Assembly: GCA_945860955.1 (NCBI GenBank)
Contig: CAMATH010000046.1
Span: 1-57,766 of the forward strand
Length of the DNA: 57,766 bases
Direction of reading: 5' to 3'
Source: Planctomicrobium piriforme
Lineage (GTDB): Bacteria > Planctomycetota > Planctomycetia > Planctomycetales > Planctomycetaceae
In this document: piece by piece, positions 1-57,766 of the stretch
How the letters are laid out: each line of letters opens with the position of its first letter
How positions within the stretch are numbered: the stretch's first letter is position 1
Notes under the pieces: model-generated
Database searches by the model: none
Told to the model about the DNA's origin: nothing
What the model saw: the letters and a program-made list of their open reading frames with translations, nothing else
Position numbers and translations under genes: made by a program

Positions 1-1
1 C

Positions 2-619
2 AAGCGGGGATTCGATCTGTTCTGTACTGTCGAAACCTATGAGCAGTTGCGTTTCACCCTTGGCAGCCACGTCGTGGATTTCGGGCGTTCTGATCCCGAG
101 TTGCCTTGTTGTGTCCCCCCGCGGGAAGCGGTTGACTTCTGGATCATCGGCGGCTGCGGCGGAACCAGCGGTGGCGCGCTCGATCCGGCCATCAAGTTGA
201 TTCACGATGTCGCCCAACAGCGGAACATTCAACATCCTCGAGTCAATGTCCTCCTGATCGGCGCGGAAATCTCGTTGGGCGACCGGACCCGATCCGTCAC
301 GACAAAACAGCAGCAAGTCGTGCGGGCGACCGCTGCGGGACTGGTCTGCAAACTCGCTGGTGACATGGCCAACTCGCAGCCAATTGATGAAACCCGGCCG
401 GACGGCACCTCGTTTTCCGTGTCCTCCAGTGATCGAGTCTGGTCTTTGCTTCTGGCCGACCAGACGAACGGCCAAGCTGACTGCTCGACGGTTGACGGAC
501 TGATCCGTGTCGTCGTCGAGGCATTGTTTCCGCGGCTGTTCACCATGGCTGGCATCCATCTCGGAGATCGTTTCAAGGACTTCGTTGAACTTGGCTCCAC
601 TGGACGCGGCCAACTCTAA
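2..619 (+). CDS. Tubulin/FtsZ-like protein, 5' truncated by window edge
   Basis: The frame is open to the first bases of the window, so the N-terminus is missing; the first internal start codon is a TTG at 47. About 205 residues are visible. A hydrophobic strand leads into IIGGCGGTSGGAL, which resembles the tubulin/FtsZ phosphate-binding signature (GGGTGSG) but has Ser for one Gly. A helix and a second strand (VNVLLIGAE) follow, as expected for that fold. Seen: the motif and the order of secondary structure. Inferred: membership of the bacterial tubulin-like families. It is the first visible gene of a four-gene run, 16 bp before the next gene. Another Rossmann-like nucleotide-binding protein is possible. 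The partner N-terminal G-box residues cannot be checked because they lie outside the window. Confidence 0.5.
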   Translation, partial: KRGFDLFCTVETYEQLRFTLGSHVVDFGRSDPELPCCVPPREAVDFWIIGGCGGTSGGALDPAIKLIHDVAQQRNIQHPRVNVLLIGAEISLGDRTRSVTTKQQQVVRATAAGLVCKLAGDMANSQPIDETRPDGTSFSVSSSDRVWSLLLADQTNGQADCSTVDGLIRVVVEALFPRLFTMAGIHLGDRFKDFVELGSTGRGQL

Positions 620-635
620 CCGCAAGGTCATTATC

Positions 636-2519
636 ATGGAACTCCGGCCGACTCACTACAAATTCGTTCCCTCGCAGGTCGATTCTCTCGGTGCGACAGT
701 ACTGAGATATCCCTTCCCTGAAATCTGGGACCACTACGAACGTGGCTTCCACAGGACTGTCATTGAGCATCTGTGTACGACGCATGGGCATCACACATCG
801 CAATTGGAACTCCTCGATCAGGCACATCTGACTCACGAGGCAATCTGCCTCGACGAATGGTTCCAGGACTACCGTCCTCCCATTCTGCGATTCCGATGGG
901 ATGTTGAAACCCTCACGAAACTCGCCTTGACCGCTGACGATCTGGCTCACGATGACGGACAATGGAAAAGTGACGCACTCGATCTAGATCGCCCGATCCA
1001 GACTGCGACTGCCGAGATCCGCCGGCGAATTCAGAATTTGCGACGACTCACCCAAGCTGAATCCGGACCGGACGCCGCGGTCGGCACACTCGAGGCACTC
1101 CGTACCAACTGGCTAACATTACGAACAGAATGGATCGCGCCGGTCGACTGGACAACGCGCCATGCCGACGAATTGCAGGACACGGCTCGGATCCTGCGAA
1201 ACGCAAGGCAGCCGCGCCAGTTTCACTACCGTACTCTTCTTTCGCTCCGCGCCCGTCTCAGCCCGCGGCGCTGGTTGACCGAAAGTGAACGGCAGATGAT
1301 CGAACGGCGCCTGTTTCCGCGGATTCAGCGTGCCGGCGAACTTCGATTTGAGCAGGAATTGCGCAGACGCCGCTGCCGGATCGCGGATGCGATTCTCGGG
1401 CGACCTGGCGCCCCAGGAATCCTGGACCAGATTCTTCAGGAAGTCGAATCCGATCGCACGTACTTCAAGTCACTGACGAACGTTTCCCATCGCGCCCGAA
1501 TCGAACGCGCCTCTCGGGAACCGGATGAGATTCTGCTGGTTGAGAGCCTGGACACGGTGATTGATGCGGACGGACAGCGGACATTGCTGGATCTCTACGA
1601 CGAACTCGTCCACAGGTCGGGATGCACTCCTGCCCGTCTCGCCGAGCAGCTTCTGGCGCAGGGACTATCGATTGAGGGTCGCCGTTACTTGCCGGCTGAG
1701 TGGCCCAGTCTGCCGCTGCCGCATGTACAACAGGGACTTCAAGCTGTCGTCGCTGGCTATCTCGGGTCTTCGAACCGGCGTACTCCAGTTCGGATTGATC
1801 AACCGCAGACGGCGTTCGACCACGCGGCCACCATTACACCGATGTCTCCGGAACTCGCCGCTGTACTGCGCGCCGCACTTCCACTTTGGATTCGCCAATC
1901 GAAGCCGTACGCCGAACATCAACACTTGAACGGCGCAGACCCCAGTCGGCACGCGTTTCTCTTTTGTTATCCACCTGACCGCCGTCGTTGGGAATCATTG
2001 CTCGTGGCGCACGTTCGCATGTCCAATGGGGACGTAGCGGTCGACGATGCTGTTACGTATGCCACGGCCCATCCGTACGTTGCAATCCTGTGTCATTATG
2101 CTGGATTTCCGGCCGGTGGCCTTCGATCACTCCCGTCATGGATTCTCCATAACCAGCAGCTCCGCCAGCAGGGGCGATTGGTGCCCCAGGTCGATCCGTC
2201 GAACTATCCCGAGATGCGACGTTTGTCGCATCGGCCCGATGACGCAGAAGACTGCCGACAGCTCTTTCAATCCGCGCTCAAGGCAAATGTGATCGTTCCC
2301 CTCGCGGGAGCCACGGGTCAATTCACGATCGCATTTGAATACGAAGGATTTGACAAGTCGCTGGGACTGAGTCAATCGGGGTTCGAGTCGAACCTTCTGG
2401 TGGACGACGACCTCTACAATTTCGTCTTCTGGCGCGTCCGCGACGCCCTGGACAAGGGACAGTTGACCGCCGCGGATGTGCCGCTGTTCGTTCGCAACTT
2501 TTCATCCCGCTCCCACTGA
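636..2519 (+). CDS. Unknown protein of mobile-element operon (627 aa)
   Basis: I recognise no domain. The frame is open from 507, but that start would overlap the preceding gene by over 100 bp. The ATG at 636 is preceded by AAGG at a suitable distance and begins MELRPTHYKF. The product is about 627 residues, soluble in appearance, charged and probably helical in its first half (many Arg/Leu/Glu heptad-like stretches), with no signal peptide or membrane segment. It lies between the tubulin-like gene and the membrane coiled-coil gene, with 16 bp and 8 bp gaps, so co-expression and shared function with those genes and the ATPase are likely. The real gene status is well supported; the function is unknown. 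Confidence 0.8.
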   Translation: MELRPTHYKFVPSQVDSLGATVLRYPFPEIWDHYERGFHRTVIEHLCTTHGHHTSQLELLDQAHLTHEAICLDEWFQDYRPPILRFRWDVETLTKLALTADDLAHDDGQWKSDALDLDRPIQTATAEIRRRIQNLRRLTQAESGPDAAVGTLEALRTNWLTLRTEWIAPVDWTTRHADELQDTARILRNARQPRQFHYRTLLSLRARLSPRRWLTESERQMIERRLFPRIQRAGELRFEQELRRRRCRIADAILGRPGAPGILDQILQEVESDRTYFKSLTNVSHRARIERASREPDEILLVESLDTVIDADGQRTLLDLYDELVHRSGCTPARLAEQLLAQGLSIEGRRYLPAEWPSLPLPHVQQGLQAVVAGYLGSSNRRTPVRIDQPQTAFDHAATITPMSPELAAVLRAALPLWIRQSKPYAEHQHLNGADPSRHAFLFCYPPDRRRWESLLVAHVRMSNGDVAVDDAVTYATAHPYVAILCHYAGFPAGGLRSLPSWILHNQQLRQQGRLVPQVDPSNYPEMRRLSHRPDDAEDCRQLFQSALKANVIVPLAGATGQFTIAFEYEGFDKSLGLSQSGFESNLLVDDDLYNFVFWRVRDALDKGQLTAADVPLFVRNFSSRSH

Positions 2520-2527
2520 GCGCGGCC

Positions 2528-3472
2528 ATGTCCTTGACTCTCTGGCGAACGGGACTTGCGCTCGGTTCCCTCGCACCACTGATACGGCACGCCTGGGACC
2601 GCATTCAGACGGTACTCGAGATCGTCGTCGAGGGGCCCGACGTCTGTTCGTCTGTTTTCGCATTGCTCATCCTGCTGTTCATCGGCGAGCGCGTGATCGC
2701 TGTTGAACCGCGGCTCCGACTCTGGACACACCGCGCCGCGCTCACGGTGTTCTTTCTGTATGTCGGTTGCAAAGTATGGCTGGTGCGACCGACCGACGGC
2801 GTGGAGGTTGTCGGAGTTTTGCTGCGGGGGTTGCTTGCTGCCTCCTGGTGCCTGGCCATCTCCCTGATCAGTTTACCTGTCGGGTTGTGGTCCTGGCGGC
2901 ATTCGGTGGGAGCGCTTGTTCAATCGGTTCTTAAACGAATTGGCAAAGCGCGACGCGCCAGAACCGACAGGCGTCAACGAATTGCTGACGCCGAGCGACG
3001 AAGACAGCTTCAAGCGGAAGACGAACGACTCGCTCCAGACCGCGAACGCCAGCAACAGGAGGCCGAACAAAGGAGCCGAGCGGAAGCGGCTCAGCGAATC
3101 GCCGATCAACGACGTCGCGAGGGGGTCCGCCTTGACTGTCAGTTATTGTACGACAGGAATCGATCGGTCCTGCGTGACAAGCTGACGGCGAAGCAGTTGC
3201 GCGACTATTTCGAGCGGTACCTCGCGGATGGATTTACTGCAGAGGAAGTCGAACGTCGGGGACAGGAGCTGAAGGCGATGATTTCGGCTGTGGTCGAGTC
3301 GGTCGGTCGCAAGAAGGGGCAGTTCGACAGCTTGAAGAGTCTGCGTGAGTACTATCGGGGTGAGCGAGATTCGATCGAGACGTCCGACTTCGCGGACGAA
3401 ATCAAGGGTTCTCTTTTGTCCGACCTGGCCCATGAGGAGGAGCGCGCGATCCGCGCGTTTCGTCAGATATGA
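2528..3472 (+). CDS. Membrane-anchored coiled-coil protein of mobile-element operon
   Basis: This 314-residue protein has a clear bipartite layout. The first part holds three hydrophobic segments, at about residues 41-58, 70-88 and 95-122, enough to span the membrane. It is followed by a long Arg/Glu/Gln-rich stretch at about 135-200 with strong coiled-coil character, then a mixed C-terminal domain. It starts 8 bp after the preceding stop, and its TGA overlaps the ATG of the ATPase gene (ATGA). That overlap suggests translational coupling and a physical partnership with the ATPase. A membrane scaffold for the ATPase, or an anchor for the tubulin-like protein, would fit, but this is inference. 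I do not recognise a named family. Confidence 0.8.
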   Translation: MSLTLWRTGLALGSLAPLIRHAWDRIQTVLEIVVEGPDVCSSVFALLILLFIGERVIAVEPRLRLWTHRAALTVFFLYVGCKVWLVRPTDGVEVVGVLLRGLLAASWCLAISLISLPVGLWSWRHSVGALVQSVLKRIGKARRARTDRRQRIADAERRRQLQAEDERLAPDRERQQQEAEQRSRAEAAQRIADQRRREGVRLDCQLLYDRNRSVLRDKLTAKQLRDYFERYLADGFTAEEVERRGQELKAMISAVVESVGRKKGQFDSLKSLREYYRGERDSIETSDFADEIKGSLLSDLAHEEERAIRAFRQI

Positions 3473-5220
3473 TTCCCATTCTACTTGGCAGCGACCTGGC
3501 AAACGACGAACGGGTGTACCTCGATCCGGAACTGTTTCGCACGCACTTCCATTTGATCGGCGCCACAGGGAGTGGCAAGAGCACGGCGCTCTTGTCGATG
3601 GTGCAACCACTGCTGATGCAGCCGGGGACCGAGAAGTGCTGCCTGTTCCTGATCGACCCAATGGGCAATCTGTCGCGGGACCTGCTGCGGTTCATCGCGC
3701 ACCCGCGATTCTGCCCTCAGCACGTGCGTGATCGGCTCGTCTACATCGAACCGGCCAACGAAAACTATGTACTCCCCTTCAATCCATTGACGCACACCAC
3801 GGAAGCGAGTCGCTACTACCAGACGATGCGGTCCGTCGACATTGTGCTGCGGGCCTGGGCGGCGCAGGATGTGAGCCAACAGCCCCGGCTGTTGCAGTGG
3901 ACATACAAGGCGTTCTGCGCTGCCGCCATGCTGGGGTATCCGATCGCCATGTGCCGGTACTTGTTGCACCCAGGCCAGCCGGAACACGAAGCGATCCTCC
4001 ACAAAATACCGGGCGACATCCGCTTCCAATGGCAGGACATCCTCCAGGCGCGGGGCAGTGAGGCGACCCGGATCCTGGAATCGGCCCGCAACCGACTTGA
4101 CCCGTTCTTCGAGTCGGTCAATCTCCGCCGAATGTTTGGCGCACGGACGGGGTTGTTCGACTGCGAACGGTTCATTCGCGAGCGCAAGGTGGTAATCGTC
4201 AACCTGGCAAAGTACGGGAAGATCCCAGGATTCATTTCCGACACCATCGGCAGCCTTGTCCTCAACGAGATCGTCGAGACCGCCAATCGAATGTCCACGC
4301 GGGACGGGCGAAGCGCCGTCGATCCGACGTATGTCGTCATGGATGAGTTCCAGAAATACGTCGGAGTCGACATCGAGGACGCACTCCCCACGGTCCGCCA
4401 GATGGGATTGCGGTTGATTCTGGCGCATCAATCGTTTTCGCAATTGGAACTGGAGGACGTCGATCTGACGCAGATGATCTGGCAGGCGCGGAGCCGGTTG
4501 ATGTTCACCAACAGCGCCCGAGATGCCGATCTGGTGGCGGACGAGCTGGCCAAACTGACGTTTGATTCCATGCGAATCAAGGACATGCGCACGAGTCGGA
4601 AGCAACTCATCGTCGGCTACCGCAAGGAGTGGCTCGATAGCGTCTCGTCGTCAACGAACAAATCGCACGGCACATCGGATCAAGATACGATCGGCTACAA
4701 CCAGTCGACGGGAGAGACGATGATCCCCGGACATTCGGACCCCACGCGAAGTCGGGGACATGGCGATCAGAATTCTCGTGCGACCGGTCGGACGTCGTCG
4801 AAAGGCGATGCCGAAACGCGAGGACAGAGTCAGGCGAACGTACCGATTCACGATACATTTGAAGAGGTCACCAACGTGACGTACCAGTCGTTTGAGGAGT
4901 GGTCGCTCGATTGGGGCAAGCGCATCCGCCAACTGCGTACAGGCGAGGCGTTCGCCATGTTCGCCAATAATCCGGGCGTGCATCAGATCGCGATCGAACA
5001 TCTTCCGATCTACGACACGCGCGACATGAAGGCCCGAGTCGAAGATCTGCTGGCAAAGAACTACGAATCCGAGTTCTTCCTCACTGCTGACGCAGCCGAT
5101 CGGGAAATCGCGGAATGCCGGCGGCTGCTTTTGCAGTCCCCCCCGATTGTAGTCACCACTACGGTCCCTGGATCGCAGGGACAGCAGCCGAAGTCCAGCA
5201 CCGACGTTCCGTTTCGCTGA
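3469..5220 (+). CDS. TraD/TcpA-type AAA+ ATPase, probable DNA-transfer coupling protein
   Basis: A P-loop NTPase of 583 residues. Walker A is GATGSGKST at residues 31-39. Walker B is a hydrophobic strand ending in MDEF, with Asp292 and Glu293. After it, a segment like LILAHQS fits the sensor region of HerA/FtsK/TraD-like motors. A Ser/Gly/Asn/Thr-rich linker at roughly 391-461 is inserted before the last domain; such low-complexity inserts are common in type IV secretion coupling-type ATPases of integrative elements. The gene overlaps the membrane coiled-coil gene by 4 bp. No transmembrane helix is present in this protein, so the neighbour may supply the anchor. Likely role: moving DNA, or remodelling a protein complex, at the membrane. 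The family call is strong; the exact substrate is unknown. Confidence 0.85.
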   Translation: MIPILLGSDLANDERVYLDPELFRTHFHLIGATGSGKSTALLSMVQPLLMQPGTEKCCLFLIDPMGNLSRDLLRFIAHPRFCPQHVRDRLVYIEPANENYVLPFNPLTHTTEASRYYQTMRSVDIVLRAWAAQDVSQQPRLLQWTYKAFCAAAMLGYPIAMCRYLLHPGQPEHEAILHKIPGDIRFQWQDILQARGSEATRILESARNRLDPFFESVNLRRMFGARTGLFDCERFIRERKVVIVNLAKYGKIPGFISDTIGSLVLNEIVETANRMSTRDGRSAVDPTYVVMDEFQKYVGVDIEDALPTVRQMGLRLILAHQSFSQLELEDVDLTQMIWQARSRLMFTNSARDADLVADELAKLTFDSMRIKDMRTSRKQLIVGYRKEWLDSVSSSTNKSHGTSDQDTIGYNQSTGETMIPGHSDPTRSRGHGDQNSRATGRTSSKGDAETRGQSQANVPIHDTFEEVTNVTYQSFEEWSLDWGKRIRQLRTGEAFAMFANNPGVHQIAIEHLPIYDTRDMKARVEDLLAKNYESEFFLTADAADREIAECRRLLLQSPPIVVTTTVPGSQGQQPKSSTDVPFR

Positions 5221-5245
5221 ATCGGCCGACTGCCGCAGCGCCACT

Positions 5246-5638
5246 TCATTCAGCCGCATTGGCTAGGCGGCGGGCATGGGCCAATTGGGCCGCTTCGCGC
5301 AAGCTGAGACCGCCGTCCTGAGCGACTGCCTTTAAAACTTCTCGGAAGACTGCCCGCTCGGAAGCGGTGACGCCGAAGCGCAGCAGGTAGTCCATGTTGA
5401 GATCGTGATCCGCTCGCATCCGCTCGATTCGATCAGTGATGGCCGCGTTGAGCACTTCTTGTTGGCGAATCATCGCTTCTGCATCCTCAAGTTGCCTCAG
5501 GCGAAGTTGAGCGTCCCCCTGGCGCACGTGGATGCCGATTGGGGACGTCGCTGGGTGATCATCGAACAACCGAGGAAGCGCGCTCGCGTACGGGTCGTCG
5601 CATTGCTCAGGATCTTCGGGAGAATTCGGGTTGCGCAT
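5246..5638 (-). CDS. Small coiled-coil protein of unknown function
   Basis: A 130-residue frame beginning MRNPNSPEDP. An upstream in-frame start at 5749 exists, but the added 37 residues are Cys/Arg-rich and look non-coding. The central part (about residues 45-90) is Gln/Glu/Arg/Leu-rich and probably helical. The C-terminus has a run of Ala/Leu/Arg helices ending AHARRLANAAE. It is convergent with the ATPase gene, with a 25 bp gap. I recognise no family and see no strong ribosome binding site. The amino-acid composition is protein-like, so it is probably a real accessory gene of the element. Confidence 0.55.
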   Translation of the reverse strand: MRNPNSPEDPEQCDDPYASALPRLFDDHPATSPIGIHVRQGDAQLRLRQLEDAEAMIRQQEVLNAAITDRIERMRADHDLNMDYLLRFGVTASERAVFREVLKAVAQDGGLSLREAAQLAHARRLANAAE

Positions 5639-6558
5639 GACGGCAGAATATGCCGCCACGCAACATGCGCAAGTGAAATCGATTGACGAAATCGCATCGC
5701 CACGATTTGATCGCATCCAGAGGCCAACCCTTCGATCACACCGAACCACAAATCCCCTCTCCCGCGTCGATTGTTCGTCGCCGCTTCCGCGGCGTCTTGC
5801 GATCGGCGAGTGACCCCCGGTTGAATTCTGCGACTATTCCTCCGAGCAATCTGACGAGGCGAAGGCCGGTCGCGATGGGTACTAGCACCGAGTCCAAAGC
5901 TCGGTCCATAAGTGGGGCCAGCGGTGGGCCGGGGCGGAGCGCGCAGCCGGACCAGGCCCTGTGTGTGTATGTTGTTGCCCCCCAGCCGTTTCGGGTCGCC
6001 AGGGGTCAGTCGGCTGCGGCCTCGTGACCCCTGGCTAGGGTTGATGCGTTCCAGGGGGTCTAAGCGTTCGCGTTGCTCACGCTTATTCTGCCTGCCAGTG
6101 GTCGGACGGTCCACGGCCGCGCTTTCCACCAACCCTAGCCAGGGGTGCCCCCTGGCGACCCCTGCTCGACCGCTGGCTGGTTGTGCTGCCCGTTTTTCGC
6201 ACGAGTCCGGTTTGCGCGGTCTCGCACTCGGCCTGGCGGCCGAGGGAAACGGCCCCCCTTTGTGTGTGTTGGTGTGGGTTGTGTGTGTTTTGTCGAGTGG
6301 GTTTCGATGGGTTGGCTCGCGATCTCGGGAGTGTAGCGGGGCCGGTCCCTTCGGCCGTCAAGGGAAGCTTGTCGGCCGGCGTGGGCAACGGTTGCTGTCG
6401 CGATGCTCCGCAACCGGCACGCCGGCTCCCGCGCGGCCGCGAGGAGCGACCGACGGCGCGTGGGCGACGCGCCCCCTGTGACGGCGGGCTGCGGCCCCGC
6501 TGTGCTGCCGGTGCATCGTCGCAGAGCGCGACGGGCGTTTCTATTTCCTTTTCTACCC
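5639..6558. other. 920 bp gene-free region with inverted repeats and a GT-rich tract
   Basis: No convincing gene is present; the open frames here are Arg/Pro/Ser-rich and conflict with each other. The stretch holds a small hairpin (ACCGAG at 5887-5892, CTCGGT at 5900-5905), the large inverted repeat described separately at 5993-6161, and a strongly GT-biased tract at about 6257-6300. Its place between the operon and the accessory genes would suit a transfer or replication origin, but that is inference only. Confidence 0.5.
5993..6161. repeat. Nested long inverted repeat (REP-like or origin-like)
   Basis: The outer arms GGGTCGCCAGGGG (5993-6005) and its exact reverse complement (6149-6161) enclose inner arms ACCCCTGGCTAGGGTTG (6027-6043) and its exact reverse complement (6130-6146). 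CCAGGGGTC (5999-6007) can also pair with GACCCCTGG (6026-6034), which gives an alternative local hairpin. Near the centre is a third stem, TAAGCGT (6061-6067) with ACGCTTA (6079-6085). Such nested symmetry is unlikely by chance. It could be a dispersed palindromic repeat or a functional origin. Confidence 0.75.
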
Positions 6559-7047
6559 ATGACCGCGAACAGAACACATCATCGGCGAAACACAAACAGC
6601 AAGACTCACGTCCAGGAGACGCCGCACGGAGTCGACGTCTTTCAATCTCATTGGAATTGCCAGTGCGCGAGATGCGCCAAGAAACGCGCAGCCGTGCATC
6701 GGCTCGTCGATTCCTTCTCGCAGATTCCGGCCGACTGGATCCGTGAGTTGGCCGAGCATCAGGGAGAAACCCTGGCGATCCCGATGTGGGGTACGGTCTT
6801 CGCGCCGCACGATGGATCAGACGCTGCCGCCATTCGCCGGCTCTGTCGGCCGATTGCCGGCGCCGAAGGTGACGCCGACATGGAAAGCTTGACCGCCAGC
6901 GGTTGGGAAGCTGTCGCCGAGACGGGCATTCTGGCCGTGACGTTCGACGAGGTATTACTCCTCGGTATTCATGGCGCTGGATACGACTTCTACGCCGACC
7001 ATTGGGAGCCGCTGTACAATGCGCTCGGCTACCACTGGCATCGGTGA
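6559..7047 (+). CDS. Accessory protein of unknown function (162 aa)
   Basis: The frame is open from 6403, but the first 52 residues are Arg/Pro-rich and look non-coding. The ATG at 6559 (MTANRTHH) starts the protein-like part. A CQCARC-type Cys cluster near residues 36-41 could bind a metal. The C-terminal half (WEAVAETGILAVTFDEVLLL, then an aromatic-rich GYDFYADHW segment) looks globular. There is no Shine-Dalgarno sequence; a pyrimidine-rich tract lies directly before the start codon. It is the first of a series of small accessory genes in the integrated element. I do not recognise a family. Confidence 0.65.
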   Translation: MTANRTHHRRNTNSKTHVQETPHGVDVFQSHWNCQCARCAKKRAAVHRLVDSFSQIPADWIRELAEHQGETLAIPMWGTVFAPHDGSDAAAIRRLCRPIAGAEGDADMESLTASGWEAVAETGILAVTFDEVLLLGIHGAGYDFYADHWEPLYNALGYHWHR

Positions 7048-7091
7048 TTTTTTATTGTCTTTATTTCCAATTTCAATTCCCAATCCTCAAA

Positions 7092-7250
7092 ATGGAAAAT
7101 CCCTACATCACACCCGAACATCAGGAAATCCTGGACCGCGTCGCGTCAAACCCAGGGTATTACGTCGACGCCTGCCCGCAGTGCAGTCTGCCGCATCCCT
7201 CGTGCGAATGCCCGTTGGCGATCCACGAAGCGAAGCGTCGATCGAAATGA
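7092..7250 (+). CDS. Small Cys-cluster (zinc-ribbon-like) protein
   Basis: A 52-residue protein starting at the ATG at 7092 (MENPYITPEH). It contains CPQC followed by CEC, four or five Cys within about 15 residues, which suggests zinc binding. It starts 44 bp after the previous stop, and the intervening DNA is T/C-rich. A strong rho-independent terminator follows 40 bp downstream, so it is probably the last gene of a short transcript with the 162-residue protein. The size and Cys pattern fit small DNA-binding or regulatory proteins of mobile elements; no family is recognised. Confidence 0.55.
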   Translation: MENPYITPEHQEILDRVASNPGYYVDACPQCSLPHPSCECPLAIHEAKRRSK

Positions 7251-7290
7251 TCGAGACGGGATTGCGGGCGACGGATTGATTCAAACCGCC

Positions 7291-7325
7291 ACGCCTCACG
7301 GTGAACCGCCGTGGGGCGTTTTTTT
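7291..7325 (+). terminator. Rho-independent terminator
   Basis: Stem ACGCCTCACGG (7291-7301) pairs with CCGTGGGGCGT (7309-7319) with one G-U pair, a 7-base loop, and a T run at 7319-7325. It follows the small Cys-cluster gene. The 350 bp from 7251 to 7600 contains no other feature that I can support. Confidence 0.85.
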
Positions 7326-7600
7326 GTGCTCGCCGGAATCGGGACCAGAATTCGCAGCCAGTTGATTTTTTTGAGAATTGTCGCTTGATTTCTAACGGAT
7401 CGATGGTACAAATAATCTATCGACCACTTTGTGGTTGCCTCCGGGACATCCACGTGTCCGCCACGGCACCTGCCGTGAAGACCGTTCGACCGGTTGTACC
7501 TTCATCCCGATCTCGGGATCGTTTCCACCGAGCCGTGTCCAATTTTCGGACCGTCGCTCGGTGCTCTTTTTTCCAGGGAGACGATCATCCGAGGTTCGCT

Positions 7601-8512
7601 ATGCCGATCACGGCTTTCGACATTCAACTGCTCAAGGCACTCGCCCAGTACTACGTGCTGACGCGCGAGCAACTGCAGCGGCATTGTTTCCCCGGACACA
7701 GCACCGGACGAACCACGCGGAAGCGGCTGCTCAAGCTGCAAAATGCGGGGTACATTCACAAGCATCGCATGCCGGTCGCGTATCCCGGGACGACCGGCGC
7801 CGCGCCTGTCTATTACGTCACGAAGAGTGGGGCCGAGCTCCTGGCGTCGTGGTTTGATGACGACACGTACCGGTTGATCAACACTCGTTGTCCACGGGGC
7901 GACCGCCTGAACCATTGGATCGCCACAAACGAAACGAGGATGGTGATCGAGCAGGCGATCGCGGGACAGACAGAAGTCACGCTCGGTCGCTTTATCAACG
8001 AATGGGAAACAGTCGACAAGAACGCCGCCGAGAGTCAGCAATTCACATTGCATACCCAGCTCATCCAGGATCCTCCGCTGTCGTGCAGCCCCGATGCCGG
8101 CTTTCTTCTCTGCATGCGAGGACACCGCAAGGTATTCTACCTGGAAAGGGATTTGGGGACGTCCAGTCCCCGGCAGGTCGCGGCCCGAAAGTCGCGAGGC
8201 TATGCCGAGCTGGCAGCAAGGCAGGGACATCGACGACATTTTCCCGAGACGACGCTCGATGTCTTCGGAGTGCTGTGCGTCACGACGACCGCCTACCGCT
8301 GCGAACAGATGGCAAAGCACATCTCCAAACGCCAGCGTCCGGATCTCTGGTTATTCGTTGATGAACATGAACTGACTCCCGAGAGCTTTCTGTTCGGGTC
8401 CATCACAATGGATCACCAGCGAAAGCGCGGGGCGTTGATCAAGTTGCCTTCGACGAGTTCGGTGGTGACCGTGGAAGCTGCCGTGACGAACGAGGCGGAC
8501 GATGATGATTGA
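7601..8512 (+). CDS. Replication-relaxation family protein
   Basis: A 303-residue protein of the Replic_Relax type (PF13814 by recognition), a family typical of plasmids and integrative elements that is linked to replication or mobilisation. The N-terminal winged-helix part (residues 1-75) runs from ALAQYYVLTREQL through TTRKRLLKLQNAGYI to a VYYVTKSGAELL ending, the usual signature. The C-terminal part, with conserved-looking SPDAGFLL and KVFYLERDLGT segments, resembles the nuclease-like half seen in this family. The ATG at 7601 has GAGG upstream; the 100-residue open extension before it is non-coding in composition. The protein supports calling the region a mobile element. Confidence 0.85.
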   Translation: MPITAFDIQLLKALAQYYVLTREQLQRHCFPGHSTGRTTRKRLLKLQNAGYIHKHRMPVAYPGTTGAAPVYYVTKSGAELLASWFDDDTYRLINTRCPRGDRLNHWIATNETRMVIEQAIAGQTEVTLGRFINEWETVDKNAAESQQFTLHTQLIQDPPLSCSPDAGFLLCMRGHRKVFYLERDLGTSSPRQVAARKSRGYAELAARQGHRRHFPETTLDVFGVLCVTTTAYRCEQMAKHISKRQRPDLWLFVDEHELTPESFLFGSITMDHQRKRGALIKLPSTSSVVTVEAAVTNEADDDD

Positions 8513-8660
8513 TTTTAGGCGTCCACATCCGAATTGATGCTGGCCGGCCACTCGCGTTCAGGGACGCGGCGGTCGACCGGCACTCGGTGTGGGTTTTTTC
8601 GGACGTGACACTGCCGACAAAGCAGACGTCTGTCCTTTTTGTTTCCTCCCCCCCAAGAAC

Positions 8661-8933
8661 ATGGAACGTTCTACTACGAAAACGGTCAAGCCCGTGCAGA
8701 CTTTCCGTCTGCGTGGACTCTCGGCCAGCATCTTCGAAAACCATTCCGAAGACGCGAAGACAAGTTTTCACAAGGTCAGCCTGCAGCGGACGTACCGACA
8801 AGACGATGAGTGGAAAACCACTCAGAGCCTGAGCCGGGACGATCTGCCCATCGCCTCACTGTTGTTGCAGAAGGCCTGGGAATACATTTTGCAAGCGGAA
8901 GCCAAGGGGTCTGTGGACGAACCGAAGGATTGA
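8661..8933 (+). CDS. Small accessory protein, paralogue of the 10222 gene
   Basis: A 90-residue protein starting MERSTTKTVKP. The core (RLRGLSASIFEN, then KVSLQRTYRQDDEW, then LSRDDLPIASLLLQKA) matches the layout of the 88-residue protein at 10222-10488 (GFVSASIFAH, VSVQKRYLDG, FSLAELPQALRVLDLA). Similar small proteins occur widely in mobile elements without an assigned role, to my recollection. The predicted fold is a few strands followed by one helix. It lacks a Shine-Dalgarno sequence; a T/C-rich tract (8594-8650) precedes the start. The start at 8661 is preferred because the residues before it are only the read-through of that tract. Confidence 0.75.
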   Translation: MERSTTKTVKPVQTFRLRGLSASIFENHSEDAKTSFHKVSLQRTYRQDDEWKTTQSLSRDDLPIASLLLQKAWEYILQAEAKGSVDEPKD

Positions 8934-9366
8934 TCGGTTGACGTTCACGCCGGCGGGTTGCCCTGACAGCCCGCCCGCTTCCCAACTGGGAAGTACGCCG
9001 TGAGTGACGTGACAGTGACTGCCGACCAGGCGGTCCAGTCACCGAGCCGCGGTGGTTTCACGAGTTGCAAGCTCGTTGTCTTGGATGAGCGCGGAATTTT
9101 CCCGCTGCTCTCCAACGATTTTCCATTGCGCGATTCCGCACGGAACCATGTCCTGGCGACTGGTTCCCGCCGGGTCGAGACGCTGTTCTTTCCGCCGTGA
9201 CGCGGAGCGGCAGTCGATCCCCGACGGACTCGGCCAACGACACGTCTCGGTTTCTCCGCGCGATGTCGACGGCTTTCCCGTGTTCGACATGAAATCACGG
9301 ACCGGCGCTGAAAGTTTCCGCGCCGTCGTTTTCCCAGACACGATCCCGAACGAAAGTTACTGAACG
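8934..9366. other. Gene-poor spacer within the mobile element
   Basis: I see no convincing gene. A 66-residue frame beginning with GTG at 9000 is possible but has unremarkable composition. A terminator-like hairpin (CGGCGC at 9303-9308, GCGCCG at 9320-9325, then TCGTTTTCCC) lies about 40 bp before the next gene. Confidence 0.4.
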
Positions 9367-9564
9367 ATGGAAGTCTCGCTGAACGCCTGGCACCAGCAGC
9401 AGCAATGCACCTGGTGTGAGAAGGACAAGGAAGGTGTTTCCGTCACGTTTGACGACGGATTCCTGAAGAACGCTCCGCTCTGCTGGAGCTGCCTGCAGAA
9501 GGCGGTCAAGGTCCGGAGTCGGCATGACCATCCCAGTGTCGATCTGACCGTGAAACAGAATTGA
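9367..9564 (+). CDS. Small zinc-ribbon-like protein (65 aa)
   Basis: A 65-residue protein with two Cys pairs, CTWC at residues 14-17 and CWSC at about 39-42, separated by a 21-residue spacer containing a short strand (VSVTFDDGFL). This is the classic spacing of a treble-clef or rubredoxin-like zinc site. The protein is otherwise charged and lacks a membrane segment. It lies alone between two gene-free stretches. A role as a DNA-binding or protein-interaction module of the element is plausible but inferred. Confidence 0.7.
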   Translation: MEVSLNAWHQQQQCTWCEKDKEGVSVTFDDGFLKNAPLCWSCLQKAVKVRSRHDHPSVDLTVKQN

Positions 9565-9660
9565 TTGATGCCTCCAATCAGCGGACCCCGTGTTCGACGT
9601 CCAGGGACGTCGAGCGTCGGCGCTGACTGGGTTTTAGTTCGGTTTTTCCCCCCTCGTCCC

Positions 9661-9939
9661 ATGCTGCGAAACCTTTGGAATCGTTTGTGGAACCCTGGCA
9701 TTGACGACCGGTTGAACGCGCTGCCGCTGGCGGCCGCGTTTGCCAGTTCCAACTTGACAGCTCAACTCCGTTTGCTTCGGTTCCCGTGTGGCGACGTCGA
9801 ATTAGTGGTCGACGTCTGCCGTTTGGATGCGAACCGAACCCCCGTGCTACTGCTCGATGAACTCGACCTCCGAGAAGCCTATTTGCTTTTGGCCGATTGC
9901 GAGGCGTACGTCGAGAAATTCCACGCGTGGGATCGCTGA
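9661..9939 (+). CDS. Small accessory protein of unknown function (92 aa)
   Basis: The protein starts MLRNLWNRLWN at 9661, directly after a T/C-rich tract; in-frame codons upstream of the ATG read through that tract. The product is 92 residues, Leu-rich, with acidic runs (LLLDELDLREAYLLL) near the C-terminus and no signal peptide. I recognise no family. It is part of the element's series of small genes, and 282 bp without a supported gene (9940-10221) separate it from the next one. Confidence 0.55.
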   Translation: MLRNLWNRLWNPGIDDRLNALPLAAAFASSNLTAQLRLLRFPCGDVELVVDVCRLDANRTPVLLLDELDLREAYLLLADCEAYVEKFHAWDR

Positions 9940-10221
9940 AGAGATTGATACCGGGAGCCGTTCCCTGGCGGTTCCCGTGGGTGATGGGACGAGACTTCCA
10001 GGCGAGGCGCGTAGTGTCTGCCGTCAGGTGGACCAGCCCGCCGACTGGAAGCCGCGCGGCGACGGACTGCCGTATCTTGGTGCCAGGCTGAATTCTCCGG
10101 CTGGCACCAGTGCTTTCCCGCTGCCGACGGCGCGCCGTGTTGGCGCCCAGTCGCTTGATTCTCGTGCTGCAGCGGGCATTCGACCACGAAACTGTGTTCC
10201 CTTGAACAAATGGAGTAGGTC

Positions 10222-10488
10222 ATGTCCCAGAAACGGGTCAACAAACCGGAGAAAGTGCTGCGGATCGGCTTCGTGTCGGCTTCCATCTTCGCCCACGATG
10301 TGGAATCGGAAGAGGGGAAGCGGACCATGCGGAGCGTCAGCGTGCAGAAGCGTTACCTGGATGGCACGGAGGTCAAATACACGTCGTCGTTCAGTCTGGC
10401 CGAACTGCCGCAGGCGTTGCGCGTTCTCGACCTGGCGCTGCGCTACGTCGAGGGGCGCGAAGCGGAAATCGAGCTGAACCGTGAATGA
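10222..10488 (+). CDS. Small accessory protein, paralogue of the 8661 gene
   Basis: An 88-residue protein that aligns along its length with the product at 8661-8933 (see that entry), including the SASIF strand, the VSVQKRY strand and the C-terminal Leu-rich helix. It has a good GGAGTAGG ribosome binding site, unlike its paralogue. It lies 46 bp before the excisionase-like gene, so the two may be co-transcribed. Function is unknown. The presence of two diverged copies in one element suggests either separate partners or an old duplication. Confidence 0.8.
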   Translation: MSQKRVNKPEKVLRIGFVSASIFAHDVESEEGKRTMRSVSVQKRYLDGTEVKYTSSFSLAELPQALRVLDLALRYVEGREAEIELNRE

Positions 10489-10534
10489 TCGCGCATCTCA
10501 GCAAGGTTCATCCCCGGAAGGAAGGAGATGCGGC

Positions 10535-10762
10535 ATGCTCAAGGTGAACCAGGTCGCCGGCCGGCTGAACATCTCGGAGTCGAAAGTCTACGAACTGGTC
10601 GAGGGTGGGAAGCTCGCTCACCACCGGATCGGCGGAGCGATCCGCGTCAGCGAAGAACAGCTCGCGGAGTTTCTGGAGGAAACGAAGCGAGAGCGGTCCG
10701 CGGACTCGGATTCGAAAAAGTCCCGGGCCTCCCGCCCGCGTCTCAAACACGTGCGGATTTGA
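10535..10762 (+). CDS. Excisionase-like helix-turn-helix DNA-binding protein
   Basis: A 75-residue protein with a MerR-like/HTH_17 domain across residues 1-52: the pattern LKVNQVAGRLNISESKVYELV, then GKLAHHRIGGAIRVSEEQLAEFL is typical. A basic Lys/Arg-rich tail follows. The ATG at 10535 has an AAGGAG at 10522-10527; a GTG 54 bp upstream has no such site. It is convergent with the integrase gene, 37 bp away, with a terminator between. By position and family it is the likely recombination directionality factor (Xis), though a repressor role cannot be excluded. Confidence 0.85.
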   Translation: MLKVNQVAGRLNISESKVYELVEGGKLAHHRIGGAIRVSEEQLAEFLEETKRERSADSDSKKSRASRPRLKHVRI

Positions 10763-10769
10763 TCCCGTC

Positions 10770-10800
10770 CCCGCCCCACGGAAGGGGCGGGCCTTTCTTT
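10770..10800 (+). terminator. Rho-independent terminator between xis-like and integrase genes
   Basis: Stem CCCGCCCC (10770-10777) pairs perfectly with GGGGCGGG (10784-10791) across loop ACGGAA, followed by CCTTTCTTT. It ends + strand transcription of the excisionase-like gene and touches the integrase stop codon. Confidence 0.8.
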
Positions 10801-11789
10801 CATCCCACCTTCTTGACCGACTCGAGCAAGTAGTCGGGAGCATGCGAGAGATGCGAATAGACGCGGGCAATCATCGTCGGATCGGAATGCCCCATCAGCA
10901 CCGAGACCGTCAGGGCATCGACGCCAGCTTTGAGCATGCGATGGCACCAAGTGTGGCGAAACGCAGTCAGGCAGTATTTCACCTGCAGTTTGCGTTGGAT
11001 GCGAACGAAGGCGCAGTTGACCGCCTCGGTGGTCCAGGGACTGTCGGTGGAATTCCGGAACAACGGACCGTCAGGAAACCTGGCCGACAACCGACGGATA
11101 ATTCCCTCCGCGTCGTCGTTGAGATACAGAATTCGCGGAATCCGCTGCATCTTTTCCTCGGCCACCGGAAAGACGATGCGATGGTTGGGCAAATCGACGT
11201 GTCGCTTCTCGATCGCCAGGATCTCGGCCGCACGGGCACCCGTGTTCCAGGCGAACTCAATCAGATCGCGCCAGTACTGCCGAGGGACGCAGTGGATGAT
11301 TCGCTGGTACTCTTCTTCGGAGATCACCTGCTCTCGTTTGCCGCCCCGCGGCTTTTTGAAATGGCGGATCGGAGAACGATCGATCAGCCCCTGTTCCTCA
11401 CACCACGTCATGCAGCGCATGATCGACCTGGCGTAGTTCCGTTTGCTTCCGGACGAGAGCTCGAACGAGTCGATCCACTGTTGAACGTGGAACGGTTTCA
11501 GGGCACTCGCGAGCAGGTCGGGATGCCGATCGACGAACGTCTGCAGGCGGGACTGGTACCAGATGTACGTCTCGGCGGCCCGGTGCTTCTGGGTCCAGTC
11601 GAGGAACGCATCGATGAGAGCAGCGACGGAGTCCCCACGAACCTTGGGGGCTTCCTTCGGCTGTCGCATGAGCCGGTAGTAGTGATCGAACGCCGCTTCC
11701 CGATCGTCTCCAAGCGGGATCTGCTTCCCGTCGAGAGTCAGGTACCAACCGCGTCCACTACGAAACCAGGGCTTCGAAAACTTCGGCAT
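10800..11789 (-). CDS. Tyrosine recombinase / integrase of the mobile element
   Basis: A 329-residue phage-type integrase. The N-terminal part carries a core-binding SAM-like domain (about 50-140). The catalytic domain shows Arg186 in NTGARAAE, a TAFRHTW box with Arg278, the GHSD box with His301, and the nucleophile Tyr311 in RVYSHL. The usual His of the H-x-x-R box is Thr275 here, a substitution that may be tolerated. The ATG at 11789 (MPKFSKPWFR) is preferred over the upstream frame start. The gene is next to the 3' end of tRNA-Arg, the usual arrangement for site-specific integration, and convergent with the xis-like gene. Confidence 0.95.
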   Translation of the reverse strand: MPKFSKPWFRSGRGWYLTLDGKQIPLGDDREAAFDHYYRLMRQPKEAPKVRGDSVAALIDAFLDWTQKHRAAETYIWYQSRLQTFVDRHPDLLASALKPFHVQQWIDSFELSSGSKRNYARSIMRCMTWCEEQGLIDRSPIRHFKKPRGGKREQVISEEEYQRIIHCVPRQYWRDLIEFAWNTGARAAEILAIEKRHVDLPNHRIVFPVAEEKMQRIPRILYLNDDAEGIIRRLSARFPDGPLFRNSTDSPWTTEAVNCAFVRIQRKLQVKYCLTAFRHTWCHRMLKAGVDALTVSVLMGHSDPTMIARVYSHLSHAPDYLLESVKKVG

Positions 11790-11848
11790 GACGATTCTCC
11801 AGCTTGAACCTTGAACCACCAAGGGTGAGCCAGAGTGCTCGCTCGTCG

Positions 11849-11882
11849 CCCCCCGTCAGTTCGAGCTGGCGGGGGGTTTTTT
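11849..11882 (+). terminator. Rho-independent terminator near element end
   Basis: Stem CCCCCCGTCAG (11849-11859) pairs with CTGGCGGGGGG (11866-11876) with one G-U pair, loop TTCGAG, then six T. It reads on the + strand, away from the element toward the tRNA, and may insulate the tRNA gene from element transcription. Confidence 0.8.
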
Positions 11883-11927
11883 GTGCCAAATATCTGTGCC
11901 AGAAAAGAATTGATCGACGTAAGTCAT

Positions 11928-11947
11928 TATCCCCGAGTGGATTCGAA
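11928..11947. other. Probable attachment site (att) at tRNA-Arg 3' end
   Basis: The integrase gene lies 138 bp from the tRNA 3' end, and all mobile-type genes lie on that side. The tRNA remains intact, as expected when the element brings its own copy of the 3' end. I see no second copy of this segment in the window, so the other boundary must be upstream of position 1. Exact ends are inferred. Confidence 0.5.
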
Positions 11948-12001
11948 CCACCAACCTTCGGCTCCGGAGGCCGACGCTCTATCCAATTGAGCTACGGAGA
12001 C
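11928..12001 (-). tRNA. tRNA-Arg (anticodon CCG)
   Basis: On the minus strand, acceptor GTCTCCG pairs with CGGGGAT (two G-U type pairs) with discriminator A. The anticodon arm TCGGC-CTCCGGA-GCCGA gives anticodon CCG. The T arm contains GGTTCGAATCC. CCA is not encoded. The 3' end faces the integrase gene. Confidence 0.95.
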
Positions 12002-12357
12002 GCGATCACCAAGCCGACGCACGGCTCAGTCAAGCGAAAGATTAGTTTAGAATGGGGGGATTCATCTGTCAACGAAGTGGTTGCGATTCCACATCGGACC
12101 TCAACTCGTCCGATCGGCCTAAATTGAGAAGCTGGACACTGTCAGCCGTGGGACGGGCCAGCGCCCCGCTCTACGAAGCAAATACCTTGTTTTCGTCCGC
12201 GTCGAGGATCAGCCAGGAAAAACCTCTCAGTGCCTGGCTGCTGGATTCGTGAGTTCGGACGCGTCTCTGCCCCTGAACACCGGCGCGGCAACCGACATTC
12301 TTGCGGTGACCGCTACGAAAGCATAGGACACATCCACCGGCCCCACACACGACGCAA
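12002..12357. other. Intergenic stretch between tRNA-Arg and leuD
   Basis: I see no gene, terminator or repeat that I can support. It probably holds the minus-strand promoter of the tRNA gene. Confidence 0.5.
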
Positions 12358-12975
12358 TCAACCGGGCTGTGCGAAGTTCGACATGTACGGTAATTTCGTC
12401 GCAGTCTCCCGCACCTGGTCGGCCGCCTCCACCAGTTGGCCGAGAAAATCCCAGTTACCGGTTGTCAGAGACTGTCGCGCACCGTCCTGGATAACACACG
12501 TGAATTTCAGGCTGTTTCCTGACGTGCCATGAAACCGCACTTCCCGCCCGACCAAGTCGACTTCGACTTTTCCCTGCGGATCGTGTTCGAGCGCCTGGGC
12601 GAGCTGCTTCAGTTGATCGGGAGTGCAACAGACAAGCGGCACGCCGTTCGACGTGCAGTTGCCAAAGAAAATCTCGGCGAACGACTCACCAACAATCGCC
12701 TTGATTCCCCAGCGGACCAGCGCCTGCGGAGCGTGTTCCCGCGACGATCCGCAACCGAAATTCCGGCCGACGACCATCACTTCGGCACCCTGAAAACGGG
12801 GATCGTCAAACGGATGGCCAGCCATCTGCTTGCGGTCGTCTTCGAAGGCGTGTTCACCGAGTCCGTCAAACGTCACGCAACGCAGGTAGCGTGCCGGAAT
12901 GATGCGATCGGTGTCGATGTCGTCCAGCAGCAGCGGCAAGCCGCTACCGACGACAGTTTGAATCTGCTGAGGCAT
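12358..12975 (-). CDS. leuD: 3-isopropylmalate dehydratase small subunit
   Basis: A 205-residue LeuD, the swivel-domain subunit that joins the iron-sulfur LeuC subunit to interconvert 2- and 3-isopropylmalate in leucine synthesis. The hallmark segments are present: DDIDTDRIIPARYL (about 18-31), the RNFGCGSSREHAP loop (about 71-83) and FGNCTSNG (about 104-111). The length is normal. The gene starts 26 bp after the S1-domain gene on the same strand; leuC is not next to it in this window, which is unusual compared with the common leuCD pair. The C-terminal tail beyond residue 170 is somewhat longer than in enterobacterial LeuD. Confidence 0.95.
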   Translation of the reverse strand: MPQQIQTVVGSGLPLLLDDIDTDRIIPARYLRCVTFDGLGEHAFEDDRKQMAGHPFDDPRFQGAEVMVVGRNFGCGSSREHAPQALVRWGIKAIVGESFAEIFFGNCTSNGVPLVCCTPDQLKQLAQALEHDPQGKVEVDLVGREVRFHGTSGNSLKFTCVIQDGARQSLTTGNWDFLGQLVEAADQVRETATKLPYMSNFAQPG

Positions 12976-13001
12976 GGAGAAATCGAGACGTCGTCTAGAG
13001 G

Positions 13002-14525
13002 CTAGTCGCGGTCGGGTCGACCGAATGTGAGGCCGCCGCTGCCGGTTCCGCCACCACGCAGCGGGTTGCGATTGCGGGGCTTGTAAGCCGGCGCGTTGGC
13101 GCTGGGGGCGAGATCCTCGTCGGCGACCTTCTTCGGGCCTTCCGGCTTCTCCTTCAGAGCCTTCAGTGACAGCGCGATTCGCTTCTTGTTGGGTTCGATC
13201 TTGAGAACCTTCAGATCGACTTCCTTCCCGACCTGCAAAACATCGGTGACCCGAACCACCCGCTTGTGATCGAGTTCCGAAATGTGGATCATCCCTTCGA
13301 TTCCCGGTTCAAGTTCGACAAACGCGCCGAACTCCGTGACTTTGGTCACTTTGCCGTGGACCGTGGAATCGATCGGGTAGTTCTCCATCGCCGCGAGCCA
13401 GGGGCTGCTGCTGAGCTGCTTCATCCCCAAACCGATTTTCATCTTCTCCCGATCCATCGACACGATCAGGACTTCAACCTCCTGTCCCTCCTTCAGCAGT
13501 TCACGCGGATGATTCAGTCGATTCCAAGTGATCTCGCTGACATGCAGCAACCCGTCGATTCCCCCAACATCAATGAACGCGCCGTAATCCTTCAGCGACT
13601 TCACCTTTCCAACAACCTTTTGGCCGACCGCCAGATTGGCCCACGCCGCGTCGCGGGTTTCAACCAGCGTCGACTCCAGAAACTTCTTCCGGCTTAGAAT
13701 CAGGTTCTTTTTCTGGGGATTCACTTCGAGAATTTCGGCCCGCAGCTTCTGGCCGACAAACTGCTCGAGGTTCGCACAATATGCCATGTCGATCTGAGCG
13801 GCGGGCATGAAGCCCCGCAGATTGCTGACACTGACCTCCAGTCCCCCCTTGTTGGTCTTGACGACCAGACAGTCGACCACCTGACCGGCGGCGACGGCAT
13901 CCCAATTCCCCTGCGGTTTCGAGACACCACCCCCTGAAGCGACTCGGGCGCGAATCAGCCCTTCCGCCGCGTCGTATTGCTCGACGACCAGCGCCAAAGT
14001 CACACCGACAGCCGGGATCTTCGCCGCATCAAAGTTCTTGACCGGAACGGCAGCCGACGCTCGCCCTTGAATATCGAGAATCACGCTGTCGCCATAGACG
14101 GTGACAACCTTTCCCGACAGACGCATTCCCGGGGTGACTTCCTCGGGATTGAATTCGGCAGGGACCGCGTTGGGAGCGGTCGCGGGAGCCGACGAAGAAC
14201 TTCCCGCTGCGGAGGGGGTCGGGTCGCCCGCACCCAAGGCGAGATTCTCGACACCCGCCATGGCGGCCGCGATCTCCGCTTCCAGCTCCGGTTCCAGTTG
14301 TTTAGTGACGGCTGGGATTTCGACCGCTTCCCCTGTGCGAATTGTCTCAGCGAGCGGGCCGGGATCCTGAACGATCGACTCGACGATCTCTTCGACGACC
14401 GGAGCGGCTTCCGCCAGTTCGGGCACAATCGACGGAATCGGCCGATCGTGTTCCGGATCAACCGTCGGGTTGAGCTGCACGCGGGGAGGGGGAGTCTGTT
14501 CCGAGGGAGCGGATTCGGTACTCAT
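13002..14525 (-). CDS. S1 RNA-binding domain protein (ribosomal protein S1-like)
   Basis: A 507-residue protein with an acidic, Pro/Ala-rich N-terminal region (1-125) and four S1 domains at about 130-197, 208-275, 297-363 and 382-451. Domains 3 and 4 carry the classic KDYGAFIDVGGIDGLLHVSEI and EFGAFVELEPGIEGMIHISEL forms. A Lys-rich then Gly/Arg-rich tail (RNPLRGGGTGSGG) could bind RNA. Ribosomal protein S1 usually has six S1 domains in proteobacteria; four-domain forms are known in other phyla. The ATG at 14525 is chosen over an adjacent GTG. It likely acts in mRNA recruitment to the ribosome. Same strand as leuD, probably co-transcribed. Confidence 0.85.
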   Translation of the reverse strand: MSTESAPSEQTPPPRVQLNPTVDPEHDRPIPSIVPELAEAAPVVEEIVESIVQDPGPLAETIRTGEAVEIPAVTKQLEPELEAEIAAAMAGVENLALGAGDPTPSAAGSSSSAPATAPNAVPAEFNPEEVTPGMRLSGKVVTVYGDSVILDIQGRASAAVPVKNFDAAKIPAVGVTLALVVEQYDAAEGLIRARVASGGGVSKPQGNWDAVAAGQVVDCLVVKTNKGGLEVSVSNLRGFMPAAQIDMAYCANLEQFVGQKLRAEILEVNPQKKNLILSRKKFLESTLVETRDAAWANLAVGQKVVGKVKSLKDYGAFIDVGGIDGLLHVSEITWNRLNHPRELLKEGQEVEVLIVSMDREKMKIGLGMKQLSSSPWLAAMENYPIDSTVHGKVTKVTEFGAFVELEPGIEGMIHISELDHKRVVRVTDVLQVGKEVDLKVLKIEPNKKRIALSLKALKEKPEGPKKVADEDLAPSANAPAYKPRNRNPLRGGGTGSGGLTFGRPDRD

Positions 14526-14808
14526 CACACTACGGTCCTGGTTTCACGATCGGCAAGCGACGCTTCTAATTTCGACCAGACAGGTCGAGTAGCACTCACG
14601 AGAAAAGACGGGAAGAACCCGAAAACATAAACAATCGCCCCTGGAAATGCCACCACCCGCCGTCCAGCTCGAGCCCAGACGCCGCCCCAACGCGATAAAC
14701 CGGCCCCGCCCCCAGGCCTGCAACCCCGCAAACTCCCCCACATTTCATCACCAGGTCGCGTTCGTCATTACTGTTCTTCCAGTCCACGAGCCGGAAGAAC
14801 GCCGCAAA

Positions 14809-14898
14809 CGGAGAGAGCGGGATTCGAACCCGCGGTAGGGGTAAAACCCCTACGCCGATTTAGCAAACCGGTGCATTCGACCACTCTGCCATCTCTCC
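14809..14898 (-). tRNA. tRNA-Ser (anticodon GCT)
   Basis: Minus strand: acceptor GGAGAGA pairs perfectly with TCTCTCC, discriminator G. The anticodon arm CCGGT-TTGCTAA-ATCGG gives GCU. A long variable arm (GTAGGGG-TTTTA-CCCCTAC) is typical of class II tRNA-Ser. CCA is not encoded. The 283 bp between it and the S1-domain gene shows no other feature. Confidence 0.97.
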
Positions 14899-15042
14899 AG
14901 TCGGGTGGAAGTCTATCAACCGGACCGCTTCCGTTCAATAGACCGCGATACACCCGGCCTTCTCCCGCAGGGGAAGAGGTCTTCAACCTGTCGATCTAAA
15001 AGCCGCGAAGTCTCAGACACACGAGCGTGGTCCGCAGTTCGC

Positions 15043-16884
15043 TCACTTTTTTGCCTTGACTTCCAGCCACTGACGCCGCAGCCATTTCAACAAAATGTTG
15101 AACTCCGCTTCCGTCATCCGGTCCTTGTAAGACGGCATCGCGTTCCGGTCGCCGTAGTTGTGCGGCGCGTCGGGATTCAGCAGAAAGTCCCGCAACCAGG
15201 CCTCGGAGCCATAACGGCTCAAGTCGGGTCCGGGAGCCAGTCCCTGTGTCCCCAGTGGGGCGCCATCGATCACCATTTCGTGACACTGCAAACAGGCCCG
15301 ACTCTCGGCCCCCTCCGCGTTCGCGTCGAGTGAACCCAGTTCGAACACCTCGCGTCCCTTGGCGGCCAAGTCGACATCGACCGGCCCCAGATCGGTCCGG
15401 TCGCCTTGCGACAGTAGGAATTCGACAACCGCCGCGATTTCTCCCGACGACATCTTGCCCGCATGCTCCTTCGCCCAGCGGGCCATCGCACCGTTCGAAA
15501 ATGTATCGCCGATCGGCTTGCCGTTGAACGAACCATTTGCGGTCGGACCGAAGTACTTCGTTCCCCCGGGCTCGACGACAAACCCCTTCAACCAATCGCG
15601 AGATCCGAATCCGCCAAGGTCCGACGCGGTCGCCTTTTCCTGGGGACCACCGGTGCCATCGTGGCCGTCGAACGAGTGACAGACCGCGCAGTTTCGCTTG
15701 AACAGATCGGGGCCGGCGGTCTTCGGGTCACTGCGCAACAGCGCCCGCCCCCCCTTTTCCGAAATCCCCTCGCCGTACTCGATCAACTCGCGGACCCGCT
15801 CGGCCCGGGTTTGGGCGTCGGCGACGGCGCGATGGTAGTCAGCCGACTTGGGGCCACGGTTGTCTTCGTGCCAAGCCTGCGCGGTGAGGTAACCAATGCC
15901 GCACAGCACAATCACCATGTAGGCGATGTTAAACCGGTGCCCGAGTTTCCATTTCGCCAGGAACGGCATCAGCGCCAAGACCCCGAACATGACTCCGGGG
16001 ATAATGAGCGCTCCCCAGATTTCCGTCTCACCCGGGAAATACTTGAGGAACTGGAACAGGAACAGGAAGTACCATTCCGGCCGGGCAGCGGCATAAGCCT
16101 GCGACGGGTCGGCGGGCGCACCCAGTTCGGCCCCCACGAAGATCGTCAACAGCAGCACGACCAGCAGCACCCCCAGACACGCCACCGCGTCTTTCAGCAC
16201 CTGATCGGGCCAGAACATCGCGTCTTTCTTGTGCAGCGGGTCGGCCACCTTGATGCCGTGCCGGCGGAATACCGCGATGTGCAGCGCGAGGAACGCGATC
16301 AACAGGCCCGGCAGAACCCCCGCGTGCATCGCGAAGAACCGGGTCAGCGTGTGATGCCCATAAGTGGGACCACCCACCACCAGACGTTGCAGCTTCGTCC
16401 CGACCACGGGAACCAGGGTCATCAGCTTCGTGGCGACGTTCGTCGCCCAAAACCCCTTCTGGTCCCAGGGGAGCAGGTATCCGGTCAGCGACAATCCCAG
16501 CACGATCTGCATCAGTATCAGACCGAGCCAGAAATTCACCTCGCGCGGTGCCTTGTACGCCCCGTCGATGATCACCTGCATCAGGTGGATCGCCAGCAGC
16601 ACCACCATCGCCTGCGCCATGAAGTGGTGCAGACCACGCAGCAGCCAGCCAAACTGCATGTCGTAGGTGATGAAATAGACGCTTTCCCACGCGGTGAGCG
16701 AACTGGGGCTGTAGGCCATCCACAGAAACAGCCCGGTGATCACCTGCACCGAGAAGGCGAAGACCAGCGTACTCCCCCAGACGTAGCGCCACCGCGCCCC
16801 GCCGGGAATGCGTTCAAACAGCGCCTCATGCACCGTGGCGCGGATTCCAGTCCGGTTGTCGAGCCAATTGAGAAAGGCATTCAT
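15043..16884 (-). CDS. Cytochrome b fused to a two-haem cytochrome c (bc-type complex subunit)
   Basis: A 613-residue fusion. Residues 1-340 are cytochrome b with about eight membrane helices, haem ligands His86/His100 and His187/His202, and the quinol-site PEWY at 269-272. The 15-residue spacing of the second His pair is the b6/Bacillus-type, not the mitochondrial type. Residues 380-610 carry two c-type haem motifs, CAVCH (399-403) and CLQCH (531-535), each within a cytochrome-c-like domain. The protein would pass electrons from quinol through the Rieske partner to these haems on the outer face of the cytoplasmic membrane. The start ATG overlaps the Rieske stop by 4 bp. Confidence 0.93.
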   Translation of the reverse strand: MNAFLNWLDNRTGIRATVHEALFERIPGGARWRYVWGSTLVFAFSVQVITGLFLWMAYSPSSLTAWESVYFITYDMQFGWLLRGLHHFMAQAMVVLLAIHLMQVIIDGAYKAPREVNFWLGLILMQIVLGLSLTGYLLPWDQKGFWATNVATKLMTLVPVVGTKLQRLVVGGPTYGHHTLTRFFAMHAGVLPGLLIAFLALHIAVFRRHGIKVADPLHKKDAMFWPDQVLKDAVACLGVLLVVLLLTIFVGAELGAPADPSQAYAAARPEWYFLFLFQFLKYFPGETEIWGALIIPGVMFGVLALMPFLAKWKLGHRFNIAYMVIVLCGIGYLTAQAWHEDNRGPKSADYHRAVADAQTRAERVRELIEYGEGISEKGGRALLRSDPKTAGPDLFKRNCAVCHSFDGHDGTGGPQEKATASDLGGFGSRDWLKGFVVEPGGTKYFGPTANGSFNGKPIGDTFSNGAMARWAKEHAGKMSSGEIAAVVEFLLSQGDRTDLGPVDVDLAAKGREVFELGSLDANAEGAESRACLQCHEMVIDGAPLGTQGLAPGPDLSRYGSEAWLRDFLLNPDAPHNYGDRNAMPSYKDRMTEAEFNILLKWLRRQWLEVKAKK

Positions 16885-17480
16885 GCTTCGGGCACCTTAT
16901 GGCTGGTTCCCGGCTGAAATTCCTCGTACTTGACCCAGACCATCCCGTCGACCTCTTTCACTTCGAGTTCGTCCAGCCCGCGGGGACTGGGGCTGTTGGG
17001 ATTGGCGATCAGGCCATCGTTTGGCTTGAACGAACTGTCGTGGCAGGGGCACTGAAAACAGGCGTTCTCCGCCTTGAAATCGACCGAGCAGCCGGCGTGG
17101 GGACATTTCACATTGAACGCCTTCACCAGCCCGTCCACCGGGCGCACCAAGTAGACCGCCCCGACCGCTTCTCGAGGAAACAGGTTCCAGGCGTCGGTCC
17201 GGTCGTCGATCACCTCGTAGCGGCGGGGTTCGCCCCCCTTCAACAGGCCGTCCAGCGGGGCGACTTTCAGGAAGCCTTCGGCATCAGCCCCCCCTTCACT
17301 CTTCCGCTCCCGCTTTCGCAAGGGATCGGTGAAGACCGCCAGGCCGGCGAACAGGGGGACGACCCCCAGCGCGGCCCCGGTGACGACCGCAGCCGCCTGG
17401 GTGAAAAAGTCTCTCCGCGGCTCTTCGGCGTTCAGGAAATCCTGAACCGGTCCCGAGTCCGGCTTCTTGTCGTGTTCCAT
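16881..17480 (-). CDS. Rieske iron-sulfur protein of bc-type complex
   Basis: A 199-residue protein with an N-terminal cytosolic stretch, one membrane or Tat-like segment (PRRDFFTQAAAVVTG, about 21-50) and a C-terminal Rieske domain. The cluster ligands are in CPHAGC (Cys126, His128) and CPCHDSS (Cys144, His147), with the extra Cys131 and Cys146 that can form the stabilising disulfide. RRDFF preceding the hydrophobic segment suggests Tat export. It overlaps the cytochrome b/c gene by 4 bp, so the two form the electron-transfer module together. A separate cytochrome c1 gene is not needed because the partner carries fused haems. Confidence 0.95.
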   Translation of the reverse strand: MEHDKKPDSGPVQDFLNAEEPRRDFFTQAAAVVTGAALGVVPLFAGLAVFTDPLRKRERKSEGGADAEGFLKVAPLDGLLKGGEPRRYEVIDDRTDAWNLFPREAVGAVYLVRPVDGLVKAFNVKCPHAGCSVDFKAENACFQCPCHDSSFKPNDGLIANPNSPSPRGLDELEVKEVDGMVWVKYEEFQPGTSHKVPEA

Positions 17481-17681
17481 GGAAGGGTCTCACGGGGTGA
17501 CTGTCGCGAAAACCGAACGGCGAACCGGCGGCCCGGTCCATCGGGCTCCCGATGTACCGAATTCCGCGCCAAGTTCGACGCGTCGCTGGAAAAGTCGCTT
17601 ACGGGGAACGCAAGGTGGGGTCGCTGGCCGGCTGTTCGCTGACGCGAACACCCCTCAATGTGACTTGAGGGCCGGCGGGTC

Positions 17682-18668
17682 TCAGGTGGGAAACAGGGCC
17701 TTCATGGCGGCGAGGACTTTGGCCTGGGCTTCCAGCATCGGGCCGGGAACCATCGCCCCCGACGCCTGGCGATGCCCCCCTCCGCCGAACTTCTCGGCGA
17801 CTGGGGAAACATCAATGTGGACCCGGCTGCGGAGACTGGCCTTCACGTTGCCGTTGGGTTGTTCGATCAAAATGTACGCCGCCTCCACGCCAGCCAACCG
17901 CAGACATTCGTTGACAATGTCGTCGGTTTCGGTTGGCTCCGCGCCAGTCTCCCGGTAATCGACCAGGGTGATGTAAGTCCACGCCAGGCGGCCGTCGGCG
18001 TCAACCATCATGCGCGACAGGCACCGTCCCGCGAGTCGCGTGCGGGCCAGTGAGTACTGTTCGTACAGTTCGGTGTATAGTACCGCCGGTTGCGCACCCA
18101 AGTCAATCAGCCGGCCAATCCGCCGCATCGTCGCGCTGGTCGTCGACGGAAATCGAAACCACCCGGTGTCTGTGGCGATGGCACAGTACAACGCCCGGGC
18201 CATCTCTTCGTTGATCGGCCACTTCTGACTCTCGGCGAAGTCCAGAACCATCGCGCCGGTCGCCTCGGCGTGAACGTCTTTGAAGTTGATCGCGCCCAAA
18301 TCGTCGGAACTGGCGTGATGGTCGATGACGACCTTGACCGCGGAACTCTTTTTGAACAGTTTGCCGACGTCAGCGAGCTGGATCCACGAGCTGGTGTCGA
18401 GGATCACATGCACGTCGGCTTCCAGCACGCTGGAATCGCCAAACTCATTCCCGAGCTGCTTGCACTTTTTCTGCGGATCAATGAACGCCAGTCGGGTGGG
18501 GACCGCCGAGGCGTTGATGATTTTCACCTCTTTGCCCAGATGTTCGAGCAGGCCGGCAAAGCCAAGCTGTGAACCGAGTGCGTCGGCGTCGGGGCGGACG
18601 TGCGTGGTGAGGACGAAGCGTTGATGTGCGCGGAGCAGGTCGGCAAGCGACCCCCAGTCGATGTTCAT
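17682..18668 (-). CDS. DHH-family phosphoesterase (NrnA-like nanoRNase/pAp phosphatase)
   Basis: A 328-residue protein with all the motifs of the NrnA group: HVRPDADALGS (His23, Asp27, Asp29), LDTSS (Asp91), the DHH signature at 116-118 and, in the C-terminal DHHA1 domain, GGGGHRQASG. These bind two Mn2+ ions. NrnA-type enzymes degrade very short RNA oligomers and in some species remove the 3'-phosphate from pAp. It is a single gene with its own spacing; a small hairpin (CCCTCAA 17652-17658, TTGAGGG 17665-17671) lies just beyond the stop, without a T run. The exact substrate is inferred from family. Confidence 0.9.
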   Translation of the reverse strand: MNIDWGSLADLLRAHQRFVLTTHVRPDADALGSQLGFAGLLEHLGKEVKIINASAVPTRLAFIDPQKKCKQLGNEFGDSSVLEADVHVILDTSSWIQLADVGKLFKKSSAVKVVIDHHASSDDLGAINFKDVHAEATGAMVLDFAESQKWPINEEMARALYCAIATDTGWFRFPSTTSATMRRIGRLIDLGAQPAVLYTELYEQYSLARTRLAGRCLSRMMVDADGRLAWTYITLVDYRETGAEPTETDDIVNECLRLAGVEAAYILIEQPNGNVKASLRSRVHIDVSPVAEKFGGGGHRQASGAMVPGPMLEAQAKVLAAMKALFPT

Positions 18669-18835
18669 CCGGCAGAAGATAATGCGTCCCGGCTGAATTG
18701 TGTAGGGGTTGACAGCGAGTCACGCAACCGGCAGTCAGCACCCCGCACGGCTCGATTCCCCCGGCCGGTCCTACTCCGGGGCCATCATGAACACACCCGG
18801 CAAAGAGTCACCTGGATAAAACGGGGCGATCGAGT

Positions 18836-20227
18836 CTAAAATAACTCCTCGATCGGTTTCCCGTCCGGTTGCAGCGGAATCGGCCGACCCTGGTAGTTGA
18901 TCGCGTTCTGGTTCCGATCGATCCCGAGATGCTTGTAGAGAGTCGCCAGGACATCGTTGGGGCCAATCGGTCTGTCGGCGGGGGTGCTGCCATCCCGGCT
19001 CGAGGCTCCGATCACCTGCCCCATTTTCAGGCCACACCCAGCGAACAGCACCGTCCCCAGCGGTGGCCAATGGTCACGTCCCCCGGTGGCGTTGATCTTA
19101 GGGGTCCGTCCGAATTCCCCCCAGACGATCAGCAGCACGTTTTTGCAGCTATCACGTTCCGTCAAATCGGAAATCAATGCCGACAGCGCGCGGTCCAACG
19201 GAGGACCACTGTGTTCCATTCCGACGTTCGGTCCACCCGGATCGGGCTGCGGGCGATTCTCGCGCGTGATGCTCACGTGCCAGTCCCAGCGCAGACAGTC
19301 GGGCGCGGTATTGATGGTGACAAAAGTCACTCCCGATTCAACCAGCCGGCGCGCGAGCAGCGCCATCTGTCCCCAGCGGTGGGAACCGTAACGCTCGCGC
19401 GTCGCCACCGACTCTTCGTTGAGGTCAAACGCCCGCCGCGCTTTCGCGCTGGTCACCAGTTCCAATGCCAGTTTCACAAACGGGTCCATTCCCAGTTGCC
19501 CCGACTGCGAATCGAGTAACCGCGGGAGTTTATCGAGACCGGTCAGCAGCGACTGGCGATCACCGATTCGATCCAGTGTCATATCATCGGCCAGTTCCAG
19601 GCTGCTGGTGGCGCGGCGTAAACGCTCGAATTGAAAGTCGACGGCGTAGGGATCGTGCATCACGGTGAACGGAGAATGCGCGACGCCCAGATAGCCGGGC
19701 CCATTCGCGTCGAACAGATGAAAATGCATCACCGGATCTTCGCTCAGCAGTACATACGGGGGCATGCCTGGCTGCCGCGGACCGCGGAAGCGGGATGTGA
19801 TCGCTCCCAATGAGGGATACCCATTGCTGTTGTCCTGTTCCCGGCGTCCCCCCAGACACCAGCGGGCGACGCCGAAGTGATCGTCAAACGGATGCGTGAA
19901 ACTCCGGACGATCGCCGTCTTGTCGAGAACCTGCGCGGTCAATGGCAGCATCTCGCAGATATTCACTCCGGGCAGTTTTGTCGCGATGGCACCATAGGGG
20001 CCGCGCACTTCGATCGGAGCGTTTGGTTTCGGATCAAACGTCTCGAACTGGCTCGGTCCCCCTCCCAGCCAGATTTGAATGACCGCGGTATCGCGCGAAG
20101 GCAACCCCTGTTCCGCTCCCTGCGCCTTCATTCTCAGAATGTCTGCCAAGGTCAACCCCGCGCAGCCAGCGCGAAGGGTGGCCCACAGAAATTTTCGGCG
20201 GGTCGCGGTGATTGGAGCGGTTGACAT
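18836..20227 (-). CDS. DUF1501 family protein, secreted by Tat-like signal
   Basis: A 463-residue DUF1501 protein, a family greatly expanded in planctomycetes and related to sulfatase/alkaline-phosphatase folds. The start at 20227 gives MSTAPITATRRKFLW, a twin-arginine-like signal followed by ADILRM. Family landmarks are visible: WLGGGPSQFETFDPKPNAP near residue 55, HPFDDHFGVARWCLGG, and GEFGRTPKINATGGRDHW. The frame is open 61 residues further upstream, but this part has no coding character. Many family members sit next to DUF1549/DUF1553 cytochrome-like genes; here the gene is alone and divergent from the LysM gene. The biochemical role of the family is not established to my knowledge. Confidence 0.92.
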   Translation of the reverse strand: MSTAPITATRRKFLWATLRAGCAGLTLADILRMKAQGAEQGLPSRDTAVIQIWLGGGPSQFETFDPKPNAPIEVRGPYGAIATKLPGVNICEMLPLTAQVLDKTAIVRSFTHPFDDHFGVARWCLGGRREQDNSNGYPSLGAITSRFRGPRQPGMPPYVLLSEDPVMHFHLFDANGPGYLGVAHSPFTVMHDPYAVDFQFERLRRATSSLELADDMTLDRIGDRQSLLTGLDKLPRLLDSQSGQLGMDPFVKLALELVTSAKARRAFDLNEESVATRERYGSHRWGQMALLARRLVESGVTFVTINTAPDCLRWDWHVSITRENRPQPDPGGPNVGMEHSGPPLDRALSALISDLTERDSCKNVLLIVWGEFGRTPKINATGGRDHWPPLGTVLFAGCGLKMGQVIGASSRDGSTPADRPIGPNDVLATLYKHLGIDRNQNAINYQGRPIPLQPDGKPIEELF

Positions 20228-20538
20228 GACGAACATCCGATTCGCAACGGCGACTGGGACGACGATCGCGCGACAGGCCGCACGATTCACAACGCGTCGC
20301 CAGTGTACCAGATCCCGGTTCGGAACAGGGGGCTGGCGGTCGCAACCTTGAGTAGCGTTCGATTCCATCCCAACCCCCCACGTGACCCTCATGTTCGCCA
20401 CAACCCACACAACCGTCGCGTCGTGCGAACTGATTTGGTTGATTTCGCTTGTTTTCGCTCAAGAGGCCCGCTCCCCCGCGACTCGTAGGCCAATCTGACA
20501 TTGGAGATTGGCCCGTCGCGGTCAGACTCGAATGGATC

Positions 20539-20559
20539 GGCCGTCCGCCGCGGACGGCC
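20539..20559. promoter_or_regulatory. Perfect hairpin in the leader of the LysM gene
   Basis: GGCCGTCCG (20539-20547) pairs perfectly with CGGACGGCC (20551-20559) around a CCG loop, 20 bp before the start codon and just before the AGGAG site. There is no T run, so it is not a standard terminator. It could affect mRNA stability or translation. The rest of the 351 bp between the divergent genes (20228-20578) shows nothing else. Confidence 0.55.
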
Positions 20560-20578
20560 TTGCGAGAGGAGCGAGATG

Positions 20579-21586
20579 ATGCACCCTGATCACAAAATGG
20601 GACTGGCTGTTGGACTGGCGCTGTTGGGTCTGGTTGGAGCGATGTTCTTCCGCCGGGACTCACACTCGGATGATGTTGCGCCGCCCGAACTCGAAAATGT
20701 CGCCGAAATCGACGACGAAATCGCCGGCACACCCCACGCCCCGTATCTCAAGGTCATTGACGACATCAGTGACGACGCCCCGGGGAAAATCAAAGGGGCG
20801 CGGTCCCATACCGCGAAAAAACCGGTCGCCGGGACCGAAGCCGCGCTCGATGAGGCCGAAGAACGCGCCACCGACGAGGTGACTCTGCTTCCCGCCCCGC
20901 ACGAGGAATCCGATCCCATTCGACACACTGCGCGTAAAGATCCGCCAGCGGCCGACGTCCCAGCGCACAATCGAGACTGGCAACCGACCAAATCGAAAAC
21001 TGCCGCGGGTGTGACATCGACCAACGACACCGCCGCACCAGGCTTTCAATCGTCAACCGGTGCAAACTCGACGCCAAACACCACAGTTGGCAAGAAAGGA
21101 TCGCGCACACACACCATCCAGCCGGGGGATACGTTGTCGCGAATTGCCGAGAAGTATCTCGGATCTCCCCGCCACTATCGCGAGATCTACCAGGCGAACC
21201 GTGACCGGTTGCGAAGCGTGGACGATCTGCCGGAAGGGGTGACGCTGGTAATTCCCGATGGCCCCGCAAACTCGACAGCCCGTCCGACCGCCGACCCGCA
21301 GAAGTCCGCGGCTGAGACGGCACGTACGCGTCTGGTCGACGACGAGGGAGACGATCCGTTGCGTCGGGATGGTGCCCGGCGGGAAGAGACGTCAAAACCG
21401 TTCAAACTGCAATTTGAACCGGTCCGCCGGGGTCCGTTCGCGACTCCAGGAGGAGGTCGCGGCAACGATCGCCGCTCGCGTCGACCCGATACCGACGTGG
21501 AGGCGCAGCCGATCCTGTCAGGGATTGAAGTCGATGATGGTGATGACCAAAGCGATGCCGACGAACCATTGATCAAGCGGAAATAG
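20579..21586 (+). CDS. Membrane-anchored LysM-domain protein
   Basis: A 335-residue protein. A membrane anchor (GLAVGLALLGLVGAMFF, about 7-24) is followed by a long acidic, Pro/Thr-rich linker (25-175). One LysM domain lies at about 178-227 (HTIQPGDTLSRIAEKYLGS, then YREIYQANRDRL, then LVIP), and a charged disordered tail follows. LysM binds N-acetylglucosamine in peptidoglycan or related glycans, so the protein may tie the envelope layers together. AGGAG at 20567-20571 fits the ATG at 20579 best; an ATG three bases earlier is also possible. A further upstream frame is non-coding in composition. The gene is divergent from the DUF1501 gene. Confidence 0.85.
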   Translation: MHPDHKMGLAVGLALLGLVGAMFFRRDSHSDDVAPPELENVAEIDDEIAGTPHAPYLKVIDDISDDAPGKIKGARSHTAKKPVAGTEAALDEAEERATDEVTLLPAPHEESDPIRHTARKDPPAADVPAHNRDWQPTKSKTAAGVTSTNDTAAPGFQSSTGANSTPNTTVGKKGSRTHTIQPGDTLSRIAEKYLGSPRHYREIYQANRDRLRSVDDLPEGVTLVIPDGPANSTARPTADPQKSAAETARTRLVDDEGDDPLRRDGARREETSKPFKLQFEPVRRGPFATPGGGRGNDRRSRRPDTDVEAQPILSGIEVDDGDDQSDADEPLIKRK

Positions 21587-21909
21587 TGTCCACGTGGTCG
21601 GTAACGCGACATTGAACCGGAGCGGGATGATCTCTGCAGCAGGTGGATGGGGAGCATTTTTCTAGCTGCCGATCTCATTAACAATCGGGGCGAGCCGGAT
21701 GGGGTCTGTGGACGCGAATCGTCTGATTTGACGCCGTGCGAAGCATAACGTTCGTGGTCTTGAACCGCGTCCGACTGAAACAGACCCAAGCCTACCGCTT
21801 CCTGCCGGGCGTGGCTCGGTGTCAGAACGTTGGCCGCTGCAGCGCGACGGGAGATTTCGCCCGGGGCGGGGATTGGTCATTCCGGAATGCGGTCTCTATC
21901 ATCTCCGGT
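21587..21909. other. Intergenic stretch before the sugar isomerase-like gene
   Basis: The open frame here continues into the next gene but has no coding character. I see no terminator or repeat that I can support. Confidence 0.4.
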
Positions 21910-22698
21910 ATGCCTCCCTCACTTCCTCTTGCCGTCGCCACCCGGGTTTTTGGACAGCCGTTGCGTGTTGCGCTGCGTCGCGCGGCGGAATGCGGTGCCA
22001 ACGGCGTGCAATTTGAACTGCGCGACGAACTGCGATCGGAAGCGCTGACCGGGACTGGAAAACGTCAGTTTCTGCACTCGCTCACCGAGTATGGACTGAA
22101 GATCGCGCCGGCCCACTTTCCCACCAAGCGGGCGCTCTACGCGACCGAACAACTCGACGCCCGCATCGCCGCCGTCCGCGACGCGATGACATTCGCCTCG
22201 CAACTGAAAACCCAGGTGCTGACGCTGCGGTTGGGGCCATTGCCCGCGGAAGCGGATGAGAAAGAGGCGAAAACACTCATTGAGGTGTTGAACGATCTGG
22301 CCCGCCATGGCAATCACGTGGGGGTGACGCTCGCGATTGCCCCCTCGGGAGAGCCGGCGGCCGCTTACGCGAAGCTGCTGGCGCAAGTGACGACCGGTCC
22401 CATTGGCATCGACTTTGACCCCAGTTCGTTCGTGTGTGCCGGGCGAAAGGTCAGCGAGGCGTTTCGCGAACTCTACACGCTGGTCGTTCACGTGCAGGCC
22501 CGCGATGGAGTCCGCGATCTGGATGGACTCGGTGCCGAGACCGCCGTCGGCCAGGGACAGGTCAATTGGGCGGAACTCCTCGCGCTCCTGTATGAGTCGG
22601 GGTATCGAGGCTGGGTGACCGCCGTTCGAAATCAGGGGCCGGACCGCGGGGGCGATGTGATTCGCGCGATCGAAACGCTCAAGAGCATCTTCCTTTAA
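21910..22698 (+). CDS. Sugar phosphate isomerase/epimerase-like TIM-barrel protein
   Basis: A 262-residue protein of the xylose-isomerase-like/AP-endonuclease-2 superfamily. The barrel pattern is visible: residues 1-30 with LRVALRRAAECGANGVQFELR, then VLTLRLGPLP, then VTLAIAPSGEP, then IGIDFDPSSFV, then VVHVQARDGV, and a final GYRGWVTAVR strand. Metal ligands in this superfamily are Glu/Asp/His; several of the expected His are replaced here, and the DFDP segment may still hold one Asp. It may therefore be a divergent enzyme. The ATG at 21910 is chosen on composition. It precedes xseA by 19 bp on the same strand. Confidence 0.8.
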   Translation: MPPSLPLAVATRVFGQPLRVALRRAAECGANGVQFELRDELRSEALTGTGKRQFLHSLTEYGLKIAPAHFPTKRALYATEQLDARIAAVRDAMTFASQLKTQVLTLRLGPLPAEADEKEAKTLIEVLNDLARHGNHVGVTLAIAPSGEPAAAYAKLLAQVTTGPIGIDFDPSSFVCAGRKVSEAFRELYTLVVHVQARDGVRDLDGLGAETAVGQGQVNWAELLALLYESGYRGWVTAVRNQGPDRGGDVIRAIETLKSIFL

Positions 22699-22717
22699 CG
22701 TCGAGGTCGCAGCACCG

Positions 22718-23950
22718 ATGGCCATTCGCCGCGGCTCAACCGCTGGCACGCAGCCCCCCGTCCTTTCGGTCACTGCCCTCACGCGTCAGATCAAGGATTC
22801 GCTGGAGGGGAATTTCCCGCATGTCTGGGTTCAAGGGGAGATTTCGAACCTCAAGCGGGCCACCTCCGGGCATGTGTATCTCACGTTGAAAGATGGGGGA
22901 GCGCAACTGTCGGCGATTCTCTGGCGTTCAACCATCGCCCGGTTGAAATTCCAGCTTCAGGATGGACTGGAAGTGATTGCCGCCGGCGCGATCGAAGTCT
23001 ACGAGACACGTGGCAACTACTCGATGATCATCGAGCAACTGGCACCCCAAGGGATGGGGGCGCTGGAGCTGGCGTATCGCCAGCTTTTTGAGAAGTTGCA
23101 GGGGGAGGGGCTGTTTGAGTCGGAACGCAAACGCCCACTCCCGGTGTTTCCAAAACGGATCGCGCTGGTCACCAGTCCGACGGGGGCCGCCGTCCGGGAT
23201 ATGTTGCAGGTACTCACTCGCCGTTGGCCAGCGGCGGATGTTGTCATCGTCCCCGTGGCGGTGCAGGGAGTCGACGCGGCACCGCAAATCGCGTCAGCCT
23301 TGAGACGCGTGCACCAGATTCCCGGGGTCGAGGTGGTGATCACCGGCCGGGGGGGAGGCAGCCTGGAAGACTTGTGGGCGTTCAACACCGAGATTGTCGC
23401 CCGGGCGATTGCCGACTGCGCGATCCCGGTGGTGAGCGCGGTGGGACACGAAGTCGACGTGACGATTGCCGACCATGTCGCAGACCGCCGGGCGCTGACC
23501 CCCACGGAAGCCGCCGAGCTGGTGGTGCCGAATCGTGACGAGGTGGACCAACGTTTGTCGCGGCTACGGGAGCGATTGGTTTTTGGATTGCGAAACCGCG
23601 CCGCCGCGGCACGGGCCCGACTGGATGGACTGGCAACACGGCGCGTTCTCGCCCGTCCGCTGGAACGTCTGCACGAACTTTCCCGGCGGCTTGATGAACT
23701 GGACGGGAGGTTGCAACGGGGGGCTCGGCGAACGCTGGAGTCGGCCCGCGCCCGGCTGGCCGAGCGGGCTGCGGCTCTCGACGCGCTGAGCCCCTTGAAA
23801 GTCCTCGAACGGGGATACTCGGTGACGCGAATTCCCGGGACAGGCACGGTCGTTCGCAGAGCGGGTGATGTCCTGGTAGGGACACCCATTGAAATATTAT
23901 TGACTTCAGGCCGGCTGATCAGTCGGGTGGAAGAGGTGCGTGATGAGTGA
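22718..23950 (+). CDS. xseA: Exodeoxyribonuclease VII large subunit
   Basis: A 410-residue XseA. The N-terminal OB-fold (about 10-115) contains the FPHVWVQGEISNLKRATSGH segment. The catalytic region follows, with FPKRIALVTSPTGAAVRDM, ITGRGGGSLEDLWAFN and VSAVGHEVDVTIADHVADRRALTPTEAAE, all hallmarks of the family. A long C-terminal coiled region ends in the usual LSPLKVLERGYSVTR. With the small subunit XseB it degrades single-stranded DNA to oligonucleotides. The stop overlaps the start of xseB, which indicates coupled expression of the complex. Confidence 0.97.
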   Translation: MAIRRGSTAGTQPPVLSVTALTRQIKDSLEGNFPHVWVQGEISNLKRATSGHVYLTLKDGGAQLSAILWRSTIARLKFQLQDGLEVIAAGAIEVYETRGNYSMIIEQLAPQGMGALELAYRQLFEKLQGEGLFESERKRPLPVFPKRIALVTSPTGAAVRDMLQVLTRRWPAADVVIVPVAVQGVDAAPQIASALRRVHQIPGVEVVITGRGGGSLEDLWAFNTEIVARAIADCAIPVVSAVGHEVDVTIADHVADRRALTPTEAAELVVPNRDEVDQRLSRLRERLVFGLRNRAAAARARLDGLATRRVLARPLERLHELSRRLDELDGRLQRGARRTLESARARLAERAAALDALSPLKVLERGYSVTRIPGTGTVVRRAGDVLVGTPIEILLTSGRLISRVEEVRDE

Positions 23951-24314
23951 TTCAAAACAGGGGGCGGACTCGGTCGGTGAGACCAAAGAGAATTCCGTTT
24001 CCTTCGAAGCGTCACTGGAACAACTGGAATCGATCGTCGATCAGCTTGAGGAAGGCCAGCTCGGGTTGGAGCCTTCGTTGGTGCGATTCGAAGAGGGGAT
24101 CCGCCTCTTGAGATGTTGTCACGCGATTCTTGAGAACGCCGAACGGCGGATTGAAGTCCTGACCGGCTTCGCCGCCGACGGCTCGGCCCAATTGGCGAAC
24201 TTCGACGCGCAGGCGACGTTCGAAGAGACGGGCGGGACGGCTTCGCGACCAGTCCGTCGGCGGGTGGCGGGCAAGTCAGCCACCAATCCCGAAGAGAACA
24301 CTGGCGATTTTTAA
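23943..24314 (+). CDS. xseB: Exodeoxyribonuclease VII small subunit
   Basis: A 123-residue XseB. The core FEASLEQLESIVDQLEEGQLGLEPSLVRFEEGIRLLRCC (residues 16-54) is typical; the helical small subunit decorates XseA in many copies. The C-terminus is longer than the usual 70-80 residues, with a low-complexity tail rich in Thr, Ala, Arg and Glu. The ATG at 23943 overlaps xseA by 8 bp and has GGAAGAGG upstream. Confidence 0.93.
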   Translation: MSDSKQGADSVGETKENSVSFEASLEQLESIVDQLEEGQLGLEPSLVRFEEGIRLLRCCHAILENAERRIEVLTGFAADGSAQLANFDAQATFEETGGTASRPVRRRVAGKSATNPEENTGDF

Positions 24315-24376
24315 CCGGAATCGGCGAATCGAGAGTATCTTCCAGGTCACCAATCCGCTCGTTGGGAGTCATTGCG

Positions 24377-24739
24377 ATGCAGGACCGGGTCATCACGGTG
24401 TTCGTCTCTGTTGTGGCGACGCTCGCCATCCAGCAACTGCTTCCCCAACAGCCGAAAACCCTGGAGGTTGACCGACTGGTGGTCCGACAGGAGCTGATTG
24501 TTTCGGACACGGGCGAACCGTGGGAGAAGGGTTACGAGGAACAGCAGATTCCCCGGGGAATCTACGCCCGCGCGCTCCACGATGGCCCGGGCGGCCTGTG
24601 GGTTCGCAGCCGGCTGATCAAAGGCGAGGTGGATGATCCATTCGACGATCGGTTCCACGCGATCGAGCGCGACGGCACGTTGCGGCGGACTCCCGGGCAC
24701 ATTTCCTGGAATGTCTGGCTCGACGGGGCATGGCGTTAG
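24377..24739 (+). CDS. Membrane-anchored small protein of unknown function
   Basis: A 120-residue protein beginning with a single hydrophobic segment (VITVFVSVVATLAIQQLL, about 4-21) that acts as signal peptide or anchor. The rest is a globular part rich in Arg, Gly and acidic residues, with LEVDRLVVRQELIVSDTG resembling the start of a beta-strand-rich repeat domain. GGAG sits 8 bp upstream of the ATG. The stop is immediately followed by the ATG of the next gene, so the two are co-expressed. The family is not recognised. Confidence 0.7.
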   Translation: MQDRVITVFVSVVATLAIQQLLPQQPKTLEVDRLVVRQELIVSDTGEPWEKGYEEQQIPRGIYARALHDGPGGLWVRSRLIKGEVDDPFDDRFHAIERDGTLRRTPGHISWNVWLDGAWR

Positions 24740-25231
24740 ATGGCAATCATTCAGGGTGAAGGGGTTGAACTCTCGGAAGTTCCGCGAGAACGCTGGGACG
24801 GCGGCACTCACCCCGGTCGAATCCGCTTTCAGACCTTCCGCCCCAATCACCAGGAACCGCTCACCGACGCGCTGATTGGCCAAGGGATGATGAGCATTGG
24901 TGGCGGAGGGTACGGCGGTGGGGGATTACCCTACCCGAAAGAGGTTCTGGAACTGTGGGGAGGAACGATGCGAACGTCGGCGTTACGACGTCCCGCGGCC
25001 CCCAGTGTGGTCAACGACGATGGCCAGGGGGACCATGTGTACGCGATCGTGGCGGTGGGACCGCAAGGAGAGCGCTCGGAACCCTCTGCTGAAACGCCCA
25101 GCAAGGGACGCGCGACCCTCCGCTGGAAAGGCGTTCCCGGGGCCGACGCGTACATCATCCTCCGCGACGGAGAACCGGTGGGTGAACCAGTGCGAATCGA
25201 AGGCTCAAAAAAGCAGTGGAAGGATGGCTGA
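24740..25231 (+). CDS. Unknown protein with a C-terminal fibronectin-III-like segment
   Basis: A 163-residue protein starting at the base after the previous stop. The N-terminal half carries a glycine-rich stretch (MMSIGGGGYGGGGLPYP, about 50-66). The C-terminal half reads YAIVAVGPQGERSEPSAE, then ATLRWKGVPGADAYIILRDG, the strand pattern of a fibronectin type III module seen in reverse order or circularly. No signal peptide is visible, so it may act in the cytoplasm or depend on the anchored neighbour. Function unknown. Confidence 0.7.
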   Translation: MAIIQGEGVELSEVPRERWDGGTHPGRIRFQTFRPNHQEPLTDALIGQGMMSIGGGGYGGGGLPYPKEVLELWGGTMRTSALRRPAAPSVVNDDGQGDHVYAIVAVGPQGERSEPSAETPSKGRATLRWKGVPGADAYIILRDGEPVGEPVRIEGSKKQWKDG

Positions 25232-26214
25232 GCTGGAGTCGCCCACGCACGCCGAATAAATCGGTGGCGAATCCGAGGCACTCGATTTTCAGAGTCAGGG
25301 GGATTGCCTCGGTTTTGCCGAACTTGATCTCGGGCTTGGCTGACTCGAGATGGTTGTTCTCAGTTCACTCCAGATCGAACGCGCGGCCGCCGTGAATGAC
25401 CGAGTGCCACTGAGCGCGGTTTTGATTGCGTCGAGGGAGGATTGTTGCGTCTGCGAATCATTCGCGGTCTTGAGAACCGTGACATGCCACCTGAGCGCGT
25501 CCATGACCTGACGTCGCTCTTGGGGAAGCACCTGCGACGGCAACAATTATTCCGGTGTCCTTTTCTACGGAAAGATTTTTTGGGATCTTCTTCGATCGGG
25601 TTGATCACAATCCGCGGTCAGGAATTGGTCGTCCCGCGTGCCACGCAATTCCTCAATAGGGATATGCTCGGGATTGTGAACACGTGCTGCATTGAGATTG
25701 AGGCAGTGATCCCCGGAGTGGATTGTCGAGGCGACATCGAAGTCCAGCAGACACATTCGCCCCCAGCCTGCGGAATGCTGCTCGATTCACATTCCCGGAG
25801 GCCAGACGTTCGACATCGATAGCGACCGCCCCTGGCAGCGTTTCATCCAGTCCAAGGCAAATCCATCCGTCGCAGCAGACCTTCAGTCAATCGACCTTGG
25901 CTGTTCGGAATTTGCCAAAAATCGCGCCAAATGCGATAACTGCAACGACTGGGGGATATGCGTCGTTTTTACGGCGAACAGAAGCCCGAATCGGTATCGG
26001 ATATGCCGTTTGTTCAATGCGTCAACGGGTTGAATCGGGGGTAATGTACAGGTTGGAATGTGGTGGGAAGGTGCCCCCATGGAATCCCGACGTTGACACA
26101 TTTTCGGGCCAGAAGTACAAATCTCCACAGCCCTGCGACCGATCCGGGGCACGCGAGCTAAGTGGAAAACTGTACTGAACTTGCGGTTTGTGATCTCCCA
26201 TCGAGCTGGAACTG
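25232..26214. other. 983 bp stretch without an intact gene, possibly a decayed minus-strand gene
   Basis: No intact gene is supported. Read on the minus strand, several short frames in different phases look mildly protein-like (for example VFTIPSI-like and LRWHVTVLKTANDS-like segments at about 25,700 and 25,480), and stops separate them. This could be an eroded gene or noise. Confidence 0.3.
25273..25316 (+). terminator. Possible weak terminator
   Basis: CCGAGGCA (25273-25280) pairs with TGCCTCGG (25305-25312) across a 24-base loop, followed by TTTT. It lies 41 bp after the last gene of the xseA-xseB run. The long loop makes it weak. Confidence 0.4.
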
Positions 26215-26943
26215 GTGCGGACGCTTTCCCCCCATCTTGTCGCGCTGTCGCTCCTGTGCCTGTGTGGCTGTCAGGGGTGTACCGGCTCACAGGGGTTGCC
26301 GCCACCCACCGCCTCGATCCCGGCCCCGTACACTCCGCCGCCTCAAGTCCGTCCCGCCCCCCGTCCGGTCCCGCCGGTTCAGGCAGGAAACCCCTGGAAG
26401 CCGTCCACGACTGCTCGACCCTGGAAGTACATCGTCCTGCACCACACTGCGACCACCTCCGGCAGTGTCGACAGCATTCATGCCGAACACCAGAAGAAAA
26501 CCGACAAGAGCGGTAAGCACTGGCTGGGAATCGGTTATCACTTTGTGATTGGGAACGGCAAAGGGATGCCGGATGGTGCGGTGGAACCGACGTTCCGCTG
26601 GCGAACCCAGATTCAGGGCGCGCACGCCGGAAGCGCAGACAAAGATTACAACGAACTGGGGATTGGTGTGTGCCTCGTGGGGAATTTCGAACACGAACCC
26701 CCGACACCCGCCCAATTGAAGAGCGCTCGTCTGCTGGTCCAGACGTTGCGCCGTGAATACTTCGTCCCGGCCGACAATGTCGTGCCGCACAAAGAAATCC
26801 GCGCATCGGCCACCGCCTGCCCGGGTCAACTCTTTCCACTGACGGAAGTCGCCATGGATTCGCAAGCCATCGTATTCGGGTTGGATCCCGACGGTGTCCC
26901 GGTCGAATCGTTGGCGTCGTCCCTCGGGAGTACGCTGCGATGA
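26215..26943 (+). CDS. N-acetylmuramoyl-L-alanine amidase (PGRP/amidase-2 type), probable lipoprotein
   Basis: A 242-residue secreted protein. The hydrophobic leader (residues 7-18, [11 protein letters not shown]) ends in a lipobox-like LCGC, so Cys19 may be lipidated. A Pro-rich linker (29-60) precedes the amidase domain (about 70-205). Zinc ligands typical of the family are visible: His76 or His77 in LHHTAT, His192 in VPHKEI and Cys202 in ACPG. It would cleave the amide bond between muramic acid and the stem peptide. The start is a GTG at 26215; no better start exists. The stop overlaps the next gene's ATG. Confidence 0.88.
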
Positions 26944-27701
26944 ATCCACGCTTCGCGTTTGACTCGCTGACCTCGACCCGGAGTCCCTCCAATTCCGACA
27001 GGGCGGACGACGCCGGGGTTGACGAACTTACCCTGGAACTGGTCGCCTCCACCGAGGTCGAAACGGACATCGCCGACGCACCACTCGTCGACGCGGAGCG
27101 ATTCGCGGAGATTGAGGGACTGTTTATCCCAGAGGGATATGAACCGAACTACGCGTATCCGCTGCTGGTCTGGCTCTCCACGGTGCCGGTCGCAGAAGCG
27201 GAATTCGCGAACCGCATGCGAAAAATCAGCGACCGCAACTATGTGGGAGTCGCGATTCCGGTTGACCCCTCGCTAGACGCGTGCGATGCCGCCGATCGGG
27301 TCCGCGACGTCGTCAGTGCCGTCCGCCGCGAGTTTCACATCCATAGCGAGCGGATCATTCTGGCGGGATCGGGTGACGGAGGAGCGCTGGCTCTCGAAAT
27401 CGGTCTGCGAAATCCTGGCTGGTTTGGCGGAGTCGTCGCGCTCGGAGGGGTTCTGCCAAGCACACCTCAGTTGCTAAGCCAGTTCAATCCGCTGCATGGG
27501 TTTCGCGTGTTGCTGGGTGGCAACGGAAATGCGGCCGAATGGAGTGGATTGCGAAGATTCGAACGGGTGCTGTGGTCGGCGGGTGTGGACGTCGACCTGT
27601 GGAAATGGAGCCATTCGGGGTCTGCCCCCACCGCGATCTTGCGACAGCTTGACCGCTGGGTTATGGCCGGAGTGGAACGTGAGTCTGCAGTTTGGGTCTG
27701 A
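26940..27701 (+). CDS. Alpha/beta-hydrolase-fold protein lacking the catalytic serine
   Basis: A 253-residue protein with the layout of the phospholipase/carboxylesterase group: [20 protein letters not shown] (61-80), a helix-strand pair, then [19 protein letters not shown] (139-157) where the nucleophile elbow should be. The normal GxSxG appears as GSGDGG, so the serine position (145) is glycine. A late GGNGNAAEW strand and the SHSGS segment occupy the acid and His regions. Seen: the missing nucleophile. Inferred: a non-catalytic, perhaps binding, role. The gene overlaps the amidase gene by 4 bp (ATGA), suggesting translational coupling. Confidence 0.8.
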
Positions 27702-27875
27702 CCGCCCCCCTTCTGTGCAGCGAGCGAAGCGAGCCAGCCGTGCGAGCGTCTACGGACAAAGTGGTTTGGATTCGGGTGATCCTCGTCCTGAAACGGGCTT
27801 TTTTGAAAATTCTGACCGAACTGCGGAATATGGTTGCGCGGCTCTGAGAGTGCGAACGACCGACGGAAAGAATTT

Positions 27876-27912
27876 GACAGGATGAAGAGGATGAAAGGGA
27901 TAAACAGGATGG
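27876..27912. repeat. Dispersed short repeat (GACAGGATGAAGAGGAT type)
   Basis: The unit beginning GACAGGATGAAGAGGAT, continuing with AAGGGATAAACAGGATGG, lies in the 289 bp gene-free gap before the sialidase. The first 17 bases recur exactly, in reverse orientation, at 57601-57617. Such AGGAT-rich tracts look like a family of decayed repeats. Confidence 0.5.
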
Positions 27913-27990
27913 AGTTGCGCGCCATTCCTGCACTCGGGGTAAGTGGCTGGAATCTAAAAAATTCCAATCCCCACGATCGACCGTCGGAAG

Positions 27991-29235
27991 TCACCGCGCA
28001 TTGGGTTTCTCCGTCGCCGCGGACGGTTCGTAGAACCACGCCTTGTCGATGACCGCCACCCGAATGTCGATGACGTCCTGCATCGCCCAGTCGGGCAGGT
28101 ACTCGCAGGTCCAATAGTTCAGCACCGCCCGGCCATCTTTCGTGAAGCGGCAGCCGGGGTTCGAGAACGCCCGCTTCGGGTCGGTTTCAATATCGCGAAC
28201 GTGTTTCCAGGTGCGACCGTTGTCCGACGAGATGGCGGCCGAAAGGGGACTCCGTTTGCCGAAATGCGATCGGAACTTCGCGTCGTACGAGTTGTTCCAG
28301 ATCAGCAGCAAATCGTTCGTGCCGGGGATTCGGGTCAACTCCGGGCACGACTCGGGAGTTGAGAGTTCGGTGGCGCGGGGCTTGCTCCAGGTCACGCCAT
28401 CGTCGGTCGATTCCGACATCTGCAACTTCCCGAGCTGGCTGCGCAGCACCATCAGCACCCGACCGTCAGCCGCCTGTTCGACGTGCGGCTCCATCGCCCC
28501 CCGCATCGGAAGTTCAACAATAGTTTTCGAAACCTGCCAGGTCAGGCCCTCGTCGTCGCTGTAGAGAACCGTGGCGGCATAGGGCCCCGTCTCGGCCGGT
28601 TTCCCGGGGACGGGGGGATTCGCAGGCAGGAGCAATCGCCCTGAAGAAAGCCGTTTCACGGTGGCGTTGCACAGCGAATAATCCTTACCCGCCGTGAACT
28701 CTGACAACGGCGCAAATGTCGCTCCTTCGTCGGTCGACTTCCACACATGGTTGGTCAACGCTCCCGGTCGATGCTGTCGCATGAACATCAGCAGGATGTC
28801 GCCGTTCTTCGAGCGGATGAGATTCGGCGAATAGACGTTCATGTCACCGGGGGCGGTTTTTGTGACGACACGGTGCTTCCCCCAGGTGCGACCACCATCG
28901 GCCGACTCCTGAGCGACCAGCCGCGTTTTTGCGAAGTCGCTGCCGTCGCCGGAAAACTCCATGTAGACCAGCAGCAATCGCCCATCCGTGAGTTCGATCA
29001 CGTCCCCCTCGCTCTTGCGGGTGAACTCGGCGTTGCTCTTGGCGACTTCCGTTATCGTCTTGGTTGCCGCCTTGGCAACCGACTGAGTCCTCTCCTGAGA
29101 AGGGGCGCGCGTGTTTCCCGGAGTCTGGGCGACAGCGGAATACGCCAGGGCGAGGGCGAGACAACATCCCACCGGAAAAAATCGGGGCCATGGGCCGGGG
29201 CCAGTTTGGACGATCGGGGATGACACGGGTGGCAT
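27991..29235 (-). CDS. Sialidase-family (BNR/Asp-box) secreted protein
   Basis: A 414-residue protein with a signal peptide (CCLALALAYSAVAQ, about 23-36) and repeated Asp-boxes: SADGGRTWGK, STDEGATF, SDDEGLTWQ, STDDGVTWS and SSDNGRTWK. These build the six-bladed sialidase propeller. The family removes sialic acid or acts on related sugars, but many planctomycete members are of unknown specificity. The catalytic triad Arg/Tyr/Glu was not traced with confidence. The gene is on its own, convergent with the amidase/hydrolase pair; the gap between holds the short repeat and no terminator. Confidence 0.88.
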   Translation of the reverse strand: MPPVSSPIVQTGPGPWPRFFPVGCCLALALAYSAVAQTPGNTRAPSQERTQSVAKAATKTITEVAKSNAEFTRKSEGDVIELTDGRLLLVYMEFSGDGSDFAKTRLVAQESADGGRTWGKHRVVTKTAPGDMNVYSPNLIRSKNGDILLMFMRQHRPGALTNHVWKSTDEGATFAPLSEFTAGKDYSLCNATVKRLSSGRLLLPANPPVPGKPAETGPYAATVLYSDDEGLTWQVSKTIVELPMRGAMEPHVEQAADGRVLMVLRSQLGKLQMSESTDDGVTWSKPRATELSTPESCPELTRIPGTNDLLLIWNNSYDAKFRSHFGKRSPLSAAISSDNGRTWKHVRDIETDPKRAFSNPGCRFTKDGRAVLNYWTCEYLPDWAMQDVIDIRVAVIDKAWFYEPSAATEKPNAR

Positions 29236-29531
29236 GGTGGAACAGTCCTTCAGGCTGGGGAATCACGACCGCGACCGCCGCGCTCCGTTGCCGGTCGCGG
29301 TCGACAGGCTGTGAGTGTATTGAGTTGGGGGCGACAAGTTGAGACGTCAACCAGCACGCGTAATCACCGACTTCGGGAGAAGACTGCGACACCCAGATGT
29401 CGTTGCAGATATTGAAGTGTTTTCCGCCGTAATTACCGGCCGCCGCAATCTCCAGATCGCTTGGGACCTTGGTACCGACGACGGGAACGGCCGCGTTGCC
29501 AATTTGTGGCAGAAGGTCGGTGTGTGAACGG
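29236..29531. other. Intergenic stretch between sialidase and AbiE genes
   Basis: Nothing intact is supported. A minus-strand frame runs through it, but its composition and lack of a start signal argue against a gene. Confidence 0.35.
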
Positions 29532-30416
29532 TTACTGCAATCGGGACGCAATTTCGACTGCGAGTTTCCAAGCGGATTCCAGCGAAAAACTTGCGAAATC
29601 AGCAGGGCGAAGCACCGGCTTGAGTTGCGTGTGGAGTTGCAACTGCAATGCACGCAAACGCGACTGAGAAACGTCGACGCGGGCGTTGTTGTCAATGGCA
29701 ATTTTGTCTGCCACCAGGCGCAACCACCCTTCGTGGTCGATGTCGATGAGCTGTTGTGTCGACGCATGCTGGAGATCGAAAAAGTCGCGAATGGCTGGCT
29801 CCGCGCGGCATAACGCGGCGCGAGTTTTCTCGGCGTAGGCTTCGGCCCGTTTCATCACGCGGACACGCGGGGACTCCGCCGAACTCTGTTCGAATTCCCC
29901 TGAAAAATCCAACAGGGTTCTAGCGGGTTCGAACGAGGTTGTGTGCCGAATTGGCTCGCGAAGTGCGATTTCGACGCGCAATGGTTCTAACTCCCCGCTG
30001 AGAGCGGATTGATATTCCAGAACGCACTCGTATTGCTTCGACTGATTATGCCCCCTCAATTCCGACCGGACTCGAATCGCCGGAACACGTTGTTCGACCC
30101 CCGCCAGATGGTTCTTCACCGGTGCGGCCAACTCGCGACGCACGCTCCGTTGAGATTCAATGGGCGTGTCGATGACGAAATCGAGATCTTCGCTGAGTCG
30201 GAAGAAGCCACACAGAACTTTGCTCAGGGCGGTTCCCCCTTTGAACACCAACCCCAGATCAAACAGCGGCTCAAGATCTGCCAAAATGAGCGAGCAGTAG
30301 AAGTCTTTTTCAATCAAGCGGGGATGAAACCCCGTCTGTGCGCCGGCAAGCAACAACGACTCACGAAATGCCGCGGGATCGGCGAGCCTTCGTTCGATGG
30401 CACTACGTGGAGTCAT
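29532..30416 (-). CDS. AbiEii/AbiGii-family nucleotidyltransferase toxin
   Basis: A 294-residue protein of the AbiEii toxin family. The nucleotidyltransferase signature is FKGGTALSK (58-66) followed by SEDLDF (75-80, Asp77 and Asp79 as metal ligands), with the preceding LIEKDFY (Lys37, Asp38). The C-terminal half is helical with KRAEAYAEKTRAAL. The AbiE system is an abortive-infection type IV toxin-antitoxin pair: the toxin transfers nucleotides to RNA targets and the antitoxin represses the operon. The 14-bp overlap with the upstream antitoxin gene, and antitoxin-first order, match the known operon layout. Confidence 0.93.
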   Translation of the reverse strand: MTPRSAIERRLADPAAFRESLLLAGAQTGFHPRLIEKDFYCSLILADLEPLFDLGLVFKGGTALSKVLCGFFRLSEDLDFVIDTPIESQRSVRRELAAPVKNHLAGVEQRVPAIRVRSELRGHNQSKQYECVLEYQSALSGELEPLRVEIALREPIRHTTSFEPARTLLDFSGEFEQSSAESPRVRVMKRAEAYAEKTRAALCRAEPAIRDFFDLQHASTQQLIDIDHEGWLRLVADKIAIDNNARVDVSQSRLRALQLQLHTQLKPVLRPADFASFSLESAWKLAVEIASRLQ

Positions 30417-31200
30417 TGACCAGAATCATCCAGCGTTTGTCGATTCGGCCGCGTTTCGGCCGCGTGGGGTTCCATGGAATATAACACGAGGTGGCGTTCA
30501 AAGCGCGTTCGATTTTGCGTAGCAGGAGTTCCGGTGCCTGGGTGATCTCAAGCGCTCTGCCAATCCTGCGTAGCGAGGCTTGATTCCCGAAGCGCAGCGC
30601 GACATCGGTCAATTCCGAGGCGAACTGGCGATCATTTCGCAACTCGGACTCAATCCAGGCATACGCTCGAGGTAGAGTATTAAAACGTTCCCAATCGTAG
30701 ACAGCGTCGAGCAACGATCGGGCACGTGATGAAAACACCAGCGGTTCACGGCCAGGAACGAGAATTGATGTAGTGGCCCCCAGCCGATCCCGGTTCAATT
30801 TCGCAAAGTCGTAGGTTTGCGACGCGATGGAGCGTGTTCCCGACAGTCGGTCGTTGTAGACGAATGTGCGGACGGGAATCTGATCATCCCATCCGTAACG
30901 GGAGAACGCCCGCAATCCGGAAATCTGCCAGTTCGCCGAGGCATCTTTCATGAGCTCCGCCAAGACAGTCGCGTCGTCGGGAATCCACTGGTCGCCGGCT
31001 GGGATGCTTGGGGGAACCAGGTACAGCCCCCGGCGGAGTCGACAGACCAGTCGGCGGCGAGCCAGGCGACTGAGAAGTAGGAACTCCGCCCGGGGCGCGA
31101 TCGATAGGGACGCGACCAAGTCGCCCGTGCGAATGGTTTTGGGAGACGATCGATGCAGGTGACACCAGAAACGCCGCTCCAGATCCGCCATCGCCGACAC
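30403..31200 (-). CDS. AbiEi-family antitoxin
   Basis: A 265-residue protein with an N-terminal winged helix (about 10-62, ending in RRRLVCRLRRGLYLVPP) and a C-terminal AbiEi-like domain. The start is GTG at 31200, chosen because AAGGAG (31207-31212 complement) precedes it by 6 bases; an ATG 9 bases further in also exists. The 160-residue open frame upstream has no coding character. It is expected to bind its own promoter and to counter the toxin. A direct repeat of CAACATT (31225-31231 and 31234-31240) lies just upstream and may be its operator. The gene is divergent from the large XRE gene. Confidence 0.9.
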   Translation of the reverse strand: MSAMADLERRFWCHLHRSSPKTIRTGDLVASLSIAPRAEFLLLSRLARRRLVCRLRRGLYLVPPSIPAGDQWIPDDATVLAELMKDASANWQISGLRAFSRYGWDDQIPVRTFVYNDRLSGTRSIASQTYDFAKLNRDRLGATTSILVPGREPLVFSSRARSLLDAVYDWERFNTLPRAYAWIESELRNDRQFASELTDVALRFGNQASLRRIGRALEITQAPELLLRKIERALNATSCYIPWNPTRPKRGRIDKRWMILVNDST

Positions 31201-31325
31201 GGTGTACTCCTTTTTTGGAAAAGACAACATTTTCAACATTACGCATACTACAGGACACTTCAATTCCTTTCCAGGCGACTGTCGTTTCCATGGATTTTCG
31301 GTATCCGCCGTTTCATCCGAGTCGG

Positions 31326-31353
31326 TTGACAGCCCGCCAGAATGTTGTACAAA
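31326..31353 (+). promoter_or_regulatory. Predicted sigma-70-like promoter of the large XRE gene
   Basis: A -35 TTGACA (31326-31331) and a -10 TACAAA (31348-31353), spaced by 16 bp. The -10 lies inside the palindrome at 31343-31363. The start codon at 31387 is 33 bp beyond. Confidence 0.55.
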
Positions 31354-31363
31354 TTGTACAACA
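31343..31363. promoter_or_regulatory. Perfect palindromic operator, probably autoregulatory
   Basis: Left arm TGTTGTACAA, one central A, right arm TTGTACAACA: a perfect 10-1-10 inverted repeat, the expected target of a dimeric XRE-type repressor. It covers the predicted -10 box and ends 23 bp before the start codon of the XRE-domain gene, so binding would block transcription. Confidence 0.8.
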
Positions 31364-31386
31364 CTAGAAATAACAGAGTCAGTACC

Positions 31387-34300
31387 ATGGCCACGCGATC
31401 CTTGGAATTCGGCGAACATCTGCGGCAGCTCCGTAAACAGCTCGGATTGACCCTGACGGAGTTCTACCGGGGACTCGGTATGGACAAGGCGAACGCCAGC
31501 AGGCTGGAACGAGGCCTCGCCGCACCTCCACGAGATGTCGCGGTACTGGAATCGCTTGCCAGAGCCCTCAATCTCGAACCACCGTCGCCGAACTGGCAAA
31601 AGTTCTTCGATCTGGCAGCGGCATCCTCGTTGAAATTGGTCAACACGTCCGACGCCGCGAGGCGCGTGGTGGAACAACTTCCCGACGCATTGGCGGCAGT
31701 CCGCGCACGGCCGCGCAGAACCGGACTGCGATTTTCGTCAATTGAACTTGAAAACTGGGCGGCACATCCGGAATCCCGAAGTCAGTTTCCATTGCTGATC
31801 CGACAACTGATCAAAGAATCGAATGGCTCGATCAATAGAATCGAGTTTTCCGCCGGAGCGGACGTCGACCTGGATGGTTGGGATGGACGGGTTGTTGCGA
31901 CTCGAGGTACGGCTTTTGTTCCGAAAGGAGAGAGCGGTTGGGAGTTGACGACGGGAGCTGACAAATCCAAACCTGGAAGAGATTTCGCGAAAAGGACGAA
32001 AGATCCACTGGGGCTCAGTCCTCGCAGCGCCGTATTTGTGTTCGCCACATTGCGGCGCTGGGGGGGAAAGCAAAAATGGGTCGAGGCGCAGCGTGCCCGT
32101 GGCGTTTGGAACGACGTGCGAGGATACGACGCCGGCGATATTGTCAACTGGCTAGAAGTCTGTCCGCGCACCGCGCGGTGGCTGGCCCGTCAACTCGGTT
32201 GTGTGGTCGACGGCATCGTGTCGATCGACGAGTACTGGCCGCGAATTTCGCATTGCGCAATGGACTGGATTATTCGGCCAGAGGTTTTTCTGGCATCACG
32301 GCGTGACGCCATCGAGAGACTGACGGCGTGGCTGTGCGGCCCGCCAACCGCGCTATTTCTTGAAACCGTTTCCACAGAGGACGCTCAAGACTTTCTGGCC
32401 GCTTTCGTTGTCTCGCGTCCGCAAACCGAACGCGATGATCTCTCGACACGAGTCGTACTCGTCAAGACCATCGACGCCTGGAATTCGCTGTTGGATGAGC
32501 CAACCGGATTGGTTCTCGTGCCGACCCCCAGCCTGGCGCTTGAAGCGTCGGAAATCGACGAAGCGATTCGAAGGCAACACCATGTTTTGATTCGACATCG
32601 CCCGGGCCAGGCACAGGCGGCAAACGTGGTTCGACTACCCCGAGCCAATGTTTACGAATTGGCCGACGCGCTCGTGGCATCGCAAATGGAACGCATTGCC
32701 GCCGAACGGGCCGCGCGGGAATGTGCCGGCAACCTGTCGATCCTGAGACAGTTGGTGGCGTCGCATTCCGGCACTCCAGCCTTTCAAGACAAGCGGGCGG
32801 AGTCGTTGAGTGGACTGGAATTCGCCGTATTGCTGGGAGCTTTCAATTCCGCCTACAGCGAGGATATCGCTGTCGTCGAGGCGTTGGCCGGCGTTGATTG
32901 GGAGCAGGTTGAATCGCGCCTTCAGCGGCTGTTGACCGAAGACAACCCGCCTTTTCTCCAAATCGGCTCCGTCTGGTCAATTCAATCTCGTGAAGATGCA
33001 TGGCGTCTTGTCGGCCATCGAATTACGGCGATTCACTTCCGAGAATTCGCCGACATTGCACGAGCCGTTTTGAACGGTTGCGAGGTTCCAAGAATCGGAC
33101 CGCGCGAACCATTGCCGGAAACTCACGGATGGCGTCGCGGCTCACAGTCCTATTCCGATGCGATTCGAACCAGCGTCGCGGAAACACTGGTAATTCACTC
33201 GCTCCATTCAGTGGAACCTGCTTTCGCAGTCTCGGGACTCTTTTACAGGGTCGTTCGCGACGTGCTCCGGGAACGATTGGCGGCAAAGGATCTGGGGGGA
33301 TTTGGGCTGGAACTCCCGCTGATGGCGGAAGCCGCCCCGGATGCGTTCCTTGCTGAACTGGAACGGGATCTCAGGCAGATCGATTCGCATTTGAAGGGAG
33401 TATTTGGGACACGCGGCGAGATCTTTTGTGCGCAGAATCGCGAAGTCCAATTGCTCTCGGCGCTCGAAGTCGTCGCGTGGAGCGCGGAATTCGCGGGACG
33501 GGTCTGCCGAATTTTGTCGCAGTTGGCTGGGTTGCGACTTGACGAACAGAGTGGGAATTCGCCGTTCAACAGTCTGGCGGCAATTCTGAATCCGCGATCT
33601 CCGGCGACGAGCGCGTCTGTAGCGATGCGACAGGAGATCTTTCGCTGGATCGTCAAGGACCATCCCGACTGTGCCTGGTCGCTAATCATCGTTCAGTACG
33701 TCTGTCCGCGCGCAATTCAGTCGTCCACCACAACACCCCGCTGGCGCGATTGGGCGGACGACGTACGATCACGCTCAAATCCACATGACGAAGTCGCCTT
33801 CAGGGGCACGATCAGCGTGTCGCTTCCGCAATTGGTCGACAGCAACGTGCCAAGATGGGAACAGTTCATCGACGGTTTGTTTCGATGGCCTGAAGAAGAA
33901 CAGAAATTGCTTGTGGACCAATTGGGAACTTCGAAATTCGACGGCTGGAGTACCCGCGAGCGAGTGCGACTCGCCGCGTCGATTCGCGCGCAGATCCGCT
34001 TTTCCGACCAGCACCCCGACGCAGCGTGGGCGCTGTCGCTCGACCGCTCCCAACAACTTTCCAAGATCGCACGTCGTCTAGACTCGGTGGACGCGATATG
34101 CAATTTGGCTTGGATGTTTGACCGCCGATACGAGTCGGATCTGAGACACAGTGACGACGAATTGGCCGAACGGAAACTCGCTGAGCTTTACAATCGTCGA
34201 CCTACCGCGATCCAGGGGTTGTTGAATGAGGGAGGCGTTGACGCGGTTTTCGCATTCGCTGAGTTGTGCGATTTGCCCAGTGTCGTCGGATTCGTCACGG

Positions 34301-35544
34301 GACGCGTGTGCGATCACAGACGCGACTCCTCAATCCTGCCCTCGCAAATGAACTCCGGTAAGAAGGCGCTCATTGAAATGAGCAAAGGCTACGCGGCGGG
34401 ACGATTTGACACCGCCGGTTGGAACTTTGTGTACCAGTTGGAGCTTGTTTCGTGGTCAACCGAGGACATTGTGACGCTTCTACTCGCTCTGCCACGACCA
34501 CCACAATACTACGACGCCGAATTCAGCACGAATCTCCAGCAATTGGGGGAAACCGTGAAAACCGCGTTTCTGCAACGGCTCCCCTGGCATCAGATCGAGA
34601 TCAACTTTCGACCGACGGCGATTCGTCAGTTATTGGAAGTCGGCGCGGCGGAATGTGCGCTGGAACTGGGGACCGACGAAATCGTTCACAAGCGATCGAT
34701 TTCCGCGGAACTCCTGTTCGATTGCCTCGAAAACGCGACCGTTCATCCAAGGTGTTCGTCATCCTCAGGGAGTGCGGATCCATCCTGGAAACGAACGACA
34801 ATTATTGAACACCTTCAACGTCGGCAGGCAGCCACGACCGAGTTTGCGAGTCGCCTTGAGCAAGTCGAGTGGAAATACCTCGAACTCCTTGACGGCCACC
34901 ACGCGTCTCCGGTGACGCTCGAAAGACGGCTCGCCGAAAGCCCTGAGTTTTTCGCCGAGGTGATCCGCACAGCGTATCGGCGTATCGAAAGCGCACACGA
35001 AGATGAAGTGGCTGAAAGCAATGTGGATCCCGATCCTGGCGAGGTGAGAATGAGCGCCCAGCGACTTCTGGCATGTTGGGAACTCGTTCCGGGTCAAAGC
35101 ACCGGTGGCAATACCATTGACGCCGTCGTTCTCGAAAATTGGGTCCGAAGGGCTCGCGAACTTTGCTCCCAGGACGGGCGGCGGGAAATCGGGGATTATC
35201 AGATTGGCGAAATCTTGGCGCGAGCTCCCGCCGACGAAGACGTCTGGCCGTGCGACGCCGTTCGCGATGTGATCGACGAACATGGTGCGGATTCGGATAC
35301 TCTCGAAGAAGGTTTCTTGAACGGCACTTGGAATTCTCGTGGGATGACCAATCGTGGTCCCTTCGATGGCGGAACGCAAGAGCGGGATCTCGCCCGGCGC
35401 TATCGTCGTTGGGCGAAGGAGTGCGACGCCGAATGGCCCCGGACGGCGCGTCTTCTACGCCAATTGGCGAAATTCTACGAGGAATACGCCCTGACCGAAG
35501 ACGCTGACTCCGAAGCTCACCGATTGCGGCGCATAAACCTGTGA
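31387..35544 (+). CDS. Very large XRE-HTH fusion protein, candidate defence effector/regulator
   Basis: A 1,385-residue protein. Residues 8-62 form an XRE/Cro-type helix-turn-helix. Residues 115-275 contain a conserved-looking block: LENWAAHPESRSQFPLLIRQLI, GWDG (164-167), WELT (185-188), FAKRTKDPLG, VFVFATLRRWGGKQKW and YDAGDIVNWLE. From memory, this block and the long helical C-terminal body (ALEVVAWSAEF, TPRWRDWADDV, LPRPPQYYDAEF) recur in a family of large, uncharacterised bacterial proteins. Residues 310-430 have NTPase-like strand spacing (GPPTALFLE, RVVLVKT, GLVLVPTPS) but no Walker lysine. Asp166 and Glu186 could fit a divergent PD-(D/E)xK-like core, but this is weak. The start at 31387 leaves the operator upstream; ATG at 31342 would place it in the coding region. 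Confidence 0.9.
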   Translation: MATRSLEFGEHLRQLRKQLGLTLTEFYRGLGMDKANASRLERGLAAPPRDVAVLESLARALNLEPPSPNWQKFFDLAAASSLKLVNTSDAARRVVEQLPDALAAVRARPRRTGLRFSSIELENWAAHPESRSQFPLLIRQLIKESNGSINRIEFSAGADVDLDGWDGRVVATRGTAFVPKGESGWELTTGADKSKPGRDFAKRTKDPLGLSPRSAVFVFATLRRWGGKQKWVEAQRARGVWNDVRGYDAGDIVNWLEVCPRTARWLARQLGCVVDGIVSIDEYWPRISHCAMDWIIRPEVFLASRRDAIERLTAWLCGPPTALFLETVSTEDAQDFLAAFVVSRPQTERDDLSTRVVLVKTIDAWNSLLDEPTGLVLVPTPSLALEASEIDEAIRRQHHVLIRHRPGQAQAANVVRLPRANVYELADALVASQMERIAAERAARECAGNLSILRQLVASHSGTPAFQDKRAESLSGLEFAVLLGAFNSAYSEDIAVVEALAGVDWEQVESRLQRLLTEDNPPFLQIGSVWSIQSREDAWRLVGHRITAIHFREFADIARAVLNGCEVPRIGPREPLPETHGWRRGSQSYSDAIRTSVAETLVIHSLHSVEPAFAVSGLFYRVVRDVLRERLAAKDLGGFGLELPLMAEAAPDAFLAELERDLRQIDSHLKGVFGTRGEIFCAQNREVQLLSALEVVAWSAEFAGRVCRILSQLAGLRLDEQSGNSPFNSLAAILNPRSPATSASVAMRQEIFRWIVKDHPDCAWSLIIVQYVCPRAIQSSTTTPRWRDWADDVRSRSNPHDEVAFRGTISVSLPQLVDSNVPRWEQFIDGLFRWPEEEQKLLVDQLGTSKFDGWSTRERVRLAASIRAQIRFSDQHPDAAWALSLDRSQQLSKIARRLDSVDAICNLAWMFDRRYESDLRHSDDELAERKLAELYNRRPTAIQGLLNEGGVDAVFAFAELCDLPSVVGFVTGRVCDHRRDSSILPSQMNSGKKALIEMSKGYAAGRFDTAGWNFVYQLELVSWSTEDIVTLLLALPRPPQYYDAEFSTNLQQLGETVKTAFLQRLPWHQIEINFRPTAIRQLLEVGAAECALELGTDEIVHKRSISAELLFDCLENATVHPRCSSSSGSADPSWKRTTIIEHLQRRQAATTEFASRLEQVEWKYLELLDGHHASPVTLERRLAESPEFFAEVIRTAYRRIESAHEDEVAESNVDPDPGEVRMSAQRLLACWELVPGQSTGGNTIDAVVLENWVRRARELCSQDGRREIGDYQIGEILARAPADEDVWPCDAVRDVIDEHGADSDTLEEGFLNGTWNSRGMTNRGPFDGGTQERDLARRYRRWAKECDAEWPRTARLLRQLAKFYEEYALTEDADSEAHRLRRINL

Positions 35545-35557
35545 ATCTCGATGCAAG

Positions 35558-35578
35558 ACTGCCGCTCGTGGCAGTTTT
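35558..35578 (+). terminator. Rho-independent terminator of the large XRE gene
   Basis: ACTGCC (35558-35563) pairs with GGCAGT (35570-35575) across GCTCGT, with a TTTT run (35575-35578), only 14 bp after the stop codon. Confidence 0.75.
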
Positions 35579-35749
35579 CAGGCCACAGAACTCGTTGAAC
35601 AGACGAGATCAGAAATCGGTTGTTTTACTTTCTCGAAGTGGTCTTCGTGTGGATTCTCATTGCTTGGCGGGTGGCCTGTGAGTTGCCAGCCACGCGGAAA
35701 GAGTTCGGCTGCCCTCGGTTCGATCACCCGGTCACAGCGATACCCGAAC

Positions 35750-35793
35750 GAAAAAAAACACCCGCTGCGGGCCGGTGGCTCCACAGCGGGTGT
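35750..35793 (-). terminator. Rho-independent terminator of the FKBP gene
   Basis: On the minus strand, stem ACACCCGCTG (from 35793) pairs perfectly with CAGCGGGTGT (to 35758) across a 16-base loop, followed by a T-rich run (A-run at 35751-35757 on the + strand). It lies 17 bp after the FKBP stop. Confidence 0.85.
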
Positions 35794-35809
35794 CTGGTTC
35801 AACCGATCG

Positions 35810-36562
35810 TTACTTGTCGATCTTCTTCTTCACCTTGAGTTCAGGTTCGGGTTCACCGCCCCCTTCCTCTTCCGCGATCACCTTCAACAGTTCAATCTCG
35901 AAGATCAGCACCGAGTTCGGCGCGATCACGGGCGGGCGGCCCCGGGGACCGTAGGCCAGGTCCGACGGAATCCAGAACTTGTACTTCGCCCCGACCTGCA
36001 TCAGCGGCACCCCTTCGGTCCATCCCTTGATAACTCCCGACAGCGGGAACTGGGCAGGCTCGCCCCGATCGTAAGAACTGTCGAACACCTTGCCCGAAAG
36101 CAGCGTTCCCTTGTAGTGCGCTTCGACGGTGTCCTTGGCGGTCGGCTTCTTGCCTTTTCCTTCCTTCAGCACCTGGTACTGCAACCCGCTCGGCAGCGAC
36201 TTCACCCCTTCCTTCTTGGCGTTCGCCTTCAGGAATTCTTCGTTCTTCGAGGCCGCTTTGTCCTGAATCGACTTCTGGAACGCGGTGATCGCGTCACGGA
36301 ATTCTTCCTCGGTCTGCGGGTTCTCTGTCCCCGCCAACGCGTCAGCGATGCCCCGGGCGAGCAGCGCCACGTCGACATCCAGACCGTCATTCTTCAGGCT
36401 GTCGCCGATATTCCGGCCAATGCCGTAACTGGCACGATCCTTACTGTCTTTCAATTCAACGGCCTTTTTCGGGGCGGGCTTGGCGGGGGCGTCGTCCTGC
36501 GCCCAGGACGTGGCACAACAAAGCGCCAGCAGTCCGCACAACAGATGGCGGAGCGAAATCAT
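35810..36562 (-). CDS. FKBP-type peptidyl-prolyl cis-trans isomerase, secreted
   Basis: A 250-residue protein. A signal peptide (MISLRHLLCGLLALCCATSWAQ) is followed by an FkpA-like helical N-terminal dimerisation region (about 35-125; YGIGRNIGDSLKNDGLDVDVALLARGI) and an FKBP domain (about 130-230) with VFDSSYDRGEPAQFPLSGVIKGWTEG and LAYGPRGRPPVIAPNSVLIFEIELL. It accelerates proline isomerisation in exported proteins, probably in the periplasm. The acidic then Lys-rich tail is unusual. The ATG at 36562 is chosen over an upstream frame without coding character. The gene ends the minus-strand run with its own terminator. Confidence 0.93.
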   Translation of the reverse strand: MISLRHLLCGLLALCCATSWAQDDAPAKPAPKKAVELKDSKDRASYGIGRNIGDSLKNDGLDVDVALLARGIADALAGTENPQTEEEFRDAITAFQKSIQDKAASKNEEFLKANAKKEGVKSLPSGLQYQVLKEGKGKKPTAKDTVEAHYKGTLLSGKVFDSSYDRGEPAQFPLSGVIKGWTEGVPLMQVGAKYKFWIPSDLAYGPRGRPPVIAPNSVLIFEIELLKVIAEEEGGGEPEPELKVKKKIDK

Positions 36563-36755
36563 CGCGGAACCTTTCTCGCCCTCGCGTTCAGCAAGGGCCA
36601 CGGCGGGCATTCCCAAAACAAGCGGGGCCGGGGTCGATGATTTCGATCCTACAGTCAGTCCAGCCGGGTGATGGGATATTTGGAATCGGCCGATGATATC
36701 GAGCCGAACGGTGGATGCCAAACCGCAGCCCGGTTTCCCTCGGGGAGAGTTCCGT

Positions 36756-38552
36756 TCAGCCGCGAAGTTCCGCAGCCAGGTGTTCCGCTTTGGTCACCAT
36801 GTCGCGCAGCACATCCAGCCCCTTCTGCCAGAAGCCCGGTTCCGAAATGTCGGCTCCGACCTTTGCCAGCAGTTTTTCGGGCGACTCTTTGCTCCCCGAC
36901 TCCAGAAGCTGCATGTACTTCGGCACAAAGTCCCGCCCCTGTTCCTGGTACATCCGGTACAGAGACAGCACCAGCAGCTCGCCAAACACGTAGGCGTAAC
37001 AATAGAACGGGGTGTGGACGAAGTGGGGAATGTACGCCCAGCCCCACCGGTAAGGCTCGAACATCTCGACGGCGTCGCCGTACAGTTTTCCGTTCGCCTG
37101 CCACCAGAATTCGCAAAGCTGGTCGCTCGACAACCGCTCCTGCCGACGGGCACCGTGGACCAGTTGCTCGAACCGGGTGAGTACCGTCTGCCGAAACACG
37201 GTCGCGAACGCGTCTTCGATCTTGCTGCACAACAGCCCGAGCCGAATTTGCGGGTCGGCCGTCGTCTCCATCACGTATTCGAACGTGAGGAATTCACCCA
37301 TCACGCTCGCGGTTTCGGCGGTCGTCAGGGGATGATGAAAATTGAAATAGGTCTGCTTGCGCGACTGGTACTGGTGGATGCCATGCCCCAATTCGTGGGC
37401 CAGTGTCGAAACATCGCGCAGTTTGTCGGTCCAGTTGACCAGAATGTACGGATGGACCGACGGCACGGTGCTGGCGCTGAACGCGCCGCCTCGTTTCGTT
37501 GGCCGAACCTCGGCGTCGATCCAGCGCTTTTCGAAAAACTGGGCCGCGACGTCCCGCATGGTCGGATGAAACCGCTCAAACGATGCCAGTACCGTGTCGC
37601 GTCCCGTGGTAAATTTGCACTCGGGCAGATTCGTGGAGACGGGGGCGTACTGGTCGTACGTCGCCATCTTGGGTAATCCCAGCAATCGCGCCTTCAAACG
37701 GTAGTAAGAGTGGGCGATCGGGTAATTCGCCTCGGCGACATCCAGCATCCGTTCCACGACGGCGGGGGCGACTTCGTTCGCCAGGTGCCGGCTGTTCATG
37801 GGGCCGGCATACCCGCGGACCTGATCGTTGATCCCGTGGTCCTGCGCGACCGTATTGAGCACGGTGGAGAGGACGAGTTCGTGTCTGGCAAGTTCGGCGT
37901 AGAGACACCCCTGGGCCGCCTTGCGCCGTTCGCGTTCCGGGTGGTAGCTGATCGCCAATATCTGTGGCTGCGACAACACCTGCGTTTCGCCCGCAAATTC
38001 GAACCGGTATTGAATCGACGAGACGAACTCGTCAAAGAGGTTCGTCCAGGCGGCCCGTGCGGTGAGCGACTTCTGGTTGAGCAGCAGCTCTTCCGGTTCG
38101 CTTTTGGTGTGAGGGCGATAACGTCTGGCTCCGGTGAGGTAATGCGTATAGTTCGCGAGGATCGGATCTGCGGCAAGCGTCGCGGCGCGAGCGTCGTCGA
38201 CCGCGAGCCACTCCAGGTCGAAGAATGTGAGTTCATTTTCGCGTTCGACAAGCTGTTGCCGAATGCGATCTTCCAGCCGACGTCCCGCGTCGCTGGCGGT
38301 GTCGGCGGCGGTTACCAGGCCGGCGTATGCCCCCAGCCGACTCATCAACTCGCAGATCCCTTCATATTCCACCAGGGTCTTGCGCAACGCTTCGGGTGAG
38401 AAGCTCGCGCTGGCGAAGAACCCGCGATGGTCGGTCGAGAATTTCGCGCAGCGTTGTGCGAGTTCGGTCAGGTGCTGATCGATCCGCAGGTCATCGAGAC
38501 CGGTGTACAGATCGGAAAGATCCCAAACGATGCCCTGGGCGGATTCAGCCAT
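36756..38552 (-). CDS. M3-family oligoendopeptidase (PepF-like)
   Basis: A metallopeptidase of about 598 residues with the zinc motif HELGHGIHQYQS in its C-terminal half, followed by the downstream Glu-containing ETASVMGEFLTFEY helix, as in M3 enzymes. The start is set at MAESAQGIVWDLSDLY (38552), because family members begin about ten residues before WDLSDLY; the frame stays open to 38669, directly after the preceding gene's stop, with GTG or ATG (38663) as alternatives. It cleaves short peptides in the cytoplasm. The gene follows the aldehyde dehydrogenase on the same strand. Confidence 0.9.
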   Translation of the reverse strand: MAESAQGIVWDLSDLYTGLDDLRIDQHLTELAQRCAKFSTDHRGFFASASFSPEALRKTLVEYEGICELMSRLGAYAGLVTAADTASDAGRRLEDRIRQQLVERENELTFFDLEWLAVDDARAATLAADPILANYTHYLTGARRYRPHTKSEPEELLLNQKSLTARAAWTNLFDEFVSSIQYRFEFAGETQVLSQPQILAISYHPERERRKAAQGCLYAELARHELVLSTVLNTVAQDHGINDQVRGYAGPMNSRHLANEVAPAVVERMLDVAEANYPIAHSYYRLKARLLGLPKMATYDQYAPVSTNLPECKFTTGRDTVLASFERFHPTMRDVAAQFFEKRWIDAEVRPTKRGGAFSASTVPSVHPYILVNWTDKLRDVSTLAHELGHGIHQYQSRKQTYFNFHHPLTTAETASVMGEFLTFEYVMETTADPQIRLGLLCSKIEDAFATVFRQTVLTRFEQLVHGARRQERLSSDQLCEFWWQANGKLYGDAVEMFEPYRWGWAYIPHFVHTPFYCYAYVFGELLVLSLYRMYQEQGRDFVPKYMQLLESGSKESPEKLLAKVGADISEPGFWQKGLDVLRDMVTKAEHLAAELRG

Positions 38553-38669
38553 ATTCGACGGTTGATCTTCTGCCGGCCCGATTGCCGACGTGTGGAGGGA
38601 CGATTTTGAGAGCGCTGTTCGACTCGCGAGATTCTCGGCAGTCGCGCTGGGAATTTCCAGCATCCGCAC

Positions 38670-40253
38670 TCAGGTTGAGACATCCCCCGTGGTCCAGGCC
38701 CCGTCAATCAGCCGCCACAATTTTCCGGTCGGGTTCTTGTTCTGAAGCGCCGCCGGCAATCGGTGCGGACGGACGGCGTCGTACGAATGCAGCATCGCGA
38801 ACCGCTGAATTGACGTCGGCATGCCGACCGCCGTGAAACCGGGGTGTCCGGTCGCCGGGAAGGGGCCGCCATGATTCATCGCGGGAGAGACCGCGACTCC
38901 CGTCGGCATCTTGTCGTTGAGCAGTCGGCCGACGTACCGCCGCAAGACCGGGGCGACCTGGTCGTACAACCGGTCATCACGGCCATCGTTCGCACTATAA
39001 ATCGTGCCGGTGAGATTCCCTTCGAGTGTCTCCAGCACCTGGAGCAGTTCCTCTGACGACTGCGCGAGAACCCACAGGGAACTGTTCCCAAACGCCTCAG
39101 TTTGCAGGTCGGCGGGATTTTTGAGAAACCGGCTGGCGCTCACCTTCAGCAGCGTGTTGCGGTAACAGAATCCCGCTCCCCCGCCAGCGGCCCCCCCCGC
39201 GACCACTTCCGCGCCGGCACTCCGGAGTTTGACGATTCCCGCTTCAAGGTGCTTGAGAACCCCTTCGCCCAGCAGTGTCCCCACGGGGGCTGTCGCAAAC
39301 TTCTGGCCGATCGTCTCGAGGACGGCATCGGTTTCCGGTCCCGCGAGTGCCAGAACCAGTCCGGGATTCGTGCAGAATTGACCGGCTCCCATCAGGCAGC
39401 TTCCCGTGAACTCGTCTGCGAATGCCGGTCCGCGTTCGGTGATCGCACCAGGGAGAACGACGACGGGGTTGATGCTCGACAGCTCCAGATAGATCGGCTT
39501 CCCGGCCCGGTCGGCGGCCGCCTTGAGTACCATGCCGGTGGCTCGGGCACCGGTGTAACCGGTCGCTCCCATGAGCGGGTGGGAGACGAGTTTTTCGCCG
39601 TCGGCGTGATCGGTGCGATAGATCAACTGGACAAACCCCGTGGGCATGTCCGTCTCGCGAGCCGCCTCATGCGCCTCGATCGCGAACAGCCGGGTTGTTC
39701 CCGGGTGCGACGAATGCCCTTTGGCGATCACCGGATTCCCGGCGGCGACGGCGGCGGCGAAATCTCCGCCCGAGATTCCGTTGAATGCGAACGGAAAATT
39801 GTTCGGACCAAAGACCACGACCGGACCCAAAGAGCCAAAGATCGAGCGGATATTGGCTTTTGAATCGATGATCGGGCGAAGCCAGGATCCCTCTCGGGCG
39901 GCGGCGGCCGCCTGTCTCAGTTGGTTAGTCGTGCGGGGCAGTTCGGCTTTGGCCAGGCGGGGTTCCACCGGCAATGCCGTCTCGGCATTGGCCACCGCGA
40001 CCAGCTCACCCGCCTTGGCGTCGATCCTGTCAGCGTAGCGTTCAAGAAAGGTGGCGAACCGATCGCCTGGCCAAGTCGCTGTCTGTTGAAAGGCCCGATG
40101 GGCGGCGTGAATCGCCTGCTCGATCTCGTCCCACGGACTGACGGGAAACAGGTCCGGCAACAGCCCTTTCGTGGCGGGATTGACCGCCTGAAAGGACCTC
40201 GAACCTGTGGAAGGGCGCCACGCGCCGTCGATAAGGACCGGATGCACAGACAT
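38670..40253 (-). CDS. NADP-type aldehyde dehydrogenase (2,5-dioxovalerate dehydrogenase-like)
   Basis: A 527-residue ALDH of the KGSADH-like group. The cofactor site is indicated by VVVFGPNNFPFAFNG and the preceding Lys-containing stretch; LELSSINPVVVLPGA holds the general-base Glu, and GQFCTNPGLVLA holds the catalytic Cys. Group members oxidise 2,5-dioxovalerate to 2-oxoglutarate at the end of uronate, arabinose or hydroxyproline degradation. Here no sugar-degradation genes are beside it, so the substrate is only inferred. It starts 33 bp after the cyclophilin gene and ends at the open frame of the peptidase gene, so the run is probably co-transcribed. Confidence 0.9.
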   Translation of the reverse strand: MSVHPVLIDGAWRPSTGSRSFQAVNPATKGLLPDLFPVSPWDEIEQAIHAAHRAFQQTATWPGDRFATFLERYADRIDAKAGELVAVANAETALPVEPRLAKAELPRTTNQLRQAAAAAREGSWLRPIIDSKANIRSIFGSLGPVVVFGPNNFPFAFNGISGGDFAAAVAAGNPVIAKGHSSHPGTTRLFAIEAHEAARETDMPTGFVQLIYRTDHADGEKLVSHPLMGATGYTGARATGMVLKAAADRAGKPIYLELSSINPVVVLPGAITERGPAFADEFTGSCLMGAGQFCTNPGLVLALAGPETDAVLETIGQKFATAPVGTLLGEGVLKHLEAGIVKLRSAGAEVVAGGAAGGGAGFCYRNTLLKVSASRFLKNPADLQTEAFGNSSLWVLAQSSEELLQVLETLEGNLTGTIYSANDGRDDRLYDQVAPVLRRYVGRLLNDKMPTGVAVSPAMNHGGPFPATGHPGFTAVGMPTSIQRFAMLHSYDAVRPHRLPAALQNKNPTGKLWRLIDGAWTTGDVST

Positions 40254-40286
40254 GCGACTGACCAGAAAAAGAACGAACTACGAAAA

Positions 40287-40823
40287 CTACTTCGCCGTCT
40301 CAATCACCTTCGCCGACTCAATCTTGACATCCGACTTCGGGCGATCACCCGGAGCCGTCGGAACCACACCGATCCGCAGCACCACATCGAGACTGTCTTT
40401 GTCCGCGGTCTGGCCGAACGCGGTGTATTGTCCGTCGAGGAAAGCGGGATCACCCGTGCAGATGAAGAACTGTGAGCCGGCGGAATTGGGGGATTGTGAA
40501 CGCGCCATCGACAGAACCCCCTTTTTGTGCGGGGTTTTATTGAATTCGGCGGCGATACTGTAGCCCGGCCCCCCCATTCCGTTTCCATCGGGGCAACCCC
40601 CCTGGATCATGAAGTCCTTGATGATGCGGTGGAAGATCAGGTTGTCGTAGAACCCGATCCGCGACAGCGCAATCATGTTCTTGCAGTGCCCGGGAGCGAC
40701 GTCAGGAAGCAGGTCGAGCAGAATCCGCCCGTGCGACGTATTCAGTTCGATCTGGTAGGTGTTCTTGCCGAAGTCGATTTTACCGAGTTCCGCGTCGACT
40801 TCCGTTTTGCGATTGCGAGCCAT
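40287..40823 (-). CDS. Cyclophilin-type peptidyl-prolyl cis-trans isomerase
   Basis: A 178-residue cyclophilin. The catalytic Arg lies in FHRIIKDFMIQGGCPDGNGMGGPGY, and SMARSQSPNSAGSQFFICTG and AFGQ complete the active-site pattern. There is no signal peptide, so it acts in the cytoplasm, unlike the FKBP three genes downstream. Segment ELNTSHGRILLDLLPDVAPGHCKNMIAL is the usual family start. The length is normal. It opens the minus-strand run cyclophilin, aldehyde dehydrogenase, peptidase, FKBP. Confidence 0.95.
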   Translation of the reverse strand: MARNRKTEVDAELGKIDFGKNTYQIELNTSHGRILLDLLPDVAPGHCKNMIALSRIGFYDNLIFHRIIKDFMIQGGCPDGNGMGGPGYSIAAEFNKTPHKKGVLSMARSQSPNSAGSQFFICTGDPAFLDGQYTAFGQTADKDSLDVVLRIGVVPTAPGDRPKSDVKIESAKVIETAK

Positions 40824-40926
40824 GGTGTGTCTGTGAGGGGAGATGAAACGGGAAGCGTCGGATTGTAGCGGACCGAGCCGCCTGGAGTGAGGGAAAACCG
40901 GGAAATGGTCTCACCGCCGGTCGGCT

Positions 40927-42195
40927 TCAGAACAACAATTCCCCCAGTTTCTGAAAAATCTCGGTCATTGGCACTTCGGCCCACAACAGGGGAACCATGG
41001 GCAACAGCGCCGCCAAAACGAGAACCGCGAACGCCTTCACATCAAACGGGATCGGGAGCATGCGGTTAACGTGTTCGTAACAGGTTCCCATGTCCGCCAA
41101 CGATTGTATATCGGGGCTTCCCAGCAGGCTGGCGGAGTCATCCCCCCCGCGGTTCTTGATCCACTTCTCGTCGAACGCGCGGTCATGTCGCCAGGCCAGT
41201 GCACCGATATCCAGAAGTCCACTGAACCGGCACCGCAGCAGTTTGCCGGTGAATGCCAGCATCGGTGCGTGAATCACCAGCAACACCGTGATGACGAACA
41301 GCATGACATGGTACTTTCGTTCTTCCAGTGTCGAGCCGTGGTTCATGATTTCGTCGGCGAGACCGGCAGACATGACGGCCGAAATCGCCATCACAACCAT
41401 GGCGAAACTCGCCAGTCCCCATCCCAGGAAGCCCAGCCCGCCTGTCCGATCGGGGTGCGTGGGGGTCAGCTCCAGATCGAGCCGGGAAATTTTGATCAGA
41501 AACCACCCCCAAATGAGAAACACCCAGATCCATCGCAGCAGAAAGAAGAACAGGCAAGGAAGGCTGATGAAAATGCACCACCAGCCCGCCGGCGTGACAC
41601 GTGACGAAGGATCAACCTTCTTTTCACCGCTCTTCGATTCGCTCTTTGTTTCGGTCTCACCGGACGTGTCGGTCGCGACGACTGGGTTCAATGGAATTCG
41701 TTCCCAACTGTTGAACCCCTCGCTCACCCCGAAATACAGCCGGGACACCAGAGCAATCGACAGCGCGATTCCAATGATCACCACCTCGGCGGTCAACGAA
41801 TTCCGCAGTGTGGCGGCCGAGTCGCGGGCGGCCCGGAACCGCCCCAGCTCACTCTCGGGAATGATCCCAGACTCGATCAGGTGACGCGTCTGCATCGCGA
41901 GGCCCGCGGCGACCACCCATTCGGCCATCCCCAGAAGCGGCACGACGAACAGAAACCGAACATGGACCTCCGGATCCCGGAAAAATGGGATCGCGACCCG
42001 ATCCCCAACCGCATGGCCGGCGAACCACGACAACACCACCAGCGGCAGCCAGGTCACCAGCAAAATCAGGAAAGCCCGAAGCAGCCGACCACGCAGACTT
42101 TTATCTCCCAAACCGATTCGTTTCAAAAGAAAATGTGTCGGCCCCCCTTCAACAAACGACATCTCGGCCGGTGTGAGGGTGTGATGGTCCGTCAT
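40927..42195 (-). CDS. Polytopic membrane protein of unknown function
   Basis: A 422-residue protein with about six to eight hydrophobic segments: at about 38-62 (LLRAFLILLVTWLPLVVLSWF), 84-105, 140-160, 205-235, 260-285, 303-325 and 398-415. A hydrophilic loop around 165-200 is rich in Lys, Ser and Glu. There is no signal peptide and I recognise no family; the segment QTRHLIESGIIPESEL between helices looks conserved in style. The gene is isolated by about 100 bp and 230 bp from its neighbours. A transporter or sensor role would be a guess. Confidence 0.75.
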   Translation of the reverse strand: MTDHHTLTPAEMSFVEGGPTHFLLKRIGLGDKSLRGRLLRAFLILLVTWLPLVVLSWFAGHAVGDRVAIPFFRDPEVHVRFLFVVPLLGMAEWVVAAGLAMQTRHLIESGIIPESELGRFRAARDSAATLRNSLTAEVVIIGIALSIALVSRLYFGVSEGFNSWERIPLNPVVATDTSGETETKSESKSGEKKVDPSSRVTPAGWWCIFISLPCLFFFLLRWIWVFLIWGWFLIKISRLDLELTPTHPDRTGGLGFLGWGLASFAMVVMAISAVMSAGLADEIMNHGSTLEERKYHVMLFVITVLLVIHAPMLAFTGKLLRCRFSGLLDIGALAWRHDRAFDEKWIKNRGGDDSASLLGSPDIQSLADMGTCYEHVNRMLPIPFDVKAFAVLVLAALLPMVPLLWAEVPMTEIFQKLGELLF

Positions 42196-42425
42196 GGTTC
42201 CTCAAGTGCATAGATCGGGGAGGGGAGATCATCCCAACGTAGTAGTAAAACAGACGATCACAATCCAGCCCGAAAAGTGGACTGAACTCGAGGTTGGTCA
42301 CGGTCCGTTCTTGACATGCTTACCACTTCCCCTTTCAACGTTCGTTGAATCCAATCTCCAAGTCATCGAACAGACTTTCAGCGAGTCATTCGACGGGGCA
42401 AGCGATGGGAGATTGTGAAAACAGT

Positions 42426-43772
42426 CTACCGCATGCGTCGCGGTCGCCCTGAAGGAGGAACGGTTCCTGCGGCGGGAATTCCCCGCTGCATTTCTTTTAA
42501 CTGGCGCATCAAGCGGTCGGCAATCTCGACTTCAGTCGCCAACCGGTCACGGGACTCACCCGGGTCGCCCACAATGTCAAACAGCGATCGGGAACCGTTC
42601 GCCCACTCGATCAGCTTCCACTTTCCGTCGTACAGTGCCGAATCGATCGAGACCATCAGAAACGGACCACGTTCGTCCCGGGAATTCCGCGTGAGGCGTG
42701 GCCAGACATTCATACCATCCAGAGGAACGCCGGCGGGCAAGTCAACTCCGGCGGCGGCGGTCAGCGTGGGAAACCAATCGTGCGCCGTCACGGGATCATC
42801 GCTGCTGGTCCCTCCCGGGAGCCGGCCGGGCCAGCGGAGAACACAGGGGACACGCAGTCCCCCTTCGTACATCGTGCTTTTTCCGCCGCGAAACGGGTGG
42901 CAACTGCCATTGCGGTCGGGGCCGTTGTCCGATGCGAACACAACCAGTGTCGACTCCCGCAATCCGAGCCGATCGACCGTTTCCAAAATCTGTCCAATCG
43001 CTTCGTCGAACGCATCGACCGCGCCCGCGAACAGCGCGGCTCGCTCCTGCAGCGAACGGTACTTCGCGAGGTTCCATTCGGGAGCCGCCAGCGGAAAGTG
43101 CGGCGCATTGAAAGCGACCTGCAAGTAGAACGGCCGGGCGGGGTCACGCTCGACCAAGATCCGGACCGCCTCGTCAGCCAGCAGATGGGTCGAATAGCCC
43201 GCTTCGTCCAGCGTCGTGCCATCGCGCTGCCAATCAATCCGCCCCAGACGGTTCGTGTGGGCGAAGTAATCGATCTCCGCCGCCAGGAATCCGTAATGAT
43301 GATCAAAACCGCTCTTGAGCGGTGGACTGGCGGAACCGAGATGCCATTTTCCGACAAGGTGCGTCTGATAGCCGGCTGACTGCAAAATGCGGGGCAACGT
43401 TGGAAGATTCGCGGGAAGTCCCGGATCCTGCGGTCCCAACGCTCTGACGATTCCCAGCCGACGGGGAATTTGCCCCGTCAACAGGGCCGCCCGCGTCGGG
43501 CTGCAGAGTGGATAGGCGTAATATCGACGCAGTTCCAGTCCCTCCGACGCCAAGCAGTCGATGTTCGGCGTGGAAGGAACGCCCCCCTCGTGCAGACTCA
43601 CATCGCCCCATCCCAGATCGTCGGCCAACAGAAAGAGGATGTTGGGTCGGGTCGGACCGGTGGAATCAGCCGGTGGTGGATCGGCGTTCAACACCGGCAC
43701 GCCACACAGGAAAACGAGAACGATCCCCAACAGTCTGACGGACGTGACGGGCCGCGTTCGAACGAGTATCAC
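42426..43772 (-). CDS. Sulfatase (formylglycine type), secreted
   Basis: A 448-residue arylsulfatase-family protein. A signal peptide (LLGIVLVFLCGVPVLNA, about 14-30) is followed by PNILFLLADDLGWGD, whose Asp51 and Asp52 bind calcium. The key CSPTRAALLTG lies at 90-100; Cys90 is the residue converted to formylglycine by a separate maturase. KWHLG and FASDNGPD complete the active-site set. Planctomycetes carry many such enzymes for sulfated algal sugars, which fits. The start is GTG at 43772, overlapping the propeller gene's stop (GTGA). The organism must supply a formylglycine-generating enzyme elsewhere. Confidence 0.94.
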   Translation of the reverse strand: MILVRTRPVTSVRLLGIVLVFLCGVPVLNADPPPADSTGPTRPNILFLLADDLGWGDVSLHEGGVPSTPNIDCLASEGLELRRYYAYPLCSPTRAALLTGQIPRRLGIVRALGPQDPGLPANLPTLPRILQSAGYQTHLVGKWHLGSASPPLKSGFDHHYGFLAAEIDYFAHTNRLGRIDWQRDGTTLDEAGYSTHLLADEAVRILVERDPARPFYLQVAFNAPHFPLAAPEWNLAKYRSLQERAALFAGAVDAFDEAIGQILETVDRLGLRESTLVVFASDNGPDRNGSCHPFRGGKSTMYEGGLRVPCVLRWPGRLPGGTSSDDPVTAHDWFPTLTAAAGVDLPAGVPLDGMNVWPRLTRNSRDERGPFLMVSIDSALYDGKWKLIEWANGSRSLFDIVGDPGESRDRLATEVEIADRLMRQLKEMQRGIPAAGTVPPSGRPRRMR

Positions 43773-45127
43773 GGCCGACTTCCCACACAGTACAACCGCC
43801 GATTCGACCGCAGGAACAACACGCCATCGCCAGCCGCCGGCGTGCCGTTGAATTCGCTGTCATCACTGGCGAGTTGGTTCCGTGCCAGCTCTTCGTACTT
43901 CGGGGACGCCGCGAGCACCAACACGCCATTCCACCGCGTGGGAACGTAGATCTTCCCACCCGCCAGCACGGGCGACGCGTAGACCGGCCGGCCACGCGTA
44001 TCGAGATCGCTGACTCGCTCCCGATACACCTGCTTTCCGGTTTCCGCTTCAATGCAAAATGCCTGTCCGCGATCGTCCACCCAGTACAAGTGCTTGTCGT
44101 GCAACAAGGGGGTCGCCACGTACGAACTGTTTCGGCTGGTCCATTTCACATGCGATTTCCCCACATTCCCTTCGCCCCCCACCCGCACCGCCAGGCTGCC
44201 AGAGGATTGAAATCCGCCGAACAGGTACAGCGTCGTGCCATCGGTCACAACGCTGGGACAGACGTTGCCCGTCAACGAGTGTTCCGCAAACCACCGCAAC
44301 TTTCCGGTCTGGGCATTCAAACCCCACACCTCACCCGGGACAGCGATCACGAGATCGGTTCTTCCCTCTGGCAGTTTCACCAGAGCCGGCGTTCCGTAGG
44401 CCAGCTCCAAGGCCGACGCCGAGGACTTCCAGAGCTGTTTACCTGTCGCTTTGTCCAAGGCGTAGATGGTTTGACCTTCCTCCGACGCATTGACGAAGAG
44501 CGCCTCGGAGGAAACGACCAGACTGGCCCCCGAACCCCACCGGCGATTTCCCGACTCCTTCCCCACGCTCACCCGCCACAGCAACTTCCCTTCCAGGTCG
44601 TAAGCCAGGACTCCCGATTTTCCGAAAAAGGCGAACACCCGTTCGTCGTCGGCGGCCGGAGTGCTGCTGGCGTAGCCATGCTCGGTGAGATAGCCCTGGT
44701 ACCGATCTTCGGGGAGTTCACCGGGAATGGTTCGCTGCCACCGTATGGCACCGTCGGCCCGATTCACACACACCAGGTGCCGTTCGAGGGCCGACTGCTG
44801 ACCGGCCGCGTCTTTGCCCACGCCGTAACCTGAGTAGCAGGTGACGAACACGCGATCTCCAATCACAATTGGACTGGAGGATCCCGGGCCGGGAAGGTCG
44901 GTTTTCCACAAGAGATTCTCCGATTCCGACCAACGCACCGGCGGTGGGGCCGCGGTGCTGATTCCGCTGCGGTCGGGCCCGCGAAATTGCGTCCAGTCAC
45001 CCGCCAATGTCGTCGTAGCGAGGAACAGCCAGCCGGCACTAAGCGTGAAACAACGGACCACAGTGAAACTCGGCGGAGTGAGGAATCGGATTGGCCAGTG
45101 CGGGGATGCGCAGAGATTTAACACCAC
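43769..45127 (-). CDS. PQQ-like beta-propeller protein (BamB-like), secreted
   Basis: A 452-residue protein with a signal peptide (about 25-42) and repeated propeller blades: WTQFRGPDRSG, LWKTDLPGPGSSSP, YDLEGKLLWRVSVG, YALDKATGKQLWKSS, LNAQTGKLRWFAE and FCIEAETGKQVYRERV. These W/GxL blade endings are typical of the PQQ/BamB propeller group. Planctomycetes have many such proteins, often paired with sulfatases or DUF1549-type genes; their role is not well established. The gene is translationally coupled to the sulfatase (overlap of 4 bp). The GTG start at 45127 is the only plausible one in frame. Confidence 0.88.
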   Translation of the reverse strand: MVLNLCASPHWPIRFLTPPSFTVVRCFTLSAGWLFLATTTLAGDWTQFRGPDRSGISTAAPPPVRWSESENLLWKTDLPGPGSSSPIVIGDRVFVTCYSGYGVGKDAAGQQSALERHLVCVNRADGAIRWQRTIPGELPEDRYQGYLTEHGYASSTPAADDERVFAFFGKSGVLAYDLEGKLLWRVSVGKESGNRRWGSGASLVVSSEALFVNASEEGQTIYALDKATGKQLWKSSASALELAYGTPALVKLPEGRTDLVIAVPGEVWGLNAQTGKLRWFAEHSLTGNVCPSVVTDGTTLYLFGGFQSSGSLAVRVGGEGNVGKSHVKWTSRNSSYVATPLLHDKHLYWVDDRGQAFCIEAETGKQVYRERVSDLDTRGRPVYASPVLAGGKIYVPTRWNGVLVLAASPKYEELARNQLASDDSEFNGTPAAGDGVLFLRSNRRLYCVGSRP

Positions 45128-45842
45128 TTCGGCGGAAGAGTTACGGCGGACCGCCGGCGAGTTCTGGGCAGACGGGATCGTGAGCTATTTACTTGTCCAA
45201 AATCAATTTCGTGGTTTGAGAACACACAGGGACAAAACGAATGATCAGCGGTTGTTCAGAATCTCCGACGGCGGTTGCCGGTCACGGGACAAGGTTCCTG
45301 GAGGAACGCCATTGATTCACTACGGGACGTTGCGGCGTCAGCCTCAATAATTCGGGGAATTCCGTGATCGGAAGCGGGTGCGTTTGGAGTGCGGAAGGTT
45401 GTTCCGGCCGTTCCTTCATCGTCCCTCGACGTGCGGAGAACGGCCCTGAACTCAGGGAACGCTTTGGCCACTCCTTGAAAGCCTAGCGTCACCCGCCGCT
45501 GGCCCTCACGATGCACTTCGGCACTCGCTGTTCGGACCGTCCGCGAAACAAGCAACACAAACGGTTTGGATTTTGGACAGGTTCTATGCCCCTCGGGAGT
45601 TGTCGGTCTTATCGCAGCGTCGCTCCGGTTGTGGTTCCCGCGAAGCGGAATCACAACCGGCTGTGGCAAACACGCGACCGGATCGCGTAACAACGCTAAT
45701 CCCTCGATTCCAGGGTCCCGGGGAAGGCGCGCCCCCGGTTCCGTGGATTCCTACGTACCGTTCCTTTGCGTCTTCCTCTGGCATCTGGTCAAATCTCCGT
45801 TCACGAGTCCGAGCGACCTGCATCCCCAATTTGTCTGAACAC
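45128..45842. other. 715 bp intergenic region with a palindromic repeat
   Basis: No intact gene is supported; the long frames here lack coding character. The clear feature is the palindrome at 45625-45660, given separately. Confidence 0.5.
45625..45660. repeat. REP-like palindromic repeat
   Basis: CCGGTTGTG (45625-45633) and CACAACCGG (45652-45660) are exact reverse complements. The 18 bases between them (GTTCCCGC, GAA, GCGGAAT) nearly continue the pairing, so a long hairpin forms. It lies in a non-coding gap, about 180 bp before the NHL gene. Similar elements often occur many times in a genome. Confidence 0.65.
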
Positions 45843-46706
45843 ATGACGACTCTGTCGCGAATTGCCTTCCCGGTGTTGATGATTGCGATGTCCGCCAGTT
45901 CCGTCTGGGGGGCGGGAATGGAGTATCCCTTGGCGGTCGCCGCCGCCGACAACGGGCCAGTGTACGTCGCCGACCGGAATCTTCCGGGGGTTTGGAAGAT
46001 CACCGACGGCAAGCTCGAGATCCTGTTTCAGGCGTCGAAAAAATTCCGCACACCGCTGAACGCTGTCCGCTGCCTGGCGGTGGATGCTCAGGGACGCGTT
46101 TACGCGGGAGACTCAGCGACGCGCGAAGTGTATCGATTCAACGACCAGAATCAGCCCGAACCACTCGCCAAAGGGGGGGTCGGAATCGCCATGGCGATCG
46201 CGTTTGACAAGGAAGCGAACCTCATCGTCGCCGACCTCGAACCGCCAGGGCGCATTGTCCGGATCCCGTCGACTGGTGGAGAACCGGTCGAAATCGCTCA
46301 AGTGAACGCTCCCCGGGGATTAACGGTCGACGGGGAGGGCCGCATCTGGGTCGTCACACACGGGAAAGACCGGCAGGTGGTTCGCATCCTACCCGACGGG
46401 AAAGTGGAGACGGTTGTCTCCGGACGTCCTTTCGAGTTTCCGCAATCGATCACGCTCGATGCCGCAGGAAATGCCTATATCGCCGACGGATACGCCAAAG
46501 CGATCTGGAAAGTCACGCCCGATGGGAAGTCGACCAAATTGGTCGAGGGAGCGCCGCTCGCACATCCCGACTGCGTCACCCGGCAGGGTGACCGCCTGCT
46601 CGTTGTCGATCCGCACGCGAAAAAGGGGGATCCGAAATTGGCCGGGGTCTTCACTCTGTCGCTCGACGGGAAGCTTGCTCCGGTCGAGTTGACGGTGGCA
46701 CCCTAG
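45843..46706 (+). CDS. NHL/SMP-30-like beta-propeller protein, secreted
   Basis: A 287-residue protein with a signal peptide (MTTLSRIAFPVLMIAMSASSVWG) and NHL-type blades: GPVYVADRNLPGVWKI, LAVDAQGRVYAGDSATREVYRF, IAFDKEANLIVADLEPPGRIVRI, LTVDGEGRIWVVTHGKDRQVVRI and ITLDAAGNAYIADGYAKAIWKV. The regular DxxGNxYIAD-type pattern makes this a six-bladed propeller. Role may be binding or lactonase-like hydrolysis; no metal-binding set was traced. The ATG at 45843 precedes the signal peptide; the frame is open upstream. The bestrophin gene follows after 31 bp on the same strand. Confidence 0.85.
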   Translation: MTTLSRIAFPVLMIAMSASSVWGAGMEYPLAVAAADNGPVYVADRNLPGVWKITDGKLEILFQASKKFRTPLNAVRCLAVDAQGRVYAGDSATREVYRFNDQNQPEPLAKGGVGIAMAIAFDKEANLIVADLEPPGRIVRIPSTGGEPVEIAQVNAPRGLTVDGEGRIWVVTHGKDRQVVRILPDGKVETVVSGRPFEFPQSITLDAAGNAYIADGYAKAIWKVTPDGKSTKLVEGAPLAHPDCVTRQGDRLLVVDPHAKKGDPKLAGVFTLSLDGKLAPVELTVAP

Positions 46707-46737
46707 TCGTGGCCCATTCGCCCGGGCACATTTCCGC

Positions 46738-47646
46738 ATGATCGAATACGATCGGTTCAGTTGGTGGAGGACGACGTTTTCCTGGAAGGGAACGGCTCTC
46801 CCCCTGTCGTTCAATCGCGTGTTCATCGCCACGATGTATTGCGCCGCCTTCGAAGCGATTTACCAGTTCGGGCTCTACGAACGGTGGTTTGTCGCCAGCG
46901 GGCTGGAAGGGTTGGATCCGTTCGCGCATACCGTACTGGGATCGATCATCGGATTTCTGCTTGTCTTCCGGATCAACGCGTCCAGCGGTCGTTATTGGGA
47001 AGGGCGGTCGGCCTGGGGTCAGATCATCAATTCGAGCCGCAACCTGGTGCGGGTGGGCGCTGAATACACCAACGAAGGAATCGAGCTCGCAGGGCTGACG
47101 ACTGGCTACGCCATCTGTTTGCGGCGCTGGTTGCGGGGGAATCGCGACACCCTGGAAGCGGAACTCTACCTGCCTCCCGAAGTCCGGGAACAGGCGGAAT
47201 CGTTCGGAAACCCACCCACGGCGATTGCCGCCGCGATCACCGCCTGGATCTCTAAGCAGCGACGATTCGGCACACTCGACTCGCAACTGATTCGAATGCT
47301 GGAAGTGCCACTCGCGTCAATGGTCGATGCGCAGGGGGCGTGCGAAAAAATCCAGAAGACTCCCTTGCCTTATGTCTATGTCGCGATGATCAAGCAGTTG
47401 ATCCTGGTCTATCTGGCGACATTGCCACTGGTGCTGTGTCCCCGGCTGGGGTGGTGGTCCCCACTGTTGATGGGGGTTCTTTCACTGGCGATGCTGGGGC
47501 TGGAAGAGGCGAGTGTCGAAATCGAAGATCCGTTTGGCACTCACGCCAACTGTCTTGACCTTGAGGCTTACACACTGACCATCGCGCGGGACACTGGCCA
47601 GTTGGCCGACCTTGCCTCCCGCCGACACCAACAACACACAGTCTGA
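46738..47646 (+). CDS. Bestrophin-family anion channel
   Basis: A 302-residue bestrophin (RFP-TM type). The family signature RINASSGRYWEGRSAWGQIINSSRNLVR (about 80-107) follows the first helices, and a C-terminal ELEEASVEIEDPFG-like segment (about 257-268) matches the conserved acidic turn. Four membrane segments are visible, at about 28-46, 64-80, 212-232 and 236-256. Bacterial bestrophins form pentameric channels; some eukaryotic relatives conduct bicarbonate. It is 9 bp upstream of a carbonic anhydrase gene, so bicarbonate is a good candidate ion here, by inference. The ATG at 46738 is well placed. Confidence 0.92.
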   Translation: MIEYDRFSWWRTTFSWKGTALPLSFNRVFIATMYCAAFEAIYQFGLYERWFVASGLEGLDPFAHTVLGSIIGFLLVFRINASSGRYWEGRSAWGQIINSSRNLVRVGAEYTNEGIELAGLTTGYAICLRRWLRGNRDTLEAELYLPPEVREQAESFGNPPTAIAAAITAWISKQRRFGTLDSQLIRMLEVPLASMVDAQGACEKIQKTPLPYVYVAMIKQLILVYLATLPLVLCPRLGWWSPLLMGVLSLAMLGLEEASVEIEDPFGTHANCLDLEAYTLTIARDTGQLADLASRRHQQHTV

Positions 47647-47655
47647 AGTTCCGCC

Positions 47656-48549
47656 ATGGATGTCATCTATCGGTACGATCCCTACTCACCGATCATTCCG
47701 AAGCAGGTTTCCGACGCCGCCGCCGCGGTCGATTTGCTGGTCGATGGGAATCAACGATTCGCCGACATGGTTCGGACGATGCAGATGCGGACCATGGGAG
47801 CGGACGCGGGGGAACCGCTGGTGATTCCGGTCTGCCCGGTCACGTTGGGATTGCCACTGTATGAGGGGGCTGTTCCAAGCCAGGCGCCCTTCGCGGTTGT
47901 ATTGGGATGCTCCGACGCCCGCGTTCCCACGGAAACGGTGTTTGATCAGTGGTTCAACGATCTATTTGTGTTACGAATCGCGGGGAATGTGCTGGGGTCA
48001 GAGTGCCTCGGCTCGCTGCATTATGCGGTGAAGCATCTCGCCGACAGTTTGAAGGTGGTTGTGGTTCTGGGACATACGACGTGCGGCGCGGTTCAGGCTG
48101 CGGTCGATACGTATCTGGCTCCCGCGAACTTCTCGGATATCGCCTACACCTACGCGCTCCGTTCGCTGGTGGATCAGATTCAGATCGCGGTCCGGGGTTC
48201 GGCTCAAGCGCTCAAGGAAGCGGGCGGGGCCGACATCGCGAACGATCCGGAATACCGATCCTTGCTGGTTTCGACCGCCGTCTACGTCAACGCGGCGGTC
48301 TCGGCGCTCGAACTGCGGCGTGAATTGAGATTGCGGGGCAGTCGGCAGCCCGTGGTGTTTGGCGTTTATCAATTCGAAACGCTGATGGTCGAAAGCCTTC
48401 CGGGGAAGAGCGAAGAGCCGATCGACAAGTCCCAACGTCTGCGCCGCGCTCCGGCCACTCCCGACGATCTGGTCGCCTACGCCGCTGAAGTCGCGACCGC
48501 ACTGTTGGCGATGCCATTGGATGAGAGGAGGAGTGCGACGATTTCCTGA
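47656..48549 (+). CDS. Beta-class carbonic anhydrase
   Basis: A 297-residue beta-carbonic anhydrase. Zinc ligands: Cys85 in LGCSDARVPTE, and His140 and Cys143 in LGHTTCGAV; Asp87 and Arg89 form the catalytic dyad. About 75 residues precede this core, longer than in many bacterial enzymes, and the C-terminal region after residue 200 has an additional QPVVFGVYQFETLMVES segment, also atypical. It interconverts CO2 and bicarbonate. It starts 9 bp after the bestrophin stop, so the two are expressed together and probably work on the same substrate. Confidence 0.95.
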   Translation: MDVIYRYDPYSPIIPKQVSDAAAAVDLLVDGNQRFADMVRTMQMRTMGADAGEPLVIPVCPVTLGLPLYEGAVPSQAPFAVVLGCSDARVPTETVFDQWFNDLFVLRIAGNVLGSECLGSLHYAVKHLADSLKVVVVLGHTTCGAVQAAVDTYLAPANFSDIAYTYALRSLVDQIQIAVRGSAQALKEAGGADIANDPEYRSLLVSTAVYVNAAVSALELRRELRLRGSRQPVVFGVYQFETLMVESLPGKSEEPIDKSQRLRRAPATPDDLVAYAAEVATALLAMPLDERRSATIS

Positions 48550-48649
48550 GTACACCGGTCGTCGTCGGGGCATCCGATACACCACGCGGCCCAAGATCTG
48601 CCAGAACGCCCGAACCGCGCCCGTCAGGAAGTGGACAGCGGTTGTCGCT

Positions 48650-50092
48650 TCAAAAAATAAAGTAAATGAAGGGATTGTACTCCTGCATCGCCAACAGGGC
48701 GATCGACAGGACAAACAAACCGATCGCGTACAGCGCCTTTGCCGGGGTCAGGGATTGAGTCCATTCCCAGGTGGGAATTCCGCGCCACGCGACCAGTGCC
48801 GCGAGTCCCAAGGTCAGTACTGTCCAGGGTCGCCACATCATTCCGCCCACCAGAACCGTTCCCGGTCGGATCTTCGCCACTCCCAGCAGCGAGGCGTAGT
48901 AATCGAGCGCCTGATGAAACGTCGCGCAGCGAAACAATACCCATCCCAGCATGACGAGCAGAAACGTGGTCGCGACTCGAATCGCGCGCGGCCCGTTCCA
49001 GTGCCATTGCCGATCCCGTAGGAATCGTTCCAGCGCCAGACCGAATCCATGGGCGGCCCCCCATGCCACAAAATTCCACGCCGCCCCGTGCCACAAGCCC
49101 CCCAACACCATCACCACGAACAGATTCAGGTACGTTCGGGTGACTCCCAGTCGACTCCCTCCCAGCGGGATGTACAAGTAGTCGCGCAGCCAGGTCGACA
49201 GCGACATATGCCAGCGGTGCCAGAACTCGGTGAGGGAGGCGGCTCGGTAGGGGGAATCAAAGTTTTTGGGGAACATGAATCCCAGCATCAGCCCCAGTCC
49301 GATCGCCATATCGGAATAGCCGCTGAAATCGAAGTAGATCTGCATTGAGTAGCCCAACAGCCCTCCCCACGCTGCGAGTACGCCGACCGGCGCGTTGTCA
49401 AAAGCCAGGTCGGCGACTTGTCCGCACGGATTCGCGAGCAGCACTTTTTTCGCCAGACCCAGGCACAAAAACGCCACGCCCCGCGCGAATTTGTCGACCG
49501 TGTGTGTGCGAAACGCCAACTGGTCGGCGACTTCCTGATACCGGATGATTGGCCCCGCCACCAACTGCGGGAACATCGACACAAAACAGGCGAAGTCGAC
49601 GAAGTTCCGCACCGCCCGCGCTTCGCCACGATAGACGTCGATGGTGTAGCTCATCGACTGAAACGTGTAGAAGCTGATCCCCAACGGCAACGCCACCCGC
49701 CACAACGCCTCGGCCGCCCCCCCCGACTCCAGCGGAAACAGCAACCGCCAAGTATCGACTGCGAGGTTCGCGTATTTGAAGTAACCCAGGAGACCCAGAT
49801 TGGCCCCCACCGCCAGATACAACGCCACCCTCTGGCGAGTGGTCCGCGAACCGCCCCGCGACAAGATGGGCACGCTCCCATCCGCGTCTCGTCCCGCGAT
49901 CACCAGCCCCGCCGCGAAGTCGATCAACGTCGAAACCAGCATCAACCAGCAAAACTCGGGTTTCACCCAGCCGTAGAATACATAACTCGTCAGCGTCAAA
50001 GAAAGATGCCGGTAGCGAGTTGGCACTCCGTAATAGAGCGCCAGCGCGACCGGCAGAAACCAGAACAGAAACAGGTACGAACTGAAGACCAC
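48650..50092 (-). CDS. MBOAT-family O-acyltransferase (AlgI-like)
   Basis: A 480-residue polytopic protein, GTG start (MVFSSYLFLFWFLPVALALYYG, the standard AlgI/DltB-like opening). The MBOAT hallmarks are FHRWHMSLSTWLRDYLYIPLGGS (about 290-313) and GGLWHGAAWNF (331-341), with His335 as the active-site histidine. AlgI proteins pass acetyl groups across the membrane for exopolysaccharide acetylation, usually with a separate SGNH-type partner. No partner gene is adjacent here, so the acceptor is unknown. The gene is convergent with carbonic anhydrase, about 100 bp away, and ends 126 bp from the porin stop. Confidence 0.93.
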   Translation of the reverse strand: MVFSSYLFLFWFLPVALALYYGVPTRYRHLSLTLTSYVFYGWVKPEFCWLMLVSTLIDFAAGLVIAGRDADGSVPILSRGGSRTTRQRVALYLAVGANLGLLGYFKYANLAVDTWRLLFPLESGGAAEALWRVALPLGISFYTFQSMSYTIDVYRGEARAVRNFVDFACFVSMFPQLVAGPIIRYQEVADQLAFRTHTVDKFARGVAFLCLGLAKKVLLANPCGQVADLAFDNAPVGVLAAWGGLLGYSMQIYFDFSGYSDMAIGLGLMLGFMFPKNFDSPYRAASLTEFWHRWHMSLSTWLRDYLYIPLGGSRLGVTRTYLNLFVVMVLGGLWHGAAWNFVAWGAAHGFGLALERFLRDRQWHWNGPRAIRVATTFLLVMLGWVLFRCATFHQALDYYASLLGVAKIRPGTVLVGGMMWRPWTVLTLGLAALVAWRGIPTWEWTQSLTPAKALYAIGLFVLSIALLAMQEYNPFIYFIF

Positions 50093-50218
50093 GCTGAAGC
50101 TTCCGAGGCGCGCGACTCAACCGTGGGAACCGGGCCGAATCGTATCCTCGGAGCCGACCCGCCACCAGCGGTGACTGGTGGCGAGGTTGTCGCGAGTTTC
50201 GGGAAGCGGCGTCACGTG

Positions 50219-51643
50219 CTACAGCTTCATATTGACCCGCAACCCGCCCACAAACGCGTCTGTTGCGATTGCGCCCGCTTCCGGGTGGATGTACTGCAAG
50301 TCGGGGGTGACATTCAGCCACGGCGTGACTTGAATGTTGTAATACGCTTCGAGGCCCGTTCCGTCGCGAGGTCCGAACACGAACTGTGGGATCGGGCCAA
50401 ACTCCGTGCTGGCTCCGACGTAGTACCAGCCCAGTCCGAACGTGTCTCCCTTATTCGGACGCAGGGGACTGTCACCCCCCAGGCCGCCGCTCAAGAAATA
50501 CCGGATCGGTGTCGGGTTCCCATCGCTGATTGAGGCCCGGCCGAACAAACCGAATCCCCGTCCCTTTTGACCGGCGTATTGCACGAGGTACTGATCGAAT
50601 CCGTAGTACACCGTGTACGAATCGTTCAAGGTGGGAAACCCCGGGACGGTCGGTTCGGGGTACACGCCGGGAGGAGGCTCCGCGAAGTTGAGGTTCGTCA
50701 GCTCGACATGTTTCCACATCCCTCCCGCGTGCTGTTCGCCGGGCAAGTCGAAAAAGTCGGTCTTCACCTTCACTTCGGTCCCGACGATCACGCCTTGGGA
50801 GAACATGTTGTCCAGCCGAAAGACGTCGCGCGTCCGGTCCTGGGGATCGCGAACGTAACCGACGATCGAACCCCATTCCTGGGGCAGCACGGCACCCGCA
50901 GTGAACGACGTGTAGGGCAACCCCAGTAAGAACGCCGGATTGGCGACAAACGCCTGATTCACAAACTGATCGGTTCCATCGCCTCCCGAGAAGATGTCCT
51001 GGTCGGCGGCCCCCAGAACGTCGCTCTTCCCCGCGAACACCACCAGTTTTTCCGACAGAGGTTGCGTGAAGAGAAAATTCGTGAGGAACAGAGAACCCGG
51101 ATCGTTCGGGACCGGCGGAAGTGCAGCCGCGAACACCGCCGGGGGGAACGCGCCGGTATTCAAACTGACGTTGCCGTACTGACCGTACCAATGCTCGGCA
51201 CGAACCAGCAAAGCCCCTTGGGGAAGTCCGCCGAACTTTTCGAGCGAGAAGATGAGGTCATACTCGCCCCGGCCGGTGTATTTGAATGTGTCGCCGTATC
51301 CCAAAGCCGGAACTGTCTGGCGCTGGATCCCGCCATCAACACCAAACCCAAACTGGGTCTCCCGGCCAGCGAACCGGATCCCCGAATCTTGCAGACTCGA
51401 TCGCAGCCCGAACCAGTCCCCGGTCAACGTCGGGCTGGTCCAAAGATTCCAGTCATCGACCACGGGAGCGGACACACCCGCTGACATCAGTCCAGACGCA
51501 TTGGGATCTGGAGGGAGTTCCGACGCGATTTCGCTCACGTCGTCGGCAGTTGCCACGTCGGCATTGATTTGTGCCATCGCCGATTGTGAACAACCGACCA
51601 GAAGGGCTGCCAGCAATGTACGTTTGACGATTGTCTTGAGCAT
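50219..51643 (-). CDS. OprB-type carbohydrate porin
   Basis: A 474-residue outer membrane protein of the OprB family (PF04966 by recognition). A signal peptide (MLKTIVKRTLLAALLVGCSQSAMAQ) is followed by a short linker and a beta-barrel with alternating hydrophobic strands; GDWFGLRSSLQDSGIRFAG (about 80-98) is the family start, and the last residues FVGGLRVNMKL form the closing strand of a typical barrel with an aromatic-poor end. OprB proteins let sugars cross the outer membrane. Its presence supports a Gram-negative-type envelope with an outer membrane, as in planctomycetes. No sugar-metabolism gene is directly beside it. Confidence 0.9.
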   Translation of the reverse strand: MLKTIVKRTLLAALLVGCSQSAMAQINADVATADDVSEIASELPPDPNASGLMSAGVSAPVVDDWNLWTSPTLTGDWFGLRSSLQDSGIRFAGRETQFGFGVDGGIQRQTVPALGYGDTFKYTGRGEYDLIFSLEKFGGLPQGALLVRAEHWYGQYGNVSLNTGAFPPAVFAAALPPVPNDPGSLFLTNFLFTQPLSEKLVVFAGKSDVLGAADQDIFSGGDGTDQFVNQAFVANPAFLLGLPYTSFTAGAVLPQEWGSIVGYVRDPQDRTRDVFRLDNMFSQGVIVGTEVKVKTDFFDLPGEQHAGGMWKHVELTNLNFAEPPPGVYPEPTVPGFPTLNDSYTVYYGFDQYLVQYAGQKGRGFGLFGRASISDGNPTPIRYFLSGGLGGDSPLRPNKGDTFGLGWYYVGASTEFGPIPQFVFGPRDGTGLEAYYNIQVTPWLNVTPDLQYIHPEAGAIATDAFVGGLRVNMKL

Positions 51644-51964
51644 CCTGCTCTCTCCCCACAGAATTGAATCTGGGCTACAAGCACGCCAACAATCGAGCGT
51701 ATGTCGTCAGCCGCCTGTGTCCGGCCGCGCCATCCTGGCGTCTCTGGAATTATCGGTGTATTGGGAGAATTCCGATTCTCAAGATGCGATTTGCACAGCG
51801 ATTGAACGAATCCATGGGGGCGAATTCGGCAATTCCGCCAAAGGCGATACAGCTTACGCGGGATTGACTCCCGCTGGGGCTTCGCCTCTTCGCCGCGTTT
51901 CACACAACGACGCTGCCGCAGCCATCACGGCGAATGTCGATTCCAACGCGAACCGGTCCCCGTT
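51644..51964. other. Intergenic stretch between OprB and the giant kinase
   Basis: No gene is supported. It probably carries the minus-strand promoter of the porin gene and the 3' end region of the kinase gene. I saw no terminator hairpin with a T run. Confidence 0.4.
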
Positions 51965-54900
51965 TCACTCTCGGCGGATCATCCGGCGAATCTGCGGTGG
52001 CGTGAATTCATCGAACGACACGAAGCGCACGGAGCCATTCACAAACGCGCCGAAAAAGCCGCGAGAGTCGATCGATCCTTTCCAGTCGGGCGACTCCTTG
52101 CCAGGTGTGTCGTCCCAGGCGAGTTCCTCCGGCCGGGTCCATTCGATCGCCGCCGCGTTTTCGAGGAAGAGGAGTGTCTCATTCACTCCGTTGGGAACAT
52201 CTTTCGGCGTCAATGTCAGGGGAGCTTCCTTTCGGCCTTGAGGAAACATCGTCTGCTTGCCGGTAACGACTCGAATGTGAGTCAGCCCCGACACGGGCGA
52301 TTCGACATCCGCGACGTCTCCACCCACGCGACGCGGGCCGGCTTCCGCCGGACCGATTGCGACAGGGGCATACGCCTTGGGAATCTCGGACAGCAACGGT
52401 TTGTTGTGCGGGCTGTCCCACGGTTCATCGAGATGAAACTGCTGATATAGCTCCCTCTCACCCAGAAACGGCAACAGCGCGACCCGCCACGACAGCAGCG
52501 GACGTCCCTCGTTCGATGTGATCGCAACCTGGGGTATGCCCTGATACACCTGAGCGTAATTGTGAAACGCCAGCGCGATCTCCTTCATCCGTTTGCTGGC
52601 TTCGGTCCGCCGAAATGCGATTGAGGCCTGCCGCATCGCATCCGCGACGCTGTTCTGCGACGGAGGAGGAGCGGGAAGCCGCGCTACACGTGCGGCCAGC
52701 AGTTCCCCCGAGGTTTCCGCACGCGCTTTGGGGAGATCGCGGGGCCAATTCTGCGCTCGGTTCCGGGGCCGCGCCGTCGCCAGATCCCAGAATTCCATGG
52801 ACCCATCGGGGGTTTTGACGGCTAGCGAATTGGAGTCCTCAAAAAGTATCGCATCCTGAATTCTTGACACCGCGATGTCGGTCGTCCGTTCCAGTTCACC
52901 GGTTGTCGCTTTCCAGGACATCACTCCCTCGGAAGTCCCCACCGTGATCACGGATTGGCCGTCCGCCGAGAATGCGATCCTGACCAATCCTTGCGAGGGA
53001 CCGTCACACTTCGCCACCACGTCGCCGGTTTCGATCCGCAGCACCGTGACGCTTTGTCGCGATGGCACCAGCCCAAACAACTGTCCCGTCTCGGAAACAG
53101 CGATCGATTCGCTGTTGGGCGAGAAAGCGAGTTCAGTGATCTGCGAATACGGCGACTTCAATTCCCGTTGGAGATGACCATCCTGCGGGTTGAAGAGGAG
53201 GAGTCTGCCAGAGGCATTGCTGAAGTCGGAACCACCCACGACCGCCAGTGTCTGTCCGTCGGGCGACCAGCTCAGTTGCGCGAGAAACAGGAAATCCGTG
53301 GCAATTGTCGCTTTCGTCTTCCTGGTCTGAGTGTCATAAATGATTAGCCGAATTTTCTGGAATAGCTCACCCACAGCGATCGCGACGGAGTTTCCATCGG
53401 GTGAGAACCGAACGGCGGTTGAGACTTCGGTCGCCCCGAACGAAACCCGTTCAATCTCCTGGCGCGTTCGTGGGTCGAACCAGCTCATTCCACCGACGCC
53501 GACGGTGACAACCTGCGAACCATCGGGGGCGACTGCGAACGCCTGCGTCAGCTCACCCGGAATCGACCATTTGAATTGAGAAACGCCCGTTTTCGGGTCC
53601 CACGAGCGGAGAACGTTGTTGGACTGCAGCGCATAGATGTCCGCGGGACCACGGAGATTCGAGTCGACTGTTTTGAATTGCGATCCGAAATCCGGTCGCA
53701 ATGTCAAACGCTCAGGTGTTGGTGAGGCGTCCCACACGAAGAGTTCTGATGGTCCCCCCAGGAACTCCTGATCTGCCGCCGTCACAAGTCTTGTGCCGTC
53801 GGCCGAAAACCGGGCGGCGAAGATCGGTTTTTTGTGACCCCGTAATGCCAGCAACAGTTCTGCCTCTTTCACATCCCAGATTCTGATCGTCTGGTCACTT
53901 CCCGCTGAGACCAGACGTTCGCCGTCAGGCGAGATCGCCAGCGCATGGATTGGTCCTTGATGTGCGAGAAGCGTCGCACGTTCCGATCCATCGGCTGTTC
54001 GCCAGAACTTGATTTCGCCTCCTCCCAAGTACAGTCCACTCGTGGCGGCAATTTGTTGCGAATCGGGTGTGAACACCACCCGATTGACCTGCTGCCCGAA
54101 TCCACGTAAGTCTTGCAGCACCTCTGCCGTCTCGGAATTCCACAACCGCAACCGTCCCATTTGATCTCCCCAGCCCCCGCTGATCGCAAGTTGCCGGCCG
54201 TCGGGCGAGAAGGACAGCGCATGAATCTCGTTGATCTCTCCCGGGACGATCCGCAATCGTCGGCCGGTCTCGGCATTCCAGTAGATCACTTCGCCGAATG
54301 TGGGGGCGTTGCCATCTCCGGTCACCAGCACCGATCCATCCGGAGAGAACGCCAGCGCCCGAACGGTCGTCGTGAAGCCGGCCAATTCGTAGCGCGTTTC
54401 ACCCGAGGGCAAATCCCGCACGATCACCTTGCTGGGCTGAAGTGGCTGCCCCTCTGCGGACGCCAAAAGTCGCCCGTCCGGACTGGTCGCGATCGCCGTC
54501 ACGGGTAGGGCGTGGCCCTCCAGAACCTGGATCGGCGAGTTCCCGGGGAGACTCAAGTCCCAAAGTCGGACCCGGCCGTCACTCGCCACCGCGGCTAACA
54601 GGGATCCCTCGGTCGAGAGGGCGATCGCGCGAACCCCCTCTCCCGCCCCCTCCAGCGCACGGAACGTGCGCCCGGCTCGGTTGCGGGGCCACCGTTTGAT
54701 CACGCGCTCATTCCCCGCCGACACGAGAGTGGGCGAACCGTCCAATCGTTCAAACGCGATCGCCAACGGCAGGTCGCGATGTCCCATGAGTACCCCCAAT
54801 GGACGTCCGCTGACTGCTTCCCAGATGCGGACGGTGTTGTCCGCACTGACCGATGCGATCTGCCCTCCGTCGGCGGAGTATGCCAGATCCATCACTTGCG

Positions 54901-57304
54901 CCTGATGTCCCAAAAGCTCCCGCAGAAGTACTCCCGAACTTCGCGCAAACATCTGAATCTCACCAGACGATTGCGCGGCGACAATCGTTGACCCGTCGGG
55001 GCTGAGATACAAAGACGCCAGCGAACCGGTTGTCGCCTGCGACCACTGCTCCTTTCGCTCGGCGAGATTCCAGGCGAAGAGTCGTGGATTCGTGGCAGGG
55101 CCACCGAACGGGGAGAGTGCGGACTGTTCGGCGATCATCAGAGATTCACCATCCGCGGTGAACGCCAACGCGGAGGGAGACATTCCTGCGGCGAGAGAGA
55201 TCGCAAGTGCCTCTTCCGATCCCACGGTGTTGGCATCGCGCGACGCGAGAGGATCTTTGGATGTTTGTTCCGCACTGTTTTCAACCGGCACCCGCGGCGC
55301 GTCAGGCGCACTGCTAAACGTCTCGCCGGCAGCGATGTGCCAAATTCGAATTCGCGCCGGCACGTCGGGCTTGGGCTCGGAATCGGTCGCAGTCAGCGCC
55401 AGCCATTCACCGTCTTCGGAAATCGCCACCGCACCGACCGCCGCCTCTCCCAATTCCGTCGAGAAGACCGGGTCACCCTCCTCGGCATCGACAACGCGAA
55501 TCTTGCCGCGGGTGACATACCGGTCATTCGCTTTCTCAAGCACGTTTGAAACCACGACGAGCCGATTTCCCCCCCGGGCAGCTAGACACCGGCTGATGGG
55601 GTCAGGATTCTTCCAGGCGATCCGCGAATTCGCGGCGTGGCCGCCAGGCCAGATTCTCGCGATGCCACCTTGATCGACACTCAGCAGATCCCCGCCGTCG
55701 CGTGGAATCAGGCACACCACGGGGGAGGTGTGGCCGTGTAGCGTCGCTAGCGACTGATCATCCAGTTGCCTCAGGTAGTGCCACTCGAAACCACGCCGAT
55801 CGCCGGGAATCACTTCCCCTGGTACCAGGCGTTCGAGTTGTTGCCGATAAAGAGGGGCGTCATGCGACTCCCAGGCGGACTGAGCCAAAGACAGAGTGGC
55901 GGCGGTGAATCGGGCTTCGGCGACCGACCGCTGGTGGTCGGCGTCATTTCGGGCGATGACCGCCTCGGCACGTTGTTCCTCGGCGAGTTCGGCGGCATTT
56001 TTGGCGGCAGTCGCCGCTTTCCTGGCGGATTCCGCCGCCACATCCGCGAGTCCGCGCTGGTGGTCCGCTTCACGACGCTGGTCTTGTTCATTGATACGGG
56101 CGATACGTTCCGATAGCGCCCGCCGACCTTCTTGCCATGCGAAATAGCTCGATCCGACAATTCCCAGAAGCAGGGACAACGCCACGCCGGCCCACAGGGT
56201 GGCGATCAGCGGATTTCGCTGACACCACCGCCAACTCCGTTCGAGTGAACCGACCGGTCGCGCCTCCACCGGCTCGCCACGCAGAAATCGTCGCAGGTCA
56301 TCGGCGAGTTCGGCGGCCGACGCATAGCGGTTCTCAGGCTCTTTGCGCAAACACTTGAGGCAAACGGTCTCCAGATCGAGCGGAACGCTGGACCGCAGGT
56401 GCGACGGATTCACCGGTTCCTGGTGTCGAACCTGATCGAGGGTCTCGAGGATTGTCGTACCTTTGAATGGAGGGCGACCAGTGAGGCATTCGTAGAAGAT
56501 CGCACCCAGAGCGTACACGTCGGCCGCCGGCCCCGCCGCATGTGTGTTTCCCGACGCCTGTTCGGGTGCCATGTACGACGGGGTTCCCATCACGGCGTCG
56601 GCCTGGGTCGCGCCACTGTCGTGATCCAACTGGCGGGCCAGACCGAAGTCGGTGATTTTCGGGTTGCCGTCGACGGTCAGCAGGATGTTGGCGGGCTTGA
56701 GATCACGGTGAACAACGTTGCGGCTGTGCGCGAACTGCATCGCGCGGGCCAGCGTTTCGATCAACTCCGCCGCCTCTCGGGGAGCCAGCGGTTGTGGTTT
56801 CAGTTTGCGGTCGAGGCTTTGGCCAGAGACAAATTCCAGCGCGCAATAAGGATGACCGTCGGCCTCACCCACTTCATGAATCTGCACAATGTTGGGGTGC
56901 TGCAACCGGGCGATCGCTTCCGCTTCGATCCGGAACCGCGCCAGTTCCACTGGGCCGGCGTGTCGGCCCGCGAGCATCATTTTCAGTGCGACATCCCGTT
57001 TGAGCGCGACGTGCCGGGCCTGATAGACGACCCCCATTCCTCCCCGACCCAGAACGCCGCGAACCTCGTAACCGGGTATCGACACTTCGTCCGCGGGATT
57101 CGTGCCAGAACGCGTCGCCTCGATGGTGTCGGCGGGATCGGTTGCGTCCGTCGCCGGGGGAATAAAGGTGGCGGTGTCGACATCGACCGGCAATATCGGT
57201 TGCGCCACAGTCGGCCGTGTGTCGTCCTGCTCGGGAGTCGTTGAGGGAGAGGGGGACACCGGGTCGACCGAGGGGACCGATCCGTGCGGAGCGTTTTCAT
57301 TCAT
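51965..57304 (-). CDS. Giant serine/threonine kinase with WD40 propellers and C-terminal DUF1559 domain
   Basis: A 1,779-residue, probably membrane-spanning protein. An intrinsically disordered N-terminus (1-75) leads to a protein kinase domain at about 79-345: LGRGGMGVVYQ, Lys108, HRDLKPANILL (Asp201), DFG (219-221) and MAPEQA, all active-site residues present. A membrane helix (about 366-388) and a coiled-coil segment (395-470) follow. Then come about 1,000 residues of WD40-type repeats (FSPDG-type and WDAxT-type strands, with RIWDV and RLWDLSL). The last 200 residues match the C-terminal half of DUF1559 (RMKEIALAFHNYAQVYQGIP, ending in GFFGAFVNGSVRFVSF). The fusion of WD40 and DUF1559 on one kinase is notable. 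Start: ATG at 57304 (MNENAPHGS). Confidence 0.92.
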   Translation of the reverse strand: MNENAPHGSVPSVDPVSPSPSTTPEQDDTRPTVAQPILPVDVDTATFIPPATDATDPADTIEATRSGTNPADEVSIPGYEVRGVLGRGGMGVVYQARHVALKRDVALKMMLAGRHAGPVELARFRIEAEAIARLQHPNIVQIHEVGEADGHPYCALEFVSGQSLDRKLKPQPLAPREAAELIETLARAMQFAHSRNVVHRDLKPANILLTVDGNPKITDFGLARQLDHDSGATQADAVMGTPSYMAPEQASGNTHAAGPAADVYALGAIFYECLTGRPPFKGTTILETLDQVRHQEPVNPSHLRSSVPLDLETVCLKCLRKEPENRYASAAELADDLRRFLRGEPVEARPVGSLERSWRWCQRNPLIATLWAGVALSLLLGIVGSSYFAWQEGRRALSERIARINEQDQRREADHQRGLADVAAESARKAATAAKNAAELAEEQRAEAVIARNDADHQRSVAEARFTAATLSLAQSAWESHDAPLYRQQLERLVPGEVIPGDRRGFEWHYLRQLDDQSLATLHGHTSPVVCLIPRDGGDLLSVDQGGIARIWPGGHAANSRIAWKNPDPISRCLAARGGNRLVVVSNVLEKANDRYVTRGKIRVVDAEEGDPVFSTELGEAAVGAVAISEDGEWLALTATDSEPKPDVPARIRIWHIAAGETFSSAPDAPRVPVENSAEQTSKDPLASRDANTVGSEEALAISLAAGMSPSALAFTADGESLMIAEQSALSPFGGPATNPRLFAWNLAERKEQWSQATTGSLASLYLSPDGSTIVAAQSSGEIQMFARSSGVLLRELLGHQAQVMDLAYSADGGQIASVSADNTVRIWEAVSGRPLGVLMGHRDLPLAIAFERLDGSPTLVSAGNERVIKRWPRNRAGRTFRALEGAGEGVRAIALSTEGSLLAAVASDGRVRLWDLSLPGNSPIQVLEGHALPVTAIATSPDGRLLASAEGQPLQPSKVIVRDLPSGETRYELAGFTTTVRALAFSPDGSVLVTGDGNAPTFGEVIYWNAETGRRLRIVPGEINEIHALSFSPDGRQLAISGGWGDQMGRLRLWNSETAEVLQDLRGFGQQVNRVVFTPDSQQIAATSGLYLGGGEIKFWRTADGSERATLLAHQGPIHALAISPDGERLVSAGSDQTIRIWDVKEAELLLALRGHKKPIFAARFSADGTRLVTAADQEFLGGPSELFVWDASPTPERLTLRPDFGSQFKTVDSNLRGPADIYALQSNNVLRSWDPKTGVSQFKWSIPGELTQAFAVAPDGSQVVTVGVGGMSWFDPRTRQEIERVSFGATEVSTAVRFSPDGNSVAIAVGELFQKIRLIIYDTQTRKTKATIATDFLFLAQLSWSPDGQTLAVVGGSDFSNASGRLLLFNPQDGHLQRELKSPYSQITELAFSPNSESIAVSETGQLFGLVPSRQSVTVLRIETGDVVAKCDGPSQGLVRIAFSADGQSVITVGTSEGVMSWKATTGELERTTDIAVSRIQDAILFEDSNSLAVKTPDGSMEFWDLATARPRNRAQNWPRDLPKARAETSGELLAARVARLPAPPPSQNSVADAMRQASIAFRRTEASKRMKEIALAFHNYAQVYQGIPQVAITSNEGRPLLSWRVALLPFLGERELYQQFHLDEPWDSPHNKPLLSEIPKAYAPVAIGPAEAGPRRVGGDVADVESPVSGLTHIRVVTGKQTMFPQGRKEAPLTLTPKDVPNGVNETLLFLENAAAIEWTRPEELAWDDTPGKESPDWKGSIDSRGFFGAFVNGSVRFVSFDEFTPPQIRRMIRRE

Positions 57305-57738
57305 GGGACGGGTCTCTGAACGGAGTCTGACGCCCCCTCCCCCACTGGCGAATCCAGACACAAGACTCGTGGAGGTTGTGCCGGGGATTCCCGCACCCGC
57401 AGGCGATTGGTGATTGCGAACGTACCCAGACAGAGCAAAAAAAGCCACGGAAGCGCACGGAAGGTCACGGAAACGAAGGGAGGGGCCAGACCGATGACGA
57501 GGCGATGATACAAGTACTTTTTCCGGGCGCAATTCCGTTACGTCGCACGATCTCGCTGAGGTTGTCAGGTCTTGGAGACGGGATGGCAAACATCCTTTTT
57601 ATCCTCTTCATCCTGTCCCCACGGCCAGCGCGCACTCTCGGGCAGATAGGCAACTTGGGTAGCTCGCGCTTTTTGCCGGGATTCGCTATCACAGTTCTCC
57701 GTAGTTGTGTTGCAAAACATCTTCATGGAGGACGTGCG
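57305..57738. other. Intergenic stretch with a copy of the dispersed short repeat
   Basis: No gene is supported between the kinase start and the last gene; the divergent promoters for both should lie here. The reverse-oriented AGGAT-type repeat sits at 57591-57618. Confidence 0.5.
57591..57618 (-). repeat. Second copy of the AGGAT-type short repeat
   Basis: On the minus strand this reads GGACAGGATGAAGAGGATAA followed by AAAGGATG. Its GACAGGATGAAGAGGAT core is identical to the copy at 27876-27892. Confidence 0.5.
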
Positions 57739-57766
57739 ATGTCTGAGGCCCGGTTGTCGATCGCGG
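57739..57766 (+). CDS. Start of a gene cut by the right window edge
   Basis: An ATG at 57739 (MSEARLSIA...) is preceded by a strong GGAGG at 57727-57731 with a 7-base spacer. Only nine residues are visible, so no function can be assigned. Confidence 0.5.

Follow-up and report, generated by a model that had tools for sequence, protein, structure and literature searches.

The four genes at the start of this contig raise the question of what a tubulin-like gene is doing beside a DNA-motor ATPase on a mobile element, in a bacterium that has no recognisable FtsZ. The window is the 57,766-nucleotide stretch of Planctomicrobium piriforme DNA that was analyzed, and it is the entire contig C46. A first-pass annotation of this stretch had described a mobile operon of a tubulin-like protein, an unknown protein, a membrane coiled-coil protein, and a TraD-type ATPase.

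Open reading frame (ORF) analysis confirmed the four genes and their coordinates. Gene 1 (2..619, +) encodes P1, a probable tubulin/FtsZ-like GTPase-domain fragment assigned by its profile match to FtsZl1. It has 205 amino acids and no start codon, and its frame is open from the contig edge; because the window is the whole contig, the missing 5' part is unreadable. Gene 2 (636..2519, +) follows after 16 bp and encodes P2, a 627-residue protein with no significant match and no family assigned; its start was taken as the ATG at 636, and the longest ORF starts at GTG 507. Gene 3 (2528..3472, +), after a further 8 bp, encodes P3, a membrane-anchored coiled-coil protein with a conserved C-terminal domain, identified from relatives, transmembrane (TM) prediction, and a structural model. 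Gene 4 (3469..5220, +) overlaps gene 3 by 4 bp (ATGA) and encodes P4, a VirD4/TraD/HerA-class ATPase without a TM segment, identified by Pfam profiles and Walker motifs. The tight packing originally described is therefore correct.

The host has no recognisable FtsZ, in line with the earlier remark that many planctomycetes lack it. Canonical FtsZ (PF00091) had no match in the genome itself and was above cut-off in none of 25 genomes searched (weak matches at E≤1 in 11), and 13 of 14 control genomes matched.

Tubulin-like genes and the FtsZl1 family

FtsZl1 proteins are known from a 2010 description that was based on sequence and gene context (Makarova and Koonin, 2010; PMC2875224, accessible part). 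The motif that first suggested a tubulin, GGCGGTSGG, is present at residues 50-58 of P1 (about 149..175, +) and aligns as a T4-like GTP-binding loop with GGTGSG, GGTGGG, and GGTASG of FtsZl1 proteins. Profile comparison of P1 with the FtsZl1 GTPase domain gave Prob 62, rising to 84 after a family member (L130) was added, with the alignment in register at the T4 loop and its flanking columns. The fragment scored 39.4 against this profile. The controls were 280 pieces taken from mechanical ORFs in the fetched loci. Only two of them scored higher, and both were pieces of X2, a tubulin-like protein from another genus (52.3 and 51.4); the remaining 278 reached at most 27.6, and 200 shuffles at most 22.8. 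An earlier run against the full-length FtsZl1 profile gave 39.6 for P1, at most 35.0 for 150 controls from a pool that left out ORFs holding GGTG or GGAG, and at most 23.2 for 100 shuffles. P1 carries the T4 loop with flanking strand and helix that marks FtsZl1, in the variant GGTSGG, but this resemblance rests largely on the loop: with the T4 loop masked, the score drops to 24.4, inside the control range, so most of the tubulin-like signal is the GTP-binding loop.

Searches for relatives of P1 returned little. It lies below the Pfam cut-offs, PF13809 (Tubulin_2) included, and a PF13809 search of its own genome had no match. Direct profile comparison of P1 with X2 gave Prob 0.5, i.e., no match. 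No convincing homologues were found in 392 phylum genomes or 170 family genomes, and no relative was found in plasmids, viral contigs, or the PDB. In the single-sequence search of the 170 genomes, only noise-level E-values occurred beyond P1 itself. The best of these, over residues 114-185 (E=0.0077), was in an unrelated protein. The second (E=0.0135) coincided with the T4 loop in a kinase-FtsZl1 protein; since 69 of the 170 genomes match at E≤1, this is no more than suggestive. Family libraries had nothing above cut-off (weak heimdallarchaeosortase, E=0.14). One match, in genome G272 (E=3.2e-4), was dropped because no tubulin-like ORF was seen in that locus.

Could the glycine-rich loop of P1 have arisen by chance in another alpha/beta fold? 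The concentration of signal in the loop would agree with this, as would an AlphaFold2 single-sequence model of P1 alone that has no confidence (pLDDT 37); the element order of that model (E44-51, H60-73, E79-86, H101-123) would fit S4-H4-S5-H5 and was not counted as proof. We consider such an origin improbable, because the flanking columns are in register, the only controls above P1 come from X2, and a distant lineage carries, in the corresponding slot, a tubulin-like gene that is the better match. As judged from sequence, P1 is likely a GTPase domain from a divergent member of the FtsZl1 (Tubulin_2) family.

The better gene is X2, which is full-length and stands in the order X1-X2-vWA-P3-P4 in two genomes of another genus. 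X2 matched FtsZl1 with Prob 93.1 over 237 columns that include the T1 and T4 loops, and with both loops masked Prob falls to 15. It carries the N-terminal T1 loop CGGVGLAAG; the same region of P1 is off the contig. X2 is also below Pfam's cut-offs, its sole match at E≤1 being PF00091 (E=0.1). Among 82 same-strand upstream ORFs scanned at 32 loci, the two full-length copies of X2 reached 63.5 and 61.1, and the next best 25.7. Because X2 matches FtsZl1 over both GTP loops, tubulin-like genes are paired with the P3-P4 core in two distant core lineages. The tubulin assignment first made for gene 1 thus has moderate evidence from P1, whose signal is mostly loop, and good evidence from X2.

FtsZl1 proteins combine a GTPase domain, a coiled coil, and a helical C-terminal domain in one chain. 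Here, P1 and P2, like X1 and X2, are separate ORFs, and P2 may be the rest of a split FtsZl1 protein. The tubulin-like module would then be a divergent FtsZl1 that is apparently split and that occupies the slot, regulatory or cargo, of a DNA-transfer core. Comparison of P2 with X1, and of both with the C-terminal part of FtsZl1, gave no score above controls. A motif spotted by eye as common to P2, X1, and the FtsZl1 C-terminus was rejected (P2 12.8, X1 11.5, best of 75 controls 21.6). P2 had no convincing homologue in 294 phylum genomes and nothing above cut-off in family libraries (weak CHASE3, E=0.034), and a match in genome G239 (E=9.7e-4) was dropped because no P2-like ORF was seen in that locus.

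A vWA, kinase, or GTPase neighbor is a further FtsZl1 trait. The vWA gene that follows X1-X2 in G443 (PF13519, E=2.3e-11) provides one; the corresponding upstream side of the window is missing. A vWA-like protein also adjoins the FtsZl1 gene in four of five chromosomal FtsZl1-type loci (L096 and L100 by motif, L098 and L104 by reading; not at L102). The loop of GGGTG(S/T)G type, the order of elements, the planctomycete hosts, and the vWA neighbors of X2 and of the chromosomal genes all agree with the accessible part of the original description (Makarova and Koonin, 2010; PMC2875224). However, P1 and X2 are below the Pfam cut-off, the GTPase domain and the helical protein are separate genes, and the P1 module lies on an integrative element, where it adjoins a membrane protein and a T4CP-class ATPase. 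Among 11 examined loci with a PF13809 hit, of which some are short, profiles of P3 and P4 had no match. A literature search by name for a paper testing the role of FtsZl1 found none among the matches listed.

The P3-P4 core and its integrative element

The constant core of the element consists of P3, a membrane coiled-coil protein, and P4, a T4CP/HerA-class ATPase. Gene 3 is present in 22 of 170 family genomes, mostly with gene 4 and then a Replic_Relax gene. In 26 of 29 testable loci, gene 4 lies downstream on the same strand, within 30 bp in 23 of the 29 and with the identical 4-bp overlap in 19; the exceptions have gene 4 on the opposite strand (L066), not adjacent (L074), or absent (L076). 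Where the right flank extends for 3 kb or more (24 loci), Replic_Relax lies downstream on the same strand in 17. Four of ten candidate core loci (in Bartonella and Alistipes) were discarded, as their similarity was confined to the P-loop region, and two plasmid relatives of P4, only 24% identical and in unrelated settings, were set aside. No P3 or P4 relatives were found in viral contigs.

Both proteins are of the kinds first predicted. P3 has two TM segments (residues 39-57 and 102-120) and is modeled as one very long helix (pLDDT 81, pTM 0.34); a fold search had no match at E≤0.001. The Walker A and Walker B motifs of P4 read GATGSGKST and YVVMDEF, respectively, and the protein is above the Pfam cut-offs for TrwB_AAD_bind, FtsK_SpoIIIE, DUF87, and TraG-D_C and just under that for T4SS-DNA_transf. 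It also matches the PADLOC model mad8 (E=1.3e-11). TraD carries its own TM segment. P4 shares the ATPase core of VirD4/TraD, but its chain has no N-terminal TM anchor, and the TM part is the separate protein P3. A Replic_Relax gene is nearby. The ORFs that were read or scanned, a subset of all genes with the middle of the element missing, included none identified as a T4SS channel gene.

The rest of the element supports the original description of an integrative element. A small conserved protein (5246..5749, -) faces gene 4 and is 38-55% identical to proteins in three other elements. It is followed by a conserved element protein with no function assigned (6403..7047, +; relatives in L051, L062, and L077, and in L069 at E=1e-3), a Replic_Relax protein, possibly for replication or nicking (7598..8512, +; PF13814, E=1.7e-21), an excisionase-like HTH_17 protein (10481..10762, +; PF12728, E=2.4e-13), and a tyrosine integrase (10800..11822, -; PF00589, E=3.8e-17). 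The window begins inside the element, and the unit there ends at this integrase, which lies beside a tRNA-Arg (CCG) gene, the integration site (11928..12001, -); 45 nt of the tRNA 3' end (11928-11972) are repeated on contig C8 of the same genome (C8:40089-40133) beside related element genes. Integrases at tRNA-Arg also occur in L060 and L068, and L062 has a tRNA-Met 4 bp from its integrase.

The element side of the C8 repeat has another T4CP-like ATPase and another Replic_Relax, homologous to genes on the G443 contig that carries X1-X2-vWA-P3-P4 (37.8% over 765 columns and 33% over 276, respectively). The two tRNA-Arg repeats probably bound one element. This presumed other arm has nine caspase-like ORFs, six with an FGE-like motif; in three searched against Pfam, there were three Peptidase_C14 and two FGE-sulfatase matches. 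The element ends were not joined: direct junction of C8:1 with window position 1 failed, as C8 and C46 have no overlap and no open frame in common. A literature search for planctomycete integrative or mobilizable elements with integrase and tRNA returned one paper, which concerns type VI secretion genes in plasmids.

Exchangeable genes in front of the core

The genes preceding the core vary among kinases, vWA-type, FGE-lectin, and TPR proteins and, rarely, a tubulin-like pair. A tubulin-like gene was found in three of 32 other gene-3 loci, all within one genus; two of the 32 end at gene 3 and five more show less than 1.1 kb upstream, and these are uninformative on tubulin. On the gene-4 tree, the upstream module changes 18 times (shuffled mean 19.4), which is near random. 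The evidence thus does not support a fixed system of these four genes. A genome can carry several elements, with differing upstream modules. Reverse transcriptases adjoin some of the variable genes (L080; L007 by sequence reading). No description of the P1-P4 arrangement was among the matches listed from the open-access literature.

In the mechanism that we favor, and rate at about an even chance, an FtsZl1-type module acts at the envelope on the two-part P3-P4 DNA pump of the integrative element. P3 would anchor P4 at the inner membrane, and together they may form a coupling pump of two parts that handles the element DNA which Replic_Relax has processed. The exchangeable upstream module (tubulin-like, kinase, vWA, FGE-lectin, or TPR) would act at the envelope to control or protect the pump step. 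A tubulin-like polymer would serve at the membrane as a GTP-dependent scaffold rather than as the motor.

It is possible, though not probable, that the genes before P3 are only passengers, for example FtsZl1-vWA-kinase conflict systems, and that P3-P4 serve the element alone. The almost free turnover of upstream modules and the caspase-like/FGE ORFs, typical conflict cargo, on the presumed other arm are consistent with this, and tubulin-vWA systems are predicted conflict systems in the accessible part of Kaur et al. (2020; PMC7159879). But an assigned gene on the same strand either overlaps the P3 start or stops no more than 200 bp short of it in 19 of 32 loci. In five loci from three lineages (L055, L059, L062, L063, and L078), a vWA-type gene overlaps the P3 start by 4 bp, as P3 does with P4, and random cargo would have no need of translational coupling. 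The DO-GTPase/GAP1-N2 systems, as presented in that same part of the paper, likewise join a tubulin domain to coiled-coil, vWA, and membrane-associated, exchangeable parts. They differ in that no DO-GTPase or GAP1 was seen among the genes read or scanned here, and in that the constant part here, a DNA pump, is associated with integrase and Replic_Relax.

A defence system, with a variable upstream sensor, a constant membrane protein, and a DNA-pump effector, is unlikely. The mad8 match of gene 4 would suit it, and many kinds of sensor, some near reverse transcriptases, precede or follow one constant pair. But the constant pair is accompanied by Replic_Relax and, in many cases, by integrases, which are element housekeeping, and the mad8 match may reflect ATPase class only; a literature search for the mad8 system gave unrelated matches only among those listed. 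Partition of the TubZ type, which would maintain the excised element as cells divide, is highly improbable. TubZ and TubZRC systems also place a tubulin-like GTPase on a mobile element, TubZ/TubY plasmid systems pair the tubulin with a partner able to bind membranes and DNA (PMC7762940, accessible part), and Replic_Relax on both arms suggests an extrachromosomal phase. But P1 and X2 match a different tubulin family, FtsZl1 (the hhalign comparison covered this one family alignment), nothing resembling TubR was noticed beside P1 among the genes read, and no tubulin-like gene was found in the visible sequence of 29 of 32 sibling loci.

The favored envelope mechanism can be extended to a conjugation-type DNA pump with a plug-in slot, in which unrelated envelope sensors, including a split FtsZl1, would decide when or to whom the element is transferred; we regard this extension as rather doubtful. 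The analysis documents, in these planctomycetes, a family of integrative elements whose genes in front of the core form an exchangeable slot. A divergent FtsZl1 beside a DNA-transfer core, in two distant core lineages, would tie FtsZl1 to a definable and testable machine, and may link a still unexplained family of bacterial tubulins to gene transfer or to defence in bacteria without recognisable FtsZ.

An integrative element and its integrase end

The window's genome is that of a planctomycete (8.4 Mb, 98.9% complete), and its contig, C46, starts within the first gene. The four-gene run noted in the first-pass annotation is confirmed. Its genes follow one another on the same strand: P1 (2-619), an ORF cut by the contig start; P2 (636-2519); P3 (2528-3472), a coiled-coil protein with two transmembrane segments; and P4 (3469-5220), a VirD4/TraD/HerA-class ATPase. 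Behind them are a small protein on the opposite strand directly after P4, a conserved unknown protein at 6403-7047, a protein of the Replic_Relax family (PF13814, E=1.7e-21) and an HTH_17 protein; a tyrosine integrase (PF00589) then lies 105 bp from tRNA-Arg(CCG). This gene set, up to the tRNA, makes up the end of an integrative element that carries the integrase. The earlier proposal of such an element is borne out by the integrase beside the tRNA and by a tRNA 3' repeat on another contig of the genome, C8, where a 45-nt piece of the tRNA-Arg 3' half recurs (C8:40089-40133). With two or fewer mismatches, 22 nt of the repeat occur at two places only in the genome, the tRNA-Arg and the C8 copy.

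One side of the C8 repeat carries housekeeping-like genes (ribose-phosphate pyrophosphokinase and citrate synthase, by sequence reading). The other (C8:1-40088; L125, L126) encodes a Replic_Relax protein, a sigma-70-type factor and a second T4CP-like ATPase (Pfam), and also an array of nine caspase-like ORFs. Six of the nine have an FGE-like (lectin-fold) C-terminal motif, and Pfam on three of the nine gave three Peptidase_C14 and two FGE-sulfatase matches. FGE domains of this kind are often DGR targets; the ORFs read on C8:1-40088 included none recognised as a reverse transcriptase. The C8 ATPase and Replic_Relax protein have homologues in genome G443 (38% over 765 columns and 33% over 276 columns, respectively), both on one contig with the gene run X1-X2-vWA-P3-P4-Replic_Relax-integrase-tRNA-Met. 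Because of this co-location, C8 and C46 are presumed to be arms of a single element of at least 52 kb with its middle missing; the two contigs do not connect.

The P3-P4 pair and the slot in front of it

Scanned against genome contigs, the single P4 protein matched ten loci, of which six were close relatives (64-79% identity in the best segment). Among 392 phylum genomes the P3 profile matched 7, two weakly and from outside the family; among 170 family genomes it matched 22 at E<=0.001, in 33 places including its own. Thirty-two non-window loci were fetched, and the contig stops at P3 in three of these. In 26 of the 29 others P4 is downstream of P3 on the same strand; the two genes are no more than 30 bp apart in 23 loci and overlap by 4 bp in 19. 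P4 is on the opposite strand in L066, has a weak match only, elsewhere in the locus, in L074, and was not found in locus L076; in L075 it matches only weakly, at E=1e-5. Among the 24 loci whose right flank is 3 kb or longer, 17 have Replic_Relax downstream on the same strand; in L073 it is upstream. In L066 (G442:C207) P3 and P4 lie tail to tail, as though locally inverted, and in L007 an ADP-ribosyltransferase- or PARP-like gene (7126-8076, minus strand, by reading) sits between them.

A same-strand gene ending within 200 bp of P3, or overlapping its start, was assigned in 19 of the 32 loci; in the remaining 13 the neighbor was opposite-strand, more distant, unassigned or cut off. This slot holds a kinase (L053, L079, and L050, which was scanned as L005), a lipoprotein family (L055, L059, L064, L068, L075), a large vWA protein (L062, L063, L078; PF13519 tested for L062), an FGE protein (L066, L069, L071), a TPR protein (L054 by Pfam, L056 by likeness) or a small unknown protein (L049, L057, L058). 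The five lipoproteins are mutually related (all pairs at a BLASTP E of 1.1e-19 or lower); a vWA match appears in L055 only, below cut-off (E=0.0014), and two of the five lack a DxSxS-like stretch. Several elements with differing modules occur within one genome in G442 and G315. FGE-domain genes have a reverse transcriptase next to them on the upstream side of P3 in L080 (G315:C135; PF00078, E=1.3e-23) and, by sequence reading, on the downstream side of P4 in L007.

The gene-4 tree had 26 rows, L055 and L075 being excluded by length or E-value. On it, nine slot labels (including "none", "other" and "cut") required 18 changes; the mean over 200 shuffles was 19.4, and 40 of them were as low. The slot before P3 is therefore freely exchanged among elements. 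The window pairs with L051 (support 100/99), far from L062 and L063, and, given the well-supported branches, the tubulin label must have changed at least twice; the tubulin module has thus been gained more than once or lost.

Tubulin-like proteins P1 and X2

Tubulin_2 (PF13809, FtsZl1) at E<=0.001 matched 13 of 294 phylum genomes, ten above cut-off, and ten proteins from matching genomes formed the FtsZl1 profile. X2, full-length, matched the full profile with Prob 93.1 (E=3.2e-7, 237 columns), its T1 and T4 loops in register, and the domain profile with 89.7; masking gave 77.7 without T4, 50.1 without T1 and 15.0 without both. The P1 fragment reached Prob 53.3 (full profile) and 62.0 (domain profile); its score against the domain profile, 39.4, compares with 19.5 for the reversed sequence and 24.4 with the loop masked. 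Adding one FtsZl1 protein raised Prob to 84.3, this protein coming from P1's own search and so not being independent. Direct comparison of P1 with X2 gave no match, and the case for P1 therefore draws on the shared FtsZl1 relation, location and neighbors. The first-pass interpretation is supported in part: an FtsZ/tubulin-like identity is likely for P1, and a membrane protein is paired with a DNA-motor ATPase; a fixed set of four genes finds no support.

Among 82 same-strand upstream ORFs scanned, only two complete X2 copies stand out. X2 is present in 2 of 170 family genomes, of one genus, as three gene copies, one apparently split over two contigs. In this second copy, in G442 (C236 and C220), contig ends seem to interrupt the tubulin-like gene, much as the start of the window truncates P1; similar X2 copies in G442, 81-93% identical to the G443 copy, may account for the break. 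Elsewhere, L100 has a reverse transcriptase beside FGE-domain genes near a chromosomal FtsZl1-vWA pair (by sequence reading). L105 (G157:C32), from another family of Planctomycetota, encodes a 447-aa FtsZ-like protein with the loop GGGTGGG, caught by PF13809 only below cut-off, as are G209 and G261 (match table only).

Predicted function

Direct observation covers the order of the genes, the conservation of the P3-P4 pair, the ATPase motifs, the transmembrane segments, the integrase and the tRNA repeat. From general knowledge of these families, a P4 ring would pump DNA, P3 would anchor it at the membrane, and Replic_Relax would work on the element origin. In TraD, a transmembrane part within one chain holds the ATPase at the membrane, whereas here P3 is a separate protein. 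The position of the upstream module and 4-bp overlaps of the upstream gene with P3 (five loci, three lineages) tentatively suggest that the module feeds into P3-P4; the alternative, somewhat less likely in our view, is that the upstream genes are only cargo. FtsZl1 systems were predicted to act in membrane remodelling (PMC2875224), and tubulin-vWA systems in conflict (PMC7159879); DGR-diversified sensors of conflict systems are treated in PMC10907252, the main text of which names neither tubulin nor FtsZ. The weakest parts of our reading are the truncated P1, the unsupported link of P2 to FtsZl1 and the inferred function. What is new here is a probable divergent form of FtsZl1, an already known kind of protein, in a new partnership and a new location.
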